Assembly (NCBI RefSeq): GCF_003399445.1
Contig: NZ_QUQO01000001.1
Location: forward strand, 744,001 to 808,000
Source: Parvularcula marina
GTDB taxonomy: Bacteria; Pseudomonadota; Alphaproteobacteria; Caulobacterales; Parvularculaceae
Length of the DNA stretch: 64,000 nucleotides
Reading direction: 5' to 3'
Shown one piece after another: positions 1 through 64,000 of this stretch. The translations under genes and the position numbers were made by a program. The first letter of the stretch is position 1. Every line of letters begins with the position of its first letter. The notes beneath the pieces were generated by a model. That model was given only the letters and a program-made list of their open reading frames with translations, was not told where the DNA came from and ran no database searches.

Positions 1-1186
<1,186 letters not shown>

Positions 1187-1206
1187 TCAGTGTCCTTTCG
1201 GGCGGG

Positions 1207-1266
1207 TGCGGAGAAATCTCCCCGCGTAAATTTCAAAATCGGTGAGGGGCGGCTTTAAAGCCGCCC
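1207..1266 (-). other. Two hairpins in the rpoB-rpoC intercistronic gap
   Basis: A perfect 20-base palindrome (GGGCGGCTTTAAAGCCGCCC, 1247-1266) starts a few bases after the rpoB stop codon. A second inverted repeat (GCGGAGA to TCTCCCCGC, about 1209-1225) lies closer to rpoC. No run of U follows either on the minus strand, so they look like mRNA-stabilising or processing structures and not full terminators. Function is inferred. Confidence 0.5.
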
Positions 1267-1273
1267 TTCCCCG

Positions 1274-5362
<4,089 letters not shown>

Positions 5363-5456
5363 AGAATACCCTTTCGCGGGAGGCGGCTCGACCTTCTGAG
5401 CTTTTCACTCGCGCGCGTGCGGTCGCGCGAAATAAAGCCCAAAAACGCCAAAAACA

Positions 5457-5491
5457 CGTCTTCGCAAACGGGTTTATCCCGAGCGAAGACG
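5457..5491 (-). terminator. Strong hairpin between the kinase gene and rpoB
   Basis: A perfect 9-base inverted repeat (CGTCTTCGC and GCGAAGACG) encloses an inner CGGG/CCCG pairing. Read on the minus strand it is followed by TGTTTTT. It lies about 125 bases after the kinase stop and about 95 bases before rpoB. It could end the kinase transcript or attenuate reading into rpoB. The structure is seen; the role is inferred. Confidence 0.45.
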
Positions 5492-5617
5492 CGCTGCCGC
5501 GTCGCCCTAATTCAATTGTTGACTACGAATGTCCGTCGCACGTGCCAAAGCCTGTCCCTCGGGGGCCTCTCCCGGGGGAAGCGCGCAATAGCGGTAACCA
5601 TTGCTCAACGCAAGGGC

Positions 5618-7414
5618 TTAATGTGCAGCAATTTTCGCCGCACTTCCGGCCCTGCAATTTGTCCATTTTTCAAGGACAGCGAGGAGGTCGGCCTTGACCA
5701 GTGGCTTTGAGAGATAATCATCCATCCCTGCCGATAAAAGCCTCTCCCTGTCGCCCGCCAGCGCATGAGCCGTCAGGGCGATAATAGGTGTTGGATCAAG
5801 GGCCTTGGCCGACTGATAGGCCCTGATCTCCCGCATCGCCTCCATCCCGTCGAGGACAGGCATGGAGATATCCATGAGGACCGCGGTGAAATCACCGGCT
5901 TTGAAGAGATCGACCGCTTCCTGGCCATTATGCGCGAAAGTCACGTCGAACCGGTATTTATCCACAAGCGTGTCGAGGACCAGCCGGTTCACTTCGTTAT
6001 CTTCGGCAACAAGAACGGCGCAGCGTGACTGGCCAGGACAGCACGCAGACACAGTCTCTTCAGCCGGAACTTCGGCCTCCTGCGAGATTTCAGGCGTTTC
6101 AGCGATAACAATCGGCAGCGAGATGTCGAGCGTGAAGCAAGTCCCTTTGCCAAGCACTGAGCTGACCGACAACGTCCCGCCCATCGCCGTCACCAGCTCT
6201 TTTGTGATCGCAAGCCCAAGTCCCGTGCCGCCATAACGCCTGGTGGTCGATGTTTCGGCCTGCGCGAAGGGCGAGAAAATGGCATTGAGCTTGTCTTCGG
6301 GAATGCCGACGCCTGTGTCGCGCACGATGATCGACAGATCGGTCATCCGTCCCTTTGGCGTCTCGATGAGAGAGACAGTCACCCCGCCCTCTTCTGTGAA
6401 TTTCACGGCATTGCCGATCAGATTGATGAGCACCTGACGAAGCCGGGTCGGATCCCCGCTGACCGTCCCGATCTCGCCCTGACGCTGCACGGTCAGGGAG
6501 ATATTCTTCTGATTTGCTGCCAGCCCCAGAAGATCGCCGACTTCTTCGGTGATCTCGGCCGGGTTCATCGGCACGCTTTCGAGCGTCAATTTGCCCGCCT
6601 CGATCTTCGAGAAATCGAGGATGTCGTTGATAATCTCAAGAAGAGCCTGCCCTGATCGGCAGATCGTCTCGGCCTGGCGCTTTTGCGCGGGCGCCATGTC
6701 GGAATGCACAAGCAGGTCCGCCATGCTGATCACGCCGTTCATCGGCGTTCGGATTTCATGGCTCATATTGGCCAGAAACTCGGACTTAGCTCGGTTTGCG
6801 GCATCGGCCTCGACGCGCGCGTCCTTCAGGTGCATCGCCGCCTGGATCAGCACGCTGCGGTAAGAACCGGACACAAAATAGACCAGCAGCGCCACACAGG
6901 AGAGCGCGATGCTCCGAAGCCAGATGACGTCCATCGTTTCGATTTCCGCTGGATGAACAGCCGCTCGAGCGAGGTAAACAGCGATCGCCCCCACGACAAA
7001 GATGAGCGCAAGCCTGCGCCCGATCATCAGAGTCACAGACATCACAAAGGGGATGTAGAAGAGGCTCGCAACTGAATTGGGGCCGATCGACGTCCAGTAG
7101 ACAAAACTGACCATCAGGAAGATCGCACAGAACAGCGCGACAGCCCCACGCTGGAACGCTTTCTCAGACTTACGCGGCACGAACGCAGGCGCCAGCAGGC
7201 AGAAAAAGGACGTGAAAAACCCGAAGCTGATCGAGGCCGGGTAATCGGCAAAATACGGAATATTGAGGATGGAAAGAAGAAGCCCGGCTAGTCCCGCCGG
7301 CACACAAAACGCCGAAAATGCGCGGCGCCCTGCAACGAACAACGCATCGTCACGCCGGGAACACGGCCAATAAATATCGCGAAGTTTACGCCCCACGTCC
7401 CCAATCCAACTCAT
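5618..7414 (-). CDS. Membrane-bound hybrid sensor histidine kinase
   Basis: 598 residues. The N-terminal 185 or so contain about six hydrophobic segments that form the membrane sensor. The dimerisation/phosphoacceptor box FLANMSHEIRTPMNGVI puts the acceptor at His219. The ATP-binding domain follows, with N box NLIGNAVKFT (about 331-340), G1 DTGVGIP (366-372) and G2 GGTGLGLAI (395-403). A C-terminal receiver (about 466-585) has the acidic pair ED, acceptor Asp515 in LMDISMPVLDG and Lys570. There is no Hpt domain, so a separate phosphotransfer protein is needed. The receiver is complete, so this is a working hybrid kinase by sequence. Its input is unknown. It lies between rplL and rpoB, an unusual site for a signalling gene. 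No partner regulator is adjacent. Confidence 0.93.
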   Translation of the reverse strand: MSWIGDVGRKLRDIYWPCSRRDDALFVAGRRAFSAFCVPAGLAGLLLSILNIPYFADYPASISFGFFTSFFCLLAPAFVPRKSEKAFQRGAVALFCAIFLMVSFVYWTSIGPNSVASLFYIPFVMSVTLMIGRRLALIFVVGAIAVYLARAAVHPAEIETMDVIWLRSIALSCVALLVYFVSGSYRSVLIQAAMHLKDARVEADAANRAKSEFLANMSHEIRTPMNGVISMADLLVHSDMAPAQKRQAETICRSGQALLEIINDILDFSKIEAGKLTLESVPMNPAEITEEVGDLLGLAANQKNISLTVQRQGEIGTVSGDPTRLRQVLINLIGNAVKFTEEGGVTVSLIETPKGRMTDLSIIVRDTGVGIPEDKLNAIFSPFAQAETSTTRRYGGTGLGLAITKELVTAMGGTLSVSSVLGKGTCFTLDISLPIVIAETPEISQEAEVPAEETVSACCPGQSRCAVLVAEDNEVNRLVLDTLVDKYRFDVTFAHNGQEAVDLFKAGDFTAVLMDISMPVLDGMEAMREIRAYQSAKALDPTPIIALTAHALAGDRERLLSAGMDDYLSKPLVKADLLAVLEKWTNCRAGSAAKIAAH

Positions 7415-7532
7415 TACTAAGATGCAGAGTTAACGTGGACCCATTGAAATTACGTTACAGGAAGGCTGCAGAGCCAAGACGATCCTTGCATACTTCGTTA
7501 ATAGCCCTCGCCTGACCATCCAAAAACAAACG

Positions 7533-7566
7533 AAAAAACCCCGCCGAGCGGTGCCGCGGCGGGGTT
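7533..7566 (-). terminator. Intrinsic terminator after rplL
   Basis: On the minus strand, GGAACCCCGCCG and CGGCGGGGTT form a GC-rich stem followed by TTTTTT. It starts 32 bases after the rplL stop and ahead of the histidine kinase, so rplJL should form a transcript separate from the kinase and rpoBC. Confidence 0.85.
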
Positions 7567-7597
7567 CCATCCAAAAACTGCCGTGTGGCAGAAATGG

Positions 7598-7981
7598 TTA
7601 CTTGAGCTCGACGGTAGCGCCGGCTTCTTCGAGCTTTTTCTTGAGCTCTTCAGCTTCGTCCTTGGAAACGCCTTCCTTGACGGGCTTCGGTGCGCCTTCG
7701 ACAAGCTCTTTGGCTTCTTTGAGGCCCAGGCCAGTGATGCCGCGGACTTCTTTGATGACGTTGATTTTCTTGTCGCCTGCAGAAGCGAGGATGACGTCGA
7801 ATTCGTCTTTCTCTTCTGCAGCTGCGCCACCTTCGCCGCCGCCGGCCGGGCCAGCCATCATCACCGCGCCGCCAGCGGCCGGTTCGATGCCGTACTCGTC
7901 CTTGAGCAGGTCCTGCAGCTCTTTCGCTTCGAGAAGCGTCAGGCCAACGATTTGTTCAGCAAGGGCTTTGATATCTGCCAT
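7598..7981 (-). CDS. rplL: 50S ribosomal protein L7/L12
   Basis: 127 residues, the normal length. It has the N-terminal dimerisation helix region ([16 protein letters not shown]), an Ala/Gly-rich hinge (about 33-53) and the conserved C-terminal factor-binding domain with [21 protein letters not shown]7/L12 forms the ribosomal stalk with L10 and recruits translation GTPases. It follows rplJ by 37 bases and is cotranscribed with it. A strong terminator follows, so it is uncoupled from rpoB, unlike in E. coli. Confidence 0.98.
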
Positions 7982-8018
7982 GATATTAGTTCCGTTCTTT
8001 TAGTCAGTAGGTTGAAGG

Positions 8019-8543
8019 TCAGGCGTCTTCTTTTTCCGCCATGGATTTGAGGCAGCCAGCAATGTTGGCGGCCGGGGCACCGATGGCACCCGCAATGTTT
8101 TGCGCCGGCGCGGTAAGCGAGCCCACGATCTGGGCAATGACTTCCTCGCGGGACGGCATTTTCGACAGGCTGGTGACACCAGCGGCATTCATGGCGGTAC
8201 CCGCCATCAGACCGCCGAGAATCTCGACCTTGTCATTGGTTTTCGCGTATTCCACCACGACTTTCGGCGCGGTGACGGGGTCTTCGGAATAGGCGATAAA
8301 GGTCGGGCCCTTGAAGAGCTCAGCCGTCTGATCACCACCGTCAACGTCCTTGAGAGCGATTTTGGCGAGGCGGTTCTTGACCACCTTCACCCCGCCCCCG
8401 GCTTCACGCATTTTCACGCGAAGGTCGGACACTTCGGCGACCGTCAGGCCCTTGTTCTCCATGACCACCAGGACCTCGTTGTCATTCAGGACATTCGAGA
8501 TCCATTCGACCTGTGCCGATTTATTCTGCCTAGTCAGCGGCAT
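8019..8543 (-). CDS. rplJ: 50S ribosomal protein L10
   Basis: 174 residues, starting MPLTRQNKSAQVEWI. The N-terminal rRNA-binding domain contains VVMENKGLTVAEVSDLR and KVVKNRLAKIAL, and the C-terminal helix carries the L7/L12 dimers. L10 is typically an autogenous repressor that binds its own mRNA leader; the 300 bases upstream here hold several hairpins and a leader terminator consistent with that. rplK and rplA, the usual upstream neighbours, are absent; the next gene upstream is an M23 peptidase. Confidence 0.98.
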   Translation of the reverse strand: MPLTRQNKSAQVEWISNVLNDNEVLVVMENKGLTVAEVSDLRVKMREAGGGVKVVKNRLAKIALKDVDGGDQTAELFKGPTFIAYSEDPVTAPKVVVEYAKTNDKVEILGGLMAGTAMNAAGVTSLSKMPSREEVIAQIVGSLTAPAQNIAGAIGAPAANIAGCLKSMAEKEDA

Positions 8544-8564
8544 ATCCGGTCCAGTTCAGTCTGT

Positions 8565-8858
8565 GCCGGGCGGGTGGCCCGGCGAGGTCAAACAGAATGT
8601 CCGCAGGCGTTGAGGTCTTCTGTGCGGGGTAGAGCACCCAACAAAAAAGGCCCCTGCCGCGGACGGCGAAGGACCCTGATCCATCAACAAACATATCCAA
8701 GCGGGCATCTTTTGATGCCGCATCAAAGCTCGGATACCCTTATCTATCGCGGGACTTATCTGGCCGGATGGCCGTTGCCGTGCGGTCTTGGACAGGGCGG
8801 CAGGATCTCTCCTGCCAGTAGAGCCCGGGCCTATGGGGAAAAAACCGCAATTTGTAAA
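8565..8858 (-). promoter_or_regulatory. Structured rplJ leader (candidate L10 leader) with possible promoter
   Basis: Upstream of rplJ on the minus strand there is a possible promoter, TTTACA (8853-8858) with a 17-base spacer to CATAGG (8830-8835). It is followed by a perfect hairpin GGCAGGA/TCCTGCC (8799-8816), a GATGC/GCATC hairpin near 8705-8718, a terminator-like hairpin (8643-8675) and a GCCGGGC/GCCCGGC hairpin (8565-8583) just before the rplJ start. Long structured leaders that bind the L10-L7/L12 complex are known for rplJL in many bacteria. The hairpins are seen; the leader assignment and promoter are inference. Confidence 0.45.
8643..8675 (-). terminator. Leader terminator or attenuator upstream of rplJ
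   Basis: On the minus strand, GGTCC pairs with GGGCC and an inner GCCG pairs with CGGC, then TTTTTT follows. It lies about 100 bases before the rplJ start codon and after the putative promoter, the layout expected of transcription attenuation controlled by L10. It could also simply end a transcript arriving from upstream. Confidence 0.55.
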
Positions 8859-8908
8859 GGCCCTTGCGACGGCGTGATTAAAGGGGGTGCGGACGCTCTC
8901 CCCTTCCG

Positions 8909-9033
8909 CCGCTCATGCCCGCGCACGCGGGCATCTGGTCATTCGCGGGATGCATGAAGGCTGTTTCGTCACTCTTAGAAATTGAGCGAGCAGCGCCTCT
9001 GAGGCAGATCCCCGCCTTCGCGGGGATGAGCGG
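8909..9033. repeat. 125-base palindrome-ended intergenic repeat, copy A
   Basis: The element starts CCGCTCATGCCCGCG and ends CGCGGGGATGAGCGG, so its outer ends are inverted repeats. Each end is itself a small palindrome (GCCCGCGCACGCGGGC at the left, CCCCGCCTTCGCGGGG at the right). A second copy of nearly the same length is at 60672-60797. The ends are conserved and the middle is diverged, as in REP-like or MITE-like elements. It carries no coding region. Confidence 0.8.
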
Positions 9034-9060
9034 GTTGAGTGAGCGTGCTAAATTCCGCCC

Positions 9061-10041
9061 CTACTCCATCGACAACGAGATATCCCGCCGCTCGATCACT
9101 TCACCCTCACGCAGGAGGCTGACCGTCGCGCGATACTCGCCCTTCGGCCAGCCGCCTGCTGGGCGCTTGCGCCCGGCAAAGCCCATGCGCTGGGCCTGAT
9201 GGTTCGGGGCGGGATCAGCAAGGCTCGAGACCTCAAAGCCTTGCGGCCCTTCGATGCGCAGGGCCAGCCGGTCGCCTTCTTTCGCATTAATCATCCGGGC
9301 AAAGACGACCAGCGCCGGGGTTTCATCATTGAGGGTGAAGCCATCGCCCACGCCGCCCTCGATCTGGCGGTTATCGACAGCGCCTGATGCAAAGCCGAGA
9401 TTGAGGATCAATGCATCTTCATAGCGCAAGGCTGTGGCGGCCTCATCGCTCCACATGCTCATCGCATCTTTACCGCAGGTGCCGAGCCCAGCCTCAATCG
9501 CGAAAGGATCGACGACCTGCCCCTCGTGACGCACGGAGAGATGAAGGTGGGGGAATTCCGCCCGCCCCGAATAGCCAACAAGACCAAGCGTATCACCGCT
9601 GGTGACGATATCACCGGGACGCACACGGACCGAGCCTTCCTTCATGTGGCAATATTGCGTCTCCCAGCCCTGACCGTGATCGATGACAACGCCATTGCCG
9701 CATTCCCGCCCGTCAATATCCGTCTGCGGACGTTCATTCGAGAAGATATCGGGCTCCCCATCGCGCACGCCCTTCACCCGGCCGGGGGCCGCCGCATAGA
9801 CCGCAACGCCAGTGGCGACGCCGCGCGTATCAGGCAGGCGGAAATCCGTACCCTTATGGCCATTGTAGCTCTGCCGCCCGCAGCGGTAATCAAGGACATC
9901 GGTCCCGGGGTCGCGATCGACATATTGCTGAAGGAAGCAGGTCTGCCCCGGCACGCAATCAATCGGCAGCGACAGCACAGGCGCACCCTCGCCCGGCGGG
10001 ACGGCAAGCGCGAGAAGAAAAGAAAGCGGAAGTGTGGTCAT
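9061..10041 (-). CDS. Secreted M23-family (LytM) metallopeptidase
   Basis: 326 residues with an N-terminal signal sequence (MTTLPLSFLLALAVPP). The LytM/M23 zinc site is visible: HKGTDFRLP gives the first His and Asp (residues 63 and 67), and HLHLSVR gives the HxH pair. This family cuts peptidoglycan cross-links or, when degenerate, activates amidases; here all ligands are present. Several Cys pairs (CVPGQTC, YRCG, RECG, QYCH) suggest disulfides in the periplasm. The C-terminal 110 residues form an extra beta-rich region with no recognised motif. It is probably cotranscribed with the 386-residue membrane protein upstream (gap 41 bases). Confidence 0.88.
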   Translation of the reverse strand: MTTLPLSFLLALAVPPGEGAPVLSLPIDCVPGQTCFLQQYVDRDPGTDVLDYRCGRQSYNGHKGTDFRLPDTRGVATGVAVYAAAPGRVKGVRDGEPDIFSNERPQTDIDGRECGNGVVIDHGQGWETQYCHMKEGSVRVRPGDIVTSGDTLGLVGYSGRAEFPHLHLSVRHEGQVVDPFAIEAGLGTCGKDAMSMWSDEAATALRYEDALILNLGFASGAVDNRQIEGGVGDGFTLNDETPALVVFARMINAKEGDRLALRIEGPQGFEVSSLADPAPNHQAQRMGFAGRKRPAGGWPKGEYRATVSLLREGEVIERRDISLSME

Positions 10042-10082
10042 GACCCAAGCGTGTCAGCCGGATGCTGCCATCGCAAGGGGGA

Positions 10083-11243
10083 TCAGCTTGTCTCGCCGCA
10101 GCTTGCGGGCGCGCCTTCGCGAAGGGTCATCATCTTCTCATAAGGCCGCGGGGCCGGGGTGACATTGACGCTGCCCTCCCCGCCTTCGATCCAGACCCAG
10201 TTCTCCTTCGGGAAATAGTCGATCCGCGTGAGGAGCGGCGCCGTCGCCTCGCCATTGCCGAGGATATAGCCCAGCTCCTCCTCGACCAGCGCCTGCGTGA
10301 TGACTTCGCCGGGCGCCGCATCAAGGCCGATGACCGTCAGGGCACGATCCTTGAAATTATCGCGCTCGGCCGTCGACTGACCAATCGAGAGGGCAAAGAT
10401 CTGCGGCGCCGTCTCGCATGAAGCACGCATGTGATCTGCAAGCCCGACAGCTCGGCGGCGGGCGCGGTCAAGGTTGCGCGGCAGCGGGCCGTCGCTTGAG
10501 GATGAGCCGATCACAAGGATCGCATCGCGGTCGCAGGGCGCCGTGCCGTTCACGGTCACATCCGCAACAGGCAACATGTCAGCGCCCGTGCCGAGCCGGA
10601 CGTGGCGGGCATCGGCATAATCCCAGGACGCTTCCAGCGTTGCAGGGATGAAACTGATCTTCGCACTGACAGGTACGCTGGTTGCGACCTCACAGGTCGA
10701 GCAGCCCTCACCATTCCAGAAATTGCCCGCAGGACATGACAATGCCGGATCGGGCAGCGGTTCAGGCTCGGGCAGGAGGTCCGCAACGGGATCCATCGCC
10801 TCAACCGAGCCGATCACAATCGTGTCGGTTTCACGCGGCTTGGGCGCCGTATCAAGCGTGGTTGCGACATCGGGGATGTCTTCGGGCTCATTCGATACAG
10901 CGTCCTTGCGCTCCACCCCGGCCATCGAGGCGCCCAAGAGCGCGAGCGCGAGAATGAGAATCGCGGCGAGGAAATGCTGGCGGCTGCCCAGCGCGATCCA
11001 GAGAAGGAAGGCGCAGGCAATCGCGAGCCCCATGCACCAGGTCAGGGTATCCCCGAGGACGGGGAAAGGCTGGCGCAGGAATTCGGCAATCGCGCTGAGC
11101 GGTTCGCAGGCGCCGCCGCAGACATTCTCCGCGCCGATCCGGGCCCCCGCGACCACGACAACAGCAAGAATGACGGCGAGGAAGATGCCGACCAGCCAGC
11201 GGATGGGCGATCCTCCCTCATGACCATAATTGATGCGCGCCAT
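10083..11243 (-). CDS. Membrane protein with periplasmic domain, weakly OmpA-like
   Basis: 386 residues. There are three hydrophobic segments in the first 110 (about 14-34, 68-86 and 90-108), then an acidic, proline-rich linker (about 110-165), then a Cys-containing globular part. The segment SSSSDGPLPRNLDRARRRAV resembles the peptidoglycan-binding turn of OmpA-type domains (a G-x-x-D/S-x-x-G, N and RRA spacing), but this is a weak match. The function is unknown. It sits directly before the M23 peptidase in the same direction, so a role in the cell envelope is a reasonable guess only. Confidence 0.6.
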   Translation of the reverse strand: MARINYGHEGGSPIRWLVGIFLAVILAVVVVAGARIGAENVCGGACEPLSAIAEFLRQPFPVLGDTLTWCMGLAIACAFLLWIALGSRQHFLAAILILALALLGASMAGVERKDAVSNEPEDIPDVATTLDTAPKPRETDTIVIGSVEAMDPVADLLPEPEPLPDPALSCPAGNFWNGEGCSTCEVATSVPVSAKISFIPATLEASWDYADARHVRLGTGADMLPVADVTVNGTAPCDRDAILVIGSSSSDGPLPRNLDRARRRAVGLADHMRASCETAPQIFALSIGQSTAERDNFKDRALTVIGLDAAPGEVITQALVEEELGYILGNGEATAPLLTRIDYFPKENWVWIEGGEGSVNVTPAPRPYEKMMTLREGAPASCGETS

Positions 11244-11350
11244 AGCGTCCCCCGTTCGTGCGTATCCTGGTTAGTTAAGCACTCAACGGGGCGATATTAA
11301 CCCTTTTTCACACTCCCGCGAAAGGGGCGGCAGGACACACCAGCCCGATT

Positions 11351-12664
11351 TCACTGCGATTTGTGGACGACCCCGTCTTTCATAACGAAATCAATATCTT
11401 CCAGCTCACGAATATCAGCCAGCGGGTCACCGGAAACGGCCACGATATCGGCCCGTTTGCCAGTCTCGATGGTGCCAATCATGTCCGATTTGCCAAGGTT
11501 TGCGGCCCCCACCACGGTCGCGGAGCGGATCGCATCCATCGGCGTCATGCCGGCTTCAACATAAAGTGCGAATTCTTCCGCATTGATGCCGTGCGCTGAG
11601 ACGCCGCTGTCGGTGCCGAAGGCGATTTTCACCCCGCCCTCATGCGCGCGACGCACCATGTCCTTCATCTGCGGGCCGACCTGAAGCGCCTTTGCTTTTT
11701 GCGGCGGTGTCAGGAAACTGTCTGGCGCCGCTGCCCAGCCTGAGACCGTTTTGCCGGCAAGCGCGGTTGGCACGAGGAAGACATCATTGGACTTCATCAG
11801 GCGGATGGTCCTGTCATCGAGATAGGTGCCGTGCTCGATCGAATCGACACCGGCCTTGATGGCTGATTCGATGCCCTGCTTGCCGTGCGCGTGCGCCGTC
11901 ACCTTCCGCCCCATCGCATGCGCGGAGGACATGATGGCGTCGAGTTCTTCTTCGGTGAATTGCTGTTCCGTGCCCGTCGCGGTGTTAGAAAGCACCCCGC
12001 CCGTCGCGGTCAGCTTGATGTGATCCGCACCTCGACGAATCTGCTCGCGCACCGCGTGACGGCATTCATCTGCGCCATCACAGACGGCCGATGAGGTCAT
12101 CAGATGCGCAATGTCATCGCGATAACCTTGCGTGCCGTCGCCATGCCCGCCGGTGACCGAGACCGTCGCGCCGGAGGCAAAGATCCGTGGGCCGTCTATC
12201 CATCCCTTTTCGATCCCGTCACGCAGAGCGAAGATTGCATCCCCGCTGCCCGCGCCAACATCGCGCACCGTCGTAAAGCCCGCCATGAGCGTCGATTTTG
12301 CGTGCTTGGCGCCCCTGATCGCGGCATCTGCATCAGAGAGCTGGACCGCTTCGAGCCGGAGCTGGCTGTTGAACTCAAAGGTTAGGTGAACATGCCCATC
12401 AATGAAGCCCGGCATGACCGTATAGCCCGAGAGGTCATGGAGGGTGACTTTATCCTCCGCCCCCGCCTCAACTGCGTCCTCACCTTGATAGCCGGGCAGG
12501 ACGGAGACGATCTGGCGGCCCTTCACAACGATGGTCTGCTCGGTCAGCGGCGCCTCTCCCGGCACCGCGAGCAGCGTGCCCGCATGAATGATTTCAATAT
12601 CTTCCGCCGATGCCGCCCCGATCAGGGCGAGTGCAGCCACGGACAGTCCCCATATTTTTTTCAT
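11351..12664 (-). CDS. Exported amidohydrolase (imidazolonepropionase/Xaa-Pro dipeptidase-like)
   Basis: 437 residues with a clear signal peptide (cut near Ala20: LIGAASA). It is a TIM-barrel metal-dependent hydrolase. The first metal motif is DGHVHL (His91, His93), the bridging Lys lies in DHIKLTATGG, further His residues are in AHAHGKQG and IEHGTYLD, and the catalytic Asp is in GTDSGV. Close relatives in Caulobacter and marine bacteria act as L-Lys, L-Arg or Xaa-Pro carboxypeptidases or dipeptidases, so the substrate is likely a short peptide or N-acyl amino acid in the periplasm. It appears to be a single-gene unit. Confidence 0.88.
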   Translation of the reverse strand: MKKIWGLSVAALALIGAASAEDIEIIHAGTLLAVPGEAPLTEQTIVVKGRQIVSVLPGYQGEDAVEAGAEDKVTLHDLSGYTVMPGFIDGHVHLTFEFNSQLRLEAVQLSDADAAIRGAKHAKSTLMAGFTTVRDVGAGSGDAIFALRDGIEKGWIDGPRIFASGATVSVTGGHGDGTQGYRDDIAHLMTSSAVCDGADECRHAVREQIRRGADHIKLTATGGVLSNTATGTEQQFTEEELDAIMSSAHAMGRKVTAHAHGKQGIESAIKAGVDSIEHGTYLDDRTIRLMKSNDVFLVPTALAGKTVSGWAAAPDSFLTPPQKAKALQVGPQMKDMVRRAHEGGVKIAFGTDSGVSAHGINAEEFALYVEAGMTPMDAIRSATVVGAANLGKSDMIGTIETGKRADIVAVSGDPLADIRELEDIDFVMKDGVVHKSQ

Positions 12665-12871
12665 GTTCCGCCTCCCGAAATCTGCGGCAGAGTTTCATGA
12701 GCCCCCCTTTGGCGCAAGGGGACCGGCAGGCGCGGGTGCAGGGTTACATTTACGCAACCTCGAAAATACCGATTGCAGGAACTTTGTTTCCGTACCAACT
12801 TTATGGTGCCCGGCGATGTCGTCGGACGCCCGCGCACCGGTTAAGGCGCGCATTTTTAAGGTCCTGGTCAG

Positions 12872-12982
12872 ATGAAATCTGGCAAATCAAAACCTGCAAA
12901 ACCAAACCTCGCCAGCGTCAAACCGCAAAGCGGTTCCAACACGACCACGGCGAAACCGGCGTCCAAACCCCGTAGCAAGTAA
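12872..12982 (+). CDS. Possible 36-residue Lys/Pro/Ser-rich peptide
   Basis: An ATG ORF in the 365-base gap between the amidohydrolase and the lipoprotein. It encodes a basic, low-complexity peptide that begins MKSGKSKPAKPN and ends KPRSK. No good ribosome binding site is seen, which weakens the case, but the composition is unlike random sequence in this GC-rich genome. A hairpin (CCGGCAG/CTGTCGG) follows directly after the stop. The rest of the gap (12665-12871) holds nothing else I recognise. Confidence 0.35.
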   Translation: MKSGKSKPAKPNLASVKPQSGSNTTTAKPASKPRSK

Positions 12983-13029
12983 CCGGCAGCCCACTGTCGG
13001 TTGATGGCTGTTCCAGTTCCCCAAGAGCC

Positions 13030-13569
13030 TCAGCCATCAGCGCTCTGGACCTCCGCCGGTTTTACGATGATCTCGTGAAGCCGGCGGAAGGGAATACCGA
13101 GCACCCTAACCGTCCCCTCATTGATCAGTGTGCGCCCGTCTGGCTGGAGATAGAGAAACTGCTCCATCCGGGCCATTGGCGTGTCCGGCAGGCCGTGACG
13201 CAAATGCCCGACGCTCCCCGCTGAAGTCAGGGTGACGCGCCCGCGCTCCCCTTCGAAATATCCCTCAAGTCCGCCTTTACCGTCCGGGGTGAGAATAAAG
13301 GCCCGCTCTTCTTCCCTGCCGTCAGACCAGGTGATGGTCTGACGCAAGATGAAGCGGCCATCTTCCTCGCGGCTGCCATGGCTCCTGACCGTGAAGCGCG
13401 CATCGAGCCCGCCCGAGGCAAAGGCGAGAACGCCCTCCCCTTGCGTGTCGCCGGAGAAGAACTCTACGGGGTCAAAGGCCGGGGCCGTATCCGTCGCCAG
13501 CGGTGCGCTTGCGCAGCTTGCACTGAGCAGGATGAGCCCCGCCACCCCCCAGATTTTCGCCATGCGCAT
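13030..13569 (-). CDS. DUF3833-like outer-membrane lipoprotein
   Basis: About 180 residues from the ATG at 13569, chosen because MRMAKIWGVAGLILLSASC is a complete lipoprotein signal peptide with lipobox SASC and a GGGGGAA sequence precedes it; an upstream in-frame start would bury this signal. The mature part contains FDPVEFFSGDTQGEGVL and a string of short beta strands with ITWSDGREEERAFIL, a pattern resembling DUF3833, whose function is unknown. It stands alone, upstream of nothing on its strand. Confidence 0.65.
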   Translation of the reverse strand: MRMAKIWGVAGLILLSASCASAPLATDTAPAFDPVEFFSGDTQGEGVLAFASGGLDARFTVRSHGSREEDGRFILRQTITWSDGREEERAFILTPDGKGGLEGYFEGERGRVTLTSAGSVGHLRHGLPDTPMARMEQFLYLQPDGRTLINEGTVRVLGIPFRRLHEIIVKPAEVQSADG

Positions 13570-13823
13570 TGCCGTTCCCCCGAAAGCCGTTCCGGCATTC
13601 TGGCATGTTTGACGCGGCCTGTCTGCCCGCACGCCGCGCGGCATTTGGGGCGCATCCCTGCGCGCACAGCGTCCTCATATCATGTCTTTATACGGATTAG
13701 TTATCCTCATGGATGCATCGCGAGAGGCGCACTTTTTGCGCCTTAGCCCTTGCTTCTTTGCATCCTCCCTTCGTAAGGACGGGAAAATAAGTTCGTAAAC
13801 GTCTTTTCCAGTAAGGTCGAATT

Positions 13824-14855
13824 ATGGAACTCTTCCTGCCCGCGCTCGCCGCAATTTTGCTCTTTGCACTTACCTTCACGAATGGCGCGAATGATGTCTC
13901 AAAGGCGATTGCGACGCTAGCTGGTGCAGGTGTCACCACCGTACAAAGAGCGGTTCTGTGGGGGACGATCTGGACCGTGGCGGGCAGCCTCTTTGGCCTC
14001 GTCTGGGGCCATGCGCTGATCAAGAATATTTCGAGCAGCATCTATGTAGAAAGCCATGATTTCGTCCTCGCGGTCGCGGTCTCTGTGATCCTAGCGCCCG
14101 CTTTGTGGGTGGCACTAGCGACCTGGCGCAAATGGCCGGTCTCAACGACCCATGCGGTGGTCGGCGGTCTCGTCGGGGTTGGCCTGATTGCTTACGGCGC
14201 AAATGCCATCGACTGGGAGACTCTCGGCAAGAAGATCGCCCTGCCGCTACTTGCCAGCCCTCTCATGGCTATCGTCCTTGCCTATTCCCTGACCCCGCTG
14301 CTTGAGCGGGTCGCGCACCGCTTCCATGCGGATGGTGATGATGATCCGTTAACGGAAGGCGCTCGCAAGCCGCGCCTGACGGTCGACCATCTGCACTGGC
14401 TGACTAGCGGGCTTCTCTCCTTCTCGCGCGGGCTCAATGACACACCCAAACTGATCGCCATCACCCTGCCAGTCCTGATGCTCTCGCCCGGCGAGGTGCC
14501 GGTCTGGACCTATCTGTGGGCCGCCACCGCCATGGGTGCCGGCAGCTATCTTGCCGGACGGCGGATCACCAAAGTGCTCGGCTTTGATGTCACAAAGCTG
14601 AGCCATGCACAGGGCTTTGCGGCAAACCTGATCTCGACCGTCCTCGTTCTCGGCGCGAGCCGCCTCGGCCTGCCGGTCTCGACGACCCATGTCTCCTCGT
14701 CCTCGATCATCGGGCTCGGCCTTGTGAACAAGCGCGGGGTGAACATGAAAACCGTGCGCGCCATGGTGCTTGCCTGGATCATTACCCTGCCCGCCGCAGC
14801 GCTCTTTGCGATCCTCAGCTATTCCGCCCTTGCCGCCCTGACAGGCAGCGCCTGA
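13824..14855 (+). CDS. PiT-family inorganic phosphate transporter
   Basis: 343 residues, mostly hydrophobic, about ten membrane segments. It carries the duplicated PiT signature: TFTNGANDVSKAIATLAGAG near residue 20 and the second copy SRGLNDTPKLIA near residue 205, plus the paired VSTTHA (WPVSTTHAVVGG) and VSTTHVSSS motifs. The family imports phosphate, as a metal-phosphate complex, driven by a cation gradient. At 343 residues it lacks the long central cytoplasmic loop of E. coli PitA. No PhoU-like gene (DUF47), which often accompanies short PiT proteins, is adjacent. Confidence 0.92.
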   Translation: MELFLPALAAILLFALTFTNGANDVSKAIATLAGAGVTTVQRAVLWGTIWTVAGSLFGLVWGHALIKNISSSIYVESHDFVLAVAVSVILAPALWVALATWRKWPVSTTHAVVGGLVGVGLIAYGANAIDWETLGKKIALPLLASPLMAIVLAYSLTPLLERVAHRFHADGDDDPLTEGARKPRLTVDHLHWLTSGLLSFSRGLNDTPKLIAITLPVLMLSPGEVPVWTYLWAATAMGAGSYLAGRRITKVLGFDVTKLSHAQGFAANLISTVLVLGASRLGLPVSTTHVSSSSIIGLGLVNKRGVNMKTVRAMVLAWIITLPAAALFAILSYSALAALTGSA

Positions 14856-14923
14856 CGCGGCAAAGCGCACCGCCCCAACGCTTCACACTTGCCGTGCCGA
14901 CTGGCGACCGGCAAAGGCGGGGC

Positions 14924-16093
14924 ATGACCGAAACAAGCCGCATCGAGGGCAAGAGCTCCACAAATATCCGGGGACTGATCGCTGCCATCACGGCGATCGG
15001 CGTCGCCGCGGTCGGCTTTGGTCATACGCTGCCGCTCTTCTCGATCCTGCTTGAGCGCTATGACGCCTCCGACCGGCTGATCGGGCTCAACACCGCGACC
15101 ATGGCACTGGCCGCGATCCTCGCCACGCCCTTCTTTCCCAAGATCATCGGACGGGTCGGCATCAAGCCCTTCATCCTTGCCTGCCTTGCGATCATGGTCG
15201 CGATCTATGGCCTGATCGGCCTTGCAGGCGAGCGCGTCTGGCTGTGGTTCCCCTTGCGCTTCGTGTTCGGTTTTGCCGGCGCCGGGCTCTTTGTCGGCTC
15301 GGAGATCTGGATCAATGCGCTGGCGCCCGAAGGCGCGCGCGGGCGGATCATCGGGATCTATTCGACCTGCCTTGCGCTCGGCTTTGCGATGGGCCCGTTC
15401 ATGGTCGAGATTTTCGGCACGACAGGCTTCACGCCCTTTCTTGTCGGGATGCTGATCTTTGCCAGTGCTGTCCTGCCAATCGCCATTGCGAGCCCCCCGC
15501 CCGCCAGCCCCAAAGGGCATGTCACCGGGTTCTTCAGCCTGATCGCCAAGGCCCCGGCGACCTTTGCGTCATCCTCAGTCTTTGCCGGGGCGGAAGCGGC
15601 GATCCTCACCTTCCTGCCGATCTATGCGCTCGAATCAGGCTGGGCGGAGGAGACCGGCACCCGCGCCATCACGGTCTACGGGCTCGGCCTTGTGGCGCTC
15701 CAATATCTGATCGGGCGCGAAGCCGACCGCTTTGGCTATGGCCGTAGTCTTCTTGCCTGCGCGCTCGTCTCGCTGGTCGGCGCGGCCCTCTTTGCCATGA
15801 TCGATGAGAGCCTGATCCTTCTCTACGTCGTCCTCTTCTTCTGGGGCGGGGCGATTGCCGGGCTCTATACGATCGGGCTGACCCTACTGGCCGACCGCTT
15901 CCCCAAAACCGAGGTCGAGGCGGCCAATACCGGCTTTGTCTTCATGTATGGATTGGGCGCGATCATCGGGCCCGCAGGTGCCGGCTTCGCCCGCGATCTG
16001 GGCGGGCAATTCGGGCTGGAACTCTTCCTGATCGCCGTCATGATTCTCTATGTCCTGCTGGTCGCGCGAAGATGGCGGCAGGAACTGCCCTGA
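14924..16093 (+). CDS. Major facilitator superfamily transporter
   Basis: About 389 residues from the ATG at 14924 (MTETSRIEGK), chosen because AAAGGCGGGG stands just before it; an earlier in-frame start at 14894 adds ten unlikely residues. Twelve hydrophobic segments are apparent. The sequence resembles the YcaD-type subfamily: FGHTLPLFSILLERYDA at the start, RFVFGFAGAGLFVGSEIWIN in helix 4, and GLYTIGLTLLADRF with NTGFVFMYGLGAIIGP in the second half. The substrate is unknown. It follows the phosphate transporter by about 70 bases and may share its transcript. Confidence 0.85.
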   Translation: MTETSRIEGKSSTNIRGLIAAITAIGVAAVGFGHTLPLFSILLERYDASDRLIGLNTATMALAAILATPFFPKIIGRVGIKPFILACLAIMVAIYGLIGLAGERVWLWFPLRFVFGFAGAGLFVGSEIWINALAPEGARGRIIGIYSTCLALGFAMGPFMVEIFGTTGFTPFLVGMLIFASAVLPIAIASPPPASPKGHVTGFFSLIAKAPATFASSSVFAGAEAAILTFLPIYALESGWAEETGTRAITVYGLGLVALQYLIGREADRFGYGRSLLACALVSLVGAALFAMIDESLILLYVVLFFWGGAIAGLYTIGLTLLADRFPKTEVEAANTGFVFMYGLGAIIGPAGAGFARDLGGQFGLELFLIAVMILYVLLVARRWRQELP

Positions 16094-16191
16094 CCAGCCG
16101 GGAATTGGCTTGACTTCGCACTGCTTTGTCGCCATCACCCGCGGCTCGCGCCCTATGGCGCCAATGAATTTCTATTTTTCGAGAGTGACCC

Positions 16192-16359
16192 ATGGCCAAG
16201 CCGACCACGATCAAGATTCGTCTCAACTCGACCGCAAATACCGGGTATTTCTACGTGACCAAGAAAAACACCCGCAACATGACCGAGAAAATGGTCGTGC
16301 GGAAATATGATCCGATTGCGCGCAAGCATGTCGAATTCAAAGAAGGCAAGATCAAGTAA
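16192..16359 (+). CDS. rpmG: 50S ribosomal protein L33
   Basis: 55 residues, the standard length, starting [20 protein letters not shown]. The Cys residues of the zinc-binding form are absent (the C- form). It continues [15 protein letters not shown] and ends in a basic tail. L33 sits near the E site of the large subunit. It stands alone between the MFS gene and a strong bidirectional terminator. Confidence 0.97.
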
Positions 16360-16380
16360 GCTTGATCCTACCCTCTGACG

Positions 16381-16412
16381 AAAAAAGCGCCCTCTTGTGG
16401 GGCGCTTTTTTG
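16381..16412. terminator. Bidirectional terminator between rpmG and the flavoprotein gene
   Basis: AAAAAAGCGCCC and GGGGCGCTTTTTT form a hairpin with A-run and T-run flanks, so it can end both the plus-strand rpmG transcript and the minus-strand flavoprotein transcript. Confidence 0.9.
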
Positions 16413-16430
16413 TTGTTCGTTTTAACCCGA

Positions 16431-17015
16431 TCAGAGCGGGCCGGTGCCCCAGCGGATCGCCGCCTTTGCCACCCGCTCGCCATAGGCGCGCGCGGTGCGG
16501 ATATCGCCTTCGGGCGGATTGCCTTTCTCAGCTGGCGCATTGTCAGACTGCGTGCCCGGCCCGAAATAATGGCCCGTCCGGTTAAGCCCTTTGGGATCGC
16601 CCGCCGGCATGTCCGGGCCATTGGTCTCGTTCTTCATGGCGAGCGGCACCCAGATCATGCCCTGCTGCGCGGCAAGCACGGCGAATTGCTGAAGCGTGAC
16701 GAATTTGTCCCCGGCCATTGAACCTGAATTGGTAAAGCCGCCCGCGACCTTGTCCTTCCAGCGATCCTCGGCCCAGACCTTGGACGTCGCATCCATGAAA
16801 GTCGTCATCGGGCCCGAGGCCGAGCCCATATAGGTCGGCGAGCCGAAGATGATCGCATCGGCATCATCAAAGCGGTCTAGATCGTCTGTGGCATCTTCTA
16901 CGGGCACGAGATCGACGCTGACGCCGTCAACACTTGCGGCGCCTTCCGCCACGGCCTCGGCCACGAGTTTTGTATGTCCGTAGCCTGAATGATAGATGAT
17001 CGCGACTTTGGTCAT
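16431..17015 (-). CDS. WrbA/flavodoxin-type NAD(P)H:quinone oxidoreductase-like protein
   Basis: 194 residues from the ATG at 17015 (MTKVAIIYHSGYGHTKLVAE), chosen because AAAGGAG lies at ideal spacing and the flavodoxin fold begins there. An in-frame extension of 50 residues upstream is not credible. The FMN phosphate loop HSGYGHT (residues 9-15) and the SPTYMGSASGPM loop (about 79-90) are WrbA/flavodoxin signatures. Members reduce quinones by two electrons and limit oxidative stress. The exact substrate is not known. Confidence 0.85.
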   Translation of the reverse strand: MTKVAIIYHSGYGHTKLVAEAVAEGAASVDGVSVDLVPVEDATDDLDRFDDADAIIFGSPTYMGSASGPMTTFMDATSKVWAEDRWKDKVAGGFTNSGSMAGDKFVTLQQFAVLAAQQGMIWVPLAMKNETNGPDMPAGDPKGLNRTGHYFGPGTQSDNAPAEKGNPPEGDIRTARAYGERVAKAAIRWGTGPL

Positions 17016-17159
17016 GGAGTGCTCCTTTCGCGGGACAAATGCCTGTTCGGCCAATGACGTAGAAACTTTACCGCCGCACAGAAACGGGGCTTTCAGGGAA
17101 AGGCTTTTGCGCGAAACGGAAAGATTGGCATTCCTGCCAGACGCGTCTAGGAACCGGCC

Positions 17160-17822
17160 ATGCAAACAGCCGTCATCGTCTCCCCCGCCTCCAATTGCGA
17201 TCGCGACGCCCAGGTCGCCTTAAAACAGGTTACGGGCAACGACCCGCATATGGTGTGGCATGCCGATACCGAGCTGCCGCCTGTTGATCTCGTCGTCATT
17301 CCAGGTGGCTTTTCCTATGGCGATTATCTGCGTGCCGGTGCGATGGCCGCCCGCTCCCCGATCATCCGCGAAGTGATTGCCCGCGCCGAGGCCGGCACGC
17401 CTGTCCTTGGCATCTGCAATGGCTTTCAGATCCTGACCGAAGCGGGGCTTCTCCCCGGCGCACTCCTGCGTAATGCGGGGATCGAATTTGTCTGCGGGCT
17501 GCGGACCTTGCGGGTCGAGAACACGGACAGCCCCTTCACCAAAGGGCTGAAACATGGCCAGTACCTCAAATTCCCGGTCGCCCATCATGATGGCAATTAC
17601 GAAGCCGATGACGAGACGCTCGACCGGCTCGAAGGCGAAGGCCGCGTGGCCTTCCGCTATGTCGAGCAGGTCAATGGCTCCGCCCGGAACATTGCCGGTG
17701 TGCTGAACAAGCAAGGCAATGTACTGGGGATGATGCCCCACCCCGAGCGGGTGATCTCGCCATTGCTTGGCGGGGAAGATGGCGCGACCTTCTTCCGTGG
17801 GCTGATAGAGGCGATTGCGTGA
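17160..17822 (+). CDS. purQ: Phosphoribosylformylglycinamidine synthase subunit PurQ
   Basis: 220 residues. It is the glutaminase subunit of FGAM synthase, the fourth step of purine synthesis, and supplies ammonia to PurL with the help of PurS. The triad nucleophile is Cys86 in GICNGFQ and the His and Glu lie in MMPHPER near residue 195. PurS, usually directly upstream, is not present in the 145 bases before the gene, which is preceded by the divergent flavoprotein. purL is 3.8 kb downstream, separated by three unrelated genes. Confidence 0.97.
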
Positions 17823-18430
17823 ATCGCGCCCTCGCCTTCGCCGCCGCCCTCTTCAGTGCGGCAGGAATGGCGAAAGCCCAGCCCGGCCCTTTTGGCCTCG
17901 ACTGGTCGATGACCCCCAGCGAGGTACGGCATCTGGAGAATTTCAAACTCTACGACGCCGAAGATGATAAAATCATCATGACCCGGACGGCTCCCGCGGA
18001 CAGAAGGCAAAGCCTTCATCTCTTGATGCGTGACGACGGCATTCACTCCCTGACAAGCTACACGTATTGCCCAAATGATCTCGATCTGTGCCGGGAATAT
18101 TTCCACGAGGCCGAAGCCCGAATTCGAGAAAGCCATGACGCTCCTCATTCAAGCCCAACTTATGATGTTGGCATGACCTTGGGTATAAGCGTCGCCTCTT
18201 CCATGACTGCCGGGACGCCAATCCCAAAACCTCTCATGTGGCAACGCAACGGGCATTCGATCATGCTCATGATGCTCCCCCAAGGTGATGGGACGGACGG
18301 CTTCATCTACGAATCATGGGAACGCGCTGGCCCCACCGGTTGGGAAATGCTCGGAACAGCCGTTGACTTCTGGAAAGAGAACGCGCCGCCCGTTGAAGAC
18401 CCACCCACAGACGAAACCGCCCCTGAATGA
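17819..18430 (+). CDS. Exported hypothetical protein translationally coupled to purQ
   Basis: 203 residues. The GTG start overlaps the purQ stop (GTGA), so translation is probably coupled. It has a signal peptide with likely cleavage after AKA ([20 protein letters not shown]). The mature part starts [19 protein letters not shown], a phrase seen in small periplasmic proteins of alphaproteobacteria, and has one pair of Cys (YCPNDLDLC) that could form a disulfide. The C-terminus is acidic and proline rich. I do not recognise a function. A small hairpin GAGAGC/GCTCTC with an inner T run follows the stop. Confidence 0.6.
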
Positions 18431-18566
18431 GAGCTTTTTTCTCCGCTCTCGTCCTTTTGCTGCGCCGTCGAAGAGCTAAGACGACGTACTGCTTCGTAAG
18501 ATGTGACAAAAGGCGTCGTGCAAAGGGTGACTGGCAAGAGCAACTAGGCCCCATCAGCCTCGAAAA

Positions 18567-18591
18567 GCGGCACCTTTTCAAAGCGTGCCGC
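18567..18591. other. Hairpin upstream of the M13 peptidase
   Basis: GCGGCAC and GTGCCGC enclose CTTTTCAAAG, itself a short inverted repeat, giving about 11 paired bases. It lies some 50 bases before the peptidase start and could be a leader structure or an operator. Only the structure is seen. Confidence 0.35.
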
Positions 18592-18643
18592 ATTCGCTAC
18601 CGATATCGAATAACGATTAAGATCGCCACACAGGAATATGGCT

Positions 18644-20767
18644 ATGAAATCCAACTTCTTGAAATCACTGCTTCTTTTGGGCGCGGCAGGCAGCCTCGCC
18701 CTCGCCTCGGCCTCGGCTCAGGACGAGCGCGTGATCGAAACCGCCTCGCCGGATTACTGGGGTGACTGGGGCATCGACCTCACCGCCATGGATAAAACTG
18801 TCGATCCGGGCGACGATTTCTTCCTCTACGCTAATGGCACCTGGTTCAAGGAATTCGAGATTCCGTCAGACCGGTCGAGCTATGGCGCATTCCACCTGCT
18901 CGGCGAGAAATCCCAGCAGCAGACGAAATTCATCATCGAGGATCTCGCCGCCGAGATGCCCGACGCCAAAACGCCGTCCGGCAAGGTCGCTTCTTTCTAC
19001 AACGCCTTCATGGATGTCGATGCGATCAATGAGAAGGGCATGGCCCCGGCTGAGCCTTACCTCAAGAAAATCGATTCCATCCGTAACCTGAAGAGCCTCG
19101 CGAAAGTTTTCGGTCAGCCGGGTTATTCGAGCCCGTTCACGGCCTTTGTCTTCACCGACGACAAAGATCCCGACACCTATATTCTTCAGATGTTCATTGG
19201 CGGGCTCGGCCTGCCGGATCGCGAATACTACACAAAAGACGATGAGACTTCCGTCGAGTTGCGCGAGAAATATGTCAGCCTGCTGACCTTCATGCTTGAA
19301 CAGGCCGGTGAAGAAGACGCAGCCTCCAAGGCCGCCGACGTCATGGCGCTCGAAACCAAGATCGCCAAGGCCGACTGGGACCGCGCCGTCTCCCGCAATG
19401 CGGAAATCACATATAACAAACTCGAGGTCAAAGACTTCGAGGACATGGCGGATGACTTCCCGGTAAAAACATTCCTCAAGGAAATCGGTGCAGGCAAGGT
19501 TAAAAACTTGCTCGTTACGGAAATTCCGCCAACGGATGAAGAACTGGACGCCGCAGGCCTTACCGCCGAAGATGCCGCTAAACTCGGCGGCGGCTATCCG
19601 GAAGTCTTCCAGATCACAGCGGACACCGATCTTGACACATGGAAAGCCTATCTGAAGGCGCATTTCCTGATCGATCATGCGTCGGTCCTGCCTTCCGAGA
19701 TCGATGAGGCCGTGTTTGAGTTCTTCGGCACCGCCCTTCGCGGTACGCCGGAGCAGCGCCCGCGCTGGAAGCGTGCGGTTTCCGCGACGGAGAACGCACT
19801 GGGTGAAGCCATCGGCGCGGCCTATGTCGAGCGGTATTTCCCGCCCGAGAACAAAGCCGCTATGGACGAGCTCGTTGCCAATCTGCGCACAGCAATGCAC
19901 GCCAATCTCGAAGATCTCGAATGGATGGGCGAAGAAACCCGAGTTCTCGCAAAGGACAAGCTCGACAAGTTTAATCCGAAAGTCGGCTACCCTGACGAAT
20001 TCGAGACCTATGCCTCGATGAAGGTGACCGATGACGCGCTGAGCAATGCGATTTCCGCTTCCGCCTTTGGCTGGAAGGAAAATATCGAGCGCCTCGGCAA
20101 GGATGTCGACAAGAACGAATGGTTCATGACGCCCCAGACGGTAAATGCCTACTACAATCCGGCCTTCAACGAAATCGTCTTCCCGGCTGCGATCCTTCAA
20201 CCACCCTTCTTCAACATCTCCGCCGACCCGGCCGTGAACTATGGCGCCATTGGCGGGGTCATCGGCCACGAAATGGGCCATGGCTTTGATGATCAGGGGT
20301 CGAAATATGATGGCGACGGTGTCCTGCGCAACTGGTGGTCAGAGGAAGACCTTGCGGCATTCCGTGACCTGACAAGTGCTCTTGCCGCCCAGTATGATGA
20401 GTTCTGCCCGCTTGGCGAAGGTGAGCCTTGCGTCAACGGCAAGCTCAGCCTTGGCGAGAACATTGGTGACCTTGGCGGGCTTTCACTTGCCTATCGCGCC
20501 TATAAGCTCAGCCTTGATGGCGAGGAAGCGCCGGTGATTGACGGCTTTACCGGCGATCAGCGTTTCTTCATGGCCTGGGGTCAGGTCTGGCGGACCAAAG
20601 TCCGTGATGAAGCCATGCGGACCCATCTTCTGACAGGCCCGCATTCGCCTGGCTATTTCCGGGCAAACGGGCCGGTACGGAATATGGACGCCTGGTATAA
20701 CGCCTTTGGCGTGACAGAGGATGATGACCTTTATCTGCCGCCAGAAGAACGCGTCAGCATCTGGTAA
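18644..20767 (+). CDS. M13-family (neprilysin/PepO-like) zinc metalloendopeptidase
   Basis: 707 residues from the second ATG (18644), which has AGGA eight bases upstream; the ATG at 18638 is too close to it. A signal peptide ends near ASASAQ. The zinc site GHEMGHGFDD (about residue 541) gives the HExxH pair, ENIGDLGGLSLAY supplies the third ligand Glu and the conserved Asp, and NAYYNP precedes them as in neprilysin. The C-terminal VRNMDAWYNAFGV and final W are typical. It is a periplasmic oligopeptidase. A terminator follows directly. Confidence 0.95.
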   Translation: MKSNFLKSLLLLGAAGSLALASASAQDERVIETASPDYWGDWGIDLTAMDKTVDPGDDFFLYANGTWFKEFEIPSDRSSYGAFHLLGEKSQQQTKFIIEDLAAEMPDAKTPSGKVASFYNAFMDVDAINEKGMAPAEPYLKKIDSIRNLKSLAKVFGQPGYSSPFTAFVFTDDKDPDTYILQMFIGGLGLPDREYYTKDDETSVELREKYVSLLTFMLEQAGEEDAASKAADVMALETKIAKADWDRAVSRNAEITYNKLEVKDFEDMADDFPVKTFLKEIGAGKVKNLLVTEIPPTDEELDAAGLTAEDAAKLGGGYPEVFQITADTDLDTWKAYLKAHFLIDHASVLPSEIDEAVFEFFGTALRGTPEQRPRWKRAVSATENALGEAIGAAYVERYFPPENKAAMDELVANLRTAMHANLEDLEWMGEETRVLAKDKLDKFNPKVGYPDEFETYASMKVTDDALSNAISASAFGWKENIERLGKDVDKNEWFMTPQTVNAYYNPAFNEIVFPAAILQPPFFNISADPAVNYGAIGGVIGHEMGHGFDDQGSKYDGDGVLRNWWSEEDLAAFRDLTSALAAQYDEFCPLGEGEPCVNGKLSLGENIGDLGGLSLAYRAYKLSLDGEEAPVIDGFTGDQRFFMAWGQVWRTKVRDEAMRTHLLTGPHSPGYFRANGPVRNMDAWYNAFGVTEDDDLYLPPEERVSIW

Positions 20768-20791
20768 GCTGACCACAACTTACGTTAGGGA

Positions 20792-20821
20792 AACCCCGGC
20801 TGATCGCAGCCGGGGTTTTTT
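20792..20821 (+). terminator. Intrinsic terminator after the M13 peptidase
   Basis: CCCCGGCTG and CAGCCGGGG form a perfect 9-base stem followed by TTTTTT. It ends 7 bases before the glycosyltransferase start, so that gene must be read from a promoter overlapping this region or by read-through. Confidence 0.9.
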
Positions 20822-20827
20822 CTTGCC

Positions 20828-21592
20828 ATGACCACACCGCCCTTTGCCGCCGTCATCACGCCCTATTACAAGGAGCCGCGCGAGGTGCTGGAGCGGTGCA
20901 TGGCGTCGGTCCGGGCACAGACGGTTCCGACGCTCCATTTTATGATCTCTGATGGCCACCCCCAGGAGATCGAGACCGGCCCCCTCCTCCGCCATGTCGT
21001 GCTTGACCGGGCCGAAGAGGATATGGGCAACACGCCGCGCGCCATTGGCGCGGCATTCGCGATCAATTCCGGCGTCAAGATGATTGCCATGCTCGATGCC
21101 GATAACTGGTACGACCCGCACCATCTGGAGACGGCAATCGCCGCGGCCGCAGGCGCAGGCCGGCCGGTCGATATGGTCTTTGGCCGCCGGAAATTCTGGC
21201 GCCCCGACGGCACGCAAATGCCGATCAGCGACGAAGTCTCGAACCGTTTCGTCGACACCAATTGCTATGTGATGCTGGAAGGCGCGTTCCACTATCTGGC
21301 GTGGTGGGGCACCCTGCCGAAATATATCTCGCAAGGCGCGGACCGGGCATTTCGGCAATATCTGGGCGCGCAGAAGGGACTAGTCGTTGCAAAACTCCCT
21401 GTGCCCACGGTCAATTATGAGTGCCTGTGGGCCCCGGCCTATGAAGCCATCGGCGAGATCCCCCCGCCGGGCGCGAAAGGGTTTCAGCCGGACGACTGGA
21501 AGAACTGGGTTGCAGGGATGTCCCCTCGCGAACGTGAAATTACTGAGCGGCGCATTGGCTTTCCGCTCGATCGACTTGAGCAAGGCGATTGA
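20828..21592 (+). CDS. Family 2-type glycosyltransferase
   Basis: 254 residues. The N-terminus AAVITPYYKEPREVLERCMASV is the nucleotide-sugar binding start of GT-A enzymes and MIAMLDADNWYDPHHL provides the DxD-type metal motif (about residue 90). The rest differs from typical exopolysaccharide enzymes and the acceptor is unknown. It has no membrane segment. It begins only 7 bases after a terminator and its own ribosome site is not obvious. It sits between the M13 peptidase and purL with no functional link that I can see. Confidence 0.75.
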   Translation: MTTPPFAAVITPYYKEPREVLERCMASVRAQTVPTLHFMISDGHPQEIETGPLLRHVVLDRAEEDMGNTPRAIGAAFAINSGVKMIAMLDADNWYDPHHLETAIAAAAGAGRPVDMVFGRRKFWRPDGTQMPISDEVSNRFVDTNCYVMLEGAFHYLAWWGTLPKYISQGADRAFRQYLGAQKGLVVAKLPVPTVNYECLWAPAYEAIGEIPPPGAKGFQPDDWKNWVAGMSPREREITERRIGFPLDRLEQGD

Positions 21593-21637
21593 CGAAGCCA
21601 CTTGCGCGCGGCGCTGATCCGGGGCACCTAGCGGGCC

Positions 21638-24364
21638 ATGAGCCATTCCCCCGAAATCGTGGCCGAACACGGCCTTTCCGCGCAAGAATATGACGACATC
21701 AAGCAGCATCTCGGCCGCGAGCCGAACCTGCTGGAACTCGGCATTTTTTCGGTCATGTGGTCGGAGCACTGCTCCTATAAGTCCTCACGGCGGCACCTGA
21801 AGAACCTGCCGACGACCGGCCCGCAGGTGATCCTGGGGCCCGGCGAGAATGCGGGCGTTGTCGATATCGGCGACGGACAGGCTTGCGTCTTCAAGATGGA
21901 AAGCCACAACCACCCGAGCTTCATCGAGCCCTATCAGGGCGCGGCGACCGGCGTTGGCGGCATCATGCGCGATGTCTTCACCATGGGCGCCCGGCCCGTA
22001 GCGATGATGAATGCGCTGCGCTTTGGCGAGATCGATCATCCGAAGACGAAGCATCTGCTTTCGGGCGTCGTTGCCGGGATCGGCGGATATGGCAATTGCA
22101 TGGGCGTGCCGACAATTGGCGGCGAGACCAATTTCAATGCCGGTTATAATGGCAACATCCTCGTCAATGCGATGTGCGTCGGGGTTGCCGAGACCGAGAA
22201 GATCTTCCTTTCAACCGCCAAGGGCGCAGGCAATCCGGTTGTCTATGTCGGCGCCAAGACGGGCCGCGACGGTATTCATGGCGCGACCATGGCCTCAGCT
22301 GAGTTTGATGACCAGTCAGAGGAAAAACGCCCCACCGTTCAGGTCGGCGATCCGTTCACGGAGAAACTTCTCCTCGAAGCCTGCCTTGAGCTGATGGCGA
22401 CAGACGCCGTGATCGCGATCCAGGATATGGGCGCCGCAGGCCTCACCTCTTCTTCGGTCGAAATGGCGGCCAAAGGGACGGCGGCCGGTGAAGGCGGCTT
22501 TGACCTTGACCTCGACCATGTGCCCCAGCGCGAAGAGAACATGACGGCATATGAAATGATGCTGTCCGAGAGCCAGGAGCGTATGCTGATGGTTCTCAAG
22601 CCTGGCAAGGAAGATGACGCGCGAGCGATCTTTGAGAAATGGGGCGTTGATTTCGCCGTCATCGGCACGACGACCGATACCGGCAAGCTGGTCATCCGTC
22701 ATAAAGGCGAGATCGTCGCGGACCTTGATGTCGGCCCGCTCGCTGATGCCGCCCCGAATTATGACCGCGAGCATCATGCGATTGCTGATGCCCTACCGCT
22801 TGCCGATCCGAAAGTGACGGTGCGTGAGCTTCGGCTGGAGCTGCATCGCGGGTCGGCGGAGCTGCCAGAAACGGTCGAGGCGCTGACCAGCGAAGTCATC
22901 GCCGGCAAGGACGCCTTCGATGCGTTCGGCGCGACCTTCGCGGGCAATGTTGCGGTTCTTTACATCCGTTCGAGCGCTGATGCGCCTGCGGATGTTTTCG
23001 CTTCCGTTGAGGCTGCAGCCCAGAACCTTGCCGAAGCGGGCATCGTTTCCAGCGCAACTGTCGAAGATCACAGCGAGACCGTCTCGCTTGCCGACCAGCC
23101 GGGCGGCGCGACGATGCTCTCGACCCTTGCGCGTTTGATGGCGACGCCGGACCTATGCTCGCGCGAATGGATCTGGACGCAATATGATCACACGGTGATG
23201 GGCGATACCGCCATTGCACCGGGATCCGATGCCGGGGTCGTCCGTGTACATGGCACCGAAAAGGGACTGGCCATTACGACCGATGTGACGCCGCGCTATT
23301 GCTTTGCGCATCCGGTCACGGGCGGCAAACAGGCCGTCGCCGAATGCTACCGCAATCTGACGGCGACCGGCGCCAAGCCGCTGGCCATCACCAATTGTCT
23401 GAATTTCGGCAATCCTGAAAAGCCCGAAATCATGAGCCAGTTTGTTGGCTGTCTTCAGGGCATGGCCGAGGCCTGTGTCGCGCTCGACATGCCGGTCGTC
23501 TCCGGCAATGTGTCGCTTTATAACGAGACCAATGGCATCGCCATTCCGCCGACCCCGGCGATCGGCGCGGTTGGGCTTCTCGACAATGTTGCGGGCGCCG
23601 TGCGCATGACAACCGCGCAGGAAGGCGATGCGCTCGTCGCGCTGGGGATCACCAAGGGCTGGCTTGGTCAGTCGCTTTACCTCCGCGAGCTTTACGGCAT
23701 GACCGAAGGCGCACCGCCCCCGGTTGATCTTGATGCGGAGAAAACCGCAGGCGATCTGGTCCGCAAGCTGATCAGCGAAGCGCCCGTGACGGCGGTTCAT
23801 GATATCTCTGATGGCGGTCTCCTGACAGCGATCGGTGAGCTTTGCCTTGCCTCGGGCCAGGGCGTTGCCCTGACGACGCCAGTCAAGGACCGCCGTGCCG
23901 CCTACTGGTTCGGTGAGGACCAGGGCCGCTATCTCTTCACCCTGCCCGCCGCCGAGGCCGACCGCATCGTCCTCAAATGCGCGATGGCTGGCGTGCAGGC
24001 GACCCGCCTTGGTATCCTGGGCGGTGAAGAGCTGATCCTCGATGGCCGCGACCGGCTGTCGCTTTACGACCTCGCGCAGTTCCATGCACGGACCCTGCCC
24101 GACCTATTCGAAACGGGAGAAGACCCCATGCCCATGGCCAAGGAAGAACTAGGCAGCCTCATCAAGGAAGCCCTCCCCGACGCAGAAGTTGAGCTGACCG
24201 CCCTCGCCGATGACAATGATCACTGGCAGGCGCGCATCACCTCCGCGGCCTTTAACGGGCTCAACCGGGTGCAGCAGCACCAGCTCGTCTACCGGGCCCT
24301 CAAGGGCAAGATGGGCGGCGTGTTGCACGCGCTCGCGCTTGAGACCGTGCCGACGGAGAGCTGA
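21638..24364 (+). CDS. purL: PurL (FGAM synthase large subunit) fused in frame to a BolA domain
   Basis: 908 residues in one frame with no stop. Residues 1-830 are PurL of the small, PurQ/PurS-dependent type: [17 protein letters not shown] (active-site His), [20 protein letters not shown], the ATP-binding half, and YDHTVMGDT at the start of the second half. Small PurL is usually about 740 residues; the excess lies in an extra segment of roughly 95 residues (about 388-490) between the two halves that matches nothing I know. Residues 831-908 form a complete BolA-like domain ([31 protein letters not shown]). In many alphaproteobacteria bolA is a separate gene just after purL, so the fusion looks derived. 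An internal ATG with a Shine-Dalgarno site could give free BolA as well. Confidence 0.93.
24115..24136 (+). promoter_or_regulatory. Internal ribosome binding site and start for a free BolA protein
   Basis: Within the PurL-BolA frame, GGGAG (24115-24119) lies 8 bases before ATG 24128, with a second in-frame ATG at 24134. Translation from here would give a 78-residue BolA protein ending at 24364. It may be the remnant of the original bolA start. Position and spacing are seen; use is inferred. Confidence 0.5.
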
Positions 24365-24372
24365 GCCCGGGG

Positions 24373-25260
24373 ATGGAACTCGGCTTCGGCGCGACCGGCG
24401 CGTGGGCGGCGGGATGGTTCGATGAGAGCCGCGCCGAAGAAGTGCTCCGCACTGCACTCACTCGCGGGATCACGCATTTTGACACGGCGGGCTTCTATGC
24501 CGATGGCCGCGCGGATGAGCGGCTAGCGCGCGCTCTACAGCGCCTCGCACCCGGTGGTGCCGTATATGGCCGTCAGCTGACGGTCTCGACCAAGATCGGC
24601 AAGCGGATCGGCCCAGATGGCCGCCTGGTCCGGGATTTCTCCGAGCACGCCATCCGCGATGCGGTCGAGCGGCACACGACGCTCTTTGGCGGGCATCGCC
24701 CGGACATCGTCTACCTGCATGGACCCGATGAAAAGGAGCGGCATGGCAGTCTTCCCTTACTGCAGCGCCTCAAAGCAGACGGGCTGATCGGCGCAATTGG
24801 CGAATGCCAGGACGGACCGGGGCTCGCCGAGGCGGTGTGTACGGACGGAATTGACGTAGTCATGGCCCGTTACCATTTCCTGAACACCTCCCATCGGGAG
24901 GCTTTCCGCACAGCAAAGCGCAACGGCAAAAAGGTCATCTCTATCGCACCCTTGGCACAAGGGATGTGGCGCCGGGGCATATTTATCCCCAAGAGGCTGA
25001 GCGATGTCTGGGGGCTGGCCCGCGCGCTGATCCGAGATCCCAAAACCCTGCTCGCCGCACAAAAATCTGGCTGGATCCGGCGGGTTGATGGATGGCCGCC
25101 GGCGCATCTTGCCATGGGATTTGTCAGGATGAATGAGGCGATCGATGTCGTGCTGACGACCTCGACCCGGCCCTATCACTTGGAAGAAGTCGCGGACGGG
25201 TTCGCGCGGGACCTGCCAAGAGAGATCGCCGCGCTTTTATCCGTACACGGTGCGCAATAG
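24373..25260 (+). CDS. Aldo/keto reductase
   Basis: 295 residues. The family tetrad is visible: Asp in FDTAGFYADGRADERL followed by the conserved Tyr, Lys in STKIGKRI, and His in YLHGPDEKE. GAIGECQDGP corresponds to the strand that normally reads GVSN. These enzymes reduce aldehydes and ketones with NADPH or run as sugar dehydrogenases. The N-terminus is short (GFGATGAWAAGWFDESRAEE). It begins 8 bases after the purL-bolA stop, so it is probably in the same operon, in the place where grxD follows bolA in some relatives. Confidence 0.85.
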   Translation: MELGFGATGAWAAGWFDESRAEEVLRTALTRGITHFDTAGFYADGRADERLARALQRLAPGGAVYGRQLTVSTKIGKRIGPDGRLVRDFSEHAIRDAVERHTTLFGGHRPDIVYLHGPDEKERHGSLPLLQRLKADGLIGAIGECQDGPGLAEAVCTDGIDVVMARYHFLNTSHREAFRTAKRNGKKVISIAPLAQGMWRRGIFIPKRLSDVWGLARALIRDPKTLLAAQKSGWIRRVDGWPPAHLAMGFVRMNEAIDVVLTTSTRPYHLEEVADGFARDLPREIAALLSVHGAQ

Positions 25261-25288
25261 ACGCTGAGGCGTCCTTTGAAACAGCCAG

Positions 25289-26620
25289 TTAGTTGAGGCC
25301 CAGCCCCAGCGGGTTGATCGTCGCATTGAAGAGACGGTCGCCGCGGCGGACGAGCACTTTAACCGGGCCGGAATTGGCGGCCTGATAACGGCTCATATAG
25401 GTCTCGAATGCACCCGGGCTGTTGACCGTATTCCAGCCAATTTCCGAGATCACGTCTCCGGCTTTGAGATAGCCGGCGAGCGGGCTTGAGGGGTCGACAT
25501 GGGTCACAACAACCCCTTCGACATCATCAGCCAGGCCATAAAGCGCCTTGGTCTGAAGATTGGCCGACTGCAGGGTCAGGCCCGACATGCGCAGCGTACC
25601 GTCGGTCTGGGCGGTCAGGGTCTCACGACGCGCAATCACGACCGCAAGGCGGACCTGCTCTCCGTTACGGATAACGATGACAGGGACTTCCTGCCCGATT
25701 GGTGCATCTGCAACCGCGCGGGTCAGATCGCGCTGGTCGTCCACATCACGATTGTTGAAACGGACGATGACATCGTCCTGCATGATCCCGGCCTGCGCTG
25801 CGGGGCCGCCGCTCGACGGCACACCGGTCACCAGCGCGCCTTTGGTATTGGCAAGGCCAAGACGAAGGCGGGTGTCTTCATTCACGTCATCAAGAAGGAC
25901 GCCAAGATAGCCGCGCTGGGTCTCGCCAAATTCGATAAGCTGCTGGACAACACGGGCGGCAAGATTGCTGGGGATGGCAAAGCCGATCCCGACTGAGCCG
26001 CCTGACTGCGAATAGATGATCGTGTTCACGCCGACGACACGGCCCGACATATCAAAGAGCGGGCCGCCAGAGTTGCCGCGGTTGATCGCGGCATCGGTCT
26101 GGATGAAATCGTCATAAAGGCCGGAGTCGATATCGCGGCTTTTTGCCGAGACGATCCCGGCTGAGACCGAACCGCCAAGCCCGAAAGGCTGGCCAATCGC
26201 GACCACCCAGTCGCCGACATCGATCTTGTCTGAATTGCCGAATTTGACCGCCGGGAAGCGCCCGCCACCTTCCATCTGAAGGACCGCAAGATCGGTCAGC
26301 GGGTCGGTGCCGCGCAAGGTTGCCTTGAATTCGCGCCCGTCTTCGAGGGTCACAGTGATGATGTCAGAGCGATCAATGACGTGATTATTGGTGACGACGA
26401 TGCCTGAGCTGTCGATGATGAAGCCGGAGCCGAGCGACTCACCGCCGCCCATCGGCGCTCCGCCAATGCCTGCCTGACGGCCGGAAATATTGACCACCGC
26501 CGGCATCACGTTTTTCACAAGCGAGGAGAAAGTCTCAGGCGTTGCGGATGCCGTGACCGCTGGTGCCTGCACCGCCATCATGGCTGCTGCCAGCCCGAGT
26601 GCCAAACAAATACGCCGCAT
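25289..26620 (-). CDS. DegP/HtrA-type periplasmic serine protease
   Basis: 443 residues with a signal peptide (cut near TASA). The catalytic triad is His80 (VVTNNHVID), Asp110 (LTDLAVLQ) and Ser184 (RGNSGGPL). Two C-terminal PDZ domains follow: one with GYLGVLLDDVN, the other recognisable from VVTHVDPSSPLAGYLKAGDV. It degrades or refolds misfolded envelope proteins. The Gln-rich loop of E. coli DegP is short, as in DegS or alphaproteobacterial DegQ types. It lies downstream of hflK-hflC in the same direction, a usual arrangement, with a terminator between. Confidence 0.93.
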   Translation of the reverse strand: MRRICLALGLAAAMMAVQAPAVTASATPETFSSLVKNVMPAVVNISGRQAGIGGAPMGGGESLGSGFIIDSSGIVVTNNHVIDRSDIITVTLEDGREFKATLRGTDPLTDLAVLQMEGGGRFPAVKFGNSDKIDVGDWVVAIGQPFGLGGSVSAGIVSAKSRDIDSGLYDDFIQTDAAINRGNSGGPLFDMSGRVVGVNTIIYSQSGGSVGIGFAIPSNLAARVVQQLIEFGETQRGYLGVLLDDVNEDTRLRLGLANTKGALVTGVPSSGGPAAQAGIMQDDVIVRFNNRDVDDQRDLTRAVADAPIGQEVPVIVIRNGEQVRLAVVIARRETLTAQTDGTLRMSGLTLQSANLQTKALYGLADDVEGVVVTHVDPSSPLAGYLKAGDVISEIGWNTVNSPGAFETYMSRYQAANSGPVKVLVRRGDRLFNATINPLGLGLN

Positions 26621-26720
26621 GTCGCCTCCTGCCCCACAAAATAAGCCATTTCACGCTAGCCGATGAGCGCCGATCTGGAAAGGCAGGAGATTAACCCTGT
26701 TCGATTTGGGTTTGGCCCAC

Positions 26721-26748
26721 AAAAAAGGGGGCCGAAGCCCCCTTTTCG
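26721..26748. terminator. Terminator after hflC
   Basis: AAGGGGGC, loop CGAA and GCCCCCTT, with AAAAAA before it on the plus strand, which reads as a T run after the stem on the minus strand. It lies 18 bases after the hflC stop and separates hflKC from the protease gene. Confidence 0.85.
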
Positions 26749-26765
26749 TTCGTATATCGGTCCGA

Positions 26766-27890
26766 TCAATTGCCAGCCTGACCGTTGAAATACTGGAAGA
26801 ACTCGCTGTCCGGCGAGAGGATGATGGTCGTGCCGTCATCCTGACCGAGCGCTTGCTCGTAAGCGGTCAGCGAGCGGTAGAAGGAGAAGAACTCCCGCCG
26901 ACGCGGGTCCCCTTCATTGGCCGCCCCCGTGATCCGGCAGGTGACGCCGAGCATTTCCTCGACAGCCGCCTCAAAATCGACCGGTTCTTCGACAGCGGCC
27001 TCAGCCTCTGCTTCCTCATCAGCAAGCACCTGTGAGATCGCATCCGTGCTTTCCGTATCACGCATCTCATCGGGGTCTGTCGACGCCGTCACGGTGATAT
27101 CCGCCGCCACGCCCTGATAGGCATTGGCAAGGATACAGTTCTTCACCGCATCGGCCCGGCCCCGGATGATCTGTGCCTGCTGTTCGGCAGTCGCCCGGAT
27201 CCGGATGACTTCCTTATCGGCTTCGGCCCGGATTTCCTGTGCACGTTCGCGGCCCTGTGCGCGGATCAGCTCGGCCTGCTGGTTATAGTCCGTGCTCATC
27301 CGGTCGTGGACCCGGCCGGCGTTCGCATCGGGGAAGTCAGCCTGACGAATGCGCACATCGATCGTGCGGATACCGAGCTTTCTGGCTTCCGCTGTCACAT
27401 CCTGAGCAATCAGGCGCATGATTTCCGCCCGCTGCTCGTCGATGATCTGACGAATGCTGCGCGACCCCAGACGCTCACGCATTGCCTCGGAGAGGATCTG
27501 TGTCAGACGGCTGTTCAGATTGCTGCGCATCAGCTCAGGGCTGCCGCCCCCTGCACCCAGCGTCTGATAGTAGAGCAGAGGATCGGAGATCTGGTAGCGC
27601 ACAAAGGCATCGACCAGGAGCCGTTCTTCGTTCCGCACAATGATTTCCAACGGCCGCGTCAGGTCGAACTCGAGGTTCTTGCGGTCGAAGTAAACGACAT
27701 TCTGCCAAGGAAGTTTTACCTTCAGCCCGGCTTCGTCTGCCCCCGGCTCATTGATCGAGCCGCCGACCGGCGCGCCGAATTGAAGGACAAGCGCCTGCTT
27801 GTCTTCACGCACGGTGAAAAAGACAAATCCGGCAAGGATCAGCAGGGAGCCCGCAATGATGAGGGCCAGAACACGTGTAGGTCCGTTCAT
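26766..27890 (-). CDS. hflC: HflC, SPFH-domain regulator of FtsH, with an acidic insertion
   Basis: 374 residues against about 290-310 usually. One N-terminal membrane segment (ALIIAGSLLILAGFVFF) is followed by the SPFH/prohibitin domain and a charged coiled coil (about 200-250). The conserved C-terminus REFFSFYRSLTAYEQAL and LSPDSEFFQYF is kept. Between them, residues about 252-329 are an extra, acidic stretch (ADEEAEAEAAVEEPVDFEAA) with two Cys (252 and 318). HflC and HflK form a large periplasmic cage around FtsH and modulate membrane protein turnover. It follows hflK by 3 bases. Confidence 0.93.
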   Translation of the reverse strand: MNGPTRVLALIIAGSLLILAGFVFFTVREDKQALVLQFGAPVGGSINEPGADEAGLKVKLPWQNVVYFDRKNLEFDLTRPLEIIVRNEERLLVDAFVRYQISDPLLYYQTLGAGGGSPELMRSNLNSRLTQILSEAMRERLGSRSIRQIIDEQRAEIMRLIAQDVTAEARKLGIRTIDVRIRQADFPDANAGRVHDRMSTDYNQQAELIRAQGRERAQEIRAEADKEVIRIRATAEQQAQIIRGRADAVKNCILANAYQGVAADITVTASTDPDEMRDTESTDAISQVLADEEAEAEAAVEEPVDFEAAVEEMLGVTCRITGAANEGDPRRREFFSFYRSLTAYEQALGQDDGTTIILSPDSEFFQYFNGQAGN

Positions 27891-27893
27891 GAC

Positions 27894-29081
27894 TTAGAGC
27901 CCTCCCGTCGTCGAGTTGCCGGATGGCGAGCGGCGGTTCTGCTGCCCGTCACGCACGATTTCATTGAGGTTGAGATAGGGAATGGCGCCGCCGGCCTCTT
28001 CGTCGATGACAACCTTGTTCATCCGGCCGAGCACGCCTTCCATGGTTTCAAGATACATCCGCTTGCGCGTGACTTCTGGCGCCAGGATGTATTCAGCATA
28101 GATATCATTGAATCGGCTGGCCGCACCTTGAGCTTCGCGCACGACACGCTGGCCATAGGCTTCTGCACCCAGAATAATCTGGCGCGCTTCACCACGGGCC
28201 GCAGGCACAACAGTGTTGGCGTGCTTGGTTGCCTCGTTGATCAGCTGCTCGCGTTGGGAGCGAGCATCGACCACATCACGCTGGGCGGGCAGCACCTCGG
28301 CGGGTGGGTCGGCCTTACCGAAGTTCACCCGGATGATTTCGATGCCGCTATCGTAATCGTTGAGAATACCCTGCAGGATTTCCTGCGTCTGGCTGTTCAC
28401 GAACACCCGGTTCTCGGCGATGACCTGGCTGAACTGGCTCTCACCGACGACTTGCCGCAGCGCGGATTCGGTCGTCGCCTCGACCAGCTCTTCGGGGTCT
28501 TCGATATTGTAGATGAACTTAGCCACATTCGGCAGCTCGCCCGGCGCGATCGCGCCATCGCCTGCGACCTTGTAGTCCACCGTCATTTCGACATCGACGA
28601 TGTTGAGGTCAGAGGTGAGCATCGAGATCTGCTGGCCACGACCAATGCTGACTGAGCGGTTCTGTGCCACTTCGACGACATCGACCGACTGGGCCGGCCA
28701 GGGCATGTGCCAATTGAGGCCCGGCCCAGTGATCGAGGAATAGCTGCCAAAGGTCGTAACGACGCCGCGCGCACCGGCCGAGACCGAGTAAAAGCCGCTG
28801 GCCAGCCACAGAAGGACGATGACAATCGCCCCGATATAGAAAATCCGCGCAGGCGGCATCTGGAAGTCCCCTGCACCGGGGCCTCCAGCACCACCGCCCT
28901 GCCCGCCGCCACGGCGCCGGAAGCGCTCCCGGCCGGAGCGGAGAAGTTCTTCGAGGTCAGGCGCCTGGCGCTCTCCCGGTCGGCGGCCGCCTTGCTGGCC
29001 TCCATTATTACCTTCCGGGCGGCCCCACGGGCCGTCACCGCCATTACTGCCCGAGCCCCCGGGCTTATCCGTCCATGGCAT
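27894..29081 (-). CDS. hflK: HflK, SPFH-domain partner of HflC
   Basis: 395 residues. It begins with a Gly/Pro/Arg-rich cytoplasmic tail of about 70 residues (MPWTDKPGGSGSNGGDGPWG), typical of HflK, then one membrane segment (IFYIGAIVIVLLWLASGFYSV) and the SPFH domain with GPGLNWHMPWP and YNIEDPEELV. The C-terminus ends near NEIVRDGQQN. It acts with HflC on the FtsH protease in the inner membrane. It is first in the hflK-hflC operon and diverges from mrp across 160 bases. Confidence 0.96.
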   Translation of the reverse strand: MPWTDKPGGSGSNGGDGPWGRPEGNNGGQQGGRRPGERQAPDLEELLRSGRERFRRRGGGQGGGAGGPGAGDFQMPPARIFYIGAIVIVLLWLASGFYSVSAGARGVVTTFGSYSSITGPGLNWHMPWPAQSVDVVEVAQNRSVSIGRGQQISMLTSDLNIVDVEMTVDYKVAGDGAIAPGELPNVAKFIYNIEDPEELVEATTESALRQVVGESQFSQVIAENRVFVNSQTQEILQGILNDYDSGIEIIRVNFGKADPPAEVLPAQRDVVDARSQREQLINEATKHANTVVPAARGEARQIILGAEAYGQRVVREAQGAASRFNDIYAEYILAPEVTRKRMYLETMEGVLGRMNKVVIDEEAGGAIPYLNLNEIVRDGQQNRRSPSGNSTTGGL

Positions 29082-29242
29082 ATGTTTTTGCGTATCCTCT
29101 CAATATCTGGGGAGCGCTGGCAGGCGAGCCCGCCGCCCCGGCAGAACGACCAGGGCATGGCGCAAATGTCGAAGTCATATATGTGCATGTGCACACCGGA
29201 CGCAAACGCCTTAGCCTGCACGGTGTTGAAAGGAAGTAAGCC

Positions 29243-30367
29243 ATGTTCGGCAAAATGAAGGATGCTGCCCGTTGGGGGGCGCTGGAACAGAAGCTGCGCC
29301 GGGTACTGGCCGCAAAATCCGTCCACAAAGGCGCATCGGTGCGGCTATCCGAAATCGGTGGTGAGGAGCGGATCTCGATCGTCCTCGCAGAAAGCCCCGA
29401 CCTTGATGGCGCTGGCGCAAAAGCCCTTGAGGCCGAGCTGAACGAGGCGGCGGGCGGCATACCGGTCACCCTCGTCGTCACGTTGCACAAAGCGGCAGGC
29501 ACGGCATCCGAAGCCCCAGCGCCTGAGCGCGTGGCGCGCGGCCATGATAATCCCCTCGCCCTGCCTCAACAGGGCGGCCCCGCCAATGCCAATGAGAATG
29601 TCCGGGCACGGCCGGCCAAGCAGCGCCCGATCGGCGCCAAACGCGTTATCGCGGTCGCCAGCGGCAAGGGCGGGGTCGGCAAGAGCACAATCGCAGCCCG
29701 GCTCGCCATTGCGCTCGCCAACCAGTCAAAAGGTCGGGTCGGCCTTCTCGATTTGGATATTTACGGACCGTCCCTGCCCGTCATGTTCGATCTCGAAGGG
29801 GTCAATCCGAAGGTAGATGAAGGACAGGTGATCCCGCTTGAGGCCGCCGGCCTCTCCCTCATGTCGATCGGCTTTCTGGTGTCGGAGGAAAAGGCGCTGG
29901 CCTGGCGCGGGCCGATGGTCATGGGCGCGTCAAAGCAGCTCCTTGATGAGGTGCGATGGGGGCCGCTCGACTGGCTGATCATCGACACTCCGCCCGGCAC
30001 CGGCGACGCCCACCTCACTTTGCTCCAGCGCACACGGATCGATGGCGCGATCATTGTGACGACGCCTAGCCCGCTGGCGCTGGCCGACATGAAGCGCGGC
30101 GCGACACTCTTTCGCCAGATGGAAGTGCCGATCCTCGGGCTGGTTGAGAACATGGCCTGCCTGCCGGATGGCTCGCCCTCGCCTTTCGGCGACACGCTGA
30201 GCGATGAGGATCTCGCAGGTGCCGGGATGGAGCGTTTGGCTCAGATCCCACTTGATGGCGGGGTGGCTGCGCCCATCGGCCGGGCACGTCCCGAAGCGGG
30301 TCAGGCGCCCTTCGAAACCCTCGCAAGGACACTTTCGGAACTGGACCGGTTCGCCGAGCGCCGATAG
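29243..30367 (+). CDS. mrp: Mrp/ApbC-type P-loop ATPase (iron-sulfur cluster carrier family)
   Basis: 374 residues. The N-terminal 80 form a MIP18-like (DUF59) region, then an Ala/Pro-rich linker, then the deviant Walker A motif ASGKGGVGKST (140-149), the switch DLDIYGPSLP and IIDTPPGTGDAHL. The usual CPxC motif that bridges the Fe-S cluster after ENMS is replaced: here ENMACLPDGSPSPFG has a single Cys. Similar losses occur in some other alphaproteobacteria, so it may use a different cluster ligand or have another role. It is followed 9 bases later by sspB. Confidence 0.9.
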   Translation: MFGKMKDAARWGALEQKLRRVLAAKSVHKGASVRLSEIGGEERISIVLAESPDLDGAGAKALEAELNEAAGGIPVTLVVTLHKAAGTASEAPAPERVARGHDNPLALPQQGGPANANENVRARPAKQRPIGAKRVIAVASGKGGVGKSTIAARLAIALANQSKGRVGLLDLDIYGPSLPVMFDLEGVNPKVDEGQVIPLEAAGLSLMSIGFLVSEEKALAWRGPMVMGASKQLLDEVRWGPLDWLIIDTPPGTGDAHLTLLQRTRIDGAIIVTTPSPLALADMKRGATLFRQMEVPILGLVENMACLPDGSPSPFGDTLSDEDLAGAGMERLAQIPLDGGVAAPIGRARPEAGQAPFETLARTLSELDRFAERR

Positions 30368-30376
30368 GAGACGGAA

Positions 30377-30916
30377 ATGTCAGGTGATGAAGTTGAATTC
30401 GATTACGCCTATCTCGCTCAGCATGCGCTGCGCGGGGTGGTCCGGGATGTTCTCTCTGCGACGGCCGAGCTCGGCCATCCGCCGGGGGAGCATCATTTCT
30501 ATATTGAATTCGCGACCACCGCGCCCGGCGTGCAGATCGACAGCTCTCTGCTCGCGCAATATCCCGAGCGCATGACCATCGTCCTGCAGCACCAGTTCGA
30601 AAAGCTCGAAGTCTTTCAGGACCGCTTTGCCGTCACGCTGCATTTCAACAATGTGCCCGACCGGCTGGTCATTCCCTTTGACGCGGTCACGCAGTTCGCC
30701 GACCCCAGCGTCAATTTCGCGCTGCAATTCCCTGTCGATGACAGCGTCCACCAGACGCCGCCCTTCCCGACCTCAGCCGGCGATGTCGAGACGCTCGATG
30801 CGCACCGCCACAAGCCTGCCGCCCAAACGGATGATGATGACGGCCCGGATGATGATGGCCCCGCCCCCGGCGGATCGGCCGATGTCGTCTCAATCGACCG
30901 TTTCCGGAAGAAATAA
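30377..30916 (+). CDS. sspB: SspB, ClpXP substrate adaptor
   Basis: 179 residues with AGGAGA before the start. The core MSGDEVEFDYAYLAQHALRG and the strands HHFYIEFATTAPGV and MTIVLQHQFEKLEV match the alphaproteobacterial SspB fold, which binds ssrA tags. An acidic linker (DDDDGPDDDGP) and a short C-terminal motif (VVSIDRFRKK) would tether it to the ClpX N-domain. It delivers ssrA-tagged proteins to ClpXP. It is cotranscribed with mrp and converges on yajQ. Confidence 0.9.
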   Translation: MSGDEVEFDYAYLAQHALRGVVRDVLSATAELGHPPGEHHFYIEFATTAPGVQIDSSLLAQYPERMTIVLQHQFEKLEVFQDRFAVTLHFNNVPDRLVIPFDAVTQFADPSVNFALQFPVDDSVHQTPPFPTSAGDVETLDAHRHKPAAQTDDDDGPDDDGPAPGGSADVVSIDRFRKK

Positions 30917-30925
30917 GCGCGGAGC

Positions 30926-31411
30926 TCAGTCCCGGAAGTTTTTATACTGAAGGGGCTGCTCGAGCCCCATGCCCTTCACATGGGCGATGGCGTCCTGAAG
31001 GTCGTCGCGTTTCTTGCCGGTGACACGCAATTCGTCGCCCTGGATCGCGACCTGGATCTTCAGCTTTGAGCCTTTCAGTGATTTGACGATCTTGCCCGCA
31101 AGCTCCCGGTCGATCCCCTCGATCACCGTCACCCGCTGGCGCACGGACTGGCCGGCTGCCTGCTCGACCTTGGCATAATCAAGCTGGCCCGGCTCGATCC
31201 CCCGGCGCTGTAAATGCCCCTGCAGCACTTCATGCATCTGTTTGAGCTTCAGATCATCGTCCGCAGCGATCTTGATGATGTTCCCATCCGCCTCGACCGA
31301 TGAGTTCGATCCCTTGAAATCATACCGCGTGCCGATCTCGCGCATCACATTGGCACAGGCGTTCTCGATCTCCGATTGTTCAACTTCGGACACGATATCG
31401 AATGAAGGCAT
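30926..31411 (-). CDS. yajQ: YajQ-family nucleotide-binding protein
   Basis: 161 residues, the family length. It starts MPSFDIVSEVEQSEIENA and contains GTRYDFKGSNSSVE and KIQVAIQGDELRVTGKKRDD, diagnostic of YajQ (DUF520), a ferredoxin-like double fold that binds cyclic-di-GMP in some species. It converges on sspB with a gap of 9 bases. Its own start lies in the region that also serves the ctrA promoter. Confidence 0.95.
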   Translation of the reverse strand: MPSFDIVSEVEQSEIENACANVMREIGTRYDFKGSNSSVEADGNIIKIAADDDLKLKQMHEVLQGHLQRRGIEPGQLDYAKVEQAAGQSVRQRVTVIEGIDRELAGKIVKSLKGSKLKIQVAIQGDELRVTGKKRDDLQDAIAHVKGMGLEQPLQYKNFRD

Positions 31412-31495
31412 TTATCTCTCCTGACCATTTCCTACTTTTTTTTCGGCCCCGGCGTTTACCACAATCCCTGCGTAAAAAGTAAATTTCCGTCCCCG

Positions 31496-31683
31496 GACTC
31501 TTGATTGTATCAGGAAATCGCCGTTAACCATTGTAAAGGCAGGGGCGAATTGGCGAGTCCACGATTCGGCTTTGTTACCAATGTTAAGGTTTAGGAAAGT
31601 AAATTCCCGTTATTGTTGGGTGACGATAGGGATTGGGCCGGAGCTTCCACTGTGCCCAGATTAATTCGAGGAGGGCACCCGCC
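31496..31683 (+). promoter_or_regulatory. ctrA upstream region: three GANTC sites and CtrA half-sites
   Basis: The 270-base gap between yajQ and ctrA contains GANTC sites at 31496-31500, 31555-31559 and 31563-31567, a perfect TTAACCAT half-motif at 31524-31531, and a second near half-site (TTAACATT on the minus strand, 31580-31587). In Caulobacter, ctrA is controlled by CcrM methylation of a GANTC site and by CtrA autoregulation at TTAA motifs. The sites are seen; their use is inferred. GAGGAGGG at 31668-31675 is the ribosome binding site. Confidence 0.65.
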
Positions 31684-32376
31684 TTGCGTGTACTGCTGAT
31701 CGAAGACGATGGGGCTACGGCACAGAGCATCGAACTGATGCTTAAGTCTGACGGCTTCAATTGTTACACCACAGATCTGGGCGAGGAAGGCATCGACCTC
31801 GGCAAGCTGTATGACTACGACATCATCCTTCTGGACCTGAACCTGCCGGACATGACGGGCTTTGACGTCCTCAAGTCCCTGCGTGTCTCGAAGGTCAATA
31901 CGCCGATCCTGATCCTGACCGGCCTTGGCGACACTGAGAACAAAGTGCGCGGCCTCGGTTTCGGTGCTGACGATTACATGACCAAGCCGTTCCACAAGGA
32001 CGAACTGGTCGCCCGTATCCACGCCATTGTGCGCCGCTCCAAAGGTCATAGCCAGTCGGTTATCACGACCGGTTCCCTGACGGTCAATCTCGACGCCAAG
32101 ACGGTCGAGGTCGAAGGCCAGCGCGTTCACCTGACGGGCAAGGAATACCAGATGCTGGAGCTTCTCTCGCTACGCAAAGGCACGACGCTCACCAAGGAAA
32201 TGTTCCTCAACCACCTTTATGGCGGCATGGACGAGCCCGAGCTGAAGATCATCGACGTCTTCATCTGTAAGCTGAGAAAGAAACTGGCTGCTGCGACCAG
32301 CGGCGAGCACTATATCGAAACGGTCTGGGGCCGCGGATATGTCCTGCGCGATCCGGCTGAGGAAGCCGCTGCGTAA
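31684..32376 (+). CDS. ctrA: CtrA, cell-cycle master response regulator
   Basis: 230 residues from a TTG start at 31684, chosen because the protein then begins (M)[19 protein letters not shown] exactly like other CtrA proteins and GAGGAGGG lies 8 bases upstream. The in-frame ATG at 31633 would add 17 odd residues. Receiver: acidic pair D8/D9, acceptor Asp51 (LLDLNLPD), Lys101 (TKPF). The C-terminal OmpR-type winged helix is nearly invariant: [20 protein letters not shown] and [20 protein letters not shown]. The extreme C-terminus EEAAA ends in Ala-Ala, which in Caulobacter is the ClpXP degradation signal. The protein controls replication and division genes. Confidence 0.97.
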
Positions 32377-32402
32377 GCGCTCTCTTTCGATCACCGATCA
32401 AG

Positions 32403-32437
32403 AAAAAAGCCCGCTCAGAACTGAGCGGGCTTTTTTG
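32403..32437. terminator. Bidirectional terminator between ctrA and nusG
   Basis: AAAAAAGCCCGCTCAG, AA, CTGAGCGGGCTTTTTT: a perfect stem with A and T runs on both sides. It serves ctrA on the plus strand and nusG on the minus strand. Confidence 0.93.
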
Positions 32438-32467
32438 ATGCGTAGGCGATTGGCTGATCGGGATCGA

Positions 32468-33004
32468 TCAGCCCTCTTTGTCAACCTGATTATATTCAAG
32501 CTCGACCGGCGTTGCGCGACCAAAGATCGAGACAGAGACTTTCAGGCGGGCATTCTCTTCGTCGATATCCTCGACTACGCCCGAGAAGGACGCGAACGGC
32601 CCGTCGATGACTTTCACCGTCTCGCCGATATCGTAGAGGATCGCCGGTTTGGCCGGTGCCTGCTCTTTCTCGTCGATCGTGCCGAGGATGCGGTCGACTT
32701 CCTTTTGGCTGACCGGAATGGGCTTCTTGCCCGAGCCCAGAAAGCCTGTGACCTTCGGTGTCGAATTGACGACGTGGAAGGTGTTGTCGTTCATCACCAT
32801 CTTCACCAGCACATAGCCCGGAAAGAAGCGGCGCTCGGTATTGATCTTCCGGCCACGGCGCACTTCGACGACTTCTTCCGTCGGCACCATGATTTCCTCG
32901 AACAAAGCCTCAAGGCCTTTTTCTTCAGCAGCCTGGCGAATGGCGTCCGCAACTTTTTTCTCGAAGTTGGAATAGGCGTGTACGATGTACCACTTGGCTT
33001 CCAT
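32468..33004 (-). CDS. nusG: Transcription antitermination factor NusG
   Basis: 178 residues. The NGN domain (KWYIVHAYSNFEKKVADAIR; FFPGYVLVKMVMND) binds RNA polymerase, and the KOW domain (ETVKVIDGPFASFSGVVEDI) contacts ribosomal S10 or Rho. It follows secE by about 50 bases. Normally rplK-rplA come next; here a terminator and the convergent ctrA follow, so the secE-nusG pair is cut off from the ribosomal protein and RNA polymerase genes. Confidence 0.98.
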   Translation of the reverse strand: MEAKWYIVHAYSNFEKKVADAIRQAAEEKGLEALFEEIMVPTEEVVEVRRGRKINTERRFFPGYVLVKMVMNDNTFHVVNSTPKVTGFLGSGKKPIPVSQKEVDRILGTIDEKEQAPAKPAILYDIGETVKVIDGPFASFSGVVEDIDEENARLKVSVSIFGRATPVELEYNQVDKEG

Positions 33005-33055
33005 CTCGTCTTATCCTTTGTCTTCCCGGCGCGCGGGAGGGTATTCGTTGTGAAC

Positions 33056-33388
33056 TCAGAAACTGAACGACAGCAGCATCGGCATCAGCCAGCGCAGGAT
33101 CTGGTCGACGGTGAAGAAGAAGATGCTGGCGATGGTCACCATGATCAGCACCATGATCGTCGAGATCATGGTCTCATTGCGTGACGTCCAGGTGATCTTC
33201 TGCATCTCGTCGCGGACCTGGCGGAAGAACTGAACCGGGCCGACCTTGCGCTGCTTTGCTTTAGGCTCGGCGGCGCCGCCTTCAATCATCGCCGCGCCGT
33301 CACCGGCAGCCATCTTGGCTGTTTCCGGGCGGCTTGAGCCCTGCGGGGAGCTGCCCTTGGATTTACGGCGGTGTTTCGACTTCGGCAT
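33056..33388 (-). CDS. secE: Protein translocase subunit SecE
   Basis: 110 residues. The conserved part is VGPVQFFRQVRDEMQKITWT and a single C-terminal membrane helix (MISTIMVLIMVTIASIFFF). SecE clamps SecY in the Sec translocon. An N-terminal extension of about 45 residues is basic and disordered (MPKSKHRRKSKGSS); alphaproteobacterial SecE is often shorter. tRNA-Trp, often upstream of secE, is not found in the 185 bases between secE and dnaE. Confidence 0.95.
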   Translation of the reverse strand: MPKSKHRRKSKGSSPQGSSRPETAKMAAGDGAAMIEGGAAEPKAKQRKVGPVQFFRQVRDEMQKITWTSRNETMISTIMVLIMVTIASIFFFTVDQILRWLMPMLLSFSF

Positions 33389-33573
33389 CGTTCGGGTCCT
33401 TGTCCAAAGGCGTATTTTTCAGTGAGAGCCGTCGGGCCTGCCTTCTGGCGGGGTCTTTCGGATCTCAATGTCGGGAAAGACATGTGCCTTAAAGTCGGTG
33501 GCGTCAAAGTCAAGTTCAACCCGCTGCCCGGGACTAATTTCCCCCAGAAAATCTTGAGAAAAACCCGCCCGGT

Positions 33574-36500
33574 TCAGTGCAGCACCACCTTGGCGACCCC
33601 ATCAATGGTCTTGAGCGCCCCGCGAGTCGACGGCGTGGCCGCAATCTTGATGTCAGCGGCAAGCTCCACTTCGCAGCCGGTTTCAGCCGCCGGCAGGATC
33701 AGGATCAGATCGCCCTTGGGCCCATCGACCGAAGAGAGCCCTTCAAGCTGGCGGCGGATCTCCGGCAGGGCCTCTGGCTTCTGGACCGTGACCCTGAGGC
33801 ACTCCCCGCCCTGCTGGCGTGAGAGGTCATCGAGATTCTTGATCTTCTCAGCCGTCATCCGAAGCGAGCCTTCATTCTCTTCTGCGGTGACGGAAAGGAA
33901 AATCCGCGTGCCGGGCTGGAGAAGGTCTTCGGAAGCTTCGAGGACTTCCGAGAAGGCGGTGACTTCATAATCCCCGCTGCGGTCGGAGATGCCGATCCAG
34001 CCAAAGGGCTTGCCGGATTTTGACCGGCGGCGGGTCACCTCGCGGACGACACCCGCCATGCAGATGATCTTGCGCTCGCCTTCGGAGACTTGTCCCCCCA
34101 CCTTATCAGCAGAGATGACATTGGCGGTTTTGAGCGCCTCCTCATAATCATCGAGCGGGTGGCCGGAGAGATAAAAGCCGAGTGCGGTGCGCTCCTCTTC
34201 CAGCCGCTGTGGACCAGACCAGGGAGCTGCGGACCGCATTTCGGGCCGCGCAAGCGTGGTCTCGGCGGGACCACCAAAGAGCCCGCCCTGCGCACTTGTT
34301 CGCTCATCAGCCGCCGCCGCCGAATAGCGCAGCAGGAATTCGGCATTGGCAAGCACGCTCGCCCGGTCGGGATGAATGTCATCGAACGCCCCTGCCCGCG
34401 CGAGCTGCTCAATCGCGCGCTTGCCAAGCTGGCGCGCATCAATGCGTTCGAAGAAATCGTGGATGTCCTTGAACGGCCCGTTTCGCCTACGCTCCGCCGC
34501 AATCAGTTCCATCGCCTCGCCGCCGACATTCTTGATGGCGGCCAGCGCATAACGGATGGTCTGGCCCGAGGTCGCAAAATCAGCCGCAGACTGATTGACG
34601 CAAGGCGGCGCGACTTCAACGCCGAACCGGCGCGCATCGGAGACGAAGACGGACAGCTTGTCGGTGAGCGCCTTATCGAGCGACATCGACCCGGCAAAGA
34701 ACTCGGCCGGATGGTTCGCCTTGAGATAGGCTGTCTGGTAGCTGACCCAAGCATAGGCGGCGGCGTGCGATTTGTTGAAGCCGTAGCCGGCGAATTTCGC
34801 GACCAGCTCGAAAATCCCGTCGGCCTTCTTCAGGTCGACATTCTTCTCCTTGGCGCCGTCGAGGAAACGGATCTTCTGCTTATCCATCTCCTCCTTTTTC
34901 TTCTTACCCATGGCGCGGCGCAGAAGGTCGGCTTCGCCGAGCGAGTAGCCCGCAAGGATCTGGGCAATCTGCATCACCTGTTCCTGATAGATGATGACGC
35001 CGTAGGTTTCTTTGAGCACATCCTCGAGCAGCGGGTGCAGGTAGTCTGGTTTCTCCCGCCCCGCTTTCCGGTCGATATAGGTCGGGATGTTGTCCATCGG
35101 ACCCGGCCGGTAGAGCGACACAAGCGCGATGATGTCCTCAAGACAGTCCGCCTGCAGACCTTTGAGTGTCGCGCGCATGCCCGCCGATTCAAGCTGGAAC
35201 ACGCCGATCGCATCGCCGCGCTCGAGCATCTTGTAGGTTCGCTCGTCTTTGAGCGAGACCCGATTGATATCAAGATCGGTGCCCGCGACTTTGAGATAAT
35301 CAAGCGCGCGCTGGATGACAGTGAGGGTCTTGAGGCCAAGGAAGTCGAATTTGACGAGACCCGCGGGCTCCACCCATTTCATGTTGAACTGGGTGGCAGG
35401 CATGGGTGAGCGCGGATCACGGTAGAGTGCGACAATCTCATGCAATGGCCGGTCGCCGATCACGACGCCCGCGGCATGGGTTGAGGCGTGCCGGTAGAGC
35501 CCTTCGAGTTTTAGCGCCGTATTGAGGAGCGTGTCGACCATGGAGTCGTTTTCGCGCTCCTCGCGGAAACGCGGCTCTCCCCGGATCGCTTCTTCGAGCG
35601 TACACGGATTGGCGGGGTTGTTAGGCACCATTTTGCAGAGCCGGTCGACCTGCCCGAACGGCATCTGAAGGACACGGCCGACATCGCGCAGAACGGCCCG
35701 CGCCTGCAGCTTACCGAAGGTGATGATCTGGGCCACACGGTCATGACCATAGCGGTCCTGCACATAGGCGATCACTTCGTCCCGCCGGTCCTGACAGAAG
35801 TCGATATCGAAGTCGGGCATCGAGACCCGTTCGGGGTTCAGGAACCGTTCGAAGAGCAGGTTGAAGCGAAGCGGATCGAGATCGGTGATGGTCAGGGCGT
35901 AAGCCACGAGCGAGCCTGCGCCCGAGCCCCGGCCCGGGCCGACCGGAATGCCGTGCGATTTCGACCACTGGATGAAGTCGGCCACGATCAGGAAGTAGCC
36001 GGGGAAGCCCATCTTGTTGATGATCCCCAGCTCAATTTCGAGCCGCTCCCAATATTCGCTTTCGGGCTTTGCCAGCTCAATCTCGGCGAGCCGTTCGCGC
36101 AAACCATCCTCCGCCATCTGACGAAGGGCTGCCTTCTCGCCCTCGAGATCGCCAGCAAAGCTCGGCAGGATCGGCGGGTGCATGGTCGGACGGAAGGCGC
36201 AGCGCTGGGCAATCTCGATGGTCGCCTCGATCGCCTCGGGCAGATCAGGGAAGAGCGCCGCCATCTCATCGCCCGACTTGAAATAATGATCCTCCGAGAC
36301 CTGACGGCGGTCAGTCTCGGAAATATAGCGCCCGCCCGCGATACAGAGGAGCGCGTCATGGGCGTCATGATCGCCGCGCGCGGGGAAGTAGGGATTATTT
36401 GTCGCCACCAGTGGCAGGCCGAGCCGGTAGGCCTCCGCCGCGAGCCAGGCTTCGGACGAATAGCGCCCGCCCCTGTCGGTCACGTCAGACGAAGGGTGGC

Positions 36501-37029
36501 GTTGCAGCTCCACATAAAGCCGTGAGGGGAAGGCACTTGCCAGCCGGGCCAGAAGACTTGCGGCCTCGCTTGCGTGATCCTCCGCATGAAGACGGTCAAC
36601 CGGCCCCTCCGGCCCGCCGGTCAGGCAGATCAGCCCTTCGGTATTCTCAATCAGCGCCTCGACCGAGATCGACACCTCGTCCTGCGCCGCCGGGTTGAGA
36701 AAGGCCCGCGACCCCAGATCCATCAGGCGCTTATACCCCGCCTCATTCTGGGCGAGCAGGACGACGGAGGCGAGCTGGCCAAAGCGGGTCCGCGCCGGGC
36801 TCTCCAGATCGGTGACGATTTTCAGCTCGATCCCGGTAATCGGCTGGACCCCGCCACCACGGAACACCTCCGCCGCTTCGAGCGCGCCATAGAGGTTGTT
36901 CGTGTCGGTGACGGCCAGCGCCGGCATCTGATGCGCCTGACAGAGCTTTGCCATGGCGGAGAGGTGGATCGCCCCCTCGGCCAGTGAATAGGCGGAATGG
37001 GCGTGCAGATGGACGAAGGGCGCAGTCAT
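33574..37029 (-). CDS. dnaE: DNA polymerase III alpha subunit (DnaE1)
   Basis: 1151 residues from the ATG at 37029 (MTAPFVHLHAHSAYSLAEGA), preferred over the ATG two codons earlier because AAGG sits 8 bases before it. The N-terminal PHP domain begins HLHAHSAYS. The polymerase palm carries GPGRGSGAGSLVAYAL and the catalytic acids PDFDIDFCQDRR. The tandem helix-hairpin-helix and OB parts are in the last third. It is the replicative polymerase. The SOS-type promoter region and a 30-residue peptide gene lie directly upstream in the same direction. Confidence 0.98.
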   Translation of the reverse strand: MTAPFVHLHAHSAYSLAEGAIHLSAMAKLCQAHQMPALAVTDTNNLYGALEAAEVFRGGGVQPITGIELKIVTDLESPARTRFGQLASVVLLAQNEAGYKRLMDLGSRAFLNPAAQDEVSISVEALIENTEGLICLTGGPEGPVDRLHAEDHASEAASLLARLASAFPSRLYVELQRHPSSDVTDRGGRYSSEAWLAAEAYRLGLPLVATNNPYFPARGDHDAHDALLCIAGGRYISETDRRQVSEDHYFKSGDEMAALFPDLPEAIEATIEIAQRCAFRPTMHPPILPSFAGDLEGEKAALRQMAEDGLRERLAEIELAKPESEYWERLEIELGIINKMGFPGYFLIVADFIQWSKSHGIPVGPGRGSGAGSLVAYALTITDLDPLRFNLLFERFLNPERVSMPDFDIDFCQDRRDEVIAYVQDRYGHDRVAQIITFGKLQARAVLRDVGRVLQMPFGQVDRLCKMVPNNPANPCTLEEAIRGEPRFREERENDSMVDTLLNTALKLEGLYRHASTHAAGVVIGDRPLHEIVALYRDPRSPMPATQFNMKWVEPAGLVKFDFLGLKTLTVIQRALDYLKVAGTDLDINRVSLKDERTYKMLERGDAIGVFQLESAGMRATLKGLQADCLEDIIALVSLYRPGPMDNIPTYIDRKAGREKPDYLHPLLEDVLKETYGVIIYQEQVMQIAQILAGYSLGEADLLRRAMGKKKKEEMDKQKIRFLDGAKEKNVDLKKADGIFELVAKFAGYGFNKSHAAAYAWVSYQTAYLKANHPAEFFAGSMSLDKALTDKLSVFVSDARRFGVEVAPPCVNQSAADFATSGQTIRYALAAIKNVGGEAMELIAAERRRNGPFKDIHDFFERIDARQLGKRAIEQLARAGAFDDIHPDRASVLANAEFLLRYSAAAADERTSAQGGLFGGPAETTLARPEMRSAAPWSGPQRLEEERTALGFYLSGHPLDDYEEALKTANVISADKVGGQVSEGERKIICMAGVVREVTRRRSKSGKPFGWIGISDRSGDYEVTAFSEVLEASEDLLQPGTRIFLSVTAEENEGSLRMTAEKIKNLDDLSRQQGGECLRVTVQKPEALPEIRRQLEGLSSVDGPKGDLILILPAAETGCEVELAADIKIAATPSTRGALKTIDGVAKVVLH

Positions 37030-37094
37030 AAGCATTACCTTAGGTCAGCTTGGCCCCCGTCCGGGCCTAAGAATTATCCCCAAACGGGGACGGA

Positions 37095-37187
37095 TCAGCC
37101 GCCGAGCTGGCTCGCGGCCAAGATGAGGCCAAGCAGCACGGCGAGGCCGGAAATGTCCTGAAGAAGTGTCTGTTTTGCGGTTTGCAT
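37095..37187 (-). CDS. 30-residue SOS-controlled membrane peptide (SidA-like candidate)
   Basis: A 30-codon ORF. GAGGG lies 9 bases before its ATG. It begins MQTAKQTLLQDISG and then has a hydrophobic run LAVLLGLILAAS ending in QLGG, so it should be a single-pass inner membrane peptide with a short polar N-terminus. A candidate promoter TTGACC-17 bases-TAGGAA lies just upstream, and a perfect GTTC-N7-GTTC SOS box overlaps its -10 region. Known family context: Caulobacter SidA is a 29-residue, SOS-induced inner membrane inhibitor of division acting on FtsW/FtsN. Homology to SidA is not shown here; the similarity is in size, topology and control. It could instead be a leader for dnaE 65 bases downstream. 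Confidence 0.6.
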   Translation of the reverse strand: MQTAKQTLLQDISGLAVLLGLILAASQLGG

Positions 37188-37206
37188 GACGAGCGACCCT
37201 CTATAT

Positions 37207-37221
37207 GTTCGATAAATGTTC
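37207..37221. promoter_or_regulatory. SOS (LexA) box 1
   Basis: GTTC-GATAAAT-GTTC, a perfect match to the alphaproteobacterial LexA direct repeat GTTC-N7-GTTC. It overlaps the putative -10 (37219-37224) of the minus-strand promoter for the 30-residue peptide, where a bound repressor would block transcription. Confidence 0.8.
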
Positions 37222-37247
37222 CTATCCCATTTACCGAAGAAGGTCAA
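37219..37247 (-). promoter_or_regulatory. Candidate promoter of the 30-residue peptide gene
   Basis: On the minus strand, TTGACC (37242-37247), a 17-base spacer and TAGGAA (37219-37224). The start point would fall near 37212, giving a leader of about 25 bases. The two SOS boxes flank it. Inferred from sequence only. Confidence 0.45.
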
Positions 37248-37252
37248 TAGAT

Positions 37253-37267
37253 GTTCCAAATTTGTTC
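37253..37267. promoter_or_regulatory. SOS (LexA) box 2
   Basis: GTTC-CAAATTT-GTTC, a second perfect GTTC-N7-GTTC repeat, 46 bases from the first and 74 bases before the helicase start. It probably represses uvrD on the plus strand and may also act on the divergent peptide promoter. Two perfect 8-base matches at this spacing in 61 bases are very unlikely by chance. Confidence 0.8.
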
Positions 37268-37340
37268 TCATCCCCTTACCCCAGCCGCCTCACCCACTCG
37301 TCACTGGCGGGCGGGCCCGACGCAGCGCTAAGAGAAGGTC

Positions 37341-39668
37341 ATGACACCCCCCTCGCTTTCCGAGCGGGCCCGCGCCGGGCTCGCCGCCACCGACATGGAT
37401 GATCCGCCCTATCTGGCGCCGCTGAACCCGCCGCAGCGCGAGGCCGTGCTGACGACCGAAGGGCCGGTTCTGATGCTGGCCGGCGCCGGCACGGGCAAGA
37501 CCCGCGCACTGACCACCCGTCTCGCCCACCTGATCGCGACCGGGCGCGCAGGTCCCGGCGACATCCTCGCTGTGACCTTCACCAACAAGGCGGCGCGCGA
37601 GATGAAGGAGCGCATCGGCGAGCTGATCGGCGAAGCGGTCGAGGGGATGCGCTGGCTCGGCACGTTCCACTCGATCGGCGCGCAGATCCTCCGTATCCAT
37701 GCAGAAATTGTCGGGCTGAAATCCTCCTTCACCATCATCGACACGGATGACCAGATCCGGCTGTGCAAGCAGGTGATCGCCGCCGAGGGGCTCGATGAAA
37801 AACGCTGGACCGGCAGAGGGTTTGCGGGGCTGCTCGATGACTGGAAGAACCGCGGGCTGACCCCCGGCGAGGTGCCCGCCGATGAGGCGCATAAATTCGG
37901 CGACGGGCGGGCGATCAAGCTCTACCGCGCCTATCAGGAGCGGCTGATTTCTCTCAATGCCGCCGATTTCGGTGACCTCCTCGTCCATAACCTGACGATC
38001 TTCCGCAAGGCGCCGGATGTGCTGGCGCGCTATCACCGGCGGTTCCGCTATATTCTGGTTGACGAATATCAGGACACGAACATTGCGCAATATCTGTGGC
38101 TGCGGCTGCTGGCGCGCGATGCGGAGGGCAAGAGCGGCGGGAATATCTGTGTCGTCGGCGATGACGACCAGTCGATCTATGGCTGGCGCGGCGCGGAGGT
38201 TGCGAACATTCTGCGGTTCGAGAAGGATTTTCCCGGCGCGAAAGTGATCCGGCTGGAGCAGAATTACCGCTCGACGCCGTCGATCCTCGCCGCCGCTTCG
38301 GCGATCATCGATCATAATTCGAACCGGCTGGGCAAAACCTTGTGGACGGATGTGCCCGACGGCCCAAAGGTCAAGCTGCGCGGGGTCTGGGACGCCGATG
38401 AGGAAGCCCGTCAGGTGACGGACGATATCGAGGCGGAGCAGACCAAGGGACGCAGGCTTTCCGACATGGCGGTGCTGGTCCGCGCGTCCTTCCAGATGCG
38501 GTCATTCGAGGAACGGTTCAACACGGCGGGCATCCCCTACCGCGTCGTTGGCGGTCCACGATTCTATGAGCGGGAGGAGACGCGCGACGCGCTCGCTTAC
38601 CTGCGGCTGGTCAGGAACCCGGATGATGATCTCAGCTTTACACGGATCATCAACAAGCCGCGCCGGGGCTTCGGGGACAAGGCGGTCCAGACGCTCAATA
38701 TCGCCGCGCGGGAAATGCGGGTCAGCCTGACCGAAGCGGGCCGGCGCCTGCTTGAGACCGATGAAATGCGCGGCAAGGCGAGAACCAGTCTTGCGCGCTT
38801 CCTTGAACAGCTTCGCCAGTGGCAGGCCATGGCCGAGACGACCCCACCGAGTGAGCTGTCAGAGACCGTGCTCGAAGAGTCGGGGTATACGGATTTCTGG
38901 CGCAACCAGAAAACGATCCAGAGCGCAGGCAAGCTTGAGAACCTCAAGGAACTGACCCGCGCGGCGGGTGAGTTCGATACGCTTGAGGGTTATCTCGATC
39001 ATGTCAGCCTAGTTGCCGAACGCCCTGCGGAAAGCAGCGACGGCGAGGTCTGGTTGATGACCCTTCATGCGGCGAAGGGGCTTGAATATCCGGTCGTCTT
39101 CCTGCCCGGCTGGGAGGAGGAAATCTTCCCCTCCGGTCGCTCGGTGAATGAGAACGGGCAGGACGGGCTCGAGGAGGAACGGCGGCTCGCTTATGTCGGG
39201 ATCACCCGCGCGCGGGAGGATTGCCGGATCAGCTTTGCGGCCAACCGGCAGGTTTATGGCCGCTGGCAATCCGCCCTGCCCTCGCGCTTTATCGACGAGC
39301 TGCCCGAGGAGCATGTCGAGGTGATGTCCGAACCCGGACTATATGGCGTGAAGGCAAAGGAAATGCCGGCCTATTCGCGCTTTGATCAAGTGGCGGCAAG
39401 CGATGGCGGCTATGACACGCCGGGCTGGAAACGCGCGCGCAGCTCCCGCCCGCGCAATCCGGCGCCCGCGATTGACGGCTCATCCCGGCTGATTGCAAGT
39501 TCTGTCGGCGGGACCAGCCCCTTCAAGACGGGCGAGCGCGTCTTTCACCAGAAATTCGGTTATGGCGAGGTCAAGGGCGCGGATGGCAACAAGCTCGATG
39601 TCGCCTTTGAGAAAGCCGGGCAGAAGAAAGTGATCGCCAGCTTCCTGATCGCAGCGGACGAGGTTTAG
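37341..39668 (+). CDS. uvrD: UvrD/PcrA-type superfamily 1 DNA helicase
   Basis: 775 residues. All helicase motifs are present: Walker A LAGAGTGKT, motif Ia VTFTNKAAREMKERI, motif II VDEYQDTN, motif III VGDDDQSIYGWRGA, motif IV LEQNYRST, motif V TLHAAKGLEYPVVFLP, motif VI YVGITRARE. The C-terminal GERVFHQKFGYGEVKGADGN is the tudor-like UvrD/PcrA tail that contacts RNA polymerase. It acts in nucleotide excision and mismatch repair by 3'-5' unwinding. An SOS box upstream implies DNA-damage induction, as for uvrD elsewhere. Confidence 0.95.
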   Translation: MTPPSLSERARAGLAATDMDDPPYLAPLNPPQREAVLTTEGPVLMLAGAGTGKTRALTTRLAHLIATGRAGPGDILAVTFTNKAAREMKERIGELIGEAVEGMRWLGTFHSIGAQILRIHAEIVGLKSSFTIIDTDDQIRLCKQVIAAEGLDEKRWTGRGFAGLLDDWKNRGLTPGEVPADEAHKFGDGRAIKLYRAYQERLISLNAADFGDLLVHNLTIFRKAPDVLARYHRRFRYILVDEYQDTNIAQYLWLRLLARDAEGKSGGNICVVGDDDQSIYGWRGAEVANILRFEKDFPGAKVIRLEQNYRSTPSILAAASAIIDHNSNRLGKTLWTDVPDGPKVKLRGVWDADEEARQVTDDIEAEQTKGRRLSDMAVLVRASFQMRSFEERFNTAGIPYRVVGGPRFYEREETRDALAYLRLVRNPDDDLSFTRIINKPRRGFGDKAVQTLNIAAREMRVSLTEAGRRLLETDEMRGKARTSLARFLEQLRQWQAMAETTPPSELSETVLEESGYTDFWRNQKTIQSAGKLENLKELTRAAGEFDTLEGYLDHVSLVAERPAESSDGEVWLMTLHAAKGLEYPVVFLPGWEEEIFPSGRSVNENGQDGLEEERRLAYVGITRAREDCRISFAANRQVYGRWQSALPSRFIDELPEEHVEVMSEPGLYGVKAKEMPAYSRFDQVAASDGGYDTPGWKRARSSRPRNPAPAIDGSSRLIASSVGGTSPFKTGERVFHQKFGYGEVKGADGNKLDVAFEKAGQKKVIASFLIAADEV

Positions 39669-39680
39669 GGGCGGCGCCCC

Positions 39681-40673
39681 TTACATCGGGGTGGCGCAGG
39701 TGCCCTGCTCGGCGCGGCGAAGCGCAACATAGGCGCCGCGCAGCGCGGCATCGCCCGCAATGATCAGATGGACCGGAATGCGGCGAAGGTAATCCGCCAT
39801 CGGACTTTCGCCGATGAAGCGCTCGGTGAAACCGCTCTTGACCAGAATCTCCCGGACGCGCGGCAGAATACCGCCGGCAAGAAGGACGCCGCGGCGCGCG
39901 CCGGTCGAGAGCGCGGCGTTACTCGCCAGCGTGCCGAGGAACAAAAGGAACTGGTTGACGGTGGCGAGCGCCATCGGATCACCGGCAAGGGCCCCTTGGG
40001 TGATATCGGGCGCAGAGAACTTGCCGATCTCCTGCCCCTTCGCCGTCAGCATGGCGCGGTGGAGGCGCTCGAGACCGGAGCCGGAGACGACATCCTCGCC
40101 CGTGACGGCGCGGCCCAGCTCATCTTCCATCAACTCGATCAGCCGGTCTTCTTCATCCGTCGAAGCTGCAAGCACGACATGCCCGCCTTCCGTCGGCACC
40201 GTGACGATATTGTCGACATCAGGGACAGCAAGGCTCTGACCAAGCCCCGTTCCTGGGCCAATGACGAGAACCGGTGCATCGGCAATCGGTTGGCCCGGTT
40301 TGATCTGCAAAAGATCACCCAGCGGCGGTGAGAGCGCATAAGCGCTCAGCGCACGGAAATCATTGATGACAAGGCACTCATCAAACCCCTTGCGGTCCCG
40401 AAGCTGTGCCCGGTCGATCGTCCAGGGGGAATTCGTAAAAGCGGCATGGCCATCGGTGACCGGCCCCGCGACCGCAAAACTCGCCCGCGTCGGGTGCTCG
40501 CCGCCATGCTCGAGGAAAGCATCGAGCGCATCCAGGAATGTTGGATATTCCGCGACCTGACGTGTTTCTGTGCGGACGACATCGCCTCGCTCATCCATGA
40601 GGGCGAACCGGGCATTGGTGCCGCCAATATCAGCGACAAGGACCAGCGGGTCCTGCTTTTTGGCCGGTTCCAT
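39681..40673 (-). CDS. glk: Glucokinase
   Basis: 330 residues. The phosphate-1 ATP motif ADIGGTNARFAL is at residues 14-25; AVAGPVTDG, TNSPWTID and VINDFRALSAYA are glucokinase signatures, and GPGTGLGQS and EGGHV are glucose-contact segments. It phosphorylates glucose at the 6-hydroxyl with ATP. It is third in the pepA-yceI-glk unit, with 4 bases from the yceI stop, and converges on uvrD with a gap of 12 bases. Confidence 0.93.
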   Translation of the reverse strand: MEPAKKQDPLVLVADIGGTNARFALMDERGDVVRTETRQVAEYPTFLDALDAFLEHGGEHPTRASFAVAGPVTDGHAAFTNSPWTIDRAQLRDRKGFDECLVINDFRALSAYALSPPLGDLLQIKPGQPIADAPVLVIGPGTGLGQSLAVPDVDNIVTVPTEGGHVVLAASTDEEDRLIELMEDELGRAVTGEDVVSGSGLERLHRAMLTAKGQEIGKFSAPDITQGALAGDPMALATVNQFLLFLGTLASNAALSTGARRGVLLAGGILPRVREILVKSGFTERFIGESPMADYLRRIPVHLIIAGDAALRGAYVALRRAEQGTCATPM

Positions 40674-40677
40674 CCAC

Positions 40678-41298
40678 TCACTCCATGATCAGTTGCCCTG
40701 TGACCGTGATCTGAACGTCGCGTCCAATGAGGCCGGGCATTCGCGTCATGCCAAATTCCGTGCGGTCAAGGACCATATGGCCCTCAAAACCGACGGCGCG
40801 TTCTGGACAGGTTTCGACCCTCTCGCAAGTGAGAATGAGACGAAATGCCTGCTCTCGTGCGATATTCCGGATTGTCATCGTGCCTTTGACGATCCCTGAG
40901 CCGTCTTCGGCCCATCCGGCGAGCCGGCCTTCAAAGCGCGCTTGCGGCCACACATCAGCCTCGAACCAGCCGGGCCCGAGCAGCAGATCGCGAAAGATCT
41001 CGTTCTGCATCTCGGCGCTCTTCACATCGAGAACGGTGCCAAGAACAGCGTCTCCGGTCAGTGCATCATTGACAGTGAGCTCCCCATCAAAGGCGGCAAA
41101 GCGGCCGTGGACGAGCCCCGCAGGGCTCGGCCCCGCCACAAAGGAGACCTCCGTCGTCTCCGGATTGATGGCATAGGCGCGCGAAGCAACGACTTCACGC
41201 AAGGTGAGATCAAGCTCCCCTGCCGGAGTTACCTCCGGCAGGCTGGCGCAGGCCGCAACAAGGCTCAAAGAGAGCAACGCTGCGCCGAGTGACTTCAC
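40678..41298 (-). CDS. YceI-family lipoprotein
   Basis: About 206 residues from the GTG at 41298, which overlaps the pepA stop and starts a lipoprotein signal ((M)KSLGAALLSLSLVAAC, lipobox VAAC). A longer ORF reading without this start would be arginine-rich and lacks a signal. The mature part is the YceI lipocalin-like barrel: AYAINPETTEVSFVAG, VHGRFAAFDGELTVND and the conserved WFEADVWPQARFEG. YceI proteins bind polyisoprenoid or similar lipids in the periplasm. It is coupled to pepA by overlap. Confidence 0.85.
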   Translation of the reverse strand: MKSLGAALLSLSLVAACASLPEVTPAGELDLTLREVVASRAYAINPETTEVSFVAGPSPAGLVHGRFAAFDGELTVNDALTGDAVLGTVLDVKSAEMQNEIFRDLLLGPGWFEADVWPQARFEGRLAGWAEDGSGIVKGTMTIRNIAREQAFRLILTCERVETCPERAVGFEGHMVLDRTEFGMTRMPGLIGRDVQITVTGQLIME

Positions 41299-42779
41299 CC
41301 TTCGTAGCCGTCGCGCACGAACTGATCGAGCAGGCGCACACCGTAACCGGTTGCCCCCTTCGGCCAGACATCGGCGTCTTTGGTCGCCCATGCGGTGCCC
41401 GCGATATCAAGGTGCGCCCACGGAATATCGTCCTCGACAAACCGCGCAAGGAAAGCAGCCGCAGAAGACGAGCCCCCTTCCCGGCCGCCGATATTCTTCA
41501 TGTCGGCGATGTCGGATTTGATCATCTCGTCATGCGCCTTGCCAAGCGGCATCCGCCACAGCTCTTCGCCCGCCGTCTTCGCGGAGGACAGAAGGCTTTC
41601 CGCAAACGCATCATCCTTGGTGAAGAGCCCGCCATATTCATGCGCAAGGCTGATGATGATGGCGCCGGTCAGGGTCGCAAGATCGACCATGGCACGCGGC
41701 TTGTGGAATTTCTGCGCATAGGTCAGCACATCAGCAAGGACCAGTCGGCCTTCCGCATCGGTGTTGAGGACCTCAACCGTCTGGCCGGACATCGAGGTCA
41801 CGACATCCGCCGGACGCTGAGCATCGCCGTCAGGCATGTTCTCAACAAGGCCGACAAGGCCAACGACATTGGCCTTCGCCTTGCGGCCCGCCAGCGCCAT
41901 CATTGCGCCGACAACAGCCGCAGAGCCGCCCATGTCGAATTTCATGTCCCACATGCCGTCACCGGGTTTGAGGGAAATCCCGCCCGTATCGAAGGTAACG
42001 CCCTTGCCGATAAAGGCGAGCGGGGCTTCATCACCGCCGCCCTTCCATTCCATGACGGCAAGGCGCGAGCCTTTAGTCGAGCCCTGCCCGACGCCAAGCA
42101 GCGTGTTCATGCCGAGCTTGGCCATGTCAGCTTCATCAAGGATCGTGACCTTCACGCCGAGCTTTTCAAGCTCGCGGCAGCGCTCGGCATAACTTTCCGG
42201 GTGCAGCACATTTGGCGGCTCGGTGACGAGGTCGCGGGCAAAGAATACGCCTTCAACAACCGCCTTCTCGGCGTCCATTTTCTCAGATGCCTTCTCAAGG
42301 CCCGACCCGATGATCGCAAAAGACGAAAGAACCTTCTTGTCCTTCTTCGCGGTCTTCTTGCGATAGAGATCGAAATCGTAATTGCGCAGGAGCGCGCCGG
42401 TGCCCGCGGCAACGGCGAGGGCCTCACCCTTCAGCCCGCCAATTTCGAGCCCATCGATCAGAAGTGCGGCGGTTGTCGTTTTGCCGATCACCTGGGCGGC
42501 GGCTTTCCCCCCCAGCCCATGCGCGTCTTTTGCGGTGAGATCACTCGCATCGCCGAGGCCGAGAAGGACGATGATCGCATCGGCAAGGCCTTGCGGCGCC
42601 GGGACCGTCAGTGCCTCGCCGGGCTTGCCCGTGAACTCAGCGACGCGCGCGGCCCGCATGACCGCCCCGTCGGTTCGCGCATCCACATCCTTCAGGATTT
42701 TGCTGTCGAGATGGTCTTTCAGGACCGGAATGAGGATAAATCCGGTGTCGGGCAGGTCCGCGGAGAAGCTGATATTCAT
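41295..42779 (-). CDS. pepA: Leucyl aminopeptidase (M17)
   Basis: 494 residues. The C-terminal catalytic half has the M17 signature NTDAEGRLVLADVL, the metal ligands in GKGVTFDTGGISLKPGDGMW, and DLATLTGAI. It is a dinuclear-metal hexameric aminopeptidase of the cytoplasm; in some bacteria it also binds DNA. It diverges from lptF, an arrangement also found in E. coli, and heads pepA-yceI-glk. Confidence 0.96.
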   Translation of the reverse strand: MNISFSADLPDTGFILIPVLKDHLDSKILKDVDARTDGAVMRAARVAEFTGKPGEALTVPAPQGLADAIIVLLGLGDASDLTAKDAHGLGGKAAAQVIGKTTTAALLIDGLEIGGLKGEALAVAAGTGALLRNYDFDLYRKKTAKKDKKVLSSFAIIGSGLEKASEKMDAEKAVVEGVFFARDLVTEPPNVLHPESYAERCRELEKLGVKVTILDEADMAKLGMNTLLGVGQGSTKGSRLAVMEWKGGGDEAPLAFIGKGVTFDTGGISLKPGDGMWDMKFDMGGSAAVVGAMMALAGRKAKANVVGLVGLVENMPDGDAQRPADVVTSMSGQTVEVLNTDAEGRLVLADVLTYAQKFHKPRAMVDLATLTGAIIISLAHEYGGLFTKDDAFAESLLSSAKTAGEELWRMPLGKAHDEMIKSDIADMKNIGGREGGSSSAAAFLARFVEDDIPWAHLDIAGTAWATKDADVWPKGATGYGVRLLDQFVRDGYEG

Positions 42780-42864
42780 AAAAACGTGCTTTGCCTTTCC
42801 AAAGTGAATACTTCCATGCGCTAGGCGTGGTTGACACCATTTGCTAGTCGCCGGGGGCGCTCAC

Positions 42865-44076
42865 GTGAAGAGCGTCATCGTTTCAAAGTCAGTTGCCACC
42901 GAATTGAACCGTCTCGACCGATATATCTTCAAGCAGGGCGCACAGCCATTCCTGCTTATTCTCCTGTGCACCACAGCTGTCATCTGGCTCACGCAGATCC
43001 TTCAGCGCGTGGACCTGATGGTCGATGATGGTGGCTCGCTGACCTCCTTTTTGAAAGTCACGGTGCTGCTGTTGCCAAGCCTTGTCGGGGTCATCCTGCC
43101 CTTCGCGCTGCTGGCGGCGGTGCTTTATGCGCTCAACCAGTTCTCCTCTGACAATGAGTTGCCAGTGATGAAGGCTGCCGGGGCCAGCCGACTGCGCCTT
43201 GCCCGCCCGATGATCTTTCTTTCCATGCTCGCAGGTCTTGCTGTCCTCTGGATCAATCTTGATCTGCAGCCGCGCAGCTACCGGGTGATGAAGGACACGA
43301 TTGAGTTGGTGCGCTCTGATATTGCGCGCAGCTTCATCCGCGCCGGGGTCTTTGCCGAAGTGACGGACGGTATCACCGTTTATGCCGAGGAGGTCCGTCC
43401 GGGCGATCAGTATATCGGCCTCTTCATCCATGATGAGACCGACCCCAACGAGATCAAGACCTATACGGCCGAGCGCGGCGTCTTCCAGATGACGACCTCC
43501 GGCCCCAAGCTTCTCCTCGTGCGCAGTACGGCACAATATTACATTCCCGCGACCGGCCAGATCGACATGGTTCGCTTTTCCGAAACGGCTGTCGACCTCG
43601 CCTCTTTCCGTACGGAAGGCGAAGAGCGTCATCTCGACGGCACAGAGCGCTATGTCGGCGAGCTGCTAAACCCGGACATGTCGAGCGAATATGACGCCAC
43701 TCGCGCCGGACGGTTTATCGCCGAAGGGCATTCACGATTGGCAACGCCTCTTTATGCGCCTGCCTTTGCCTTTATCGCGCTTTCGTTCCTGTTGACCGCG
43801 CCTGTTTCGAGACGAGGCCATGGTCGACAGCTTATCTATGCGATTGCGATTGCCGTTGCGTTGCGGACCGGCGGCTACATTCTGCAGAGCGCGGGCGATA
43901 CGCGGCCTGTAATCAACATGCTGCAATATCTCCTGCCCTTGAGTGCGATCCTCGCAAGCCTTGTCCATCTTTCGGGCAAGTTCTGGATGATCAAACGCCG
44001 CCCTGCCCCTGATCTCAGCGCCGTGCTTGAGCACCCCGAAGAGCTGTCGGGTGACCTCAAGGAGGCGACGGCATGA
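42865..44076 (+). CDS. lptF: LPS export permease LptF
   Basis: About 403 residues from the GTG at 42865, chosen because GGGGG stands 8 bases before it and KSVIVSKSVATELNRLDRYI follows; a TTG at 42841 is a weaker choice. Six membrane segments, three at each end (LLILLCTTAVIWLTQILQ; TVLLLPSLVGVILPF), flank a beta-jellyroll periplasmic domain (about 120-290). With LptG and LptB it pulls LPS from the inner membrane. Its stop overlaps the lptG start (ATGA). Confidence 0.93.
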   Translation: MKSVIVSKSVATELNRLDRYIFKQGAQPFLLILLCTTAVIWLTQILQRVDLMVDDGGSLTSFLKVTVLLLPSLVGVILPFALLAAVLYALNQFSSDNELPVMKAAGASRLRLARPMIFLSMLAGLAVLWINLDLQPRSYRVMKDTIELVRSDIARSFIRAGVFAEVTDGITVYAEEVRPGDQYIGLFIHDETDPNEIKTYTAERGVFQMTTSGPKLLLVRSTAQYYIPATGQIDMVRFSETAVDLASFRTEGEERHLDGTERYVGELLNPDMSSEYDATRAGRFIAEGHSRLATPLYAPAFAFIALSFLLTAPVSRRGHGRQLIYAIAIAVALRTGGYILQSAGDTRPVINMLQYLLPLSAILASLVHLSGKFWMIKRRPAPDLSAVLEHPEELSGDLKEATA

Positions 44077-45176
44077 GAAATCCGATCCGCCTTTATTTCA
44101 CCTATCTTGTTCAGCGTACGTTGTTCGGCGTCATCGGCCTCTTTGCGGTGATCTGGCTGCTCGTCGTCTCGGTCGATCTCGTCGAAGCGATGCGCGAAGT
44201 TGGCAAGGTCGAGGATGCAGGCTTTTCCGAAGCCATCCGCATGACATTGTTCAGGACGCCGCAGCTGATCCTGACACTGTCGCCCTTCGTCTTCCTGTTT
44301 GGCACCCTCTGGGCCTTCGGGCAGATGGCCAAATCCTCCGAGGTCGCCGTGATGCGCGCCGCAGGATTGTCAGTCTGGCGGCTGGTCGCCGCACCCGTTG
44401 CTCTTTCAATCTTTGCCGGGATTACGACGATCCTCGTCTTTGATCCGGTGGCAGCGGACCTCGCCGGGCGCGCACAGACCATCAAGAATGAAATCCGCGG
44501 CAAAAAATCCAACATGGTCGAACCGCTACGCGATGGGATCTGGTTGCGTCAGGATAATGGCCGCTATGCCGCGATCGTTCATGCGAGCGGATACGATACC
44601 GACACTCAGATGCTGTCGAATGTCACCGTCTGGCGTCACACAGAAGATGGGGTCTTCATCGACCGTTGGGATGCGCCAACGGGCGAGGTTCAGGCCACGA
44701 ATTTTGTCTTGCGGAATGTCCGACGCACGACCCAACATCAGGAAAAAGAGCCGATCCGCCCGGTCGAGACCCTGCCGATCTCCATCGACCTTCGGACCTT
44801 GAGAGAAGACGTCGCCAAGGAAGAGGCCCTGTCGATCTGGGCTTTGCCCGAATTTATTCGAGTCATGTCGAATGCCGGCATGTCCACGATCGAGTATAAA
44901 TTGCGATATCAGGACCTGTGGTCCCTGCCGATCCGGCTTGCCGCCATGGCATTGATCGCTTGCGCCTTTGCATTAGGGATGAATGCCCGCGCTGGGGGGA
45001 CAGCCGCCTTGATGGGAGTGGGCATTGCCACCGGATTTGCCCTCTTTATCCTCTCCGAGTTATCCACTGCGATCGCCCGCGCGAATATTGTGCCCATAAT
45101 TATCGCCTCTTGGGCCCCAAGTCTTCTTGCGGTTGTCTTCGCAGTAACCCTTCTGTTGTATCGCGAAGACGGTTAG
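44073..45176 (+). CDS. lptG: LPS export permease LptG
   Basis: 367 residues. It has the same plan as LptF: N-terminal membrane segments (GVIGLFAVIWLLVVSVDLVE), TPQLILTLSPFVFLFGTLW, the coupling-helix region (MRAAGLSVWRLVAAPVAL), a periplasmic beta-jellyroll, and C-terminal membrane helices. It partners LptF in the LptBFG ABC transporter. It overlaps lptF by 4 bases and is followed by lptD in the same direction. Confidence 0.94.
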   Translation: MRNPIRLYFTYLVQRTLFGVIGLFAVIWLLVVSVDLVEAMREVGKVEDAGFSEAIRMTLFRTPQLILTLSPFVFLFGTLWAFGQMAKSSEVAVMRAAGLSVWRLVAAPVALSIFAGITTILVFDPVAADLAGRAQTIKNEIRGKKSNMVEPLRDGIWLRQDNGRYAAIVHASGYDTDTQMLSNVTVWRHTEDGVFIDRWDAPTGEVQATNFVLRNVRRTTQHQEKEPIRPVETLPISIDLRTLREDVAKEEALSIWALPEFIRVMSNAGMSTIEYKLRYQDLWSLPIRLAAMALIACAFALGMNARAGGTAALMGVGIATGFALFILSELSTAIARANIVPIIIASWAPSLLAVVFAVTLLLYREDG

Positions 45177-45202
45177 TAATTTTGTTCCTGGGAGACAGTT
45201 CT

Positions 45203-47626
45203 ATGGTCTTTCGCCCTGCTGGGGAGTGGCGGAAGGAGCCGAATCGGGGCGCCAATGCGTGCCGGTGGGGCAAGGGGCGTGTCCTGATGGCCGCATCGCG
45301 CGGAGTAATTGCATTCTGTCTGCTCGGTGCGGGAAGTGCCGCGGCCGCGACGGTTGCTGTTCAGGATATTGTCGTCACCGACCGCGAAGACAAGGACAGC
45401 GTCCTCTTCACCGCCGATACGATCAGCCGTCTGGATGAGACTTCACCCGTCGAAGCCAAAGGTAATGTTCGCGCCTTTTTCGGCGAGCAGTCCCTGATGG
45501 CCGATCAGGTCACCTATAATCCAGTTACCGATATCGTCACTGCCACCGGCAATGTCGTTATCTATGACGCGGATGGTCAGATCTATTTTGCCGAAGCTGT
45601 CGAGCTGACTGGGGATCTCCGCGACGGGATCGCCACCAATTTCGGTGCCCTCATTGCTGAAGAAAACCGTCTTGTCGGCTCTTCCGTCGTGCGCCGCTCA
45701 ACCGGTGTGAACACGATCGAGGATGGCGCCTTCACCGCCTGCAAGGTCTGCCGCGAAGATGGCTCTGACAAGATCCCGACATGGGAAGTCAAAGCTGTCC
45801 GCGTCACGCAGGACAAGAATGAGCAGATGATCCGGTTCCACCACGCCACCATCAAGGCGTTCGGGGTTCCGGTCTTCTATACCCCCTATTTCGAATTCCC
45901 CGACCCCAGCGTGAAACGCAAATCGGGTTTCCTTGCGCCAAGCATCGGGAACTCATCCCGCGCCGGGTTTGAGATCGAACTGCCCTATTACTGGGCGATC
46001 TCTGACTATCAGGATGTCACCTTCTCGCCGCGCTACACCGAAGAACTCGGCACGCTGTGGAAGGGCGAGTACCGGATCAACACGCATGATGGCGGGCTGA
46101 TCGTTCAGGCCGGGATCATCGACCCTGAAGGCGTGGTACGGAACAATTCCGGCCAGATCGTCGTCGTCTCCGAGCAGAGCCAGTCCCAGCTCAATAGCTA
46201 CATGAATAACGCTTACGGCGATGTCGGCCCACGCTTTCATGTCTTTGCCAAGGGGTATCGGGAATTTGATGGCGGCTGGACGGCCCGCTTCGATATCGAT
46301 CATGTCTCTGACAAGACCTATCTGCGGACCTATGACATCGAGCCCGAGGATGAGCTGCGCGAAGCCATCGACATCCTCCAGCCTGACCGCCTTGAGAACG
46401 TTGTCAGCTTCACCAAGCTGACCGATGATACCTATACGGATATCTCAACCATTATGTTCCAGTCGCTGCGCGGCGCGGACGATAATGACTTCAACGCCCA
46501 TGCCTTGCCCCGCATCCGCCATGAGCGCCGTTACGAGATGCCGGTGCTGGGTGGTGATGTGACCTTCGGCGGCAACTTCCTGATGCTGAACCGGGAAGAA
46601 GGCCTCGACAGTATGCGGGCCATCGCCAAAGCGACCTATGACAAGGTACATACGACAAAGCATGGCCACCGCCTTCGCGGCTTTGCCGAACTTCGTGGGG
46701 ACGCCTATCGCTACCGGGATTCAGACCTGGGCGTTCAGGCCTGCCGCAATGACGGCCGGACATCGAACGTCAATGGCATGATCGTTGACAATTATGATCT
46801 GTGTCGGGAATTCCTGCCGCGGGACGGCACGGATGATGGCTATAGCGTCACCCGCTTCTTGCCGACCGCCGGTCTTGAATGGTCTTTCCCGCTTGCCAAA
46901 TTCACCGGCAATGCCAGCTATATTATCGAGCCGCGCATCCAGCTGGTCGCAAGCCCGCAGGAAGATTTCACCGACGACATCTTCAATGAGGACTCGGCCT
47001 TCTTCGAGTTCGATGCGATCACCCTCTTTGACTGGAACAAGTCCACCGGTTTCGATCAGTGGGAAGATGGCCAGCGCATGAATATGGGCATCGCCGCGAG
47101 TGCCAATTACACGAACGGCCTGAACATCTCCGGCGCCTTCGGCCAGCAGCTTCGCACCGAAGACAGCCTGCAGTTTGATGAGGACACAGGCCTCGGCGAT
47201 ACCAATTCGGATTATGTCGGTGAGATCAATGCCGGTTACGGCCGGGTCTTCTCGATGACCAACCGGTTCCGCATTGATGATGAGGACGGCACGCTGCGGC
47301 GTCTTGAAACCGCGCTGCGTGGCCGGGCCGGCCCCTTCTCGACCGGTGTCCGCTATGTGCGCACCGAAGCCTTCGAGGAAATCAACGACCAGCGGGACGA
47401 AAACCTGACCGTCAGCGCCTTCTACAAGATCACCGACCGGTGGACGACTGGCGGCATCTGGCGTGAGGATCTCGACGAGGGCCGGACCACGACCCAGCAA
47501 TGGACAATCCAATATTCGGACGACTGTACCATTTTCAGTCTCGATTATCGCCGGGATAACCGTCTCGCGGATGGTCTTGAGGACAATGAAAGCCTCACTT
47601 TCAATGTCGACGTGATCGGCTTCTAG
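45203..47626 (+). CDS. lptD: LPS assembly outer membrane protein LptD
   Basis: About 807 residues from the ATG at 45203, which has GGGAG 9 bases upstream; a second in-frame ATG at 45287 directly before the signal peptide (MAASRGVIAFCLLGAGSAAA) is also possible. An upstream open frame overlaps lptG and is not coding. The N-terminal LptA-like jellyroll contains FTADTISRLD and EAKGNVRAFFGEQSLMADQV. The remaining two-thirds form the beta-barrel (PYFEFPDPSVKRKSGFLAPS is conserved). It inserts LPS into the outer leaflet together with LptE, not seen here. surA, pdxA and ksgA, often next, are absent. Confidence 0.95.
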   Translation: MVFRPAGEWRKEPNRGANACRWGKGRVLMAASRGVIAFCLLGAGSAAAATVAVQDIVVTDREDKDSVLFTADTISRLDETSPVEAKGNVRAFFGEQSLMADQVTYNPVTDIVTATGNVVIYDADGQIYFAEAVELTGDLRDGIATNFGALIAEENRLVGSSVVRRSTGVNTIEDGAFTACKVCREDGSDKIPTWEVKAVRVTQDKNEQMIRFHHATIKAFGVPVFYTPYFEFPDPSVKRKSGFLAPSIGNSSRAGFEIELPYYWAISDYQDVTFSPRYTEELGTLWKGEYRINTHDGGLIVQAGIIDPEGVVRNNSGQIVVVSEQSQSQLNSYMNNAYGDVGPRFHVFAKGYREFDGGWTARFDIDHVSDKTYLRTYDIEPEDELREAIDILQPDRLENVVSFTKLTDDTYTDISTIMFQSLRGADDNDFNAHALPRIRHERRYEMPVLGGDVTFGGNFLMLNREEGLDSMRAIAKATYDKVHTTKHGHRLRGFAELRGDAYRYRDSDLGVQACRNDGRTSNVNGMIVDNYDLCREFLPRDGTDDGYSVTRFLPTAGLEWSFPLAKFTGNASYIIEPRIQLVASPQEDFTDDIFNEDSAFFEFDAITLFDWNKSTGFDQWEDGQRMNMGIAASANYTNGLNISGAFGQQLRTEDSLQFDEDTGLGDTNSDYVGEINAGYGRVFSMTNRFRIDDEDGTLRRLETALRGRAGPFSTGVRYVRTEAFEEINDQRDENLTVSAFYKITDRWTTGGIWREDLDEGRTTTQQWTIQYSDDCTIFSLDYRRDNRLADGLEDNESLTFNVDVIGF

Positions 47627-47751
47627 CCCAAGTCCTACCTGCCTTTGACGGGAATCGCGGTCGGGAAAATCGCGCACAACCGCACAACCGGCACGTATCT
47701 TGAACTTCTCCTTCCGAGCGAAATCACACGTAACACGGAAGGAGTGTCGCT

Positions 47752-48153
47752 ATGGTACATCCGATTGATCTTCATGTGGGCCAGCGTCTGCGCCAGCGCC
47801 GCTGCCTTTTGGGCATGACTCAGCAGAAACTGGCCGAAAGCGTCGGCATCAAGTTCCAGCAGATCCAGAAATACGAAAGCGGTGCCAACCGGGTTTCCGC
47901 TTCCCGCCTCTGGGCTCTTGCCGAAGCGCTTGAAGTGCCGGTGAGCCATTTCTTCGAAGGGCTGTCAAAAGACGACAAGGCGGATCATTTCCAGGGCGAA
48001 TATGAAGTGCCTGAAGGCGATCGTCCGTCAATTGCACCGGAGGTCTTTTCCTCGAAAGAGACCATCGATCTCGTCCGCGCCTACTACAACCTCAAAGAAG
48101 GTCCGCGCCGTCGTCTCCTCGACCTCGCAAAGACCCTCGCCGGCGCCGCCTAA
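47752..48153 (+). CDS. XRE-family helix-turn-helix regulator
   Basis: 133 residues with AAGGAG before the start. An N-terminal Cro/CI-type HTH (VGQRLRQRRCLLGMTQQKLA then SVGIKFQQIQKYESGANRVS) is followed by a linker and a C-terminal helix VRAYYNLKEGPRRRLLDLAK. Closely similar stand-alone regulators are common in alphaproteobacteria. The target is unknown. It is a single-gene unit with a terminator after it, and no toxin partner is adjacent. Confidence 0.88.
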   Translation: MVHPIDLHVGQRLRQRRCLLGMTQQKLAESVGIKFQQIQKYESGANRVSASRLWALAEALEVPVSHFFEGLSKDDKADHFQGEYEVPEGDRPSIAPEVFSSKETIDLVRAYYNLKEGPRRRLLDLAKTLAGAA

Positions 48154-48194
48154 GGCGCTGATCAACTCTTAGTCTCCTGTTCCCAACTCAATTG

Positions 48195-48231
48195 CGGCGC
48201 TTCGGATCACTCCGGGCGCCGCTTTTTTTTG
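48195..48231 (+). terminator. Terminator after the XRE regulator
   Basis: GCGGCGC and GCGCCGC with an inner GGA/TCC pairing, followed by eight T residues. It ends 33 bases before the hisN start. Confidence 0.9.
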
Positions 48232-48263
48232 TCTTCCGCGCCGTCTTGGGGCAGAGGGAAGAC

Positions 48264-49091
48264 ATGACTGGATCCCTGCCCGAGCTTGGCCCGCTCTTTG
48301 ACCGGCTGATCACTATTGCCGCTGGCGAAACCCTGCCCCGTTTCCGGATGGGGACAGCGATCACCGACAAGGGCGGCGCGAAGGGGCTCGCTTATGATCC
48401 TGTGACCGAAGCCGACCAAGAGGCAGAACGGATGCTCCGTATCGCTATTGAGGCGGCCTATCCGGGGCACGGGATCCTCGGCGAAGAGCATGACGAAAAG
48501 CCGGGCACGGAGGACTGGCGCTGGGTCATCGATCCGGTCGACGGTACCCGCGCCTTTGTCTGCGGCGTGCCTTTCTGGACGACCCTGATCGGGTTTGAGG
48601 ATGACGCGACGCCCGTCGGCGGGATCATCTCACAGCCTTTCCTTGATGAGCATTGGCTGCGCCTGCCGGGGGAGGCGACGCTTTACCGCAAAGGAACGAG
48701 CCTCATCCCTGCCCGGGTCTCAGGCCAGACAGATCTTGGCGATGCCACGATCATGGTGACAGACCTGCGGACCGGGGAGTATTTCACCGAAGACGAAGCC
48801 CGCGCGGTCACCGCACTGACCAAAGCCTGCCGCCTTTGCCGGACAGGGCTTGATTCATATGGCTTCGGGCTCGTCGCCTCGGGACATATGGATATCGTGG
48901 TTGAGGCCGCGCTCAACTGGCATGATATCGCCGCCGTCATCCCCGTCATCGAAGGCGCGGGCGGCATTGCCTGTAGCTGGGATGGTGCGCCGATCACGCA
49001 AGATTTTGTCCGTGGGCGGGTGATCCTTGCCGCTTCTCAGGAACTCGCCGATGCAGCGGTCGCGCAGCTTCGAGATGTGCCCCTACCCTGA
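48264..49091 (+). CDS. hisN: Histidinol-phosphatase of the inositol monophosphatase family
   Basis: 275 residues from the ATG at 48264 (MTGSLPELGPLFDRL), chosen because GAGGGA precedes it; an earlier ATG at 48192 lies inside the terminator. Metal-site motifs: GEEHDEK, WVIDPVDGTRAFV and the third Asp in WHDIAAVIPVIEGAGG. The spacing DKGGAKGLAYDPVTEADQEA matches alphaproteobacterial HisN, which makes histidinol from its phosphate. A general IMPase or CysQ-like role cannot be excluded. Confidence 0.83.
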   Translation: MTGSLPELGPLFDRLITIAAGETLPRFRMGTAITDKGGAKGLAYDPVTEADQEAERMLRIAIEAAYPGHGILGEEHDEKPGTEDWRWVIDPVDGTRAFVCGVPFWTTLIGFEDDATPVGGIISQPFLDEHWLRLPGEATLYRKGTSLIPARVSGQTDLGDATIMVTDLRTGEYFTEDEARAVTALTKACRLCRTGLDSYGFGLVASGHMDIVVEAALNWHDIAAVIPVIEGAGGIACSWDGAPITQDFVRGRVILAASQELADAAVAQLRDVPLP

Positions 49092-49117
49092 TCGGTTTTT
49101 TGAAAATTCCCATAACG

Positions 49118-49151
49118 AAAAAGCCCCGGGACGCTGCCCGGGGCTTTCTTT
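49118..49151. terminator. Bidirectional terminator between hisN and the POT transporter
   Basis: AAAGCCCCGGG and CCCGGGGCTTT form an 11-base stem with an A run on one side and TTCTTT on the other. It serves both convergent genes. Confidence 0.87.
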
Positions 49152-49158
49152 GTTGGGA

Positions 49159-50781
49159 TCAGTTGATCCGGTCGACCGGAACTTCTGCCGGATGCTCTTC
49201 GCCACTGCCGACGAGCGGTTCGTCGTCCTTCAGCGTCTTGGTGTGCATCAGGTAGTTGATCAGCGGCGAGATCAGGACAAGGCCGAATCCGACCGCAACC
49301 GCAATCCACCCGATCCTGGAGTAGACCTCCATGACGAGTTCGACATTGTACTCTTCCTCAAGAGCATCCGACCCCGTCGCCTGCGCGATCTGCGAAGCCA
49401 CCATGTTCCCGGCGCCAGAGGCGAGGAACCATGCGCCCATGATCAGGCCGACCATGTTTGCCGGCGAAAGCCGCGTCATCGCAGAGAGACCGACCGGCGA
49501 GAGGAAAAGTTCCCCTGTCGTGTGCAGTAGATAGATCAGGAAGATGAAGATGACCGGCGTCATATCCACGCCCGACCCTGCGCCCCAGACGAGAACGAGG
49601 AAGCCGAGACCCAGCTGGACGATCCCGAGACCGAATTTCTGCGGCGCCGTCGGCTCCATGTTCCGCTTGGCGAGGAAAATCCAAAGACCCGCGAAGAGCG
49701 GTCCCAGATAGATGATGTAGAACGCGTTGAGCGACTGGAAGACCGATGCTGGCACTTCCCAACCGAACATCGTCCGATCGACGGCTTCATCCGTGTAGAT
49801 GTTCAGCGACGAGCCTGCCTGTTCAAACAGCGCCCAGAAGAGGACCTGTGTCGAAATCAGGATCAGCGCGGCAAAGATCCGATCACGTTCATGCGGGGTG
49901 AGTTTCACGACCGCCCGGAAGACGATGTAGGCGTAGACGATAAACATCACCGGCCAGAGGATCGCAGCAACCTTGCCCTGATCCCGGACAAGCCACCAGA
50001 CGAGCCCCAGCATCCCGGCCGTGCCGATATAGATCAGCATGTCAGGCGAAAGACCCATGAACCGTTTGGCTTGAACCTCGGCTGCGTTTTTGAGCTCACC
50101 GGCGCCTTTAAGGAGCGGCTTGCCGAGCAGGAAGACGATCAGACCGAGCAACATGCCGACACCGGCAAGACCGAAGCCGTATTTCCAGCCATAGGTCTCG
50201 CCAAGGTAGCCAGCCCAGAGAGCACCAAGGAACGAGCCCGAATTGATGCCGACATAAAAGAGCGTGAACGCCCCGTCCCGGCGAAGGTCCGTCTTGGGAT
50301 AAAGCTGGCCGACCATGGCCGAGATGTTGGCTTTCAGGAAGCCGACCCCGAGGATGATGAAGGCGAGAGCCAGATAGAAAATGTTGAGAACAGCCATGTC
50401 GGGAGATTCCCCGAACTGTACCGCTTCACCTTCGACCGCCATCAGGCCGTGACCGACCACCAGCAGCGCGGCACCAATCGCAACGGCCTTGCGCTGACCC
50501 ATATATTTGTCAGCCAGATAGCCGCCGATGACCGGCAGGATGTAAACAAGGGTCGTATAGGCGCCATAGAGCCCATAGGCGGCGTCCTGTGTGAATAGGA
50601 AATGCTTGGTCAGATAGAGGACCAGCAGCGCCCGCATCCCGTAATAGGAAAAGCGCTCCCACATTTCGGCGAAGAAGAGGATGTAGAGGCCCTTGGGGTG
50701 GTTACGTATCTGGAACAGCGCAATCGCCATCCCGATGCCGCCCGCAAGCGTGACCAACAGCATTATTGTTAGTGGAGACAT
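49159..50781 (-). CDS. POT-family proton-coupled peptide transporter
   Basis: 540 residues. The PTR2 signature FAEMWERFSYYGMRALLVLY is at residues 37-56, and the second family motif FYVGINSGSFLGALWAGYLG follows. About 12-14 membrane helices are expected. The family imports di- and tripeptides with protons. It matches the many secreted or periplasmic peptidases in this window. It is monocistronic. Confidence 0.93.
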   Translation of the reverse strand: MSPLTIMLLVTLAGGIGMAIALFQIRNHPKGLYILFFAEMWERFSYYGMRALLVLYLTKHFLFTQDAAYGLYGAYTTLVYILPVIGGYLADKYMGQRKAVAIGAALLVVGHGLMAVEGEAVQFGESPDMAVLNIFYLALAFIILGVGFLKANISAMVGQLYPKTDLRRDGAFTLFYVGINSGSFLGALWAGYLGETYGWKYGFGLAGVGMLLGLIVFLLGKPLLKGAGELKNAAEVQAKRFMGLSPDMLIYIGTAGMLGLVWWLVRDQGKVAAILWPVMFIVYAYIVFRAVVKLTPHERDRIFAALILISTQVLFWALFEQAGSSLNIYTDEAVDRTMFGWEVPASVFQSLNAFYIIYLGPLFAGLWIFLAKRNMEPTAPQKFGLGIVQLGLGFLVLVWGAGSGVDMTPVIFIFLIYLLHTTGELFLSPVGLSAMTRLSPANMVGLIMGAWFLASGAGNMVASQIAQATGSDALEEEYNVELVMEVYSRIGWIAVAVGFGLVLISPLINYLMHTKTLKDDEPLVGSGEEHPAEVPVDRIN

Positions 50782-50913
50782 GGAAAGCTGACGTCCTTCG
50801 TAAAAAGGGACCGCTAAAGTTCAAATCGGGATAGCAGAATGCATCCCGATCCTCGTGCCCGCGGCCCTGTTTGCCCAGTTTCAGCCATCGACCTTAGCTC
50901 GTGTGACAGAAAA

Positions 50914-51348
50914 ATGAACCGAGAAATGACTGACTTAAGTGATTGGCAGCTAGATGCGCGCCTTGCTGCGGAAGCGAAGAGCGCAGCGGAACTCGAGCTT
51001 TGCAGGATTCTGCTCCGGGATGAGCATCGTTTCCCGTGGGTCGTGCTGGTTCCCCGGCGGGCAAATTTGTCGGAGAGTTTTGATCTGAATGACCCGGACC
51101 GCGCCCTTCTCTGGGGCGAAGTCGATGCTGTGGCCGCAGCACTGAAAGCCGTCACGGGCGCGGCCAAGATCAATATCGCCGCTTTCGGCAATATGGTCCC
51201 GCAGCTTCATATCCATATTGTGGCGCGGTCGCCGGAAGACCCTGCCTGGCCCGGCAGCGCAGTCGGCTGGGCTACGCCCGAGCCCTATTCCTCCGCGCCA
51301 TCCTTCTGGGCGGATTTATTGGCGTGCCTCAATTTGAGCGAACGGTAG
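50914..51348 (+). CDS. HIT-domain protein
   Basis: About 144 residues from ATG 50914; ATG 50926 (MTDLSDWQLDARL) is equally possible since neither has a strong ribosome site. The HIT motif QLHIHIVARS (His-x-His-x) near residue 112 and the conserved PWVVLVPRR are present. HIT proteins hydrolyse nucleoside phosphoramidates or dinucleoside polyphosphates; the spacing suggests a HinT-like or diadenosine tetraphosphate hydrolase-type enzyme. Its 3' end overlaps the convergent membrane protein gene by 64 bases. Confidence 0.82.
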   Translation: MNREMTDLSDWQLDARLAAEAKSAAELELCRILLRDEHRFPWVVLVPRRANLSESFDLNDPDRALLWGEVDAVAAALKAVTGAAKINIAAFGNMVPQLHIHIVARSPEDPAWPGSAVGWATPEPYSSAPSFWADLLACLNLSER

Positions 51349-51578
51349 AGCCCGATCAGGCTGATCGCGAACCAGAAGACCTCGATCACCATGCTCGCCG
51401 CATTGAAGGTGAAGAGAAGCGAGAACGCGATAAGGACGGCGGCCAGCGCATTGGCCGCCGAATAGGCTGGCGCGTCAGACGAGAGCTTGCCCGTCTGAAG
51501 TGCCGCATAGGCCCCGATAAGAAGCGCGACGCCGACGAAACCGACGGCGTCAGGCCATGAGGGAGTCCAGCCGGTCAT
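51285..51578 (-). CDS. Small three-helix membrane protein (CBU_0592-like)
   Basis: 97 residues from the ATG at 51578 (MTGWTPSWPDAVGFVGVALL). The four hydrophobic segments VGFVGVALLIGAYAALQTG, NALAAVLIAFSLLF and MVIEVFWFAISLIGLY with the phrase AYSAANALAAV are typical of the CBU_0592 family, whose function is unknown. The gene starts 7 bases after the lpd stop and probably shares its transcript. Its C-terminus (KSAQKDGAEE) is encoded antisense to the HIT gene. Confidence 0.75.
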   Translation of the reverse strand: MTGWTPSWPDAVGFVGVALLIGAYAALQTGKLSSDAPAYSAANALAAVLIAFSLLFTFNAASMVIEVFWFAISLIGLYRSLKLRHANKSAQKDGAEE

Positions 51579-51585
51579 CTGGCCG

Positions 51586-52998
51586 TCAGGCCTGCATCGT
51601 CCAGCCTTCAACGCCCATCGCCGCCTGGCGCAGGGCCTCGGTGCGGGTCGGGTGCGGGTGACAGGTGCGGGCGATGTCTTCAGACGAGCCGCCGAATTCC
51701 ATGACGAGGCAGGCTTCGGCGATCATCTCGCCAACGCCGGTGCCGATCATGTGAACCCCGAGTACTTCGTCGGTCACCGCATCAGCGAGGACTTTGACGA
51801 AACCGTCCGTCTGGTGATTTGTTTTCGCCCGGCTGTTGGCCATGAAGGGGAATTTGCCGACCTTGTATTTGCGGCCTTCCTCTTTGAGCTCTTCTTCGGT
51901 CTTGCCGACGGTTGCGACTTCCGGATCGGTATAAACGACGCCCGGAATGACGTTGTAATTCACATGGCCCGGCTTGCCGGCAATGATCTCAGCAACCGCA
52001 ACGGCCTCATCCTCTGCCTTGTGCGCGAGCATCGGGCCCGGCGTCACATCGCCAATGGCGTAGATGCCTTTGACGCCGGTTTCATAATGGTCGTTGACCT
52101 CAATGAAGCCGCGATTATTGGTCTTGATGCCAACTTTTTCGAGGCCAAGGTTCTCGGTGAAAGGCCGCCGGCCAATGGCGACCAGCACGGCATCGGCCTC
52201 GAGCACAGTCGCTTCGCCGCCTTTGGCGGGCTCGACCGTGACCTTCGCGCCCTTGCCGGATTTCTCAACGCCCGTGACCTTGGTCGAGAGCATGAAGTCC
52301 ATGCCCTGTTTCTTCAGGATACGCATGAACTGTTTGGAAAGCTCGCCATCCATGCCCGGGGTGATGCGGTCGAGGAATTCGACCACGGTGACTTTCGCGC
52401 CAAGACGGCGCCAGACCGAGCCAAGCTCGAGCCCGATGATCCCGCCACCGACAACGACCATGTGCTCTGGCACTTTGGGTAAGGAAAGTGCGCCGGTCGA
52501 AGAGACAACGAGCTTCTCGTCAATCTCGACACCGGGCAGCGGCATGACTTCCGAACCGGTCGCGATGATGATGTTCTTCGCCGAGATTTCCTCCGTTGAG
52601 CCATCATCCTTCTTCACACTGACCTTGCCGGGAGCGGAGATCTGGCCCCAGCCATTGATCGGGGTGATCTTGTTCTTCTTGAAGAGGAACTGGATACCGT
52701 CCGTCAGGCCGGTAACCGCATCATCCTTTTGCTTGAGCATGGCATTGAGATCGAGCTCGAGCCCTTTGATCTTCACCCCAAGGTCCGCGAAATGTTTATC
52801 CGCGCCTTCATAGGCTTCTGAGGCATGCAGCAGCGCCTTGGACGGGATGCAGCCGACATTGAGGCACGTGCCGCCGAACCGGCCGGTCTCGCGTTTCTCG
52901 ATACAGGCGGTGGAAAGGCCAAGCTGGGCTGCACGGATCGCGGCATTATAGCCGCCGGGGCCGCCGCCAATGACGACGACATCGAAGGATTGGGACAT
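51586..52998 (-). CDS. lpdA: Dihydrolipoamide dehydrogenase
   Basis: 470 residues. The FAD site [20 protein letters not shown] is at the start, the redox disulfide is Cys45-Cys50 in [16 protein letters not shown], and the C-terminal catalytic His-Glu pair is in [19 protein letters not shown]. It is the E3 component of pyruvate and 2-oxoglutarate dehydrogenases. No E1 or E2 gene is next to it, unlike in many alphaproteobacteria where it follows sucAB. Confidence 0.97.
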
Positions 52999-53063
52999 GG
53001 AAGAGCTCGCGAAAAACTAGCGTTGGATATTCGCGAGGGAGGTAGGCCCGGTCCCGGACAGGG

Positions 53064-53696
53064 TCAAGCGGAGGGGGTGTCCTCGGCCATACGCTCGATC
53101 CCCGCATGGGCAAAAAGCGGATGCCGCGCCAGATAGCCCGCGATCCGGGCACTCATGGCCTCAAAGCTGTACCCGTAGAAAAAGAGGACCGTATCGGTGC
53201 TGAGCCGCCGGTAGCTGCGATAGGCCCCCGCCTCTCCCAGCAGCCCGCCGATTTCGGCGATGACTTCTTCGAGAATGTCACTTTCCGTGATCCCCTTCGG
53301 CAGCTCATCCCGGCAAAGCCGGATCGCCATGCCTTCCTGCGTGCCGAACGGGATTCGGCGATCCTCCGCCTCACTCTCCCCCTCGATAATCAGCATGGAG
53401 CCTTTGGGCGCGCCGATATCCTCTAATGCAGCGATGACGCGCGCGATGGTCGCGTCATCGGCCTGCCGGACTTCGAGTTCGAGATCACAGGCCGCGATGC
53501 TGCCATCCCTTGCGAGAAGTGAGCTGCCGCCGATGAATTCCCCCAATCCGTCGGCTTTCATCAGGATCTCAAGCGGATCCTCAAACTGCTCCCCCAGATT
53601 GATCGGCTGGATCGGCGCGTTGAGGCGCGCGACGAGATAAACGCGCTCGCCGTCCTCATCATCAATGAAATGCGTGCTTTCCTGACCCGAAAACAT
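53064..53696 (-). CDS. Hypothetical acidic cytoplasmic protein
   Basis: 210 residues with no signal peptide or membrane segment. Visible features are FEDPLEILMKADGLGEFIGG and AACDLELEVRQADDATIARV in the N-terminal half, and YRSYRRLSTDTVLFFYGYSF towards the end; the composition is that of a folded alpha/beta protein. I do not recognise the family. It is alone, between lpd and a thioesterase gene, all in the same direction. Confidence 0.5.
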   Translation of the reverse strand: MFSGQESTHFIDDEDGERVYLVARLNAPIQPINLGEQFEDPLEILMKADGLGEFIGGSSLLARDGSIAACDLELEVRQADDATIARVIAALEDIGAPKGSMLIIEGESEAEDRRIPFGTQEGMAIRLCRDELPKGITESDILEEVIAEIGGLLGEAGAYRSYRRLSTDTVLFFYGYSFEAMSARIAGYLARHPLFAHAGIERMAEDTPSA

Positions 53697-53783
53697 GCCA
53701 CTCTCCCAGGGTCTCCCCCTCGGAGAATGGCAGGTTTACGTTAAATCCCGCCCAGCCAATCGTGATAAATTGAACGGCCAGCG

Positions 53784-54206
53784 TTAAGGTTTTGGCCAGA
53801 GGACCATCTGGGTACAGCGGAACAGCGCAATGGTCTTGCCGTCATCGGCGCGGGTAACTTCCGCATCCCAGAGCTGAGTGTTGCGGCCCAGATGCACCGC
53901 TTTTGCTTCCGCGCGGACAACCCCGTCACGGGCTGTGCCAAGGAAATTCGATTTGAGCTCAATCGTCGTGAAGCCGACTGCCCCTTCAGGCAGGCTCGCC
54001 ATGCAGCCAAAGCCGCATGTACTGTCCGCCAGCGTCACCACAGAACCTGCATGAAGATAGCCATTATGGGCCAGCACATCCTGTCGGACCGGCAATTCAG
54101 CCAGCGCCCGGCCATGCTCAACGGAGAGGAATTTGAGGCCCAGCAGGCCCGGCAGATGTGACTGGCCGGCGGCTTCGAGATCCTTGGGATCAAATGATGC
54201 GGACAT
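53784..54206 (-). CDS. PaaI-family hotdog-fold thioesterase
   Basis: 140 residues. The fold is marked by VLAHNGYLHAGSVVTLADST (hotdog helix start with the HNG and HAG turns) and FTTIELKSNFLGTARDGV. The family hydrolyses acyl- or aryl-CoA thioesters. The catalytic acid normally in the helix position is the Asp of LADST. It lies 33 bases after the DksA-like gene, in the same direction. Confidence 0.85.
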   Translation of the reverse strand: MSASFDPKDLEAAGQSHLPGLLGLKFLSVEHGRALAELPVRQDVLAHNGYLHAGSVVTLADSTCGFGCMASLPEGAVGFTTIELKSNFLGTARDGVVRAEAKAVHLGRNTQLWDAEVTRADDGKTIALFRCTQMVLWPKP

Positions 54207-54239
54207 GGTGGCTACCTCCTGAATAAGTCAGGCTCGAGA

Positions 54240-54572
54240 CTAGCGCCGGCAGTCGCGGCAAAGCTCGGCCATCGGATCAATTTCGAGCCGGGCTTCGGCG
54301 ATCTCTTCGCCGCATTCAAGGCATTCGCCATATCCGCCCGCTTCGATTCGCACGAGCGCGCGCTCGATACGCCCAAGGTCACGGCGCCGAAGCTGTTCCT
54401 GCGCATTGGCCATCGCCTGCTGTTGCAAGGCATCCTGCCGGGAGAGGCGCCCAACCGATTGCTGATCGAGCTGGGGCGCCTTGCGCGCATCGGCCGCGGC
54501 CTCTGACTGAGAAAAAAGGCGCGCCTTCTCTTCCAGAAGACGCGCCTCGAAATTTTTCAGATCGATCGGCAT
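54240..54572 (-). CDS. DksA/TraR-type zinc finger protein
   Basis: 110 residues. The C-terminal Cys4 zinc finger ECLECGEEI and LCRDCRR is complete. An N-terminal coiled coil contains DQQSVGRLSRQDALQQQ; the Asp-Ala tip motif that true DksA puts into the RNA polymerase channel is not seen, so this is a DksA-like paralogue and not necessarily a ppGpp cofactor. It starts 12 bases after the trigger factor stop and is likely cotranscribed with tig. Confidence 0.83.
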   Translation of the reverse strand: MPIDLKNFEARLLEEKARLFSQSEAAADARKAPQLDQQSVGRLSRQDALQQQAMANAQEQLRRRDLGRIERALVRIEAGGYGECLECGEEIAEARLEIDPMAELCRDCRR

Positions 54573-54584
54573 GAGCCGCCGGGC

Positions 54585-55928
54585 TTATTCGACAAGATCG
54601 TCTTCGCCCGGATCTTTCATCAGCTCTTCCTTGGAGACCGTCTTGTCGGTCACTTCGGCCTTTTCGATGATGTGATCGATCACGCGATCTTCGAAGAGCG
54701 GCGCACGAAGCTGGGCATAGGCGCCCGGATTCTGCTGTAGATACTGGACGACCTGCTCAACCGGCACACCGGCTTGCATCGCCTGGATCTGGATCTGACG
54801 CTGCATGTCCTGATCAGGAACGGTGACTTTCGCCGCCTTGCCCATTTCTGCGAGGACGAGACCGAGGCGAACGCGGCGTTCGGCAATCTTGCGATAGTCC
54901 TCTTTGAGTTCGTCCTCGGACTTGTCCTTGTCTTCCTCGTCACGCTCTGCGCCTTCGACCTGTGCCCAGATCTGGCGGAACTCGGCGTCGACCATGCCCG
55001 GCGGCAGGTCGAAATCGTGCTTCTCGTCGAGAAGGTCGAGGATGTCGCGCTTGAGGTGCAGGCGCGACTGGCCGTCATAACGGCGCTGGATCTGCTCTTT
55101 CACACGCTCTTTAAGCTGTGCGAGATCCTCAAGACCCATGGCTTTGGCGAATTCGTCATCGATGGTCGTCTCTTTCGGCGCTTTGACGGCCTGAACGGTG
55201 ACATCGAAGGTCGCTTCCTTGCCGGCGAGCTGGTCGGCGCCATACTCTTCGGGGAAGGTCACGGTGATGAGTTTCTCGTCACCGGCTTTGACGCCCATGA
55301 GCTGCTCTTCGAAGCCCGGAATGAACGAGCCCGAGCCAAGCACGAGCGGCACGCCCTCGCCTTTGCCGCCCTGGAATTCCTCGCCGTCGATCTTGCCGAC
55401 AAAATCGATGCTCAGCTGGTCGCCGTCTTCGGCAGCCGCATCGACATCACGATCCGCATACTGGACATTCTCTTCAGCGATCTTTGCGACTTCCTCGTCG
55501 ACTTCCTCATCAGAGATGTCAGCCGTGAGGCGGGTCAGCGCGAGGCCTTCGACCTCAGCCGGTTCGAAGTCCGGCAGGACCTCGACATGGATGTCATATT
55601 CAAGGTCGGCATCGCCATCGATGACCTTTTCGATCAGGCCCTCGTCGAGATGCGGGTGCGGCGGCATGGCCGGCTGGACCTTCGCATCGTTCAGCGCCTT
55701 TTGCTGGGCAGCGGCCATCTCTTCCTGGATCAGCTCGGACATCATGCCCTTGCCGTACATTTTCTTGAGGAAGGAGAGCGGCGCCTTGCCCGGCCGGAAG
55801 CCTTTGAGATGCACCTGACCCTTCACCTCTTCCAGCTTCGCATCGAGGCGAGTGGAGAGATGCGATTGCGGGATCACGACGCGGAATTCGCGGCTAAGGC
55901 CTTCGGCAGATTTTTCTGTGACTTGCAT
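54585..55928 (-). CDS. tig: Trigger factor
   Basis: 447 residues. The ribosome-binding signature is GFRPGKAPLSFLKKMYG (about residues 42-58). The FKBP-type proline isomerase domain is centred on GDQLSIDFVGKIDGEEFQGG (about 165-185), and the C-terminal chaperone arms follow. It binds nascent chains at the exit tunnel. It starts the tig / DksA-like pair; clpP and clpX, common neighbours, are not here. Confidence 0.96.
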   Translation of the reverse strand: MQVTEKSAEGLSREFRVVIPQSHLSTRLDAKLEEVKGQVHLKGFRPGKAPLSFLKKMYGKGMMSELIQEEMAAAQQKALNDAKVQPAMPPHPHLDEGLIEKVIDGDADLEYDIHVEVLPDFEPAEVEGLALTRLTADISDEEVDEEVAKIAEENVQYADRDVDAAAEDGDQLSIDFVGKIDGEEFQGGKGEGVPLVLGSGSFIPGFEEQLMGVKAGDEKLITVTFPEEYGADQLAGKEATFDVTVQAVKAPKETTIDDEFAKAMGLEDLAQLKERVKEQIQRRYDGQSRLHLKRDILDLLDEKHDFDLPPGMVDAEFRQIWAQVEGAERDEEDKDKSEDELKEDYRKIAERRVRLGLVLAEMGKAAKVTVPDQDMQRQIQIQAMQAGVPVEQVVQYLQQNPGAYAQLRAPLFEDRVIDHIIEKAEVTDKTVSKEELMKDPGEDDLVE

Positions 55929-56069
55929 GTCGGTCTTTCGGTGCCGGGCCGGTCGAGGGCCCGGAAGAGTCTAGAGTTTCCGGAAAAACGAAGGACGCCC
56001 GATAGCGCTGTGGGCGCGCGGGCGCAAGGGGCAGCAATGCCTTGCCTTCAAAGCACCTTCTTTGCCCCC

Positions 56070-57896
56070 CTATCCGGCTGATGCTGCCGGGGGGCCGTCG
56101 CTTGCATCCTTCATCGGCTCCATGCCCTGATCGGCGATGCCATGCGGCTGCCTTGTCCCCGGCACACGGATGTCCTCGACCAGCTCGACAATGTCCTGCG
56201 GCGGCGGCGAAGTCAGGAGCGCTGTGACGATCCCCACCCCCAGCGCCAGGAACATGAAGACAAAGCCGATCCCTTCAGGTGAGACGCCGAAGAGATATTG
56301 CTCGGGCGTGCCGCCCCCGAATTTGAACCAGAAGATGTAGGCGAAGGTGGTGATGAGGCCCGTCAGCATGGCTGCAATCGCCCCTTCCTTGTTCATGCGG
56401 GTCCAGAAGATGCCAAGGAAGATGATCGGGAAGAGCGACGCCGCGGCGAGCCCGAAAGCGAAAGCGACAACCTGCGCCACGAACCCAAGCTGGGAGGCAA
56501 AAAGCCCAAGGAGGCCCGCGGCCACCACTGCCCCTGCGGCGGAGGCCCGCGCGACCCGAAGCTCGGTCTTGTCATTCATCTGCGGGAAAAGAGTCCTTCG
56601 GCAGATATCATGACTGACCGCCGATGAGATCACCATCAGGAGCCCCGCAGCGGTTGAGAGCGCTGCCGCGAGCCCGCCCGCAACCACGAGCCCGATGACC
56701 CAGGCCGGCAGCCCGGCAATCTGCGGATTGGCGAGGACGAAAATATCGCGATTGGGGTCGACCTCATTCGCCAGACCGTCCGGCGAATTGGGCCCGCGAT
56801 ACTGCATCACCCCGTCGCCATTTTTGTCCTCATAGGAAAGAAGCCCCGTCTTCTCCCAGTCCTTGTACCAGTGGGGCACGGGCGTCCCGCCCGCCTCACG
56901 GATCTTTTCGGCTTCCGCCTCGTAATCGATCTCGTCGATATTGCCCTCGATATAGGTCGCCTCATTAACGGTGCTGATGAAATTGAGCCGGGCAAAGGCA
57001 CCGATGGCGGGCGCGGTCGTATAAAGAAGCGCAATAAAGAGCAGCGCCCAGCCAGCCGAGACGCGCGCCGCCCGCGCATTCCTGACCGTGAAGAAACGGA
57101 TGATGACATGCGGCAGGCCTGCCGTCCCGAACATCAGAGCACCGGTGATCGCAAAGACATCGAACATGGATTTGTTCGTGCTCGTATATTCGGCAAAGCC
57201 AAGATCGGTCAGCGTGGTGTTAAGCTTCTCGAGCATCGCCACATCCTCACCCCGCACATTCGAGATGAAGCCGAGCTGCGGGAAGACATTCCCGGTGATG
57301 ATGAAGGAGATGAAGATCGCCGGGACCGTATAGGCAAAGATCATCACGCAATACTGGACGACCTGCGTATAGGTGACGCCTTTCATGCCGCCGAGCGTCG
57401 CGTAGAAGAAAACGATCACCATGCCGATGATGATGCCCCACTCGAACGGGATGCCCAAGAAACCGGAGAAGGCAACGCCCACCCCTTTCATCTGCCCGGC
57501 GATATAGGTGAAGGAGACGAACAGCGCACAGATGACCGCGACGATCCGCGCGAAGGTCGAATAATATCTGTCCCCCACAAAGTCCGGCACGGTGAACTTA
57601 CCGAATTCGCGCAGATAAGGCGCGAGCAGTAGCGCCAGCAGCACATAGCCGCCGGTCCAGCCCATCAGGTAGACCGACCCGCCATAGCCGAGGAAAGCAA
57701 TCAACCCTGCCATGGAGAGGAAGGATGCCGCACTCATCCAGTCGGCAGCGGTCGCCATGCCATTGACGGCCGGATGGACGTCATGGCCCGCTACATAGAA
57801 TTCATCCGTACTGCCCGCCCGCGACCAGAGGGCAATGCCGATATAGGCCGAGAAAGACAGCCCGACGAAGAGATAGCTCCAGAATGCCTGATCCAT
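56070..57896 (-). CDS. Sodium:solute symporter family transporter (ActP-like)
   Basis: 608 residues with about 13-14 hydrophobic segments. AGHDVHPAVNGMATAADWMS and ASFLSMAGLIAFLGYGG are the sodium-site region of the SSS family, and SRRLFPQMND follows a long helix. A hydrophilic loop of about 80 residues (roughly 305-385, rich in acidic residues) interrupts the middle. With the DUF4212 partner upstream, it resembles the acetate or short-chain carboxylate symporters found as DUF4212/SSS pairs. The substrate is not proven. Confidence 0.88.
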   Translation of the reverse strand: MDQAFWSYLFVGLSFSAYIGIALWSRAGSTDEFYVAGHDVHPAVNGMATAADWMSAASFLSMAGLIAFLGYGGSVYLMGWTGGYVLLALLLAPYLREFGKFTVPDFVGDRYYSTFARIVAVICALFVSFTYIAGQMKGVGVAFSGFLGIPFEWGIIIGMVIVFFYATLGGMKGVTYTQVVQYCVMIFAYTVPAIFISFIITGNVFPQLGFISNVRGEDVAMLEKLNTTLTDLGFAEYTSTNKSMFDVFAITGALMFGTAGLPHVIIRFFTVRNARAARVSAGWALLFIALLYTTAPAIGAFARLNFISTVNEATYIEGNIDEIDYEAEAEKIREAGGTPVPHWYKDWEKTGLLSYEDKNGDGVMQYRGPNSPDGLANEVDPNRDIFVLANPQIAGLPAWVIGLVVAGGLAAALSTAAGLLMVISSAVSHDICRRTLFPQMNDKTELRVARASAAGAVVAAGLLGLFASQLGFVAQVVAFAFGLAAASLFPIIFLGIFWTRMNKEGAIAAMLTGLITTFAYIFWFKFGGGTPEQYLFGVSPEGIGFVFMFLALGVGIVTALLTSPPPQDIVELVEDIRVPGTRQPHGIADQGMEPMKDASDGPPAASAG

Positions 57897-57899
57897 GAT

Positions 57900-58175
57900 C
57901 TACTCTCCGAGCCCGAAACGCTTTTCGAGCCGGGTCATGGCAAAGCAGTAATAGGCGATGAGAATGAGGAAGACATAGATCGCTCCCTGCTGGGCGAACC
58001 AGAAGCCGAGCGGCGCACCGCCGATTGAGACCTTGTCGAGGATATCCCTTAAGAGGACGCCGGCGCCGTATGAAACGGCAAACCAGATCACGAGCAGCGT
58101 GATGGTGAGCCGGATCGTCGCGCGCCAATAGGCTTTAGCCTGATCCTTTGTCAGCTGCGGCTTATTCCCTGCCAT
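57900..58175 (-). CDS. DUF4212 small membrane subunit
   Basis: 91 residues from the ATG at 58175 (MAGNKPQLTKDQAKAYWRAT), with GGGAGG directly upstream; an ATG five codons earlier is less well placed. Two hydrophobic segments (LTITLLVIWFAVSYGAGVLL; AIYVFLILIAYYCFA) and the FGLGE C-terminus are typical of DUF4212, which accompanies a sodium:solute symporter. It is 3 bases upstream of its symporter. Confidence 0.87.
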   Translation of the reverse strand: MAGNKPQLTKDQAKAYWRATIRLTITLLVIWFAVSYGAGVLLRDILDKVSIGGAPLGFWFAQQGAIYVFLILIAYYCFAMTRLEKRFGLGE

Positions 58176-58451
58176 GGGAGCCTCCCTCATTATCGTTCAT
58201 TTTAGCCGAGGCTTTTGACACGATCCTGCACGCTCGAACACCCGGCAGGGTGAGGAAAGGATTGGACCGAGGAACGGGGGCTGGGCGGCTGGTTTGAGAA
58301 AGAAATCTGTCCGCGAGTAGCAAGCGCCTGACCAAGCGCCTGGCGGATGGCTTGCAATGCCGTCGCTGCAGAAGGTCCGCCTACGTTCTGCTGGAAATCC
58401 GGCGTGACAGCCTTGCTGCCACTCTCGCTACGCTCGATCGGCAGCGAAGGC

Positions 58452-58536
58452 TGGTACCGGTGGTCGGACTCGAACCGACACTCCTTGCGGAACCGGATTT
58501 TGAATCCGGCGCGTCTACCAATTCCGCCACACCGGC
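58452..58536 (-). tRNA. tRNA-Leu (anticodon CAA)
   Basis: The minus strand begins GCCGGTGTGGCGGAATTGGT and ends in CCACCGGTACCA, with CCA encoded. Acceptor pairing is GCCGGTG with CACCGGT (first pair G-U). Anticodon arm CCGGATTCAAAATCCGG gives CAA (58500-58502). The long variable arm (TTCCGCAAGGAG) and the TTCGAGTCC T arm fit a class II leucine tRNA. A palindromic stretch (GCCTTGCTGCC ... GGCAGCGAAGGC, about 58410-58451) follows it and may act in processing or termination. Confidence 0.95.
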
Positions 58537-58624
58537 AAAGGTGAAGGCATGGGTTTACCCGGTTGCGCGGTTCTGTCCATAGCTCTAGCGGAGAGTTTCC
58601 CACCGCCGCCCCGAAAGGACCCCC

Positions 58625-59350
58625 ATGCAGGACGAGACCGCCGGACAGCCCCATTATGGCTCGGTGACGAGCCTCCTGATGAAAACCCTCGACCGGCTTG
58701 CCCATGGAGAGCAGCCGCATACCGAGAAAGAGGTTCTGGGCGAAGCAGCAAGCGGTGAGAAAACCGACCCGGAGACGGCCACCAAATCGACACTCGGCGC
58801 GTTGATCGATGCCATGGATGAGCGTGCTTACGGCCTCCTTCTCCTAATCCTTGCCCTGCCCTGCTGCCTGCCTTTTCTTTACGGCATTCCGCAGATCGTC
58901 GCCGTCCCGATGATTGCTATCGCTGCCCAGCTGGCCTTTGGTCGCGAAGCGCCGTGGCTGCCGAAAGGTCTACGCTCTCGCTCTTTCGAGATTGAGGGTA
59001 TGCGCAATATCGTCAGGCGGGCCTCTCGGTATCTCGGCTGGGTCGAAAAACTTGCCCATCCGCGCCTGTCCGTTCTGACCGATAAACGCGGTGCCCAAAT
59101 CGTCGGGCTCCTGCTTCTCATTCCGTGTGCGTCGATCCTCGTTCCCTTGCCCAGTACCAACACAGCTCCCGGTATCGGGGTTGCGATCGCCAGTGTCGGG
59201 CTTCTCGAACGCGATGGTCTACTTGTAATTGCCGGGCTTCTCTTTGGGCTTGCCTGGGTGGCACTGCTCGTCATCGGCTTCATTTTCCTCGGCAACGAGG
59301 CCCTCGACATTATCAAAGACTTCATCCTCGGACGCGGCGAGGCCGGTTAA
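58625..59350 (+). CDS. ExoD-family membrane protein
   Basis: 241 residues. ExoD family features: SLLMKTLDRL and IDAMDERAYGLLLLILALPC near the start, LPCCLPFLYGIPQIVAVPMI, and four or more membrane helices. ExoD of Rhizobium affects exopolysaccharide synthesis; the biochemical role is unknown. The protein starts with a polar 50-residue leader. It is first in the exoD-dsbB-coq7 run. Confidence 0.85.
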   Translation: MQDETAGQPHYGSVTSLLMKTLDRLAHGEQPHTEKEVLGEAASGEKTDPETATKSTLGALIDAMDERAYGLLLLILALPCCLPFLYGIPQIVAVPMIAIAAQLAFGREAPWLPKGLRSRSFEIEGMRNIVRRASRYLGWVEKLAHPRLSVLTDKRGAQIVGLLLLIPCASILVPLPSTNTAPGIGVAIASVGLLERDGLLVIAGLLFGLAWVALLVIGFIFLGNEALDIIKDFILGRGEAG

Positions 59351-59380
59351 GACGGGCGCAAGAGGCAGAACGAGGGTCAC

Positions 59381-59941
59381 ATGCTTTCAAAGCTAGAAAG
59401 TTATTTCACGCCGCGCTGGGCGTTCATGATCGCGGGCGGGGTGAGCGCCGCCCTGCTCGGCGGTGCGCATGCCTTTGAGAATTTCGGCGGGCTTGAACCC
59501 TGTCTTCTTTGCCTTGAGCAACGTGAGATCCACTGGACCGCGCTCACGATTGCCTTTCTTGGCACCGGCGCGAGCTTTTTCGTATCCGACAAGCGGATCA
59601 TTGCTGCGGTACTCGCGGTGCTCACCGCGGTCTTCCTCTGGTCGACAATCCGGGCTGGCTTTCATGCCGGGGTCGAATGGGATTTCTGGGACGGGCCGAT
59701 GGCCTGTGCGGGCGGCACACCAACCGTCGATCCGGGCAATATCTCGCTCGACTCGCTTCAATCCTCTGGGCTCGCTGGCCCCCCTTGCGAAGTTGCCGCT
59801 TGGCGGATGCTGGGGATTTCCATGGCCGGCTATAACGCCCTCATCTCGCTCGCCCTTGCCGCCTTTACGGGTGCGGCGGCGTGGCGCCTTGTGAAAGATG
59901 TCTTGCCTGCCAAGGTAGAAGAAGAAGGAGCCGTCAGTTGA
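59381..59941 (+). CDS. dsbB: Disulfide bond formation protein B
   Basis: 186 residues with four membrane helices. The first redox pair is CLLC (GGLEPCLLCLEQREIHW), the second pair is Cys109 in MACAGGT and Cys in GPPCEVAAWR in a periplasmic loop. It reoxidises DsbA and passes electrons to ubiquinone, consistent with coq7 downstream. The stop overlaps the coq7 TTG. Confidence 0.92.
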   Translation: MLSKLESYFTPRWAFMIAGGVSAALLGGAHAFENFGGLEPCLLCLEQREIHWTALTIAFLGTGASFFVSDKRIIAAVLAVLTAVFLWSTIRAGFHAGVEWDFWDGPMACAGGTPTVDPGNISLDSLQSSGLAGPPCEVAAWRMLGISMAGYNALISLALAAFTGAAAWRLVKDVLPAKVEEEGAVS

Positions 59942-60501
59942 GCGATACCGCCAGATCATTCCCCGATGCCCCCGGCCCGCGCGTCAGCCGCCTCGAAGAG
60001 ATGCTGCGCGTTGATCATGCGGGCGAATATGGCGCGGTGAATATCTATCGCGGCCAGCGGGCGGTGTTTGAGAAACTGCGCGGCAAGGAACGGCTCTCTG
60101 CTCTTCTTGAAGAGATGGAGGATGGTGAGCAGCACCATCTTGAGACCTTCGACAAACTGCTCACCGAACGGAATATCCGTCCGACACTTTTCTCGCCGAT
60201 CTGGAATGCGGCGGGCTTTGCGCTCGGCGCCGGCACAGCCCTCCTCGGCGAGAAGGCCGCCATGGCCTGCACCAGCGCTGTCGAGGACGTGATCGAAAAG
60301 CACTATGCGGAGCAGATCGAGGAACTCGGCGATGAGGAGCCTGAGATCAAGGCGACGATCACCCAGTTCCGCGCCGAAGAGATCGAGCATCACGATACCG
60401 CGATCGAGGAAGGCGCCGAAGAGGCCTTCGGCTATTCGGTGCTCAAAGGCCTGATCGGCACGGGCTGCCGCATCGCCATCCGCCTGTCAGAAAAAATCTG
60501 A
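59938..60501 (+). CDS. coq7: Demethoxyubiquinone hydroxylase Coq7
   Basis: 187 residues from a TTG start at 59938, which overlaps the dsbB stop (TTGA) and has AAGAAGGAG 8 bases before it. An earlier in-frame start at 59881 would give an arginine-rich leader inside dsbB. The diiron ligands are in RVDHAGEYGAVNIYRGQ, MEDGEQHHLETF and EEIEHHDTAIEEGAE. It hydroxylates a ubiquinone precursor. Confidence 0.94.
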   Translation: MSDTARSFPDAPGPRVSRLEEMLRVDHAGEYGAVNIYRGQRAVFEKLRGKERLSALLEEMEDGEQHHLETFDKLLTERNIRPTLFSPIWNAAGFALGAGTALLGEKAAMACTSAVEDVIEKHYAEQIEELGDEEPEIKATITQFRAEEIEHHDTAIEEGAEEAFGYSVLKGLIGTGCRIAIRLSEKI

Positions 60502-60520
60502 GGATTCGTCCGGGTGAGGT

Positions 60521-60641
60521 TTCTTCCCCCGTGGGGGAAGTCCCGAGCATCGCGAGGGGATGGGGGCACGTCATCCCCTGATCATCCCGGGACGGATTGC
60601 CCCCTCCGCCCTTCGGGCACCTCCCCCACAGGGGGAGGAAA
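60521..60641. repeat. Palindromic intergenic repeat of the CCCCCnnnGGGGG type
   Basis: The left end CTTCCCCCGTGGGGGAAG is a perfect-arm palindrome and the right end CTCCCCCACAGGGGGAG mirrors it. Between them lie a GGGGATG/CATCCCC pair and CCGCCCTTCGGGC. Similar elements are abundant between genes in many alphaproteobacterial genomes. It shares nothing with the 126-base repeat 30 bases downstream. No coding region. Confidence 0.75.
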
Positions 60642-60671
60642 GTCTCTCTTGAAAAGTTCGCGCCCCTCTAT

Positions 60672-60797
60672 CCGCTCATGCCCGCGCAGGCGGGCATCTG
60701 GTCTTGGGAGACGAGAGTTGGGCCTGTCTCCAAACTCCGACGAGTATGAGAGTACAGCACCTTCAAGGCAGATCCCCGCCTGCGCGGGGATGAGCGG
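60672..60797. repeat. 126-base palindrome-ended intergenic repeat, copy B
   Basis: Same ends as the copy at 8909-9033 (CCGCTCATGCCCGCG and GCGCGGGGATGAGCGG) with a conserved CAGATCCCCGCCT near the right end; the central 50 bases differ. The remaining bases in this 335-base gap (60502-60836) show nothing else. Confidence 0.82.
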
Positions 60798-60836
60798 GTG
60801 GAAGGAACTGAGTTCAATGCCACCCAGCGCGTGGCC

Positions 60837-63347
60837 CTATTCCTTCGGATAAACGGTCATCGGTGCCGAGGCGAGTATTTTCACCCCGCCATGCAGGTAG
60901 CGCAGCTCATACTCGCCGGGATCTTTCGGCATACGGATATTCGTGGGACTGCCACTCGTGATATTGCCATAAGCGACATATTTTTTGACAGGCGAACCGG
61001 GTTCCGCAACGACAACATAGCTGCCGGGGCTTGGCTGCGGGCCGGTAAACACCACTGATGAGACTTCACCCGCGACGGCCCTTTCCGGTGGCGTGACTGT
61101 CGCACTTGCCGCCAAAACCTTCATCGGCTGGCTTGTCAGGACTTTCTTGTTCCCCTGCAGATAGCGCAGCTCATAATCGCCCTCTTCGAACGGCATACGG
61201 AGCAAAAGCGGACTGCCTTTGCTGACATAGGCATAGCCGACATAATCTCGAGCGGGCGAACCTGGTTCTGCAATCGTGATGTAATCGCCAGACCCCGCCT
61301 TGGGGCCAGTGAACGTGATCGACACATTTTCACCAGCGATTGCCTCTTCGACGGCAGTCAGCGTTGCTGTCGCAGCAACGACTGTGATCGGCTGGCTCGC
61401 AATCACTTTCTTACCGCCCTGAACATAGCGCAGCTCATACTCGCCTGCATCTAGCGGCATACGGAGCAACACCGGGCTGCCTTTGCTGACATAAGCATAG
61501 CCGAGATATTTCCCGGCCGGTGAGCCAGGTTCCGCAACGGTGATGTAATCACCGGATCCCGCTTCGGGGCCGGTGAAGGTGACGGAGACATCCTCACCCG
61601 ATATCGCCTCACTTGCCGCAACGAGTGTGGCATCCGCGAGCCCGACCGTGATCGGCTGACGCGCCAGAACCTTTTTACCGCCCTGAATATAGCGCAGCTC
61701 ATACTCGCCAGCTTCCAGCGGCATACGGAGCAGCACAGGGCTGCCTTTGCTCACATACGCATAGCCAAGATATTTCCCGGCGGGCGCATCAGGTTCTGCC
61801 ACCGTGATATAATCGCCGGATCCCGCCTCGGGGCCGGTAAAGGCGACAGATACGTCTTCACCGGCGATTGCCTCGCTTACGGCTTCGATCGTCGCTTCAG
61901 CGACCACGACCGTGATCGGCTGGCGCGCCAAAACCTTTTTACCGCCCTGAATATAGCGCAGCTCATACTCGCCTGCTTCCAGCGGCATACGGAGCAAAAC
62001 CGGGCTGCCTTTGCTGACATAGGCGTAGCCGAGATATTTCCCGGCTGGTGCGTCAGGTTTGGCGATGGTGATCCAGTCGCCGGACCCTGCCTCTGGGCCC
62101 GTAAAGGCGACGGAGACGTCTTCGCCTGCGATCGCTTCGCTCACCGCTTCGATCGTCGCCTCTGCAGGCAGAACCTTGTAATCGATACTGGCCAGCGTCC
62201 GGATCGGACGACCGAGCGTATAGCGGATTTCGTAATCGCCCGGTTCGACCGGCAGGCGAAGCTCTGACGGATTGCCTTGCGACGCGTACCGATAAGAAAG
62301 GTAGCGGCCATTATCCGCCCCTTTCTGTGAAATGTTGATGTAATCGCCGCGACGATCAGGTCCAGTCCAGTGAACCAGAACATTGGTCCCCGCCATGCCC
62401 TCTGCGGCGGGCTCGGCACGGACACTCGCCGTGACCTCGAAATTCAGCGCAATCGTCACGGTCTTGCCAGTATTCTGGGCGATCTTGACGCCTTTCTGTT
62501 CGCCCTTGAGGCCATCAGAGGGACGCTCGACCACAACATCATAGGTACCCGGATCGATTTCGATATCGACGACGCCCTCGCCTTCGGATGAGTAAACCTC
62601 ATTGCCGTCGGCGTCGGTCACGGACCAGCTGAGCCCCTCCTCGATCACAAGCCCTCCTTCAAGTTCGGTTGCGCGCAGGCGTACCTTGGTGACGGTGACC
62701 ACTTCGGGCTCCGTGACGACCGCCTCTTCAAGCGCCTCCCCAAGCTCGCCCGCATCGGCGGCGCTATAGAAAGTGCCGCCTGTATTCTCAGCCAGACATT
62801 TAAGCTGGGCCTGGTCATTCTCTTCGGTGACGTCAAAGCCGATGACATTGACGGTGAAATCATAGCCGCTCTGCTCGAGTTCAGCCGCAGCGCCGCATGG
62901 GTCCGGATCGCAGGTTTCAATCCCGTCACTGACGAGGATGACCGTCGCCTTGCGCTCTTTATATTCGAGGATATCTGCTGCCTGACGGATCGATTCCGCC
63001 ATCGGCGTCTTGCCCTTGGGGCTGAGCTTCTGGACTTGCGCAGCGATTGCCTCGTGCGCGCTCCCGATCTCGGCGAGCTGTTCGATATCCGTGCAGTCGC
63101 CTTCGCGGCGGTGGCCATAGGCCATCAGCCCCAGCTGGCGTTCTTCTGGCAGCTCGGCAAGGAGTTCTGCGAGCACGCTCTTGGCGATAGTGATCTTCGC
63201 CTCGCCTTCGATCTGGCCCCACATAGAGCCCGAGCCATCAAGAATGAGGATTGTCCGATCCTCGCTCGTATCCTGCGCAGCGGCAGGCATGGCAATGGCC
63301 AGAACGGCCGACAGAATGACGGAAATAAAGGCGATGAAAACTCGCAT
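60837..63347 (-). CDS. Exported von Willebrand factor A protein with six C-terminal repeats
   Basis: 836 residues from the ATG at 63347 (MRVFIAFISVILSAVLAIAM, with GGGAGAG upstream), preferred over one 22 codons earlier because it gives a normal signal peptide (cut near AAAQ25). The vWA domain (31-210) has a complete metal-ion site: LDGSGSMWG, Thr114 in GKTPMAES and SDGIETC. A linker domain (215-305) is followed by six repeats of exactly 88 residues with a core WTGP/FTGP ... GDYITIAEP ... GYAYVSKGSP ... GEYELRYIQG. Repeats 2-4 are nearly identical. It is a secreted adhesion or envelope-binding protein; the ligand is unknown. Confidence 0.85.
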   Translation of the reverse strand: MRVFIAFISVILSAVLAIAMPAAAQDTSEDRTILILDGSGSMWGQIEGEAKITIAKSVLAELLAELPEERQLGLMAYGHRREGDCTDIEQLAEIGSAHEAIAAQVQKLSPKGKTPMAESIRQAADILEYKERKATVILVSDGIETCDPDPCGAAAELEQSGYDFTVNVIGFDVTEENDQAQLKCLAENTGGTFYSAADAGELGEALEEAVVTEPEVVTVTKVRLRATELEGGLVIEEGLSWSVTDADGNEVYSSEGEGVVDIEIDPGTYDVVVERPSDGLKGEQKGVKIAQNTGKTVTIALNFEVTASVRAEPAAEGMAGTNVLVHWTGPDRRGDYINISQKGADNGRYLSYRYASQGNPSELRLPVEPGDYEIRYTLGRPIRTLASIDYKVLPAEATIEAVSEAIAGEDVSVAFTGPEAGSGDWITIAKPDAPAGKYLGYAYVSKGSPVLLRMPLEAGEYELRYIQGGKKVLARQPITVVVAEATIEAVSEAIAGEDVSVAFTGPEAGSGDYITVAEPDAPAGKYLGYAYVSKGSPVLLRMPLEAGEYELRYIQGGKKVLARQPITVGLADATLVAASEAISGEDVSVTFTGPEAGSGDYITVAEPGSPAGKYLGYAYVSKGSPVLLRMPLDAGEYELRYVQGGKKVIASQPITVVAATATLTAVEEAIAGENVSITFTGPKAGSGDYITIAEPGSPARDYVGYAYVSKGSPLLLRMPFEEGDYELRYLQGNKKVLTSQPMKVLAASATVTPPERAVAGEVSSVVFTGPQPSPGSYVVVAEPGSPVKKYVAYGNITSGSPTNIRMPKDPGEYELRYLHGGVKILASAPMTVYPKE
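60846..62430 (-). repeat. Six tandem 264-base repeats within the vWA gene
   Basis: The repeat core TGP recurs at residues 328, 416, 504, 592, 680 and 768, exactly 88 codons (264 bases) apart, and the DNA phrase CGCAGCTCATACTCGCC recurs near 60902, 61429, 61693 and 61957. Repeats 2, 3 and 4 match closely in DNA, so they arose by recent duplication or are homogenised. Confidence 0.9.
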
Positions 63348-63585
63348 TGGGCTCTCCCTTCCCATTTGGACGGCCTTATTAACCATAACCGAGCGGAAGT
63401 GCGAGTCCTGCACGTTAGTGAGCAGCTTGCCAGAACTTAAAATACAGCTCCGAACGGACTGAAATCCAAAGCAGAATCACACACGCAAAAAGAAAGTCAT
63501 TCAGCCCTTGTTGACGCTTAAGTTGTGGGCAATTAATGATTCCCGCTTGACGCCTCGGGGTGGCGCCATACGGGGGAGAACGGGA

Positions 63586-64000
63586 TTGCGCTTGCTACTG
63601 AGCATATTGAAACGGTTGGGTGTAAAACGCCCCAAGCCACTTTTGTATGTTTTAGTTGCAGCACTAATTACTGGTATTGCCGGAGCCATATTCAGTTATC
63701 ACCTCTACACACATCCGGAAGGTCCAGTCGATCTGATAGAAAACTGGGGGTTCGAATTTGAGCGGGACTCGTTCAAATCGTTCCTAGCATCTTGGTGGCA
63801 AGACTGGATATTCTTTATCCTTATAGGCGCACCGGCAGCTTGGTTATTTTCCATAAATCCGGCTAATGAGCATTTTCATGCACGCCTTGGCTGGCTGTTC
63901 GCTGGCAGACACAAAACAGTAGCAGTTGAGGATCACCTCACGAACCTCGTGAGAGAAAATTCAGCATTCAATAAAGAGGCTCATGCAGAAATTTACATAT
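63586..64000 (+). CDS. Membrane protein of unknown function (cut by window edge)
   Basis: A TTG start at 63586 with GGGGGAG 8 bases upstream opens a frame that runs past the window. It begins (L)RLLLSILKRLGVKRPK, then a hydrophobic segment LYVLVAALITGIAGAIFSY (about 20-38), a polar loop, a second segment DWIFFILIGAPAAWLF, and a soluble part (GRHKTVAVEDHLTNLV). Codon use is visibly less GC-rich than in the rest of the window, as is the 170-base gap before it, which suggests acquired DNA. I do not recognise the family. Confidence 0.55.
   Translation, partial: MRLLLSILKRLGVKRPKPLLYVLVAALITGIAGAIFSYHLYTHPEGPVDLIENWGFEFERDSFKSFLASWWQDWIFFILIGAPAAWLFSINPANEHFHARLGWLFAGRHKTVAVEDHLTNLVRENSAFNKEAHAEIYI

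What the first reader, a model, noticed from the sequence alone, without database searches (positions are those of the whole stretch)
37095..37341. SOS-controlled 30-residue membrane peptide between dnaE and uvrD
A divergent region of about 150 bases has two perfect GTTC-N7-GTTC repeats (37207-37221 and 37253-37267), the known LexA target in alphaproteobacteria. One overlaps the -10 of a candidate minus-strand promoter (TTGACC-17-TAGGAA) that reads into a 30-codon ORF with GAGGG at proper spacing and one hydrophobic segment (LAVLLGLILAAS). Caulobacter SidA is a 29-residue SOS-induced inner-membrane division inhibitor, and DidA is a second such protein. The peptide here fits that picture in size, membrane topology and control, and genome annotation normally misses such a gene. 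That it blocks division is inference.
Basis: partly seen in the sequence, partly recalled or inferred. Interest (0 to 1): 0.8.

Follow-up and report, generated by a model that had tools for sequence, protein, structure and literature searches.

The report
SOS-controlled SidA-like peptide before dnaE
A 30-residue membrane peptide gene, probably switched by the DNA-damage repressor, sits just before the replicative polymerase gene, where Caulobacter keeps its damage-induced division blocker SidA, and similar peptides sit in that place in many relatives, so it is probably part of a widespread, little-annotated brake on cell division.

Summary
In detail: a 30-codon ORF (37095-37187, minus) with a ribosome site, and two exact GTTC-N7-GTTC boxes between dnaE and uvrD. 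It is a real gene. In the window's family (with Aquisalinus and Parvularcula), 53 of the 60 genomes listed carry the peptide. In 34 of 34 genomes with both mapped it lies 16-281 bases before the dnaE match, same strand. In 26 of the 30 best loci a perfect box starts 30-54 bases before the ATG. Codon positions vary as in coding DNA. dnaE is the conserved partner; uvrD is near only within the genus. Caulobacter SidA (NF033228) itself lies directly before dnaE in 20 of 20 loci checked, and peptides of like size lie there in two further families of the order. Profile comparison links this family to those intermediates, and these to SidA, beyond permutation controls; the direct comparison with SidA is not significant. 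Best reading: a divergent SidA-type, LexA-controlled division inhibitor. The division block is inferred. The curated SidA model does not detect it. New variant of a known kind.

The parts
37095..37187 (-). 30-codon SidA-like membrane peptide gene (stop codon 37095-37097)
   Evidence: peptide profile matches 53 of the 60 family genomes listed; coding signature in another genus of the family
37197..37201 (-). GAGGG ribosome-binding site, 9 bases from the ATG
   Evidence: read; purine-rich stretches at a like distance in many relatives
37207..37221 (+). LexA box GTTCGATAAATGTTC (GAAC-N7-GAAC on the peptide strand); 19 bases lie between it and the ATG
   Evidence: perfect boxes at this place in 26 of the 30 best related loci
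37253..37267 (+). second LexA box GTTCCAAATTTGTTC, 73 bases from the uvrD ATG; may serve uvrD as well
   Evidence: uvrD has its own box in 10 of 15 family members outside the genus whose uvrD loci were read
37219..37224 (-). candidate -10 TAGGAA, overlapping the first box
   Evidence: read; not found by the consensus scan
37242..37247 (-). candidate -35 TTGACC, 17 bases from the -10
   Evidence: read; not found by the consensus scan
33574..37029 (-). dnaE, DNA polymerase III alpha (start at 37029 or 37035); conserved downstream neighbour of the peptide
   Evidence: NF004226 1420.9 bits, cut-off 1002; 34 of 34 genomes
37341..39668 (+). UvrD/PcrA-type helicase, divergent neighbour, near the peptide only in the genus
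   Evidence: pcrA E 2.3e-234, 780 bits under its cut-off of 911.2; uvrD E 1.5e-200, also under its cut-off

Best explanation
The ORF is a functional gene for a single-pass inner-membrane peptide of the SidA type. LexA bound to the box over its promoter keeps it silent. DNA damage activates RecA, LexA cleaves itself, the peptide is made, inserts in the inner membrane and holds the FtsW/FtsI/FtsN septal wall machinery inactive until damage is repaired, so cells grow as filaments instead of dividing over a damaged chromosome. Shown here: the gene, its conservation, the boxes, the place before dnaE, and a stepwise profile link to SidA. Inferred: LexA binding, induction, membrane insertion, the FtsW target and the division block.
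For: Conservation across the family, with invariant Asp and Gly in 24 aligned sequences. Codon-position mismatch 0.153/0.068/0.327, and 1639 synonymous against 1102 non-synonymous pairwise codon differences, over 21 distinct DNA sequences of another genus of the family. Perfect box before the ATG in 26 of the 30 best loci. In the own genome the same motif lies before lexA, recA, uvrA, a Y-family polymerase, rmuC and yifB (7 of 15 hand-picked sites assigned, the seventh a radical SAM gene). Same position before dnaE as SidA: 20 of 20 best SidA loci, 34 of 34 family genomes. Intermediates: 30 of the 30 best loci before dnaE, 29 of 30 with a box. Profile-profile: this family to intermediates E 7e-7, intermediates to SidA E 1e-6, 0 of 150 column permutations in each of two modes; repeated with sets by family (f1-f5 E 4.5e-6, f3-f5 E 1.8e-7, 0 of 100 each). 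A profile built without this family gives 4 matches in it at E <= 0.05, of which 2 are the dnaE peptide (G046 E 0.006, G052 E 0.036). SidA: 29 residues, inner membrane, acts on FtsW (PMC4211646, passages). FtsW/RodA-type proteins are present.
Against: The direct profile comparison of this family with SidA is not significant (E 0.096; 24 and 35 of 150 permutations reach the score; 33 of 100). NF033228 does not hit the window peptide and passes its cut-off in no genome of this family. The family profile against single sequences is weak: the best intermediate is in the top 0.4% of short hydrophobic ORFs, many are far lower. The intermediates' profile misses the window's own genome and 2 of its 4 hits in the family are chance places. 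SidA's FVWM core is absent. No functional data exist for this family; the local promoter is weak. The best FtsW match is under the curated cut-off (314.6 against 337.5 bits).
Confidence: 0.76

Rival explanations
1. A TisB- or DinQ-like SOS peptide that depolarises the membrane and promotes dormancy rather than acting on the divisome.
For: Same size class and SOS control; DinQ is a SOS-regulated toxic single-span peptide (PMC3567139, start of abstract in the listing; TisB is recalled).
Against: The box starts 30-54 bases before the ATG in 26 of 30 loci, which leaves no room for the long leader of tisB (recalled); no Rfam match in 36900-37450; location and stepwise profile link point to SidA.
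Confidence: 0.1
2. A leader peptide whose translation controls dnaE in cis; the SOS box makes dnaE damage-inducible.
For: 16-281 bases before the dnaE match on the same strand in 34 of 34 genomes; no terminator-like site found in 36950-37400; some other small ORFs of Caulobacter appear to be leader peptides (PMC4117421, passage).
Against: The amino-acid sequence and hydrophobic segment are conserved; SidA at the same place acts when expressed from plasmids (PMC4211646, passages); the gap length varies widely.
Confidence: 0.1
3. Convergence: an unrelated SOS membrane peptide that arose at the same locus.
For: Direct comparison with SidA is not significant.
Against: Intermediates at the same locus link both ends with the same kind of box and like length.
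Confidence: 0.12
4. A chance ORF between two LexA-regulated genes.
For: The box pattern as such is near chance in number.
Against: Conservation, coding signature and fixed position.
Confidence: 0.02

Closest known systems
Caulobacter SidA (NCBIfam NF033228; sidA = CCNA_02004 in a passage of PMC10769358)
   Same: About 30 residues, one hydrophobic span, [R/K/Q]-[D/E] just before the span, LexA-type box before it (13 of 20 loci with a perfect one), gene directly before dnaE.
   Different: NF033228 does not hit the window peptide; no FVWM core; Gly in place of Ala three residues after the acidic one; similarity is significant only through intermediates.
Caulobacter DidA
   Same: Small membrane inhibitor acting on FtsW/I/N (PMC4211646, passages).
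   Different: SOS-independent, driven by DriD; binds FtsN. Its sequence was not compared here.
E. coli TisB / DinQ
   Same: Short SOS-induced membrane peptides.
   Different: Controlled by antisense RNAs (DinQ: PMC3567139, abstract start in a listing; TisB recalled); no Rfam match at the window locus.
YneA (Bacillus), SosA (Staphylococcus)
   Same: SOS-induced division inhibitors; YneA also acts on FtsW (PMC13396833, title and abstract start in the listing).
   Different: Other phylum; functional parallel only, not compared by sequence.

Membership tests
SidA (NF033228 equivalog) | score above the curated cut-off of 35 bits | tested here: not met
   no hit for the window peptide; none of the 33 genomes over the cut-off is of the window's family
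SidA-like, wider sense | gene directly upstream of dnaE on the same strand | tested here: met
SidA-like, wider sense | GTTC-N7-GTTC box before the gene | tested here: met
   motif for Caulobacter in Table 1 of PMC9578287 (passage)
SidA-like, wider sense | about 25-40 residues with a single hydrophobic span | tested here: met
   (by reading; no topology tool was used)
SidA-like, wider sense | sequence homology to SidA | tested here: inconclusive
   indirect chain significant; direct comparison not
SidA | blocks division through FtsW when induced by damage | not testable with these tools
   needs bench work
TisB/IstR type | antisense RNA antitoxin and long structured leader | tested here: inconclusive
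   no Rfam match in 36900-37450; short box-to-ATG distance; feature recalled

The most novel reading that the evidence does not exclude
The box-peptide-dnaE order is an ancestral alphaproteobacterial checkpoint module in which one LexA switch both halts septation and raises (or resets) the replicative polymerase alpha subunit, the peptide and dnaE being co-transcribed; Caulobacter SidA is only its best-known branch.
Probability: 0.3. Interest if true: 0.78.

Novelty: new variant of a known kind. Interest (0 to 1): 0.62.

Why it matters
In the passages I saw, SidA is described as a Caulobacter division inhibitor, and its curated model passes its cut-off in one family only of the order sampled here (33 of 299 genomes). 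If the peptides before dnaE do the same job, SOS division control in a large part of the order, and in scattered other Alphaproteobacteria, runs through one old locus that protein models barely cover. It would give a set of diverse natural FtsW ligands to test, and pose the question why a division brake stays tied to the replicative polymerase gene.

Tried and rejected
Box enrichment as evidence by itself was dropped: counts are near chance in window and genome. Direct homology to SidA was tested and is not significant. Ranking single sequences with the family profile is weak: rank-sum p 1.4e-10 for 107 ORFs near dnaE against 3265 others, but the near set holds chance ORFs and related sequences, so I give it little weight. 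uvrD as functional partner was rejected: adjacency only in the genus. Five weak hits of the family profile in other families lie inside frames of 190-666 aa and were taken as chance. No Pfam match for the five peptides tried; no Rfam match. Literature: in the listings I saw no title or abstract start on SidA relatives before dnaE outside Caulobacter; I opened passages of PMC4211646, PMC10769358, PMC1839093, PMC13384398, PMC9578287 and PMC4117421 only. The original SidA paper is not held, so I cannot say what it states on conservation. No structure prediction was run.

Full report
What is there. The minus-strand ORF 37187-37095 encodes MQTAKQTLLQDISGLAVLLGLILAASQLGG. GAGGG lies 9 bases from its ATG, and two exact GTTC-N7-GTTC boxes lie at 37207-37221 and 37253-37267. 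It is flanked by dnaE on the same strand and by a divergent UvrD/PcrA-type helicase gene. The proposed TTGACC-17-TAGGAA exists but is a poor sigma-70 match.

Is it chance? By number alone the boxes could be: 4 in the window against 1.6 expected, and 69 in the genome against 64 for the reversed pattern. Conservation decides. The genome lies in the family that holds Aquisalinus flavus (L009) and a Parvularcula MAG (L011): dnaE hits through these loci have the same coordinates as G049 and G007, and G007 is in the window's genus. Of 30 dnaE loci of the family, 26 gave a like ORF before dnaE by script and 27 a perfect box within 900 bases; the other 4 genomes were matched by the profile. A profile of 24 such peptides (A1; one Asp and one Gly invariant) found the peptide in 53 of the 60 genomes of this family listed, in a sample of 299 genomes of the order. 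Of the 7 without it, 3 (G016, G017, G041) also lacked the dnaE start, so their locus is probably not assembled; the other 4 were not checked. In 34 of 34 genomes with both mapped, the peptide lies on the dnaE strand 16-281 bases before the dnaE match. In 26 of the 30 best loci a perfect box starts 30-54 bases before the ATG, against about 0.005 expected per 250 bases. Among 21 distinct DNA sequences of another genus of the family (g2), mismatch by codon position is 0.153/0.068/0.327, as in coding DNA. In many of the 27 promoters printed a second, degenerate box (GAAC-N7-GAAT) precedes a TATAGA-like -10.

Is the box the LexA target in this genome? I chose 15 of the 69 genome sites by eye, mainly for AT-rich spacers. 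Next to 7 of them lie lexA, recA, yifB and a PA0069-type radical SAM gene, all over their NCBIfam cut-offs, and uvrA (cut by the stretch end), a Y-family polymerase and rmuC, under the cut-offs but with E of 5e-41 or better. The other 8 sites were not assigned. For uvrA and the Y-family gene the box overlaps the start of the longest ORF. The Caulobacter motif is the same (PMC9578287, Table 1 passage).

Relation to SidA. In Caulobacter sp. HMWF025 the ORF before dnaE (L216) scores 70.2 bits with NF033228, cell division inhibitor SidA, cut-off 35. NF033228 passes its cut-off in 33 of 299 genomes of the order, all in one family, f3. In the 14 control genomes it rings in E. coli, B. subtilis and Caulobacter vibrioides and passes the cut-off in one, which the output does not name; I take it to be C. 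vibrioides. f3 seems to include HMWF025, as contig number and position agree between (G299, G217). All 20 of the best SidA loci lie just before dnaE, 13 of 20 with a perfect box in reach. So SidA and the window peptide occupy the same locus. Two more families carry peptides there: in 20 loci of other families (of 24 available), f3 6 of 6, f5 6 of 6, f4 3 of 4, f2 0 of 4. With a profile of 14 intermediates (A2) 82 of 299 genomes match at E 0.05, some by chance; the best 30 loci all lie before dnaE, 29 with a box. Beyond the order, 12 of 385 genomes of the class match at E 0.01; 5 of these 12 lie before dnaE, 4 of the 5 with a box. In 30 genomes behind named loci, 13 gave such an ORF within 420 bases before dnaE; in 4 of the 30 the script did not find the dnaE start. 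Two Stappia and a Pseudovibrio have it; three Rhodobacteraceae, two readable Ponticaulis and one Henriciella do not.

Homology. hhalign links this family to the intermediates (E 7e-7) and the intermediates to SidA (E 1e-6). Permuting columns, also within hydrophobic and other columns apart, never reached these scores (0 of 150 each). With sets by family: f1-f5 4.5e-6, f1-f4 1.7e-5, f3-f5 1.8e-7 and f4-f5 4e-7 (0 of 100 each), f3-f4 0.0023 (2 of 100). The direct comparison f1-f3 (SidA) failed (E 0.11, 33 of 100). A2 gave 4 matches at E 0.05 in this family: 2 are the dnaE peptide (E 0.006 and 0.036), 2 lie in longer frames elsewhere, and the window's genome gave none. The A1 profile against single sequences is weak. 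I conclude probable common descent, not proven.

Mechanism. SidA is a 29-residue inner-membrane protein that stops division at FtsW, within the FtsW/FtsI/FtsN group (PMC4211646, passages). With the same kind of control, size, place and a likely common origin, the window peptide most likely does the same. FtsW/RodA-type proteins exist in the genome (best 314.6 bits, under the cut-off of 337.5). LexA binding, damage induction, membrane insertion and the target were not tested.

Verdict.

Noticed in passing
uvrD loci L095-L098, L100, L102, L103, L107, L108, L111: In 10 of the 15 family members outside the genus whose uvrD loci were read, the identical box GTTCCAGAATCGTTC lies before uvrD, so uvrD is probably SOS-controlled on its own there.
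   Followed up: partly
L149-L178, about 100 bases before the ATG (27 of 30 printed): In many promoters a double operator: GAAC-N7-GAAT, then a TATAGA-like -10, then GAAC-N7-GAAC, as if LexA bound both in the promoter spacer and at the start site.
   Followed up: no
L191, L193, L194, L196 (f2); L221-L223, L227 (Henriciella, Ponticaulis, Hyphomonadaceae): No such peptide found before dnaE; these lineages may have lost it or use another SOS division inhibitor.
   Followed up: no
L282, L286, L288, L289: Candidate SidA-like peptides with boxes before dnaE in alphaproteobacterial families outside the order.
   Followed up: partly
L076 (QDFQ01000001.1): Record titled Arthrobacter sp. TPD3018 holds a uvrD match of the same length, range and identity as that of Sphingomonas aquatilis (L073), so the record is probably mislabelled.
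   Followed up: no
L296 1532-2641: A PA0069-family radical SAM gene starts 17 bases behind a perfect SOS box, a possible regulon member.
   Followed up: no
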